DNA of 24,590 nucleotides from IMG/VR virus record IMGVR_UViG_3300013120_000096, positions 1 through 24,590 of that record; one strand, written 5' to 3'. Of the stretch, positions 1 to 24,590 are shown piece by piece. Below the pieces are notes generated by a model that was not told where the DNA came from, did not search any database, and saw only the letters and a list, made by a program, of their open reading frames with translations. The first letter of the stretch is position 1. The number at the start of each line of letters is the position of its first letter. A program made the translations under genes and the position numbers. The stretch comes from a virus.

Positions 1-126
1 TGTATTGTCTTTCCAGTTTTTAGACTGTTTAAAAGCTTTTCTATATGAATCTATTTGACAATCTCCAAGGAATAAGTTTTTTGCAAACTCTTCTTCTTGT
101 TTATTTAGTTTGGTTTTGTCTGCCAT
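1..126 (-). CDS. terS: Terminase small subunit, N-terminal part (runs off left edge)
   Basis: The visible 42 codons begin MADKTKLNKQEEEFAKNL and continue with a Gly-Asp, a Tyr-Arg-Lys-Ala-Phe and an Asn-Trp stretch. This matches the opening of the Terminase_2 family, where a helix-turn-helix follows the pattern LxxKQexFaxxyl..aYrkA. In that family the protein recognises phage DNA and directs the large subunit to cut and package it. The ATG has a GAGGAGGTGAG ribosome site and lies shortly downstream of a very good promoter (147-175) that follows a terminator, so it opens a new transcription unit, presumably packaging and head genes to the left. The rest of the protein is outside the window, so domain completeness cannot be judged. 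Confidence 0.85.
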   Translation of the reverse strand, partial: MADKTKLNKQEEEFAKNLFLGDCQIDSYRKAFKQSKNWKDNT

Positions 127-146
127 TAGCTCACCTCCTCTACTTT

Positions 147-175
147 ATTATATCAAATAACCTATACATTGTAAA
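147..175 (-). promoter_or_regulatory. Promoter of the terminase operon
   Basis: On the minus strand TTTACA (175-170) and a perfect TATAAT (152-147) are separated by 17 bp, with TG one base before the -10 (extended -10). The -35 overlaps the U-tract of the preceding terminator. The terminase start codon is about 20 bases downstream of the -10. Confidence 0.8.
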
Positions 176-197
176 AAAGAGGGGTTTAATCCTCTTT
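172..197 (-). terminator. Intrinsic terminator before the terminase gene
   Basis: On the minus strand AAAGAGG and CCTCTTT form a 7-bp stem around an 8-nt loop, followed by a run of T. It overlaps the stop codon (186-188) of the interrupted small frame and closes the early operons. Confidence 0.8.
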
Positions 198-326
198 AAC
201 ATTCACACCTTCTACTTCTACATACCCTATACATACTCTATACTTTTCATTGCTGAACCTATTTATACTTCTTCCAGAGTCTTTCCCAGTTGCTATAAGT
301 CATGTTTGTGTCCGTTTTTCACACAT
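186..326 (-). pseudogene. Small ORF interrupted by an in-frame TGA (possible readthrough)
   Basis: An ATG at 326 overlaps the end of the upstream gene by 8 nt and gives MCEKRTQT, then TGA (302-300), then 37 more open codons in the same frame ending in TAA at 186. The downstream part has protein-like composition and ends in IGYVEVEGVNVKED just before the terminator. No start codon is available after the TGA in this frame, so the 37 codons can only be expressed by readthrough. The context is TGA followed by C, generally the leakiest context in bacteria. Either it is a recently broken gene, a readthrough gene, or a chance open frame. Function unknown. Confidence 0.4.
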
Positions 327-711
327 GATTCTCTTTCTCTTTCTTTACCCACATACAATTTAGAATAACATTCCCACCGTTCCTATCTCTTATAGATACA
401 GAATAGTCAGTCGATCCGCATAAATTTACTAGCCTTTCCATAGACTGCAATCTAAAATAATAAGGGGGTTCATCGACACCTATGTACTCAGTCCCATTCT
501 CTAAGCAATCCTTGTATGCTGTTAAGTAGTCTACAGGTTCTATAACTTCTTCAAAATTCATTGCACATATCCCACAAATATGATATGCATCTGTTAAACT
601 TTTGCCATCTTGATCTATCAAATGGCCTTCATTCACTTCCCACACGCGTCCCTGACTTTTATATTTTGAACCCTTGTTATAATTAGTTAAATCTATCTCT
701 GTTATTTTCAT
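319..711 (-). CDS. Hypothetical phage protein, 130 residues
   Basis: I do not recognise a family. The protein is acidic, with no signal peptide or membrane segment, and has a Cys-Gly-Ile-Cys pair near residue 46 (HICGICAMNFEEV) plus two later cysteines, so metal binding is possible. The N-terminus (MKITEIDLTNYNKGSKY) and the stretch after it look like a small beta-rich fold. The ATG follows GAGGTGATGAT, and an extended -10 promoter lies directly upstream (730-758), so it begins its own short unit. The only frame behind it before the terminator is the interrupted ORF at 186-326. Coding potential is convincing; function is not assignable. Confidence 0.8.
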   Translation of the reverse strand: MKITEIDLTNYNKGSKYKSQGRVWEVNEGHLIDQDGKSLTDAYHICGICAMNFEEVIEPVDYLTAYKDCLENGTEYIGVDEPPYYFRLQSMERLVNLCGSTDYSVSIRDRNGGNVILNCMWVKKEKENHV

Positions 712-729
712 ATCATCACCTCTTAATCT

Positions 730-758
730 ATTATACCATATTTTTATACATTCTGCAA
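730..758 (-). promoter_or_regulatory. Promoter upstream of the 130-residue protein
   Basis: A perfect TATAAT (735-730) is preceded by TGG (extended -10) and, 17 bp upstream, by TTGCAG (758-753), which matches the -35 consensus at only three positions. The strong extended -10 can make up for a weak -35. It lies in the 66-bp gap behind the 40-residue gene. Confidence 0.6.
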
Positions 759-777
759 CTTATAACCCTTGCAATTA

Positions 778-900
778 CTAGGTTTTAACCCACCTGCCAA
801 TCTGTTTAACATACTTAACACCATCACATATAATAACATTGAAGCCGTTTGATGATGCTTTGACCTTACCTGGTTTTCTTATTGTGCTAGAGTATTTCAT
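778..900 (-). CDS. Hypothetical small basic protein, 40 residues
   Basis: The frame begins MKYSSTIRKPGKVKASSNGF and ends IGRWVKT. It has a near-perfect ribosome site, AAGGAAGGAGGT five bases from the ATG, and its start overlaps the stop of the MazG-like gene (GTAATATG), the usual spacing in this operon. It is strongly basic, rich in Lys and Arg, with no membrane segment. No family is recognised; a small nucleic-acid-binding role would suit its charge but nothing proves it. The excellent ribosome site and tight packing are the main support. Confidence 0.65.
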   Translation of the reverse strand: MKYSSTIRKPGKVKASSNGFNVIICDGVKYVKQIGRWVKT

Positions 901-1232
901 ATTACCTCCTTCCTTAGTCGTTCATACTCTGTTACTTTATCTTTTGCATCTCTAGGTATCTTGTTTATGATGGACATAGTCCGATATACCTTATATTCTT
1001 TCTCTGCTTGCATTTCTTCTATACTGACACCCTTTTGCATAGCTAACCCCTCTAATACGTTTAAAAGGTCATTTGCTTCGTTTATTAGGTTTGTTAAATT
1101 TTCTGTTGTTGGATTCTTTGAGTATATTCCAAAAGCATCACATATTTCGTCTAGTTCTTCGTCAGCTTTCCGTATTTGGGCATCTCCGCCAAAGAAATTG
1201 GCTATTTTTAATTTATTTAGTGTGTTTTTCAT
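897..1232 (-). CDS. MazG-like all-alpha NTP pyrophosphohydrolase
   Basis: The 111-residue helical protein contains EELDE at residues 25-29 and EAND at 52-55, separated by 22 residues. This fits the EExxE(12-28)ExxD magnesium-binding signature of MazG and phage dUTPase/MazG-like enzymes, which hydrolyse NTPs or dNTPs to the monophosphate and pyrophosphate. Phages use such enzymes to shape nucleotide pools or lower ppGpp-type alarmones; the substrate cannot be told from sequence. I chose the ATG at 1232 because GGGAG lies seven bases upstream; a longer frame would begin at TTG 1253 without a good site. It sits behind the replication genes, as expected for a nucleotide-metabolism accessory. Confidence 0.65.
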   Translation of the reverse strand: MKNTLNKLKIANFFGGDAQIRKADEELDEICDAFGIYSKNPTTENLTNLINEANDLLNVLEGLAMQKGVSIEEMQAEKEYKVYRTMSIINKIPRDAKDKVTEYERLRKEVI

Positions 1233-1363
1233 TTGATTTCTCCCTTTTTTCAATAATTATGCATATTAACAATGCAACCTGTAATAAAATGGTTGTACCC
1301 ACGGCACCAGTCAAGTATATTAACCAAGTATAGATCTGTAATAAAAGTATGTATTTTTTCATG
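1213..1363 (-). pseudogene. Small membrane protein, apparently frameshifted
   Basis: The ATG at 1363 has a fine ribosome site (AAGGAG, six-base spacer). Read straight through, it gives only 37 residues, ending at 1250, with a hydrophobic start and an unlikely tail (DWCRGYNHF). If one base is skipped in the AAA at 1319-1322, the frame continues as LIYLTGAVGTTILLQVALL followed by a charged tail, a textbook small membrane protein of 49 residues ending at 1213 over the start of the MazG-like gene. So this is a frameshift mutation, a sequencing error, or a +1 recoding site. The neighbouring gene is also a small membrane protein. Confidence 0.45.
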
Positions 1364-1401
1364 TGTTACTCCTTTCACGATAAATTCGTTGTTTTATCTT
1401 A

Positions 1402-1629
1402 TTAAAATACTCCGAATAACTTTAAGATCCATCCAATGACCGCAATTGGGATTGTAACACTCCCCGCAAATATCCCAATAAACACGTCGCAAAAAGTTGG
1501 AATATCTTTGCCAAGCCATCCTAGGATATAGTCTGAAGACCATCCCGCTAATACTAGATATATCACAGGGATTAAGCATCCCACCATAACACTAAATAAC
1601 TCTATAACTACATTACCTATTTTTTTCAT
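1402..1629 (-). CDS. Small membrane protein, two or three helices
   Basis: The 75-residue product is dominated by hydrophobic segments: residues about 6-28 (VVIELFSVMVGCLIPVIYLV) and about 46-72 (FIGIFAGSVTIPIAVIGWIL), joined by a short segment with Lys and Asp. It has no recognised family. The start has GAAGGAGGAATT directly before the ATG. It sits between the hexapeptide-repeat protein and the MazG-like gene in the replication operon, not in the lysis cassette, so a holin role is unlikely; superinfection exclusion or membrane attachment of replication are possibilities only. A competing frame at 1394-1579 overlaps it in another phase and lacks a ribosome site. Confidence 0.65.
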   Translation of the reverse strand: MKKIGNVVIELFSVMVGCLIPVIYLVLAGWSSDYILGWLGKDIPTFCDVFIGIFAGSVTIPIAVIGWILKLFGVF

Positions 1630-1651
1630 AATTCCTCCTTCATATATTCCC

Positions 1652-1684
1652 TATTTCAGCAATATTTCAACAATATTTCAACAT
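1652..1684 (-). repeat. Three tandem 11-bp repeats at the end of the hexapeptide-repeat gene
   Basis: On the plus strand TATTTCAGCAA, TATTTCAACAA and TATTTCAACAT lie head to tail. The last copy runs into the final codons and stop of the hexapeptide-repeat gene. Eleven bp is about one helical turn and not a multiple of three, so the pattern is not driven by protein coding. Confidence 0.7.
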
Positions 1685-1965
1685 ACTTTAGCATCACCAT
1701 ATACCCTAGCATTATCATATACACAAGCATTATCCCATATCCAAGCATTATCATATACACAAGCATTACCAGATACTCTAGCATTATCGAATACTTTAGC
1801 ATTATCATACACCCAAGCATTACCATCTTGACTCAAGTTATTTTCATTTTCAATCCATCCACCTAGGTCACCTTTTCTTACGTCTTTGAAGTCTTTTAAC
1901 GCTTCAATTTGATATAAAGTCCTATTATAATGTTGCATTTTATTATCTGTTAATTTAAATTTCAT
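1678..1965 (-). CDS. Left-handed beta-helix (hexapeptide repeat) phage protein
   Basis: Residues 1-45 hold a conserved phage leader (YQIEALKDF followed by DVRKGDLGGWIENE). From about residue 48 come tandem six-residue turns of the type [VYWI][YFW]DNA[RKWC]V: GNAWVY, DNAKVF, DNARVS, GNACVY and so on. This is the isoleucine-patch pattern of a left-handed beta-helix as in hexapeptide transferases, but with no catalytic domain. Proteins of this design are common in phages; their function is unknown to me. At 95 residues it stops abruptly in YGDAKVC at a set of 11-bp repeats, so the C-terminal coils may have been lost. The repeats make the DNA look CRISPR-like. The ribosome site is AGGAGGAAATT. 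Confidence 0.7.
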   Translation of the reverse strand: MKFKLTDNKMQHYNRTLYQIEALKDFKDVRKGDLGGWIENENNLSQDGNAWVYDNAKVFDNARVSGNACVYDNAWIWDNACVYDNARVYGDAKVC

Positions 1966-1974
1966 AATTTCCTC

Positions 1975-2508
1975 CTATTGTCCTATACCATCAGTTAATT
2001 GTTTCATTCGTTCCTTAACTTCTAATTGTTCTCTCTTCATGCTGTTGGTTAATAGATTCTCTTTTGCTTCACGTTCAATATAATTTTTTGCTATTTTTAA
2101 AGCGTGTGCTCTATCTGCCATTATATTATCTGATAAACAAACATTTCTAAATCCACCTATAGCATTAACAGTACTTTGTGCAATCGGTGATAAACTATTA
2201 AACCCTTCTTCAAGTCTGTAAAATCCATAATATCTAATAGCCTTGTTTATCTCGTCATATACATCGCCTGGTTCTATTTTTTTTACATTTTTCAGTTCTG
2301 ATAGTATATGATTAAGATTAGCTATCGTTGGCACTTGGTATTGAAAAGTAGTTATCAATCTTTTAACAGCCGTTTGAAAGACCATTTCATCTTCACCTTT
2401 GAAAACATCCCACCACATTAACATTAGTTCTTCATCTTTGTGCGCTTGGAATTTTTCGAAAGATTTTGCTATTAGGTACATCGATTTCATTAATGTTTGT
2501 TTAGTCAT
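1975..2508 (-). CDS. Probable replicative helicase loader (SPP1 G39P-like)
   Basis: The 177-residue helical protein follows the replisome organizer directly (the ATG comes right after its TAA, with GGAGGATTAA as ribosome site). The N-terminal 90 residues have the look of phage helicase-loader/primosome accessory proteins: MTKQTLMKSMYLIAKSFEKF, then a WWDVFKGEDEMVFQTAVKRL segment, then a Pro-Thr-Ile-Ala-Asn-Leu element. The C-terminus is charged and helical (EREAKENLLTNSMKREQL). In SPP1-like systems this protein delivers the hexameric helicase to the initiator at the origin. No Walker motif is present, so it is not a DnaC-type ATPase. Assignment rests on position and weak similarity. Confidence 0.6.
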   Translation of the reverse strand: MTKQTLMKSMYLIAKSFEKFQAHKDEELMLMWWDVFKGEDEMVFQTAVKRLITTFQYQVPTIANLNHILSELKNVKKIEPGDVYDEINKAIRYYGFYRLEEGFNSLSPIAQSTVNAIGGFRNVCLSDNIMADRAHALKIAKNYIEREAKENLLTNSMKREQLEVKERMKQLTDGIGQ

Positions 2509-3288
2509 TTAATCCTCCATAGCCATAAAAGCTTTCATTGCTGATGTATCTACTTGGTTAACGCCGGTACTAGATTTACGATCTTTCGCATCGAATATAC
2601 CTTTCCAACTGTTCATAGTAGACTGGTTAAGTATTTCGATTTTATCATCTTCATTAGTCGCCATCTTATCAAGTTTAGTTAACATAAGTTTTAAAGCATG
2701 TTCAGTTAATTTTGCTTTTATTGATTTTCTCATATCAACAAATGACTCTATAGCTTCTATAAGATTAGGTGACTGTGTATAATTTAATATTATGTCTGAA
2801 AAAACTTGTTTTTGAGTAGGTTTTTTATCCTTAACCTTATCTATCCTAACCTTACCTAACCTATCCTTACCTAACCTAACCTGTGCGGACAATTGGTTGT
2901 CAATTGGTTGTCGTTCTGCTACCGTAGGTATTGCAAGGGTTTCGATTGATTCTGTATAAACTCCATTTTCTTTTAATGATATTTGCGCTTTTTCATCATG
3001 GTATAACGTTTCTTTCTTTCTATCCTTTCTAATCATATTGTGAATTAGCCAATGTTTTATAACTACTACACCTGATTCAAAGGTTAGTAAAAATCTTTTG
3101 CCAATCAATAATTTAAGTTCATCCTGACCACTACCGATCATACGACATATTTTCTTAGGGTTATTTACGAACCCTTCATCGTCTGCCCTCATAGCTAAAT
3201 GAAAATATAATGATTGTGTAGATAGTGGCATATCTAAAAATTCGTCACTGTCTATTATAGTCTTAGAAAACATTCTTCTTTCTGCCAT
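2509..3288 (-). CDS. Phage replisome organizer / replication initiator
   Basis: Residues 1-70 match the winged-helix N-terminus of Bacillota phage replication proteins: MAERRMFSKTIIDSDEFLDM, then LYFHLAMRADDEGFV, then NNPKKICRMIG and the IKHWLIHNMIRKDR strand/helix region. The middle (about 125-160) is low complexity, with the five-residue repeat RLGKD/RLGKV/RIDKV. The C-terminal part (about 160-240) is helical and ends with an ILNQSTMNSWKGIF element, the 'NQSxxxGWxGxF' motif of DnaD-like C-terminal domains. Such proteins bind repeats inside their own gene and recruit the helicase with its loader; both are seen here (repeats 2827-2911, loader next). The start follows GAGGGAGAAGTAA directly after the HTH gene. 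Confidence 0.85.
   Translation of the reverse strand: MAERRMFSKTIIDSDEFLDMPLSTQSLYFHLAMRADDEGFVNNPKKICRMIGSGQDELKLLIGKRFLLTFESGVVVIKHWLIHNMIRKDRKKETLYHDEKAQISLKENGVYTESIETLAIPTVAERQPIDNQLSAQVRLGKDRLGKVRIDKVKDKKPTQKQVFSDIILNYTQSPNLIEAIESFVDMRKSIKAKLTEHALKLMLTKLDKMATNEDDKIEILNQSTMNSWKGIFDAKDRKSSTGVNQVDTSAMKAFMAMED
2827..2911. repeat. Iteron-like repeats, putative replication origin
   Basis: Within the replisome organizer gene are about three 15-bp units (minus strand AGGTTAGGTAAGGAT, AGGTTAGGTAAGGTT, AGGATAGATAAGGTT). The exact 14-mer CCTTACCTAACCTA recurs on the plus strand at 2850 and 2865. Adjoining them is a perfect tandem 11-bp duplication, CAATTGGTTGT (2890-2900 and 2901-2911), not in register with codons. 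Origins inside the initiator gene are known for several Bacillota phages; use as an origin here is inferred. Confidence 0.6.
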
Positions 3289-3447
3289 TTACTTCTCCCT
3301 CTTGTTCTTTAACCATTCTTTAACTTCGTCCAGATCAAATCTCACATTTTTACCTACTTTAACATACGGCAATCCTTCTTTCATTAGCCTATCAATGGTA
3401 GGAACGCTTACAGCGTAATGCTCTGCTATTTGCTTCTTGTTTAACAT
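3289..3447 (-). CDS. Excisionase/MerR-type helix-turn-helix protein, 52 residues
   Basis: The frame reads MLNKKQIAEHYAVSVPTIDR, then LMKEGLPYVKVGKNVRFDL, then DEVKEWLKNK. This is the classic HTH_17 excisionase-family winged helix: helix-turn-helix (KKQIAEHYAVSVPTIDRLM), the wing (GLPYVKVGKNVRF) and the final DEVKEWL helix. It has AGGAGGTGAACAA before the ATG and is the first gene after promoter 3467-3496. No integrase is visible, so it more likely regulates transcription or assists replication than acts in excision. Its stop is immediately followed by the replisome organizer start, tying it to replication control, perhaps as an autoregulator of this operon. Confidence 0.85.
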   Translation of the reverse strand: MLNKKQIAEHYAVSVPTIDRLMKEGLPYVKVGKNVRFDLDEVKEWLKNKREK

Positions 3448-3466
3448 TTGTTCACCTCCTAGATAC

Positions 3467-3496
3467 ATCTTAACATATCATATCATATCATGTCAA
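3467..3496 (-). promoter_or_regulatory. Promoter of the replication operon with pentanucleotide-repeat spacer
   Basis: Perfect -35 TTGACA (3496-3491) and -10 TAAGAT (3472-3467) with TGT extension, separated by 18 bp. The spacer is a TGATA-type 5-bp direct repeat in three copies plus a part copy. Loss or gain of one unit would move the spacing to 13 or 23 bp. Confidence 0.7.
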
Positions 3497-3514
3497 CTAT
3501 ATTTATTACTTTTT

Positions 3515-3546
3515 TTAAAAAAATAAAAAGAGGGACACGCCCTCTA
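3515..3546 (-). terminator. Intrinsic terminator ending the Phd-led operon
   Basis: On the minus strand AGAGGG (3545-3540) pairs with CCCTCT (3534-3529) across a 5-nt loop, followed by TTTTTATTTTTTT. It directly precedes the replication promoter. Confidence 0.9.
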
Positions 3547-3561
3547 TAATTATTTAGCACC

Positions 3562-3732
3562 TCATACCTCACATGATTCCATACCACCAACAACTTTATA
3601 TCTACCGTTAACCTCTATTAATGATTTGCCTACCATTGGTATACCGTCAATTTTATCTGCTGTTATACCTAAACCTACGTTTGTTATAATGGTTCTTGCT
3701 CCATTAGGGTATTGTATAGCTAATATTTTCAT
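3562..3732 (-). CDS. Hypothetical protein, 56 residues
   Basis: The frame reads MKILAIQYPNGARTIITNVG, then LGITADKIDGIPMVGKSLIE and a VNGRYKVVGGMESCEV tail. It looks like a small beta-barrel type protein of alternating hydrophobic strands with Gly turns. No family is recognised. The start is excellent (TTAAGGAGGTACT then ATG) and it is the last gene before the terminator at 3515-3546. Its strands and Gly-Gly tail resemble small phage accessory proteins, but function is unknown. Confidence 0.75.
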   Translation of the reverse strand: MKILAIQYPNGARTIITNVGLGITADKIDGIPMVGKSLIEVNGRYKVVGGMESCEV

Positions 3733-3763
3733 AGTACCTCCTTAACCGCTTGCCATACCGCGT

Positions 3764-4057
3764 CTATAAGTTCTCCTCTAACAACCAATTTGAATTATAT
3801 ACAAATACTTCTATTACCCCTCTTCCTTTTTCGTCTACAAACTGATATACAGGCTCACCCCCTCCAAATTCTCCCGACGACTCTTCTGTTCCTCTAGGGT
3901 AGAATCTTACATATCCTGTTTCTATTATGTTATGAATAGAAACTTCGTCTTCCAATAACAGCTCATGCTTTATAGTTTCGATAAATTTATCTTTAGTAAT
4001 ATATTCTTTCTTTTTTCCGACACATGAACCGTCTGTAAATTTGATTAATCCTCTCAT
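3764..4057 (-). CDS. Hypothetical protein, 97 residues
   Basis: No known family is recognised. The product starts MRGLIKFTDGSCVGKKKEYI, has a charged helical middle (KFIETIKHELLLEDEVSIHN), a Gly-rich turn (EFGGGEPVYQF) and a hydrophobic C-terminus. No membrane segment or metal motif is seen. The ribosome site AAAGGAGTAGATAAC precedes the ATG. It lies in a run of small unknown genes behind the Phd-like gene, in the position where phages often carry host-takeover or anti-defence proteins; that is context only. Confidence 0.75.
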   Translation of the reverse strand: MRGLIKFTDGSCVGKKKEYITKDKFIETIKHELLLEDEVSIHNIIETGYVRFYPRGTEESSGEFGGGEPVYQFVDEKGRGVIEVFVYNSNWLLEENL

Positions 4058-4088
4058 GTTATCTACTCCTTTATCTATAGTTGTATTA

Positions 4089-4361
4089 CTACCATTTTTC
4101 TATTCTAAAACCTTTATCAATAAATTCTTGTGAAGGGTTGTTATAGTACATTGACGCTGTTGAAGTGTGTACGCTAAAATGTTCCGATAATTCTTTTAAG
4201 TTGTTAAATGCAATAATTTCTATATCATCTTTAAATAAATGATATTTACCACCCGGACTCTCTTCTCTTAAATCTACTTGCTCTGTAAATTCTGCGCAGC
4301 GTTCAAGTTTGTCGATGAGTTTAGTGAGCGCTGTTCTTCTTCTAAGTTGTTGTAATGTCAT
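4089..4361 (-). CDS. Hypothetical protein with C-terminal HTH-like (NUMOD1-like) repeat
   Basis: The first 40 residues are basic and helical (MTLQQLRRRTALTKLIDKLE). From about residue 40 comes a YHLFKDDIEIIAFNNLKELS segment, then EHFSVHTSTASMYY, then GFRIEKW. This arrangement (a strand pair, a short HTH, a final Gly-[FY]-xI-E strand) is the small DNA-binding module seen next to homing nucleases and alone in many phages, where it reads like 'YxxYKxxExxxxGTxxExAxxLGVxxxTI'. No nuclease is attached. The ATG follows AGGAGGTATGGATAA and is immediately behind the upstream stop. A DNA-binding or regulatory role is inferred. Confidence 0.65.
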   Translation of the reverse strand: MTLQQLRRRTALTKLIDKLERCAEFTEQVDLREESPGGKYHLFKDDIEIIAFNNLKELSEHFSVHTSTASMYYNNPSQEFIDKGFRIEKW

Positions 4362-4589
4362 TTATCCATACCTCCTATGCATTCTTAAAGCGCTTTCTTG
4401 CTTGTAACTGTTTTGAACATACACGCTTTTCATGCTATTATAATAGTTGTTTTTAAGTTGTTGAAATTCTTTATAATCGTCACATTCACTCCTGCACTTG
4501 CCATTGGTTTCTCTATGGTGCTTACATAGTGTTCCCTTGTAGCAAGGCGGGTTGTGTGATGGTGTGTAATTAAACTCTGATTTCATCAT
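4362..4589 (-). CDS. Small Cys/His-rich protein, 75 residues
   Basis: After MMKSEFNYTPSHNPP the protein has CYKGTLCKHH then NGKCRSECDDYKEF. This gives Cys at about 16, 22, 32 and 36 with a His pair between, a likely zinc knuckle. The remainder is polar and helical. The two adjacent ATG codons (4589 and 4586) sit behind GGGGGAAG, and the gene overlaps the upstream one by 20 bp. The segment C-x(5)-C-[KH]-x-H-x(4-6)-NGKC-x(3)-C resembles the shorter Cys-rich product at 5934-6089, suggesting paralogy. No family name is assigned; metal binding is inferred from residue spacing alone. Confidence 0.7.
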   Translation of the reverse strand: MMKSEFNYTPSHNPPCYKGTLCKHHRETNGKCRSECDDYKEFQQLKNNYYNSMKSVYVQNSYKQESALRMHRRYG

Positions 4590-4770
4590 CTTCCCCCTGC
4601 ATCCCTAACAATGTTTCTAATATGCTTAATACAATCTTTTGTCTGTCTGGTGATAACTTGTCTATTTGTTTTCTAATAGAATCACCACGTTTTAAATCGT
4701 TGTATCTATGCATTGACATGTTTACTGTTTCTTCTACTGGTTTACCGTTTGTTTTCTTCCAATTAGTCAT
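4570..4770 (-). CDS. Hypothetical protein, 66 residues
   Basis: The frame reads MTNWKKTNGKPVEETVNMSM then HRYNDLKRGDSIRKQIDKLS then a helix DRQKIVLSILETLL and an acidic tail. No known domain is recognised. Its ATG overlaps the preceding stop (ATGA), with AAAGGATAGG upstream, showing translational coupling in the Phd-led operon. The central helix and the leucine-rich segment suggest a small dimeric helical protein. Function unknown. Confidence 0.65.
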   Translation of the reverse strand: MTNWKKTNGKPVEETVNMSMHRYNDLKRGDSIRKQIDKLSPDRQKIVLSILETLLGMQGEDDEIRV

Positions 4771-5141
4771 TTACCTATCCTTTCTAATACGTCCCATATT
4801 TCCTCTATGTGCGTTTTACACTCTTCATGCGATACTTTGTCTAGGTCGATGTTAGTTTGTGTAACACGCTTAGAAATAACCGATATAGAATCTCTGTTTG
4901 TATTTGCTTCTATCCTCAGCTTTGATAACTCTATGTCTTGAAGCTTGTTTTCTAATGATTTGACTAATATAGTCCATTGTTGCATGACGTTAACCGCTTC
5001 TGATTCTTGTTTAAATACAGCCACCTCATGGTTTAATCTTTCGTATGCAATCCAGTTGTGAATACCTGTAATCAATAATGAAGTTGTAATTGTAATTAAT
5101 ATAATCATTCCCGCAGCTTGTAACTGGTGTTTAAGTTTCAT
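4767..5141 (-). CDS. Membrane-anchored coiled-coil protein, 124 residues
   Basis: Residues about 9-31 form one hydrophobic helix (AAGMIILITITTSLLITGI). The rest is a charged helical region (ERLNHEVAVFKQESEA onward) typical of a coiled coil, ending in HIEEIWDVLERIGK. The layout, N-terminal anchor plus long helical stalk, is shared with many small phage membrane proteins of unknown role; with few basic residues before the anchor its topology is not clear. It overlaps the end of the Phd-like gene, with AGGTGG as ribosome site. It is far from the lysis genes, so a spanin-like role is unlikely. Function unknown. Confidence 0.7.
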   Translation of the reverse strand: MKLKHQLQAAGMIILITITTSLLITGIHNWIAYERLNHEVAVFKQESEAVNVMQQWTILVKSLENKLQDIELSKLRIEANTNRDSISVISKRVTQTNIDLDKVSHEECKTHIEEIWDVLERIGK

Positions 5142-5268
5142 CTTGCACCACCTTTACCAATTTAGCTACAACCTTACCTTTGTGCGTGATTTCTACATCA
5201 CCTGTTCGATTTAATCTGTTTACAATGTTGTAGATGTTTGCTCTTAACTGTGTTATTGATATTTTCAT
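5131..5268 (-). CDS. Phd/YefM-like antitoxin-fold regulator, 45 residues, no toxin partner seen
   Basis: The sequence MKISITQLRANIYNIVNRLN, then RTGDVEITHKGKVVAKLVKV, follows the N-terminal Phd/YefM pattern: a short strand, the [ST]xxxLRxN helix, then two strands holding the ITxxGKxVAxLV motif. That domain dimerises and binds palindromic operators. The C-terminal toxin-binding tail of full antitoxins (usually 70-90 residues) is absent and no toxin-like gene follows. It is the first gene behind promoter 5316-5344, whose spacer holds a perfect 10-bp palindrome, so autoregulation of the operon is a natural inference. The ribosome site AGGAGGTGAC is excellent. Confidence 0.75.
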   Translation of the reverse strand: MKISITQLRANIYNIVNRLNRTGDVEITHKGKVVAKLVKVVQDET

Positions 5269-5315
5269 GTCACCTCCTATGTTTCTAATCCTTTCGTGTA
5301 CGTCCTTCTAAATAC

Positions 5316-5344
5316 ATAATACCACTTTATAAAGCGTACGTCAA
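5316..5344 (-). promoter_or_regulatory. Promoter of the Phd-led operon, with palindromic operator candidate
   Basis: On the minus strand TTGACG (5344-5339) and TATTAT (5321-5316) are 17 bp apart, with TGG before the -10. The spacer contains the perfect palindrome CTTTATAAAG. GACGTAC, overlapping the -35, recurs a little downstream of the -10. A repressor site in the spacer would block the polymerase. Confidence 0.8.
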
Positions 5345-5358
5345 GCATTATTTTGAAA

Positions 5359-5387
5359 TAAAAAAAAGAAGCCTGTTAAGACTCCTT
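5359..5387 (-). terminator. Intrinsic terminator ending the recombination operon
   Basis: On the minus strand AAGGAGTC and GGCTTCTT pair over 8 bp (two G-T pairs) around TTAACA, followed by a T run. It overlaps the stop codon of the 50-residue gene. Confidence 0.75.
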
Positions 5388-5528
5388 AATATCATCTATG
5401 CTCAATTGACCATTTTCTTTTTCTCTCTCTAATTCACGAAGTACAAGTAACCTGTTTAATGCTTTTTGATGCTTGGTCATCTCTGAGTTGTGATATTTAA
5501 TAGATTTGTTGATTTCATCTAGTGTCAT
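5376..5528 (-). CDS. Hypothetical helical protein, 50 residues
   Basis: The frame begins MTLDEINKSIKYHNSEMTKH, continues QKALNRLLVLRELEREKENG and ends QLSIDDIKES. It is almost wholly helical with heptad-like leucines, so a small coiled-coil dimer is likely. The ATG overlaps the stop of the RecU-like gene (ATGA) and has GGAGGTTTT upstream, giving translational coupling to the resolvase. It is the last gene of the operon, its stop lying inside the terminator. No family recognised; a partner of the resolvase is a guess from coupling only. Confidence 0.7.
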   Translation of the reverse strand: MTLDEINKSIKYHNSEMTKHQKALNRLLVLRELEREKENGQLSIDDIKES

Positions 5529-5974
5529 AAAACCTCCGACAACTCTTTGCTATTAGTTATTCTAACCCCTATTTTACTGGCTATATCAAGATTTATTGAT
5601 TTTCTCTTGGTTTTTATCCAATGCATTAAAAAGTCTCTTATATGGATAAAATAGAACGTTTCATTATCGCTTGTGATTATCAAACCTGAAACCTTGCCAT
5701 TATTATATGTTCTACTTAGATATTCCACTTGATCCCAATGAAGTTTGTGAGATTTATTTGAACCATACCTATAAGTTAAACTACCAGTAAAATACTTTAC
5801 TTCTAATGCAAATGTATCACCTTGTAAGTCAACAGAACCTTTAGACCTGGTGCGTGTGTTTTTCATTGTATCTTCTTGAATATGTTTTAATCCAAGTTCG
5901 GTTAACCAATCTGAGATTATTTTTTCTGTAATGTTACCCTTCGTTTTGCTTGAAATGTATTTTTTTTTCTTCAC
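5525..5974 (-). CDS. RecU-like Holliday junction resolvase (PD-(D/E)XK nuclease)
   Basis: The 149-residue protein carries a PD-(D/E)XK core: Asp49 in GSVDL, then Glu58 and Lys60 in ALEVK. After it comes a HWDQVEYLSRTY segment, recalling the HQxxxL of RecU, and the strands VSGLIITSD and TFYFIHIRDFL. This suggests a homodimeric enzyme that cuts four-way junctions to resolve branched replication or recombination intermediates before packaging. It is somewhat shorter than cellular RecU (about 200 residues), as in phages. The start is GTG with GAGGTG four bases upstream. It lies with the ERF annealing protein and an HNH-like gene in one operon. A VRR-type nuclease is the alternative. Confidence 0.7.
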   Translation of the reverse strand: MKKKKYISSKTKGNITEKIISDWLTELGLKHIQEDTMKNTRTRSKGSVDLQGDTFALEVKYFTGSLTYRYGSNKSHKLHWDQVEYLSRTYNNGKVSGLIITSDNETFYFIHIRDFLMHWIKTKRKSINLDIASKIGVRITNSKELSEVL

Positions 5975-6089
5975 TTCTCACCTCATACTCATCACATCTA
6001 TAGTTGATACAATCAACTTCTATATAATTGTAATTTTCACAACGTCCATTTATATTATGTTTGCAGCCTCTGTGTATATGTTTAAACAT
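5934..6089 (-). CDS. Small Cys-rich protein, 51 residues, overlapping the resolvase gene
   Basis: The ATG has an excellent site (AAAGGAGTTAAC). The product starts MFKHIHRGCKHNINGRCENY and goes on to give four Cys (9, 17, 27 and 32) with two early His and one at 11, then a basic tail. A zinc knuckle is likely. Its last 41 bp overlap the start of the RecU-like gene in another frame, a large overlap for this operon. The pattern C-K-H-x-x-x-N-G-x-C resembles the Cys/His-rich protein at 4362-4589. Function unknown. Confidence 0.7.
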   Translation of the reverse strand: MFKHIHRGCKHNINGRCENYNYIEVDCINYRCDEYEVRSEEKKIHFKQNEG

Positions 6090-6090
6090 G

Positions 6091-6291
6091 TTAACTCCTT
6101 TCGTTTAGTTTTCTACCACACATAGGACAGTAATTTATAATTAATTCAACTTCGAAATCGGTGCATTGTTCCGGAGAAAAAATATTAAATTCTCCTTTGT
6201 CATTCCAATTTACAAAGATTCCTAATCCGTCCTCATCAGCTATAAAACCTGATTGTTCCCCTTGCTTTAAACAATATCCGCATTTTTTCAT
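6091..6291 (-). CDS. Small zinc-ribbon protein, 66 residues
   Basis: Two CxxC pairs frame the protein: CGYC at residues 4-7 and CPMCGRKL near the C-terminus, the usual layout of a phage zinc ribbon. Between them are beta strands (SGFIADEDGLGIFVNWN; FEVELIINY). I chose the ATG at 6291, behind AAAGGG with an 8-base spacer; a GTG at 6300 would add three residues. The gene follows TAAT after the previous stop. Phage zinc ribbons of this size are common in early operons and have no assigned activity; nucleic-acid or protein binding is usual for the fold. Confidence 0.75.
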   Translation of the reverse strand: MKKCGYCLKQGEQSGFIADEDGLGIFVNWNDKGEFNIFSPEQCTDFEVELIINYCPMCGRKLNERS

Positions 6292-6292
6292 A

Positions 6293-6652
6293 TTACACAC
6301 CCTTTCTGATATTTTTTAAATCTTCCTCGATTATTTTGAGTTGTAGCCTTATAGAATAGATCTTTTCTTGCGTTACTTCTGCATCAGCTTGTCTATAATC
6401 GCGTTCTAATTTTAGCTTTGCTACCTCAGGATCACCTTGTGCTAGATTATAAACTGCGGTTGCTGCTATAGGTTTAGTTTTGCCATCTTCAGATTCGTAA
6501 CCATCAAGCACCATTTTAGTCATTAGCAAGGTACGAGCCTTTTTATACTCGTACTCTGCAACAGCTAACGCTCTACCATTGTCTTTTTTGTACCCGATGC
6601 AATCATTAAGAAGTTGAATCAAATCATTTCTTTGTTCGTAAAGGTCTTGCAT
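6293..6652 (-). CDS. Hypothetical helical phage protein, 119 residues
   Basis: This is a charged, largely helical protein, with segments such as NDLIQLLNDCIGYKK, RALAVAEYEYKKARTLLMTK and KLKLERDYRQADAEVTQEKI. A family of similar phage proteins sits near recombination genes; I know no function for it. The middle contains an insertion DGYESEDGKTKPIAATAVYN. The start follows AGAGGGTGGATAG. It lies between the HNH-like and zinc-ribbon genes in the ERF operon. It might bind single-stranded DNA or a partner in annealing, but this is unsupported beyond location. Confidence 0.75.
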   Translation of the reverse strand: MQDLYEQRNDLIQLLNDCIGYKKDNGRALAVAEYEYKKARTLLMTKMVLDGYESEDGKTKPIAATAVYNLAQGDPEVAKLKLERDYRQADAEVTQEKIYSIRLQLKIIEEDLKNIRKGV

Positions 6653-6685
6653 CTATCCACCCTCTTTCTATATTTCCTACAACCT

Positions 6686-7066
6686 TTACATTCCAACATA
6701 CGACCTCCCGAAAATAGCAATAAATTCATCCATTGACATACCATCATTCATAAGTCGAAGTTGGTGTTTCTTCTTCAACTCTTTGTCTAACTTACCGTCC
6801 GAATGAGTACCGTGTATACCCTCGCTCGATTGGTGGCAATGCCAACATAACCATTCCACACATTCGTATTTGCTGGATATATCTCTCAGTCCTCTGCCGT
6901 AGTAGCAATGGTGTATGCTAAGGCTGCGTTTCATACCACAACCCACGCATACTTTTTCACCTGTTGGAATAGGTGTTTTAACTCTTTGTTTCTTATGTTT
7001 TTTCTCTTTATGAGGTTTAAAACTTTTAACTTGATCGTGTTTACTTAGATATGCGATTGTAATCAC
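6686..7066 (-). CDS. HNH-type zinc-binding nuclease-like protein
   Basis: The 126-residue protein has a basic N-terminus (KPHKEKKHKKQRVK) and then a zinc-bound His-Me-finger layout: CVGC at 40-43, HH at 52-53 (LSIHHCYYGRGLRD), and LCWHCH at 73-78. This fits a metal-bound HNH fold. The middle Asn of canonical HNH enzymes is not obvious, so nuclease activity is uncertain. In phage recombination operons such proteins (NinG/Ref-like or orphan HNH) cut branched or single-stranded DNA. Start choice is odd: GTG 7066 lies on top of AAGGAG, so an upstream GGATGG or re-initiation after the ERF stop must serve it. Confidence 0.7.
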   Translation of the reverse strand: MITIAYLSKHDQVKSFKPHKEKKHKKQRVKTPIPTGEKVCVGCGMKRSLSIHHCYYGRGLRDISSKYECVEWLCWHCHQSSEGIHGTHSDGKLDKELKKKHQLRLMNDGMSMDEFIAIFGRSYVGM

Positions 7067-7069
7067 TCC

Positions 7070-7771
7070 TTACCATCCGTTGTCCATCATTCCAGCTTCC
7101 ATTGCTATATCGACATTACTACTACCGTAACAATCTGAATTAGATGTTTGTTTCTTTTGTTTGCCTGGCATATTAGTTAACATGTCATAGTATTTAACCT
7201 TATATTCTGCTTTTAACCACTTAATATCATCTGTAGTTTTACCTGTATCTTTCTTGTACATTTCAAAGATTTGGCTTAAAGGTACATGTTTTTGGTTAGC
7301 CAGATCTTTCAATTCTTTTGTTGACACTTTTCTTTCGGTAGGTTCGTTAGATTGCGTATTACTCGATTGTGTTTGTTTGGTATGAATATCTGTATCGGCA
7401 TCTTTTGTATCGTCTATGCAGAATAGACCATTTAAAGCATATTTCCTAGCATAACTTGATGCCGTTCCTGTGATCTGCGAATCGTCCATACCCTTTTTAG
7501 TAACAGATTCTCTAGCACTTGCTGACACCTCGTGCGCTTGTGATGTTTCTATATCTATCACCATTGCAGTAGCTTCTATGTAGTTGCTATCACCAACATT
7601 TACAACCTTGTCAGTAAGGGTTAATACTAATCCGTTTTCAATGCAAATAGGTTTAGCAGCTTCTAGTATGTCCTCACAACTTCTATATTTGTATTTACCA
7701 AAATTGTTAAATTGATTCTTAGGTGCTTTTAATATCTTTTGTACGTCTGATAATCGTTTATAAACATTCAT
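7070..7771 (-). CDS. erf: ERF-family single-strand annealing protein
   Basis: Residues 1-125 follow the ERF family: VYKRLSDVQKILKAPKNQFN, then KYKYRSCEDILEAAKPICIE, then GLVLTLTDKVV. The key stretch GTASSYARKYALNGLFCIDD (residues about 107-126) is the conserved core, equivalent to SYARRYALxxLLxIxxxDDD. Such proteins form rings on single-stranded DNA and promote annealing recombination. The C-terminal 100 residues are a variable low-complexity tail (QTQSSNTQSNEPTERK) ending in a small helical domain. I chose the ATG at 7771 (233 residues) because GGGG lies seven bases before it; a longer frame to 7792 has no site. It follows the DUF1351 gene by two bases. Confidence 0.9.
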   Translation of the reverse strand: MNVYKRLSDVQKILKAPKNQFNNFGKYKYRSCEDILEAAKPICIENGLVLTLTDKVVNVGDSNYIEATAMVIDIETSQAHEVSASARESVTKKGMDDSQITGTASSYARKYALNGLFCIDDTKDADTDIHTKQTQSSNTQSNEPTERKVSTKELKDLANQKHVPLSQIFEMYKKDTGKTTDDIKWLKAEYKVKYYDMLTNMPGKQKKQTSNSDCYGSSNVDIAMEAGMMDNGW

Positions 7772-7773
7772 TA

Positions 7774-8853
7774 CTATTCCCCTTCTATGCAATAAGTGTA
7801 ATTAAATTGATCTAGATATCTTTTGAGTGTTTCAATTCTATCATGCGTTTCTAACACAGAGAAATTAAGTTCTAACACCGGCAAATCGTTTCCTTCGTCC
7901 TCGATAGTTTCTACTGGTGTAATTATATCAACCGATTCTAAAGCTTCTTCAGTGGCGAATAACACAGCTTGTTTCTCTGCTTCTGCCTTTTGAATTGCTT
8001 GTTGCTTTTCAATCTCTTTTGCTTTTAATTCTTCCTGATGTTCTCTTTCGATTCTATCAGCTTCTGCCTTTGCTTCTGCTTCTGCTTTTAATCTAGCATC
8101 TTCTTTTGCTTTTTTAACCTCTGCTTCTTGTTTGGCTTTAATTCTAGCTAGTTCGGCTTTTTGTTCTTCTAGCCTGCCTTGTACCTTCTCATTAACAACT
8201 CTTGATATAGTCGCTATATCTTGGTCTAGTAAGTAATCAAACTCATTAGGTGTAAACTTAAAAGTTAATTGGTGGTTAAATGTATCAACGATAACTTTTA
8301 TTGTATCAATTTTCTGTTGTTCCATTTGTTGCTCTTGAAGCAGTTGGTTAAATTGAAGCTTTAAATCTTCAGTAACTTTATTGATAGTCATTGATGAATT
8401 GAGATATTGGTCCTTTAATTCAATTCTTACTGCATACTTTTCTTTTAACTCGATGCCTTCAAGTTTGTTTCCATCCAACACCGAATTGATAGCACATTTA
8501 ACAAGTTCTTTCTTTTCTTCTCGTTGTCTAATGATGAATGTTTCTACCTGGTCAGCTACAATCGTTCTAGCTTCATCAATCATCTTTTCAAGTTCTTTAC
8601 CTTCAGAATCAAATTGTTTAATATCAGGATTAAGCTTTTTAACTGTTGACTTTCTAAAGTCTGCAATTAATTTCTTTTGCTTGTTTAATTCAGCCATAAC
8701 CTTTTTAGCGCCCTTTAAAGTTTCTTCGGTTACTACCATGTTTCTATAATCTTCTAATGCTACATCTAATGAAGCTTTAATCTCCGCGCCGTTCCATTCA
8801 ATCTGTGCCGCTTGTACTTTTCCGATCTTTAATTCTGTTACTTGTAAATTCAC
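7774..8853 (-). CDS. DUF1351 family protein, recombination-associated
   Basis: The N-terminal 120 residues match DUF1351: VALEDYRNMVVTEETLKGAK, then KKVMAELNKQKKLIADFRKS and VKKLNPDIKQFDSEGKELEK. The rest is long charged coiled coil, including an Ala/Lys/Glu-rich stretch (RLKAEAEAKAEADRIEREHQ) and an acidic C-terminus. DUF1351 proteins sit beside single-strand annealing proteins in many Bacillota phages and are thought to assist recombination, but their activity is not established. The start is GTG at 8853, four bases after AGGAGGT; the overlapping ATG two bases upstream runs straight into a stop. Its own stop is two bases before the ERF ATG. Confidence 0.85.
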   Translation of the reverse strand: MNLQVTELKIGKVQAAQIEWNGAEIKASLDVALEDYRNMVVTEETLKGAKKVMAELNKQKKLIADFRKSTVKKLNPDIKQFDSEGKELEKMIDEARTIVADQVETFIIRQREEKKELVKCAINSVLDGNKLEGIELKEKYAVRIELKDQYLNSSMTINKVTEDLKLQFNQLLQEQQMEQQKIDTIKVIVDTFNHQLTFKFTPNEFDYLLDQDIATISRVVNEKVQGRLEEQKAELARIKAKQEAEVKKAKEDARLKAEAEAKAEADRIEREHQEELKAKEIEKQQAIQKAEAEKQAVLFATEEALESVDIITPVETIEDEGNDLPVLELNFSVLETHDRIETLKRYLDQFNYTYCIEGE

Positions 8854-8862
8854 ATTGACCTC

Positions 8863-9054
8863 CTACAGTCTGCAATCTTCGCCATTCTCTATCTGTTCTT
8901 GTAACATTTCTAAACCAATCTTTAACTCTTGTTCTGTAAAATTTTCTAAATCTTCCATTGTGAATTCTTGATTATTATATTTCATTCTAAACCTCGCACT
9001 TTCTACACTTGCCATCAAGCACCCTACTGTCGCACCTACTATTTTAATTTTCAT
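8863..9054 (-). CDS. Hypothetical acidic protein, 63 residues
   Basis: Read from ATG 9054 the product is MKIKIVGATVGCLMASVESA followed by RFRMKYNNQEFTMEDLENFT and an acidic helical C-terminus (EQELKIGLEMLQEQIENGED). A GTG at 9072 would add six residues, but no clear site serves either start; the end of the upstream gene overlaps by 11 bp, so coupling is likely. The short alternating strands then helices look like a small alpha/beta protein. No family recognised. Confidence 0.6.
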   Translation of the reverse strand: MKIKIVGATVGCLMASVESARFRMKYNNQEFTMEDLENFTEQELKIGLEMLQEQIENGEDCRL

Positions 9055-9298
9055 ATTTAAGATCAATACCACTCATTAATTTGCTTATAAATGATATATC
9101 ATTACTTCTTCTTTCTTCATGCCCCGCATTGTTAATGCTATTCATAAGTTTTACATAATTATCGTAGTGTTCTATATCTTTTTCTTTTTCGGTTTCAAAT
9201 ATTATTTGTTTAACCAATCCCTTTATTTGTTCATACTTTTGCAATTCTTCTCTTTCATTTATAAAAATTCTAAACAAAGCTTTTTCCCATGCATTCAT
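9044..9298 (-). CDS. Hypothetical helical protein, 84 residues
   Basis: The frame starts MNAWEKALFRIFINEREELQ and is helical and charged throughout (KYEQIKGLVKQIIFETEKEK and ending LMSGIDLKYEN). No family recognised. Its start codon has an ideal site (AGGAGGTAGAC). It follows the 109-residue gene by two bases and overlaps the next gene, so it belongs to the first early operon ahead of the recombination genes. A small early regulatory or host-interaction protein is plausible, not shown. Confidence 0.7.
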   Translation of the reverse strand: MNAWEKALFRIFINEREELQKYEQIKGLVKQIIFETEKEKDIEHYDNYVKLMNSINNAGHEERRSNDISFISKLMSGIDLKYEN

Positions 9299-9300
9299 GT

Positions 9301-9630
9301 CTACCTCCTATATTGACATATACTATCCTCTGATAAATCCTGTAAATAACTCTCTAATTCTGCGACCTGTTGTCTGAGTTTAAATACTTTTGTTTCAACA
9401 TCATCTAAGATATCAATTTCTATACCTTCGCCTACAGCTTCGATAATCGCCTTGTAAGCCTCTTCTGTACCTTCTGTAGTTAATACATGTTGATAGTAAG
9501 CTTTAGCCATAGCGACCATAAAATCGTATGCATTGGTATCTGTTATTGTTACTTGGTCGAGTTGTACCTGTGTATCTGAATAAACTTTAATTTCTGGTGT
9601 ACCTTCTAATGTAATATCAGTGATTTTCAT
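9301..9630 (-). CDS. Hypothetical early protein, 109 residues
   Basis: The sequence begins MKITDITLEGTPEIKVYSDT, has a Gln/Thr-rich strand region (QVQLDQVTITDTNAYDFMVA), a helix AMAKAYYQHVL, and a C-terminal coiled-coil-like helix (ETKVFKLRQQVAELESYLQD). No known domain. The MKIT[DE]I start resembles that of the 130-residue protein at 319-711, which could be coincidence. The start has AAAGGA upstream. Second gene of the first early operon, right behind the RHH protein. Confidence 0.7.
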   Translation of the reverse strand: MKITDITLEGTPEIKVYSDTQVQLDQVTITDTNAYDFMVAMAKAYYQHVLTTEGTEEAYKAIIEAVGEGIEIDILDDVETKVFKLRQQVAELESYLQDLSEDSICQYRR

Positions 9631-9643
9631 ATCTTTATCCTTT

Positions 9644-9796
9644 CTATTTCAAACTAAATCCTTTAGCTTTAGCATCGTCTAATGCTAACTTTCTTAAATA
9701 TGTACCAGTTGCTAAACCTTCAATTGATGCTGCTCTCTCGATCATTGCTTTTTGTTCCTTTGTGCATTTAAATGTGATCCTTTCTTCTTTCTTCAT
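9644..9796 (-). CDS. Ribbon-helix-helix DNA-binding protein, 50 residues
   Basis: The whole protein is one RHH module: MKKEERITFKCTKEQKAMIE, then RAASIEGLATGTYLRKLALD and DAKAKGFSLK. The ITFKCT strand, the EQKAMIERAASIEG helix and the TGTYLRKLAL helix fit Arc/DUF1778-type proteins, which dimerise and insert the strand pair into the major groove of palindromic operators. It has AGGAGGTGAGGAC before ATG and is the first gene after promoter 9816-9844. That promoter spacer holds the perfect palindrome AAGTTATAACTT, so autoregulation is likely. DUF1778 antitoxins have a GNAT toxin; none is seen here, so it is probably an orphan regulator. Confidence 0.8.
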   Translation of the reverse strand: MKKEERITFKCTKEQKAMIERAASIEGLATGTYLRKLALDDAKAKGFSLK

Positions 9797-9815
9797 GTCC
9801 TCACCTCCTAACAAC

Positions 9816-9844
9816 ATGTTATCACTAAGTTATAACTTTGTCAA
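9816..9844 (-). promoter_or_regulatory. Main early promoter with palindromic operator candidate
   Basis: Perfect -35 TTGACA (9844-9839), 17-bp spacer, -10 TAACAT (9821-9816) with TGA extension. The perfect 12-bp palindrome AAGTTATAACTT fills 9827-9838 inside the spacer. It drives the RHH gene and the recombination operon to the terminator at 5359-5387. Confidence 0.85.
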
Positions 9845-9863
9845 CACTTATTTATATTATTTT

Positions 9864-9897
9864 GCAAATAAAAACACCTCTTATAAAAGAAGTGTTT
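9864..9897 (-). terminator. Minus-strand terminator upstream of the early promoter
   Basis: On the minus strand AAACAC and GTGTTT close a stem that continues, after one mismatch, with AAGA/TCTT around a 4-nt loop, followed by TTTTATTT. No minus-strand gene lies between here and 10992, so it probably insulates the early promoter from late read-through. Confidence 0.65.
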
Positions 9898-9917
9898 AAA
9901 AGTTACCGAACACATAT

Positions 9918-9946
9918 TTGATATATATTCGGATTTATGATACACT
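9918..9946 (+). promoter_or_regulatory. Plus-strand promoter of the small RNA / methyltransferase leader
   Basis: TTGATA (9918-9923), 17-bp spacer, TACACT (9941-9946) with TGA extension. The near-palindrome TGTTTATAACA follows at the expected start point and resembles the operator candidate of the divergent early promoter. Confidence 0.65.
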
Positions 9947-9952
9947 GTTTAT

Positions 9953-10104
9953 AACAAGTGAATACAAGTCTTTAGTACCGCTACCAACGGTCTAAAGCAG
10001 ATAAACGATTGGATAGAATCGAATAAAAGTGTTTCAATTGCTATATGTATATTGTACATTATTTAACATAATATTTCAAGTCTAGCCTTCGGTTAGGCTT
10101 TTTT
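9953..10104 (+). ncRNA. Putative structured small RNA, about 150 nt
   Basis: Bounded by an extended -10 promoter (9918-9946) and a good terminator (10079-10104), the transcript holds no ORF with a ribosome site. It can fold into a 10-bp hairpin with one bulge (CTTTAG and ACCG pairing with CGGT and CTAAAG, 9970-9997), a CGATT/AATCG hairpin (10006-10021), an unstructured AU-rich stretch and the terminator hairpin. I recognise no Rfam-type family. Possible roles: an early regulator, a polymerase-modifying leader, or a 5' leader for the methyltransferase when the terminators are passed. No expression evidence exists here. Confidence 0.5.
10079..10104 (+). terminator. Intrinsic terminator of the plus-strand small RNA
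   Basis: AGTCTAGC (10079-10086) pairs with GTTAGGCT (10092-10099), two of the pairs being G-T, closed by a CTTCG loop and followed by six T. Strong factor-independent terminator. Confidence 0.85.
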
Positions 10105-10160
10105 AATTGGTCGTGAATAATAGATAACACGATAAAAACTATGGGTTGGATCCAAAATCC

Positions 10161-10188
10161 TTGGTCGTTATAGGTAATACCCTTTTTT
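10161..10188 (+). terminator. Second plus-strand terminator, ahead of the methyltransferase
   Basis: GGT and TTA (10163-10170) pair with TAA and ACC (10175-10181) with a small internal loop and a TAGG loop, then CTTTTTT. Just upstream is the perfect palindrome TTGGATCCAA (10146-10155). Weaker than the first, and placed about 50 bp before the ribosome site, as in an attenuator. Confidence 0.5.
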
Positions 10189-10240
10189 AGCTAGCACCTT
10201 TTCGCTACTATTAAAGAATAACTATTATAAGGAGGTACAC

Positions 10241-10990
10241 ATGGAAAACATAAGATTAATAAATGGGGATTGTTTAGAAGTTATGGACCAATTAATAAAA
10301 GAAGGCATTAAAGTAAATGCAGTTATATGTGATTTGCCTTACGGTACAACAAATAGTCCTTGGGATATTATAATACCATTTGAAGAATTATGGGATAAAA
10401 TAAATAAAATTACTTATGATGATTCTGCTATAATTCTTTTTGGTGCTGAACCATTTAGCAGTTATTTAAGATTAAGTAATATAGAGAATTATAAGTATGA
10501 GATCATATGGGAAAAGCCTAGTGCTAAAGGATTTCAAAATGCTAAAATACAAGTTTTAAGAGCGCATGAAAATATAAGTGTATTTTATAAAAAACAATGT
10601 ACTTATAACCCTCAAAAAACATATGGGCATGAAATGAAAAAATCAAACAAGAAGGCAACGACAGAATCTGAATGTTATAACAATAATACAAAAGACTGTG
10701 TCTATGAATCTACCGAAAGATACCCAAGAAGCGTTATAAAGTTTTCTCAAGATACTCAATTTTCTAACTACCATGTTAACCAAAAACCTATTAAATTAAT
10801 GGAATGGTTAGTTAACACATATAGTAATCGTGGTGATCTTATTATTGATATGACTATGGGTAGCGGTTCGACTGGTGTTGCTTGCAAGTCAAGAGGTAGA
10901 GACTTTATAGGTATAGAAAAAGATGTTAGACATTTTAATAATGCCGTTGAAAGACTGCAGTATGAAGGTAATCAAATATGTTTGTTCTAG
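10241..10990 (+). CDS. Orphan DNA methyltransferase (beta class, N6-adenine or N4-cytosine)
   Basis: The 249-residue enzyme has the amino-methyltransferase catalytic motif in the form DLPYG (residues 31-35, normally DPPY or NPPY) near the start and the SAM-binding motif DMTMGSGSTG at 203-212 near the end. This is the beta-class order, with the target-recognition region between. The QKPIKLMEWLV segment before motif I is typical of the N6_N4_Mtase family. No restriction gene adjoins, so it is an orphan enzyme, most simply protecting phage DNA from host restriction. It is the only gene on the plus strand. AAGGAGGTACAC precedes the ATG. No good promoter lies directly upstream, so it may depend on read-through from 9918-9946. 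Confidence 0.9.
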   Translation: MENIRLINGDCLEVMDQLIKEGIKVNAVICDLPYGTTNSPWDIIIPFEELWDKINKITYDDSAIILFGAEPFSSYLRLSNIENYKYEIIWEKPSAKGFQNAKIQVLRAHENISVFYKKQCTYNPQKTYGHEMKKSNKKATTESECYNNNTKDCVYESTERYPRSVIKFSQDTQFSNYHVNQKPIKLMEWLVNTYSNRGDLIIDMTMGSGSTGVACKSRGRDFIGIEKDVRHFNNAVERLQYEGNQICLF

Positions 10991-10991
10991 A

Positions 10992-11034
10992 TAAAAAAAC
11001 AACCCTCAACTATAGACCATAATAGTTGGAGGTT
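10992..11034 (-). terminator. Terminator of the minus-strand small RNA, facing the methyltransferase
   Basis: AACCCTCAACTAT (11001-11013) pairs with ATAGTTGGAGGTT (11022-11034), with one mismatch and one G-T pair. On the minus strand seven T follow; on the plus strand only TTATTTC. It may also serve the convergent methyltransferase transcript. Confidence 0.75.
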
Positions 11035-11166
11035 ATTTCAATTCCCATTCTAGAAAAGGGACAAGGCTTTTTATTTGATGTAATAGAAAACCTGATGTTA
11101 CCTTATATATCCGTTACGATGAGATATAGTGAAGGTAATAAGATACATGGGTGACACCCAATGTGT
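10992..11166 (-). ncRNA. Putative structured small RNA, about 175 nt
   Basis: It begins at an extended -10 promoter (11173-11202) and ends at the terminator 10992-11034. Predicted helices: a 5' hairpin closed by GGGT/ACCC that extends to 10 bp with small bulges (11143-11168); a long hairpin of TTACCTT/AAGGTAA plus TATATC/GATATA (11098-11138); a possible TCCC/GGGA helix further on; and the terminator stem. The only short frame (16 codons from an ATG near 11150) lacks a ribosome site, so it is probably noncoding. No known RNA family is recognised. It lies between late terminator and methyltransferase, so it is not simply an operon leader. Confidence 0.55.
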
Positions 11167-11172
11167 ATGTAT

Positions 11173-11202
11173 AGTATAACATTATATTATGTATATTGTA
11201 AA
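11173..11202 (-). promoter_or_regulatory. Promoter of the minus-strand small RNA
   Basis: TTTACA (11202-11197) and TATACT (11178-11173) each match the consensus at five of six bases, with an 18-bp spacer and TGT before the -10. It points away from the lysis genes into a gene-free stretch. Confidence 0.7.
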
Positions 11203-11220
11203 TGCAAAATATCTTGCACT

Positions 11221-11256
11221 AAAAAAGATAGCCCCTAAAACAGAGGTTATCTTTTT
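11221..11256 (-). terminator. Late operon terminator (bidirectional shape)
   Basis: AAAAAAGATAGCCCCT and AGAGGTTATCTTTTTT form a long stem with about one mismatch and wobble pairs around AAAAC. It lies about 45 bases behind the holin stop and ends the late transcript. Confidence 0.85.
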
Positions 11257-11299
11257 TAATTAGTTGTATAAGTGCTAGATATGAGGTTGCTTTATTATA

Positions 11300-11506
11300 T
11301 CATTTTTTAGTTGGGTTGTAAACTCCAGGAGTGGTAGGGTCTGTAGTTAATCCTAAAACAGTCATAATACTACAGATGATCTTAATAGTAGTGTCTAACC
11401 ATTCTAAATCAACTTTAACGCCAAATTGTGTTAATAGTAACCCGACCATACCAACTAAACCTATTAATGTACCTGGGTGTCTTAATCTTTTAATTAATTC
11501 TTTCAT
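11300..11506 (-). CDS. Holin, phi-LC3 family
   Basis: The 68-residue protein has two hydrophobic helices (about residues 11-28, PGTLIGLVGMVGLLLTQFG, and 38-55, TTIKIICSIMTVLGL) and the conserved ending GLTTDPTTPG, a hallmark of phi-LC3 holins (Phage_holin_1). Holins accumulate in the membrane and open it at a set time so that the endolysin reaches the wall. It is the last gene of the late operon, nine bases behind the endolysin, with an AGGAGGAAGT site, and is followed by a strong terminator. Order endolysin-then-holin is less usual than the reverse. Confidence 0.85.
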   Translation of the reverse strand: MKELIKRLRHPGTLIGLVGMVGLLLTQFGVKVDLEWLDTTIKIICSIMTVLGLTTDPTTPGVYNPTKK

Positions 11507-11514
11507 ACTTCCTC

Positions 11515-11940
11515 CTATACATGATAAATTTTATATGACATTCCATTATGCTTGCTCCAAGAACTCCAAGGAGTACCAATATCACAATGGATCCATTGAA
11601 TTTTATTTTGACTGTTAAGGTAAATACCCATGTTGTTAAATCCAATACCTGAGAATAAATCTTTTAATGCTTCAACTCCCCATACGGAAAAACCGAACTT
11701 TACATCAGCAGCAATGCCTTTTAAATGATAACTATTACTAGAACCTCCTACACTTGAATTAAAACTAGGTGTCCTATATCCACTTGTGATTTCTGTTGGT
11801 CCTACAATGTTTCTAATTTCTTGTAACTTATAAATTAAATCTAAGTCAATCTTTAAATAAGTTCCACCCGATAAATGGTTGGCAAACTCATCTAAGGTAA
11901 AGTTTTTTGTTACTCTTACATCTTCCATTAACTTAATCAT
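11515..11940 (-). CDS. Endolysin, M15-type zinc peptidase
   Basis: The 141 residues are a single catalytic domain of the M15_3 (D-Ala-D-Ala carboxypeptidase / L-Ala-D-Glu endopeptidase) type. SGYRTPSFN (53-61) is the substrate loop, H72 and D79 in YHLKGIAAD are two zinc ligands, and WIHCD (H118, D120) gives the third ligand region. Such enzymes cut peptide stems of peptidoglycan. There is no signal peptide, so release needs the holin next door, and no wall-binding domain. The start overlaps the ComEA-like stop (ATGA), with AGGAGGTATTACAG. A virion wall-digesting role is the less likely alternative, given the neighbouring holin. Confidence 0.9.
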   Translation of the reverse strand: MIKLMEDVRVTKNFTLDEFANHLSGGTYLKIDLDLIYKLQEIRNIVGPTEITSGYRTPSFNSSVGGSSNSYHLKGIAADVKFGFSVWGVEALKDLFSGIGFNNMGIYLNSQNKIQWIHCDIGTPWSSWSKHNGMSYKIYHV

Positions 11941-12191
11941 CTGTAATACCTCCTTAGCTTACTTATGATACTATCTCCAATATACCTTATATCGTCTAAA
12001 CCTTCAATTCTAGCGGTTTTATTAAGTTGTAGATATGAATATATCTCTTGTGAGTAGTACTCGCCTATACCGTCTATTTCTTGTAATTCTTCTATGGTTG
12101 CCGTGTGAATATCAGGGCGGTATAACACCACCCCAGTAGTTGTTGATATTAAAACGGTAAATATAACTAATATTATTATTTTACCTTTCAC
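11937..12191 (-). CDS. Membrane-anchored ComEA-like helix-hairpin-helix protein (short form)
   Basis: Residues 4-24 are one membrane helix or uncleaved signal (KIIILVIFTVLISTTTGVVL) behind a Lys-rich start, so the rest should face outward. Residues 28-83 match a ComEA-type pair of helix-hairpin-helix motifs: IHTATIEELQEIDGIGEYYS (hairpin IDGIG) and IRYIGDSIISKLRRYY. ComEA binds double-stranded DNA outside the membrane during competence. Start is GTG behind GGGAGGTCATC, overlapping the upstream gene by 11 bp; the endolysin follows with an ATGA overlap. A second, longer relative lies at 17462-17920. The role in a phage is unknown: DNA entry, superinfection exclusion, or lysis timing can be imagined. 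Confidence 0.7.
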   Translation of the reverse strand: MKGKIIILVIFTVLISTTTGVVLYRPDIHTATIEELQEIDGIGEYYSQEIYSYLQLNKTARIEGLDDIRYIGDSIISKLRRYYR

Positions 12192-12414
12192 GATGACCTC
12201 CCATTAATATATCTAGGATTTTATCGAGTTTTGCGTCTAATTTATCAGTTTGACGATTATAATCCTCTTTTTTAACATACTCGTCTTTAATCCTCTTTAT
12301 TTCTTCAGTATTCTTGTCTGTATCACTATTCAATTTTGCATACACTATGCCAACCAATCCTACTATTATTGTTAAGCTCCCTGTCACTAAAGCTATTATT
12401 GTTGTACTACTCAT
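12181..12414 (-). CDS. Small membrane protein with coiled-coil tail, 77 residues
   Basis: MSSTTIIALVTGSLTIIVGL and VGIVYAKLN form one membrane helix (about 4-27). The tail (TDKNTEEIKRIKDEYVKKED then YNRQTDKLDAKLDKILDILM) is a heptad-rich coiled coil. XhlA-type phage lysis proteins have the mirror layout, so a holin-assisting role is conceivable in this lysis cassette but not shown. I start it at ATG 12414, where GGAGGGCAAAAC stands in front; a frame opening 13 residues earlier has no site. It overlaps its upstream neighbour by 8 bp and the ComEA-like gene by 11 bp. Confidence 0.7.
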   Translation of the reverse strand: MSSTTIIALVTGSLTIIVGLVGIVYAKLNSDTDKNTEEIKRIKDEYVKKEDYNRQTDKLDAKLDKILDILMGGHRER

Positions 12415-12541
12415 GTTTTGCCCTCCGTTTTTGTACCCTCTCTGAAACTGCATTCCAGAACATGCACGCGTACCCTATGAATGCTGCTGTAAAAAAAGGT
12501 ACTGCAACGTACGAAATTATAACAAGTGTAACTTTAAACAT
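12407..12541 (-). CDS. Small single-span membrane protein, 44 residues
   Basis: The frame reads MFKVTLVIISYVAVPFFTAA then FIGYACMFWNAVSERVQKRR and ends AKHE: one hydrophobic helix (about 4-29) and a basic tail. The site TAGGTGATTAG precedes the ATG, and the start comes eight bases after the stop of the 1177-residue protein. The overlap with the next start (ATGAGTAG) shows tight packing. The positively charged C-terminus suggests N-out, C-in topology. Too short to classify; an additional holin or lysis regulator fits its place between virion and lysis genes. Confidence 0.6.
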   Translation of the reverse strand: MFKVTLVIISYVAVPFFTAAFIGYACMFWNAVSERVQKRRAKHE

Positions 12542-12549
12542 CTAATCAC

Positions 12550-15500
12550 CTACAATCCTAATTCGTCTTTTGTTTGGTCATAAATACGATTAATCAGCTT
12601 TTCTGTTAACTTAGCTCTAGTTTCGTCATCTGTATCTATATAAGTGTCAGAAGCGAACCAATTATCTAATTCCGTTTTAACCGCTTGTCCAAATGTTTCT
12701 TTAAATCTTCTCACCATAATTTTATCATCTTTTATAGAATTTGGCAATCTGCTAGGTATTACACCAGTTTCTCCAACAGATTCAAATAGTCTTTGTATTT
12801 CTAGTATAGTAGGGTCATCTGTAACTTTTTGTTTGCGTGATGGGTTAATAAAGACATCAAAGAATCTTTCTAAACCTTTTCTATCATCTTGTTCTTTTAC
12901 TGGTTGACCAAACATATCAAGTTGAGGTAATAACTTTTTACGTGTAGTGGGTATTTTACGTTGTATAATTTCTCCAACGTTACTATAATCAATCTCACGT
13001 TTAACAGGATCGGTAAACTGTCCTATTTGTCCTGAAAGTGTAGGAACGAATTGAGTAGGTGAATTAGTTATAGTTTCAACAACACCTTCAGTAGGTGTAC
13101 CGTATTGACCGCCAAATAAGTTTGTAATACCTCTTAACAACGATTGTTCGAATAATGTATCCCCACCTGATACTGTACCTTTTTTAATTTTCTCCAAAAA
13201 CTCATCTTCTTTAAGTCCTGCATTGTAAAAATCAGCACCGATTGCAAGTGGTATTGCTGCGGGTTGCGCCCAATCGTAAGAATGCCACGTATCACCTATT
13301 TTAATAGAATATTGTTGATCGCCAAGTTGTCTTTCTAATGCACGCTCTTTGCCTTTTGTTTGACTCTTGCCAGTGATATAACCATTTTTAGCAAGTGAGT
13401 AGCCTAACGCTGCTATACCTGTGCCTGTAAACATTCTACCAACAGCATCAGTAAATGCCTTTTGATTGTTTTTAACACCGTATTTACCTGCTTTTATAAG
13501 ATTAGGGTTCCCTATCTTTTTACCAATAGATTCAACACCACTAGCACCGATTTTAGCACCTATATTAATTAAATTTAAAGGTGTATATTCTAACCCTTTT
13601 TCTAAAATGTTAGCAGGAGTTTGAGTATACGGCATTGCTATATCACCTAAACCGTAATCAATACCAGGTACTTTAGCTTTATTCATACCTCTTTTAACAG
13701 TAGATAAAACATCAGCTGCAGTACCTTGGTTTTGGAATACTCTTTGTAATGCAAATTCTTGTGCTAATTTATCAAGTTCTTCTTCTGTACCTTTAACACC
13801 AAGCCTTTTAAGTTCTCCTAATCTCGAATCATATGCAGCTTGATAGAAAGGTCTATCACCTAGTTTTAAAGCATCACCAAGCCAGTTATTAGCTTTATTT
13901 AACCAACTTATTTCGAACACTTTTCTACTTCTAGGAAGTTCTATACCACCTCTAGTAGGTGATGTATCTATATTAAGTCTAATATCTTCTATTGATTCTT
14001 TTGCACCCTTTCCAAATCCCTTTAATTGATCAACTATGTTAGGTATAACAGAGGTTTGTCTACCCGTCTTTAATATTTTAGATACCATAGCATCAGTTAT
14101 ACCACTTGGTATTTGAGCAATATTTTCTAATCCACCAAATATAACATTACCTAATGGATTTCTAGTGAGAGTTGTTTTTACATTACCAAGTAAAGACAAA
14201 TTTCTTAGCGCTCTTATTTTATCTCCCATGCTAACGGGTATTTTGTCGGTTATTAATTGATCTACCTTTGCTATTTCGATATCTCTAGGTCTACCTGTTA
14301 AATCCTGCGCTTTTTCCATAGTTTCTTTTATGAATTGAAAATCTTCTGGTGTTATCTCGGGTAATTTCCCTTGTGCTTCTAAAGCTTTATATGCATCTGG
14401 GAAGTTTTCTATTAAATCCTTTTTTATACCTTCGATAACTTTAACAGCATCAACGAGTTTGCCTTCTGGTGTTGTTTTAGCAAGCATAGAAATAGCTTGT
14501 ATTGCTCGTCCGCCTTGTGTTCCTTTGTTAGCAAAATTAGTTGCCAAATCAATAGCACCTTCAATATTGCCAGTTTTAGATAAATTGTGTAGTAATGCAA
14601 TTGTTTCTGCTGTATCATCCGCACTTTCCAAAGCTTCTTTTGAATATAATTTGTCTAATGCTTCGTTAGGATTACTATTAACTTTATCAAATGCTTTATT
14701 CCAAGTATCTTCGTTAGTTATAGCTTTATAAGTTTGAGGATTATCATCAAAGAAACTTTTAACTTCATCAGGCAAGTTAGATCTCATTAATGAGTTATCA
14801 ATCGTCCTTCTTAATTTTTGTTCTTCAATTGGTATATTAAGTTTAAACCCTTGGTCGTCTATTCCAGCAGCTATTGTTTTTGTTTCTTGATTTCTTAATA
14901 TATCAGTTAACGGTGTTTTACTAACAGGTTTATCCACAACTGTTGATAAAGTTTGTCTAGTTGGTCCTAATTGCGGTTGTGTAGAAACTCCAGAACCTTT
15001 TAAAGCTTGTATTTGTGGCACATCTGTTTTAAGTGTAGAAGGCACTTGCAAATCAGCACCTAAAGCACTTCTAACCTTCGAAGCTTCTTCAGGAGTTAAA
15101 GCACTAACTGCCTTTTCGAATCCTGCACTATCAGCAGTTTTTAAGCTTTTGAGGAACTCCCCACCTACACCCATACCTAAGTTCATACCAATATCAATAA
15201 GACGATTTATACCGATTTTACCTAGTGTATCACCTCTTTTTAGTTCTTGTGGAGTCTGTATAACTGTATCTACAAATAAATCAACCAATTGATCTGCTGC
15301 AAATGTACCAGCTTTACCAAACTTATTACCTAGTTGAGTCGATAATGCTTGACCAAGTTCAGTGCCTTTAAGTGCTGCACCTACTGTAGCGTATAATACC
15401 GCTTGCTTGCCTAGTTCACCAACAACCCTACCAGTACCAAACCCCTTTTGAGTTTTAGCAGTTTCTAATGCTTGTTGTGATGCTTCAGCTCTCTCGGGTG

Positions 15501-16083
15501 TTGCTTGTTGTGCGCCAAACTTAGCAGTAGGTTGTAAAAATACACTTTCACGTAATCCTGATTTAAAACCATGTTGATTAGCAGTTATAAGGTTTCTAGT
15601 TGCTAGTATATCCTCAGTTAATCTAGTTTGTGCTGTTGCGTCAGGTTCTGGACTCTCTTCTATTTTTCTAGTTTCAGATAAAAGATTCTCGAGTCTTTCT
15701 TCTGCACCTAACAATGTCTTTTTTCTCTGCGTTTCTTTAGCTTTTACTTCTGATGCTCTTTGACGTTGCTCCTTCTGCAATTCTTGCGATTGTAATTTTG
15801 CTCTACCTGCTCTAGTAGTAATATTAGGACTATTACTACCTCTTTTACCTCGTCCACCTACATAAGCAGGTGCGGTTGGCAATGGTTTAACGCTTTCTAA
15901 ATCAGGAGTAACAGTTTCGGTTTTTAATAAAGTTGATAGTTTAGGTGAAGTAATAGCTTGATCTAAAGATTGTCTAATACCACTTGTAATAGTTTCAGGT
16001 TTCTTTGCTTGTGCCAACTCACTAGGAGATTTAAATTCTTTAAATTGTGGTTTACCTGTTAAAAGGCTTGATAATCTACCCAT
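12550..16083 (-). CDS. Large internal virion / DNA-ejection protein with LPD38-like domain, 1177 residues
   Basis: The protein is long, Ala/Gly/Thr/Lys-rich and mostly helical. The N-terminal 150 residues are disordered and charged; about 225-310 is an Ala/Gly-rich amphipathic stretch (GTGRVVGELGKQAVLYATVG), a candidate membrane-active segment. At about 800-850 PGIDYGLGDIAMPYTQTPAN followed by ILEKGLEYTPLNL matches LPD38, a domain of large polyvalent proteins in phages and mobile elements. Its size, lack of enzyme motifs and position behind the tail genes suggest the role of T7 gp16 or P22 ejection proteins: leaving the virion to form a conduit across the envelope. Translation starts at ATG behind TAGGGGGATTT. 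Confidence 0.7.
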   Translation of the reverse strand: MGRLSSLLTGKPQFKEFKSPSELAQAKKPETITSGIRQSLDQAITSPKLSTLLKTETVTPDLESVKPLPTAPAYVGGRGKRGSNSPNITTRAGRAKLQSQELQKEQRQRASEVKAKETQRKKTLLGAEERLENLLSETRKIEESPEPDATAQTRLTEDILATRNLITANQHGFKSGLRESVFLQPTAKFGAQQATPERAEASQQALETAKTQKGFGTGRVVGELGKQAVLYATVGAALKGTELGQALSTQLGNKFGKAGTFAADQLVDLFVDTVIQTPQELKRGDTLGKIGINRLIDIGMNLGMGVGGEFLKSLKTADSAGFEKAVSALTPEEASKVRSALGADLQVPSTLKTDVPQIQALKGSGVSTQPQLGPTRQTLSTVVDKPVSKTPLTDILRNQETKTIAAGIDDQGFKLNIPIEEQKLRRTIDNSLMRSNLPDEVKSFFDDNPQTYKAITNEDTWNKAFDKVNSNPNEALDKLYSKEALESADDTAETIALLHNLSKTGNIEGAIDLATNFANKGTQGGRAIQAISMLAKTTPEGKLVDAVKVIEGIKKDLIENFPDAYKALEAQGKLPEITPEDFQFIKETMEKAQDLTGRPRDIEIAKVDQLITDKIPVSMGDKIRALRNLSLLGNVKTTLTRNPLGNVIFGGLENIAQIPSGITDAMVSKILKTGRQTSVIPNIVDQLKGFGKGAKESIEDIRLNIDTSPTRGGIELPRSRKVFEISWLNKANNWLGDALKLGDRPFYQAAYDSRLGELKRLGVKGTEEELDKLAQEFALQRVFQNQGTAADVLSTVKRGMNKAKVPGIDYGLGDIAMPYTQTPANILEKGLEYTPLNLINIGAKIGASGVESIGKKIGNPNLIKAGKYGVKNNQKAFTDAVGRMFTGTGIAALGYSLAKNGYITGKSQTKGKERALERQLGDQQYSIKIGDTWHSYDWAQPAAIPLAIGADFYNAGLKEDEFLEKIKKGTVSGGDTLFEQSLLRGITNLFGGQYGTPTEGVVETITNSPTQFVPTLSGQIGQFTDPVKREIDYSNVGEIIQRKIPTTRKKLLPQLDMFGQPVKEQDDRKGLERFFDVFINPSRKQKVTDDPTILEIQRLFESVGETGVIPSRLPNSIKDDKIMVRRFKETFGQAVKTELDNWFASDTYIDTDDETRAKLTEKLINRIYDQTKDELGL

Positions 16084-16091
16084 AAATCCCC

Positions 16092-17465
16092 CTATCTAAA
16101 TGGACTTTCAAATTCAATTTGGTTTTGTAATGCTCGTTCTCTAAAATCTTCGTATTCTTCAAGTTCGCTTTCAGATATATTACTTCTAATAAGTGTATCT
16201 CTTAGTAAACCTATATCATTTGCAAATACATCGGCATTGCTAGTAATGTACTCTAAAGTTGTTCTTTTTATATCCTGAGGACTAGCCAATTCGAGTTGAC
16301 TACCGTATTGTTGTTGTAGTGCGTTGTTAATGCCTGAATCAATTGTAGATTGACTTGGGCCAGATACTTCTTCTTGTCTTAGTGTATCTTTAAAAGCTGC
16401 GGTTGCTCTGCTTTGCGCCCCTCTAGCACCTATTTCTCTTAGAGTGTTAGAGCTTCTAGCACCTTCTAATTGAAGTTTGCCTGCTTGTCTGATACCTTCT
16501 AATTGAAGATCGTTAGCAGCTTTCTGTTGTGTTAATTCTTGTTCGCGTACGAAATTGTTAGATGCTTTAGCTTCGGCTATTTCGAAATCAATAGATTTAT
16601 TACGTTCGACAAGTTCTTGTTCAAATAACTTCATGTCTCTAGCGTCTGCATTTTCTACTTGACGTAAGTAATCAGCATATTCTCTTGATTCTGCTAATAC
16701 AGCTTTTTCACGTTCGTATTCTGCTTGTGCTTCAACACTTCTTAACTGTGATTCAATCTGTTGTATTTCTATTTCGGTGTTGATATCAGCTATACCTTGG
16801 TCTCTTAAAGACTGTAATTCTGTTCTTCTACGTTCAATATCTGCTCTTTGTGCAAGTTCTTGTTGATTAAGTCCGCTTATAGCGCCTTGGGTAATAACAT
16901 TCTGAGCGGTAGCAGATTGACCAACTTGTCCTGCTTGACCTAAACCGCCAATATCTAAGAATTTACTTTTGCCTGCTCTTGCTAATGTATCTTTAGTTCT
17001 TACTTGACTTTCTTTAGTTCTAAAATTTCCGGCTATTGCCGATTCTTCTTGGTCTAATCTTCCTTGTGATAAATCAAATTGTCTATTTAAAGAATCAATA
17101 GCTTTTTTTCTGTTAGCTGCAATCAACTGTGCGTTAAGTTCGTCAGCTGTCGGACCACTAGGAGTAGTTGGAGTAGAAACGGTAGGTGTTTGTTGTTCTC
17201 TTGATTCTATTACAGATCTTCTTCTCTGTTGTTCTGCTCTTTGTGCATCATCCATTTTCAAAAAGTCAGGCATTTGATTATTACCAGCACCTACAGGGTC
17301 AAGGGTTTGTACTTGTGGTTGCGCTGTAACTTGTGGTGTTGCTGGCTTTGGCGCTGATGCGGCAGGTAATCTAGGAACTGTTTTTTTTGGTTTTTTCTTT
17401 TCTTCTATGGTATTACCTTGCGCATCAATAACCTGCGCAAAATGTTGAAGGTTTATTCTAATCAT
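16092..17465 (-). CDS. Coiled-coil internal virion protein, 457 residues
   Basis: After MIRINLQHFAQ, an opening of the LQxFA type common in Gram-positive phage structural proteins, come about 110 residues of Pro/Thr/Gln-rich disorder (AASAPKPATPQVTAQPQVQT). Then a long Gln/Glu/Arg/Ala helix follows (for example RRRTELQSLRDQGIADINTE, AEYEREKAVLAESREYADYL). Residues about 155-205 (GKSKFLDIGGLGQAGQVGQS) are Gly-rich. No enzyme motif is present. Placed immediately before the LPD38 protein, it is probably the second ejection/internal core protein, analogous in composition to T7 gp15/gp14-like proteins; homology is not claimed. AAGGAGGACTC precedes the ATG, which overlaps the ComEA-like gene end. 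Confidence 0.65.
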   Translation of the reverse strand: MIRINLQHFAQVIDAQGNTIEEKKKPKKTVPRLPAASAPKPATPQVTAQPQVQTLDPVGAGNNQMPDFLKMDDAQRAEQQRRRSVIESREQQTPTVSTPTTPSGPTADELNAQLIAANRKKAIDSLNRQFDLSQGRLDQEESAIAGNFRTKESQVRTKDTLARAGKSKFLDIGGLGQAGQVGQSATAQNVITQGAISGLNQQELAQRADIERRRTELQSLRDQGIADINTEIEIQQIESQLRSVEAQAEYEREKAVLAESREYADYLRQVENADARDMKLFEQELVERNKSIDFEIAEAKASNNFVREQELTQQKAANDLQLEGIRQAGKLQLEGARSSNTLREIGARGAQSRATAAFKDTLRQEEVSGPSQSTIDSGINNALQQQYGSQLELASPQDIKRTTLEYITSNADVFANDIGLLRDTLIRSNISESELEEYEDFRERALQNQIEFESPFR

Positions 17466-17920
17466 GAGTCCTCCTTAGCAATTATTCTATCTTTAATATT
17501 ATTATACAGCTGTTCACCTATTAAGTCTAATAACTGATCTTTATCATGGTATGGTCTATTGTCTATAATTAGGTTTGCCCTAATTTCTCCCACACCGTAT
17601 AATTCGGTTAATTCTTCGTATGTACAATGGTTTACGTCAATCTTGTGCGATTGGTCTATAAATGCAATAAATGTTGATACAAGTAGAATTATGAGGAATA
17701 AAGCTATAATTGAAGCCTTTAACCTCTTATCTATCTTGAATTTTGTTGTTTTAGCGGTTGTATCGTCATTATTTAGGACTATATTGTTAATTTTAGTAAA
17801 GAGGGAATAGGTTTTATCCTTCTTCCCTTCCTCACTAACTATGATGTTCATGTACCATCTAACCCACAGTAAACATAATGCGATTGTAAGTAACCCGAAT
17901 ATTACTATAGTTTCAACCAT
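17462..17920 (-). CDS. Two-helix membrane protein with ComEA-like helix-hairpin-helix domain
   Basis: Residues 4-27 (TIVIFGLLTIALCLLWV) and 69-88 (ASIIALFLIILLVSTFIAFI) are membrane helices. The loop between them is Lys-rich (EEGKKDKTY..KFKIDKRLK), so it should be inside, leaving the C-terminus outside. Residues 93-147 are a ComEA-type double helix-hairpin-helix: KIDVNHCTYEELTELYGVGE (the DxN[TH]xxxEEL entry and the GVG hairpin) and LLDLIGEQLYNNIKDRI. In ComEA this module binds double-stranded DNA during uptake. The gene lies between the fibre and the two presumed ejection proteins. The start at TAATG overlaps the upstream stop, without a strong site, so it is probably coupled. Confidence 0.75.
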   Translation of the reverse strand: MVETIVIFGLLTIALCLLWVRWYMNIIVSEEGKKDKTYSLFTKINNIVLNNDDTTAKTTKFKIDKRLKASIIALFLIILLVSTFIAFIDQSHKIDVNHCTYEELTELYGVGEIRANLIIDNRPYHDKDQLLDLIGEQLYNNIKDRIIAKEDS

Positions 17921-18111
17921 TACTTACTCAATTCTATGATCTTAGCATCGATTAATACTTTGAGTTCGTCAGCTTCGTCTTGTGTAATGTGACCTAAATC
18001 TCTAATTTTGTCTAATCCCGAGTTAACTCCGTAACCGGCAACCCAGTCATTAAGTTGTGATAAGGTGTATAAGTTGTATTTTAACCCTAGTTTTATTTGT
18101 TCGGCAGCCAT
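17920..18111 (-). CDS. Small helical protein, 63 residues, fibre-associated
   Basis: MAAEQIKLGLKYNLYTLSQL then NDWVAGYGVNSGLDKIRDLG then HITQDEADELKVLIDAKIIE. The 'GHITQDEADEL' turn recalls small XkdX-like proteins found behind Gram-positive tail fibre genes, whose role is unknown. GGAGAGTAAT precedes the ATG, directly behind the 54-residue gene, and the next gene overlaps its stop. Could assist fibre assembly; not shown. Confidence 0.65.
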   Translation of the reverse strand: MAAEQIKLGLKYNLYTLSQLNDWVAGYGVNSGLDKIRDLGHITQDEADELKVLIDAKIIELSK

Positions 18112-18112
18112 A

Positions 18113-18277
18113 TTACTCTCCTTTTCTTATAATTCCACTCGATTGCATTTGGTAAATGTAGTTATGAGCAACCATCTTCTCAAGTTCTTCGATTTTACAT
18201 TCCATTGGTGTCTTTTCTGTTGGTTTACCACATATTTCATGTGCATCCGTCCATACTTTACCTGTTTTCTTCTTCAT
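18113..18277 (-). CDS. Small protein, 54 residues, behind the fibre gene
   Basis: MKKKTGKVWTDAHEICGKPT then EKTPMECKIEELEKMVAHNY then IYQMQSSGIIRKGE. A basic start, two Cys, and one helix (CKIEELEKMVAHNYIYQM) are visible. No family recognised. GGGGGTATAAT precedes the ATG right at the end of the 794-residue fibre gene. Size and place are those of a fibre-assembly or minor tail factor. Confidence 0.65.
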   Translation of the reverse strand: MKKKTGKVWTDAHEICGKPTEKTPMECKIEELEKMVAHNYIYQMQSSGIIRKGE

Positions 18278-18278
18278 A

Positions 18279-20663
18279 TTATACCCCCACAAAGCCTACA
18301 AAGTCATTGATTTCAATAACATCAGTCGTTGATGCTCTTGTCATAGTGTACTTAACTGTTACCTTTTGGTTAATAGATTCAGCAATTACATGTGAATACT
18401 CTGTAACGTTCCCTAAATCAATTGTATCGTCTAACGTCATAGCGTTGTAACTTTCATCTGATGCAGTTGCTACAATACTAGCTTCAGCGCCTATTGCTAG
18501 ATTTGCTTGTTCTTTTGTTCTTAGATATGAGAATACAGACGTTATAGGATCTGATTGACTCATTTTAATACGTGTATCTATTTCTGTTACTGCTATTTCT
18601 GTTCCTGCCGTCCATTTACCGTAGAATTTAACGTCACTATCAACTGCATCTTGGTATATGGTTAAAGGATTATTAAAATCATGGAAATTATCGCATGAGT
18701 TAGGATGTCTTATATTATTTGCAGTTTGTGATGTTACTTCTTGTATAGAACCATACCCAGTAGATACATTTCTTTCAATTAACCTTATGTTATATGCACC
18801 TCCAACTATTCCACTCCATACGATAAATACATCGCCGTCATTGTTCCAAGATATCGATGTTTCTTTTTGAGAAGCGATATTTTGTGCTGTTATTAACTCA
18901 TTAGTTACTCCAAAATCAAACCAATTAACACCATTATCACTTGAAGCTTTGCATCTAATATTATCAACCGATGGGTAAGTGGAGTCACTCCCATGCCATG
19001 CGCAAACCAACAACCCACTTGTATAACTAGCATTAATTTTAGTTGCTACTGATGATGGTATAAAGGTTAATGATGGGTTTGATTGGGTGTGAGAACCACC
19101 GTTATAAATAGTTTTAATAGTACCCCAGTCTGGACTAGTTCTAAATAGTATTTGACTAAGTGATCCATCAATTTCATATTTATGTGTAATTGTAGCTAAT
19201 CCATTTACATACACTGCTACAGGTGTCGTATGATTCCGTCCGACAGTATTTAAAGTATTTGTTTGGACTACGCTTGCCCATGAAACACTGCCATTTGATA
19301 TACTCCCCTGAACCGCTCGTATGTTGAATGAATTTGGATAACTTGAATTTTTTGATGACCATGTTGCAGTAATTTTTGTGTTATCGTCTGATATTGCTAA
19401 AGATATTCCGAATTTCATTTCGCTTTGACCTGTATCTAGATTACCAACTGGCGCTATTGCAGACCCAACCGTTTCAGCATCAAACTCAAAATACACATTA
19501 CTTGTTGTAGCGGCATTGGGCTGAATTGCAATATATACATTAGTACCTTCTGATACCATAGCAATGTCAAACGCTTGACCATAGCCATAGCTAGTCAACA
19601 ATGTAAAAGTATCTCCCTCATTCTCTGATTTATAAACCCTTAAATTATTAACGGAACTATCAAACAATGCAGTTATTATCCACCCATTATCTAATACAAC
19701 AACTTTCCTTCCGCCATTGCCCTGTGTAGAATAAGCTTGATTAACAACTTGTACTGGTGTAGTATGGTCAAATGTAGTTTGTGCGCTATATGCTCCAAAG
19801 TTCCACACGCTACCATTAACAACCATGTTACTACGGTATGCATTAGCACCGCCTGAGTATGTACCTACAATGTTAGTTGTGAATGTTAATGTCTTAGTAC
19901 CATCATCAATACCGCTTATGATTAAGTTTTCTTTTGATGTACCATCTTGTAGCGTAATCTGTTCTTTTAACTCAAAACAATCTGATAATAGTGTTGGTGT
20001 TCCACCATCTTTGTCAACTAATAATGAATCTACAACAAGAGTATTTGTGCCTGTATTAACTGTTGCTGAGTAAGTTTTACCAAAATCTATTAACCCTACT
20101 GAATCAATTGTACGAACTTCAGGACTTTCAAAGTATTTATTGACATATTGACCTGATACGATCCCGTTTTTTCTTACTGCTAGTTCTAACCTTGCTATGT
20201 CTCTTGCGTTATCATTAGGCAAGTTACTTCCTTTTGTTCCTGTTCCGTCACCGTTAACTTGATAAAACTCAAACGGATTATACAAAGGCATACCAGCAAT
20301 TGCTAGATCATCAGCATACTTTTTAGTAGATGGGTTATAATCTCCGCTAGGTGTGTAAGGTGTAGTGTTATCAAGTGCTAATACATTTGTAGGGTTATCA
20401 ATAAGCGCTTTAGCCGCTTTTAGTTCATCACCTACATTGTTAGTACCGAATGTACCTTCAGCACCTATTGCATTCGCTCCTGCATCATTAGGTGTTTCAG
20501 ATTGTAACTCAACTAATTGAGTCGAATTGGTATAAGTTTTAGCATCTATGCCAGTTTGGTCAAATGCTTTTTTTAAAGCAGTAGCTTGACCTTTTACTTG
20601 ATCGGCTTGATTCTGAATGTTATCAGTAGCATAAGCTGCTTGTGTTAATATTTTTTTAGCCAT
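18279..20663 (-). CDS. Tail fibre/spike with sialidase-like (BNR/Asp-box) propeller, 794 residues
   Basis: The N-terminus (AYATDNIQNQADQVKGQATA and LKKAFDQTGIDAKTYTN) is a coiled-coil attachment region. Next come GDYNPSTKKYADDL and a jelly-roll-like part. From about 300 to 680 there are bladed repeats with Asp-boxes (SxDxGxxW/F): SENEGDTFT near 343, SPDWGTI near 507 and SSDNGVNWF near 571. This is the fold of sialidases and related glycan-binding propellers. Catalytic arginines cannot be judged by eye, so it may bind rather than cut surface glycan. The C-terminus (SYNAMTLDDTIDLGNVTEYS onward) is a small beta domain. Likely the receptor-binding protein. AAGGGGGAACC precedes the ATG. Confidence 0.8.
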   Translation of the reverse strand: MAKKILTQAAYATDNIQNQADQVKGQATALKKAFDQTGIDAKTYTNSTQLVELQSETPNDAGANAIGAEGTFGTNNVGDELKAAKALIDNPTNVLALDNTTPYTPSGDYNPSTKKYADDLAIAGMPLYNPFEFYQVNGDGTGTKGSNLPNDNARDIARLELAVRKNGIVSGQYVNKYFESPEVRTIDSVGLIDFGKTYSATVNTGTNTLVVDSLLVDKDGGTPTLLSDCFELKEQITLQDGTSKENLIISGIDDGTKTLTFTTNIVGTYSGGANAYRSNMVVNGSVWNFGAYSAQTTFDHTTPVQVVNQAYSTQGNGGRKVVVLDNGWIITALFDSSVNNLRVYKSENEGDTFTLLTSYGYGQAFDIAMVSEGTNVYIAIQPNAATTSNVYFEFDAETVGSAIAPVGNLDTGQSEMKFGISLAISDDNTKITATWSSKNSSYPNSFNIRAVQGSISNGSVSWASVVQTNTLNTVGRNHTTPVAVYVNGLATITHKYEIDGSLSQILFRTSPDWGTIKTIYNGGSHTQSNPSLTFIPSSVATKINASYTSGLLVCAWHGSDSTYPSVDNIRCKASSDNGVNWFDFGVTNELITAQNIASQKETSISWNNDGDVFIVWSGIVGGAYNIRLIERNVSTGYGSIQEVTSQTANNIRHPNSCDNFHDFNNPLTIYQDAVDSDVKFYGKWTAGTEIAVTEIDTRIKMSQSDPITSVFSYLRTKEQANLAIGAEASIVATASDESYNAMTLDDTIDLGNVTEYSHVIAESINQKVTVKYTMTRASTTDVIEINDFVGFVGV

Positions 20664-20672
20664 GGTTCCCCC

Positions 20673-22508
20673 TTACTTACTATGTCCTTGTAACATTGCT
20701 TTCATTAGCAATTTAAGGATTGTTAAAGTTTCGTTGTTAGTGTTATTCTCCATAACATACTGAATGTACGTCCATTTCTTAACCTTTAGTTTCAATCTAT
20801 TAGGTTGTGGATTAAGGTTAGTTAAAAATGAGAAGTCGTTAAAGTCTACGTTGTTGAAATCCGTTGTTTTATATTCTACTGTTTTGAATTTAACATCATC
20901 TTCGTTGATTTTATCAGTTAAGAAACCTATCTTTACAGAGGTTCTACTATCAGCTGCAATTGCTAACCATTCATCACGCATCATTTTGCGCCATTCTAGT
21001 GAATTAAAGTCTGAAAACCCACCGTATATTTTACATGGTATTGCATCGCCTAACACTTCGCCATCAGCGACAAAATTTTCGCTAACATGTTCTACTGTTC
21101 CGTTCGCTGTATAATAGATATCACCGTCTATGTCGATAAACTCTGTGGCTCTTATGTTTGAATACTTGTACATTGTGTTGTTACCATAGTTCCAAATGTA
21201 AACTATATCATCTACATTAATCCATAATTCCTTTTGGAACTCATAATCAAAGGTTACCGCATTGGCTAGGTTTAATACTTGTAAGCTTAGTTTAAGTCTA
21301 TCGCTAATTATCTCAGGTTCTCTTTCATCTCTTACACTTGTTGTACTTGCCCACAGCCTCATAGATACACCATCAAGGCTTACTGGCTTATCAGTGATTA
21401 ATTGAACCATATTAGGTGCTGAGTTACCAATAGAATCATTTAACGCTCTGTACCCGAAATTAAAAGGGTTTAAGCCTGTGTTGTCTGCAAAGTTAGGATT
21501 AGAAGTTGGGTCAACTATCTTGGTTGAGTTTTCCTTAAATACTAACAATGATTGATATTGAGGTTGTAAAGCTGTGATTGCAAATTCATCACTACCAACA
21601 CCCACAAATGAGTTAGCAGGGAAATAGCCCGCTTTATTGATTCCTGAGTATCTAAACACATGCTTCTCGTTAACATTACCAAATATGAATAGGTTAGTAT
21701 CATTATTTACACCGAATTGTACAGCGTATTTATGATTTTTAACTAACAGATCATTACCCGCTATTACTTTAGTCCATGTTAATTCAACTGACGAAAGATT
21801 AGGAGGTCCTGACGACCAAGTAACTTTACCTGTCGTTCTATTTACTGTAAAATCAGTATTTTCTACCTTTCGAACACCATCAACCGATCCAGTTAATAAA
21901 TCAGCATCTATATTCGTTTCCGCTAATTGATATGATGTAGTTCCATCACCTATAAATGTTTGTGATTTTTTACCCGTTAACAGATTTGCCTCTTCAAATA
22001 GAGTACCACCGCCACTAGGAGGTGCGTTAATTGCTATTGTAGGTATATAAGGTTCTACATCTTGATAAGTTGTACCGTCATACTCATTATAATCTGTACC
22101 GTTCAGGAAGTAAACCTTGCTATTAAACCAGAATATATCAGTTTTAACATCTGTTATACGTCCGACTATTGTTACTACTCCGTCTGCGATAAGTTCGCTT
22201 AGAAGCGTCTTTGCGGTTGATACAGTCATATTATATTCGTATATATTACCGTTCCAACACACTAGCATGATGTTTTTACCATCAAGTACACCTTGCCATA
22301 GACCTTGTGCATTTCCTGCAGCTTCAAAGTTTATAAAAGTATGATGCCCTGGTCTTTTCTGTGCTTTCATGTTCTTTGTAACTCTAAAGTTAAAACCCTT
22401 TACCCATTCACCAGGTTTAATCTGTGTTTCTCCTACAGCTTCATTAATACCGAACCATTTATCTATTTCAATAGGTTTAGGCTCTTTTGCTACATTCATT
22501 CTAGCCAT
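20673..22508 (-). CDS. Tail hub protein, P22 gp10 / T7 gp12-like, 611 residues
   Basis: The N-terminus (IDKWFGINEAVGETQIKPGE, then VKGFNFRVTKNMKAQKRPGH) is typical of podoviral hub/stabilisation proteins, where each strand pair builds a beta-propeller: AAGNAQGLWQGVLDGKNIML, FWFNSKVYFLNG, YQSLLVFKENSTKIVDP, YTANGTVEHVS. The C-terminus (LKLKVKKWTYIQYVMENN) resembles the closing 'R.R.I.GFK.R' strands of P22 gp10. An inserted domain near 165-245 carries a TFIGDGTTSYQLAETN motif, a carbohydrate- or scaffold-type insertion. This protein normally plugs the tail after packaging and forms the nozzle. I start at ATG 22508 behind GGAGGTTATT; an upstream ATG at 22529 has no site. Confidence 0.75.
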   Translation of the reverse strand: MARMNVAKEPKPIEIDKWFGINEAVGETQIKPGEWVKGFNFRVTKNMKAQKRPGHHTFINFEAAGNAQGLWQGVLDGKNIMLVCWNGNIYEYNMTVSTAKTLLSELIADGVVTIVGRITDVKTDIFWFNSKVYFLNGTDYNEYDGTTYQDVEPYIPTIAINAPPSGGGTLFEEANLLTGKKSQTFIGDGTTSYQLAETNIDADLLTGSVDGVRKVENTDFTVNRTTGKVTWSSGPPNLSSVELTWTKVIAGNDLLVKNHKYAVQFGVNNDTNLFIFGNVNEKHVFRYSGINKAGYFPANSFVGVGSDEFAITALQPQYQSLLVFKENSTKIVDPTSNPNFADNTGLNPFNFGYRALNDSIGNSAPNMVQLITDKPVSLDGVSMRLWASTTSVRDEREPEIISDRLKLSLQVLNLANAVTFDYEFQKELWINVDDIVYIWNYGNNTMYKYSNIRATEFIDIDGDIYYTANGTVEHVSENFVADGEVLGDAIPCKIYGGFSDFNSLEWRKMMRDEWLAIAADSRTSVKIGFLTDKINEDDVKFKTVEYKTTDFNNVDFNDFSFLTNLNPQPNRLKLKVKKWTYIQYVMENNTNNETLTILKLLMKAMLQGHSK

Positions 22509-23097
22509 AATAACCTCCGAAATTAACATCTATAATATCCTCTTCTTTAGCAGGACTTATTTGTTTTGCTTCTTGATACAATTCGGCTGCTTTACCTTCA
22601 AAATAATTTACAAGCTGAGGGTTTTCAGTAGTTGCCATCCTAGCAGCTACATAGTTAACTACAAATTCATACGCAATTGGATTAGGTAAGATTACCGTAT
22701 CTGTTGCTAAAGTAATCTTTGTAGGTATTTTATTGTAAATAACCGTTGCGATTCCTGAGTAACTATTGCAAACGTATAATTTGTTGTAACCTACAAGCTT
22801 ATATTTTAATACTTGTCCTACACTTAAATTAATAACCTCGTCAATTGATCCGAAATCATCAGGCAATGTATAAATAGTATAAATATCATTACTTGTTGCG
22901 CCTGTATTGTCGATTCCAAACTCACCTATATTTTGCGCTCTCTTGTACACTTCTTTTAATGCACCGTTAATATAAGAAATTCCGTTATATTCTAAAGCTT
23001 GCATGTCTGAATCGGTAGATGGGATTTTAACCCCACCTATGTTCAATTCATCTATTAAACCTCTCGACTCATCTAATATATCTTGTGCTATAGTCAT
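22501..23097 (-). CDS. Head-tail adaptor, P22 gp4 / T7 gp11-like, 198 residues
   Basis: MTIAQDILDESRGLIDELNI begins a helical region that leads to a conserved podoviral pattern: YIYTLPDDFGSIDEVINLSV-like 'LPDDFxxxDxV' (seen as YTLPDDFGSIDEV), then a beta pair (YNKLYVCNSYSGIATVIYN), KIPTKITLATDTVILPNPIA and a final helix YEFVVNYVAARMATTEN. This family bridges the portal ring and the hub. Its stop overlaps the hub start by eight bases, the usual adjacency for adaptor and hub. GGGGGTAATT precedes the ATG. Confidence 0.75.
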   Translation of the reverse strand: MTIAQDILDESRGLIDELNIGGVKIPSTDSDMQALEYNGISYINGALKEVYKRAQNIGEFGIDNTGATSNDIYTIYTLPDDFGSIDEVINLSVGQVLKYKLVGYNKLYVCNSYSGIATVIYNKIPTKITLATDTVILPNPIAYEFVVNYVAARMATTENPQLVNYFEGKAAELYQEAKQISPAKEEDIIDVNFGGYYG

Positions 23098-23099
23098 AA

Positions 23100-24590
23100 T
23101 TACCCCCTAGCCTTCGTTTTCTTATCTTCAATAGCCTTCCGCTTGAACCAGCTACAGATGGTTTGCCATATTGTCTTCTTATCTTCAATAGCTTGTAGTC
23201 TTGAATCAATTGCATCAAGTTTCTTTTCTAACATTTGACTATATGCAAGGTTTAAAGCTATGAACTCAGAATAGGCTATACCGTAAACATCGTCTATGCC
23301 GTATTCATCATAGATTGTTTTTCCATCTGTCTCTTCGTCTTTCTCGTGGTAGTCTAAGAAATAATAATCTCTTGCTCTTAATCCATATTCCGCAAAGGTT
23401 GCTTCAACCTCCTGTGCAATGAATCCGATACATTTCGCATCCGTTTTGTCATCTTTTCTATCAAATGTAACAGGTCTTAACTTGCTGAATGCTTTTAACT
23501 CTGTTTCGGTTAAGTCTTCGATATCTCGTTTTAGACGCCTGTCTGATGAACTTGCATACGAATAAACAGCGAAAAATTCACGCCATCTATAGCCAGGGTG
23601 TCCAAGATTCGCACCCATATCTTCGTACGGTCTAAGATAACCCCCTTGTAGAATACCTTCGCCATCTTTAATATCGAAGTAAGTATTACCGTTCGGACTA
23701 GCCATGCGAGTTCTGGCGTAAGTAAAGAATAATCTATCTCTAACGTTGTCTTTGAGATACATGTATTTAGCCTTCTGATTTATTGTGTCACTTTTTACTT
23801 CTACGTAAGACGCACCATCGGGACCAGTCATTTTCGAACCACTACTATCATAATAGTATCGCGACCTAGAAGTATCATAAAGACCACCGTATTGAGCTCT
23901 AGTCTTTATCTGATTATTACAAATCACTACATAATTATTACCGTTTGGTGATACCATTTTAGCTTCACTAGAATTTGCGTATATTCTTTGTCTATAATAG
24001 TCGTAAAGTGAAACCGCTGGTCCCATTAGATACGTGCTGTTATTGTCAACATATAATTTGCTAGTTCCATTAGGCGCCACCGCTCTTGTGCATGAAGCGT
24101 CAGTTTGTATCCTTACACGAGAGTGGTCTCTTATATAATTATAACTAGCCTTCAACGTGTTGACTGTATTAGAGGTTTCTATATAATCGATCGAATTAGG
24201 TGCCACCATTTTAGACACTGTACCATCAAGCCATATTCTTTGCCTAGCATGGTCATACAGCTTAACTTCTTGCCCCCTTATTCGTGCGTATGAGTTATTA
24301 ACTTTCATGTAGTTATAACCACTTGGAGCGAACATCTGTGATGCTGAACTATCAGTCCATATTCTTTGTCTGTTATAATCACGTAATTCTACTGTAGGTC
24401 CCATCAACGAAACTGTGTCGTTATCAATTGTGACATTAGCGGCACCGTTTGGACTACATGTTTTAACACGATATGCATCAACCCACATCCTTTGTCTTAT
24501 CCCATCATGGTAGAGAAATTGGGCATCAGTTACTTCTGCTTTCTTATTTCCACTGGGACTAGTGATAGCTGATGATGCTAAATTAGCTTC
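23100..24590 (-). CDS. Tail fibre with 42-residue repeats and S74 self-cleaving chaperone domain (partial)
   Basis: The frame is open through the right edge (34 more codons before the first in-window ATG at 24488), so the start is missing. Seven repeats of exactly 42 residues follow (23616-24497), each starting R-x-R and carrying a [SAT]P[NSD]G turn at positions 15-18; a preceding unit is 35 residues. Then YRWREFF and SSSDRRLKRDI: the S74 motif with Ser and Lys five residues apart, the cleavage dyad of intramolecular chaperones (as in K1F endosialidase). The remaining 150 residues are the chaperone, ending in a coiled coil (MLEKKLDAIDSRLQAIEDKK). The chaperone trimerises the shaft and cuts itself off. 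Confidence 0.85.
   Translation of the reverse strand, partial: EANLASSAITSPSGNKKAEVTDAQFLYHDGIRQRMWVDAYRVKTCSPNGAANVTIDNDTVSLMGPTVELRDYNRQRIWTDSSASQMFAPSGYNYMKVNNSYARIRGQEVKLYDHARQRIWLDGTVSKMVAPNSIDYIETSNTVNTLKASYNYIRDHSRVRIQTDASCTRAVAPNGTSKLYVDNNSTYLMGPAVSLYDYYRQRIYANSSEAKMVSPNGNNYVVICNNQIKTRAQYGGLYDTSRSRYYYDSSGSKMTGPDGASYVEVKSDTINQKAKYMYLKDNVRDRLFFTYARTRMASPNGNTYFDIKDGEGILQGGYLRPYEDMGANLGHPGYRWREFFAVYSYASSSDRRLKRDIEDLTETELKAFSKLRPVTFDRKDDKTDAKCIGFIAQEVEATFAEYGLRARDYYFLDYHEKDEETDGKTIYDEYGIDDVYGIAYSEFIALNLAYSQMLEKKLDAIDSRLQAIEDKKTIWQTICSWFKRKAIEDKKTKARG
23616..24497 (-). repeat. Seven coding repeats of 126 bp (42 residues)
   Basis: Each unit starts with R[QVSD]R, has [WYF] or a similar residue at position 5, an [SAT]-P-[NSD]-G type turn at 15-18 and a Y/L-[DE] pair at 39-41. 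Length never varies in the seven units although identity between them is low, so the spacing is under structural constraint. Confidence 0.85.

Follow-up and report, generated by a model that had tools for sequence, protein, structure and literature searches.

Two phage proteins with ComEA-type helix-hairpin-helix domains predicted outside the membrane, and the conservation of one with the lysis cassette

The IMG/VR virus record IMGVR_UViG_3300013120_000096, analysed here over its whole stretch of 24,590 bases (the window), comes from a podovirus-like phage. Its nearest named phages by one tail protein are Page and Pascal, members of Pagevirus that infect Bacillus megaterium (~30% identity), which it also resembles in gene order; the stretches of Page and Pascal that were searched contained no helix-hairpin-helix (HhH) protein. 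The late genes lie on the minus strand, running from a tail spike bearing a Peptidase_S74 chaperone through a putative adaptor, a tail-tube-like protein, a fibre and two small genes to HhH1 and the ejection-type genes. From HhH1 onward, the order is a 457-aa coiled-coil protein, an 1177-aa internal virion protein, a one-TM coiled-coil protein, HhH2, an M15 endolysin and a holin, in agreement with the neighbourhood of ejection-type genes and endolysin described in an earlier sequence-only reading of this DNA. The features are as follows.

17920-18111, minus strand: 63-aa protein with no family match; its stop overlaps the HhH1 start, and it is 92% identical in locus L005, at the same place before HhH1
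17462-17920, minus strand: HhH1, 152 aa, with two predicted TM helices (~1-29, 63-92) and a C-terminal ComEA-type HhH domain (90-147) predicted outside
16092-17465, minus strand: 457-aa coiled-coil protein, a putative ejection protein with no Pfam or PHROG match; its start overlaps the HhH1 stop
12550-16083, minus strand: internal virion protein (T7 gp16-like), 1177 aa; phrog_6651, E=1.3e-15
12181-12453, minus strand: small one-TM coiled-coil protein, 90 aa; phrog_462, XhlA-like by layout, with an 11-nt overlap with the HhH2 start
11937-12191, minus strand: HhH2, 84 aa, with a GTG start, one N-terminal signal anchor and a ComEA-type double HhH (27-83) predicted outside
11515-11940, minus strand: endolysin, 141 aa; Peptidase_M15_3, its start overlapping the HhH2 stop (ATGA)
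11300-11506, minus strand: holin, 68 aa; phrog_297 / Phage_holin_1, 97% identical in the G004 relative

Elsewhere in the window, an N6_N4 DNA methylase is encoded at 10241-10990 on the plus strand, opposite to its neighbours and between the early and late blocks, and the product of 1678-1965 (minus strand), a 95-aa protein with YDNAxV repeats, scores 31.7 bits against the YdcK beta-solenoid family, whose cut-off is 30. Promoter and terminator scans of the window stayed at chance level, and PADLOC returned one weak, irrelevant match only.

The two HhH products are real and had been correctly placed by the sequence-only reading; both lie on the minus strand, which it had left unstated, and a plus-strand reading of either interval is full of stops. 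The assignment of a C-terminal ComEA-type HhH domain to each protein also holds, with Pfam HHH_3 above its cut-off of 27 bits and ComEA as the best PDB sequence match in both cases. HhH1 matches HHH_3 over residues 90-146 (E=1.7e-7, 31.7 bits), while residues 27-82 of HhH2 match both HHH_2 (27.5 bits) and HHH_3 (27.4 bits). The nearest PDB sequences are the ComEA chains 2duy (E 0.009) and 8dss (E 0.16) for HhH1, both weak, and 8dfk (E 5e-7) and 8dss (E 4e-6) for a profile of HhH2. In a set of 48 related virus records, many of which are fragmentary, HHH_3 matches occurred only in three HhH2 orthologues, so the HhH match is not a chance result. The first hairpin is better kept in HhH1 (GVG-x-x-R) than in HhH2, and the second hairpins, although part of ComEA-type domains as had been proposed, are degenerate in both proteins ('LIGEQ' in HhH1 and 'YIGDS' in HhH2).

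Structure prediction with AlphaFold2 gave the HhH fold for HhH2, with block pLDDT values of 84-93 from residue 31 onward. The model consists of four confident helices and lacks a connector helix, an atypical layout also described for ComEA (PMC9747964), and its top Foldseek match is Geobacillus ComEA 8dss (probability 1.00, rmsd 2.1 over 57 columns), with an E of only 0.08 for this very short chain. Computation thus assigns to HhH2 a ComEA-type double HhH fold. The AlphaFold2 model of HhH1, made without an alignment, was poor and unfit for a fold search, so that the ComEA-type domain of this protein is assigned from its sequence.

Hydropathy and charge predict that both HhH domains lie on the outer side of the membrane, as the sequence-only reading had placed them. 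HhH1 has two hydrophobic segments (1-29 and 63-92) separated by a K/R-rich loop (10 K+R, 6 D+E), and HhH2 has a single segment (~3-25) preceded by K2 and K4. A K/R-bearing start followed by a hydrophobic segment is common to all HhH2 proteins in the set described below, and in the most divergent of these (locus L021) AFA|AM, a sequence resembling a signal-peptidase site, closes the hydrophobic segment. This signal-peptide-like N-terminus suggests that the protein is exported as it is made and not packaged in the virion.

Orthologues of HhH2, found through neighbouring genes together with HHH_3, are present in three further virus lineages, giving a set of four sequences, including that of the window, from fragmentary records. 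Identity to the window protein is 58% in G004 (locus L063, HHH_3 33.4 bits), 35% in G001 (locus L003) and 25% in G012 (locus L021, below the HHH_3 cut-off). In all four lineages, the gene stands between that of a small one-TM coiled-coil protein and that of an endolysin. The endolysin itself is of four types (an M15 peptidase, an amidase_3 with glucosaminidase, an amidase_3, and an amidase of another PHROG), and the layout of the coiled-coil gene varies, with a C-terminal membrane helix in L063. Given that the place of HhH2 is constant while the endolysin, the coiled-coil layout and part of the internal virion protein change, HhH2 follows the lysis cassette: it is conserved with the cassette and not with the ejection proteins. 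Outside this clade, relatives of the internal virion protein occur without HhH2, and locus L020 has another holin type.

The GTG start of HhH2 lies behind GGGAGGT, inside the upstream gene, and the endolysin Shine-Dalgarno sequence AGGAGG falls within the last HhH2 codons. These overlaps and Shine-Dalgarno positions indicate translational coupling of HhH2 and its neighbours in the window and in L063. Between the same two viruses, dN/dS is 0.38 for HhH2 (dS 0.97; a rough estimate from 84 codons), in comparison to 0.02 for the holin and 0.10 for a tail protein. HhH2 is under purifying selection, yet fast-changing.

The distribution of HhH1 is narrower, and the whole gene was seen only in the window. 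Locus L005 matches the G004 record at 100% identity across 10.7 kb and therefore belongs to the same virus; its sequence ends 21 codons into a close HhH1 homologue. Thus the pairing of the two proteins probably recurs in this second virus, as judged from the first 21 HhH1 codons, which precede the HhH domain, and it does not extend to L003 and L021, where no HhH1 stands before the coiled-coil gene. The same coiled-coil ejection gene is found without a preceding HhH1 in L003, L007, L008, L011, L012, L020 and L021, confining HhH1 to the window phage and one close relative.

These distributions bear on the function first proposed for the pair, a DNA-translocation aid carried in the virion or placed early that would help phage DNA cross the wall and membrane in the manner of ComEA. 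The ComEA fold, the predicted outside location and the position of HhH1 immediately ahead of the genes for the coiled-coil protein and the internal virion protein are consistent with such an aid. Furthermore, the Enterococcus faecalis phage efap05-1 is reported to use host ComEA as its receptor, showing that ComEA-like surfaces can matter in infection (PMC9009173). However, most relatives with the same ejection genes have no HhH1 beside them, and HhH2 is tied to the lysis cassette and, from its signal-peptide-like start in L021, seems to be exported during synthesis. For these reasons, an ejection aid is the least likely of the explanations considered here. In addition, the oligomerisation domain that Gram-positive ComEA needs for transformation (PMC9747964) is absent from both proteins, in which only a linker of a few residues separates the anchor from the HhH domain.

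ComEA, the competence DNA receptor of Bacillus subtilis and Geobacillus, is nevertheless the best match to both proteins in sequence and to HhH2 in structure, sharing an N-terminal anchor and a C-terminal atypical double HhH predicted outside. It differs in its length (~200 aa, in comparison to 84-152 aa), its oligomerisation domain and its key lysine, and the phage-encoded HhH genes have no comEB or comEC beside them. Scores against the NCBIfam comE model TIGR01259 are 21.2 to 33.6 bits, with a cut-off of 152.35. Since they lack the oligomerisation domain and score far below the family cut-off, neither HhH1 nor HhH2 is a member of the ComEA family.

In B. subtilis ComEA, K164 is essential for transformation, and the equivalent K166 of Geobacillus ComEA is essential for DNA binding (PMC9747964). 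The position is occupied by Y, Y, L and L in the four HhH2 proteins and by R in HhH1, so that DNA binding by both proteins is only putative. Thermus ComEA (2duy) and another ComEA also have no lysine here, and this residue is not an absolute requirement. All five proteins have a basic residue where ComEA has K199. The C-terminus of HhH2 in the window and L063 is likewise basic; it is partly encoded by the endolysin Shine-Dalgarno sequence, and this overlap may be the reason why it is kept.

A possible alternative, though on balance a doubtful one, is that the HhH domains have lost DNA binding, as in PsbU, and serve as adaptors for the holin, a wall component or another protein, with the ComEA likeness a matter of ancestry. 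Such an adaptor would fit the loss of the K164 equivalent in all HhH2 proteins, the loss of the first-hairpin glycine in HhH2 of L003 and L021, the net negative charge of the domain in HhH1 and HhH2 of the window and in HhH2 of L003, and the presence of PsbU among the weak matches of HhH1. However, the ComEA proteins without the lysine weaken the first of these points, and some bacterial ComEA domains are equally acidic. Additionally, HhH2 stays in place while the endolysin type changes, making a specific endolysin partner unlikely.

Conservation with the lysis cassette and an exported design favour a different reading, to which we give a probability of about one in three: HhH2 would be an exported accessory of the lysis module that modulates lysis timing, and HhH1 another such protein whose role outside would be related. 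In the mechanism that we infer from the computed fold, predicted topology, synteny and purifying selection of HhH2, the protein would be made late, in translational coupling with the endolysin. Its N-terminal signal anchor would insert it so that the double HhH domain comes to lie outside the membrane, where the protein would most likely modulate lysis timing through a holin or another membrane partner, perhaps with extracytoplasmic DNA as a ligand. HhH1, with its extra membrane helix, would be a lineage-limited second protein in the tail and ejection cluster, joined to HhH2 by a link that we infer. Against this lysis-accessory reading, no outside domain is obvious in the holin of the window, the small coiled-coil protein may be oriented towards the cytoplasm, the K164 equivalent is replaced throughout the HhH2 set, lysis cassettes can harbour unrelated passenger genes, and HhH1 lies outside the lysis module.

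By analogy, HhH2 is possibly a regulator of lysis timing resembling RI, the antiholin of T4. A signal peptide directs the export of RI, and the complex that RI forms with the holin T binds DNA and reacts to superinfecting phages (PMC11413866). An exported lysis-control protein can therefore use superinfecting DNA as its signal (PMC11413866, citing Krieger 2020). RI and HhH2 are both small, with an N-terminal signal sequence and export (predicted for HhH2), the one acting in lysis control and the other encoded in a lysis cassette. The proposed likeness is functional; the folds are unrelated, and T4 has a diderm host. A narrower and distinctly improbable form of the lysis-accessory reading is that HhH2 is an extracytoplasmic DNA sensor, detecting the DNA of superinfecting phages outside the membrane and retuning lysis. 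If true, Gram-positive phages would have a lysis-inhibition system for which the fold of a competence receptor was borrowed.

The main competing explanation that has a defined precedent is, again by analogy, a block of superinfection. The sequence-only reading had offered a trap for superinfecting DNA as its second option. An outside HhH domain would bind incoming phage DNA or a tail or ejection protein and stop DNA entry, as Ltp of phage TP-J34 does, a lipid-anchored protein tethered outside the membrane that blocks injection (PMC3952083). Like Ltp, the HhH proteins are phage-encoded and, by prediction, place a small helical domain outside a Gram-positive membrane; the fast evolution of HhH2 (58% identity where the holin is 97% identical) and the retained GVG-x-x-R of HhH1 are also in keeping with exclusion. 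However, Ltp has a lipid anchor and is expressed in the prophage from a lysogeny module, whereas the HhH genes occupy late structural and lysis positions, and no integrase was found in the nine records searched, several of them fragments. No match to the Ltp family PF07553 was listed at E<=1, no lipobox was seen by eye, and the DNA-contact residues are poorly kept, the key lysine being absent from every HhH2. Exclusion is accordingly an unlikely function for the pair.

A known membrane-anchored phage protein that binds DNA is p16.7 of phi29; it differs from the HhH proteins in its cytoplasmic DNA-binding domain, its other fold and its role in replication.

Instead of aiding DNA injection, HhH2 may represent a type of lysis or superinfection sensor that has not been described before. 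At usable scores, PHROGs has no counterpart of exported ComEA-fold proteins in phage lysis cassettes. If the ComEA fold acts on DNA outside the membrane, these proteins would offer a tractable way to learn how superinfection is sensed or blocked by phages of monoderm bacteria; if the fold has no DNA-binding activity, they would clearly exemplify the reuse of a DNA-receptor fold in lysis.

The earlier view that no phage homologue has been described is borne out by tblastn against 50,697 phage records, in which the matches are host comEA and other host or polymerase genes and no annotated phage homologue appeared, although distant ones may escape tblastn. ComEA-like matches in human faecal 'Bacteriophage sp.', 'Listeria phage LM 4-11-1' and 'Acinetobacter phage MD-2021a' were rejected as host DNA, since the four contexts read in detail hold host genes such as lepA, recA, coaD and relA. 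Matches in Streptococcus suis phages were also set aside, their annotation being that of late-competence genes. When viral contigs were scanned directly with single HhH sequences, no relatives were returned. A genome-contig scan gave 12 loci, of which the four examined are LigA (two), RadC and a long ComEA-like protein, with no phage gene. In 148 genomes from the class to which an uncultured Ruminococcus belongs, the matching frames measure either 127-341 aa, as host ComEA does, or ~650-715 aa, as LigA does, apart from a single frame below 100 aa that starts at a contig edge. The phage-labelled records OR847389, MT838942 and CAKLQH020000014 hold bacterial chromosome (comEA, recA, coaD, relA) and are a source of false homologues. 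Lastly, a large part of the internal virion protein (12550-16083) is replaced by unrelated-looking sequence in L021 and G004 between neighbours that are alike, a pattern of domain swapping in an ejection protein.
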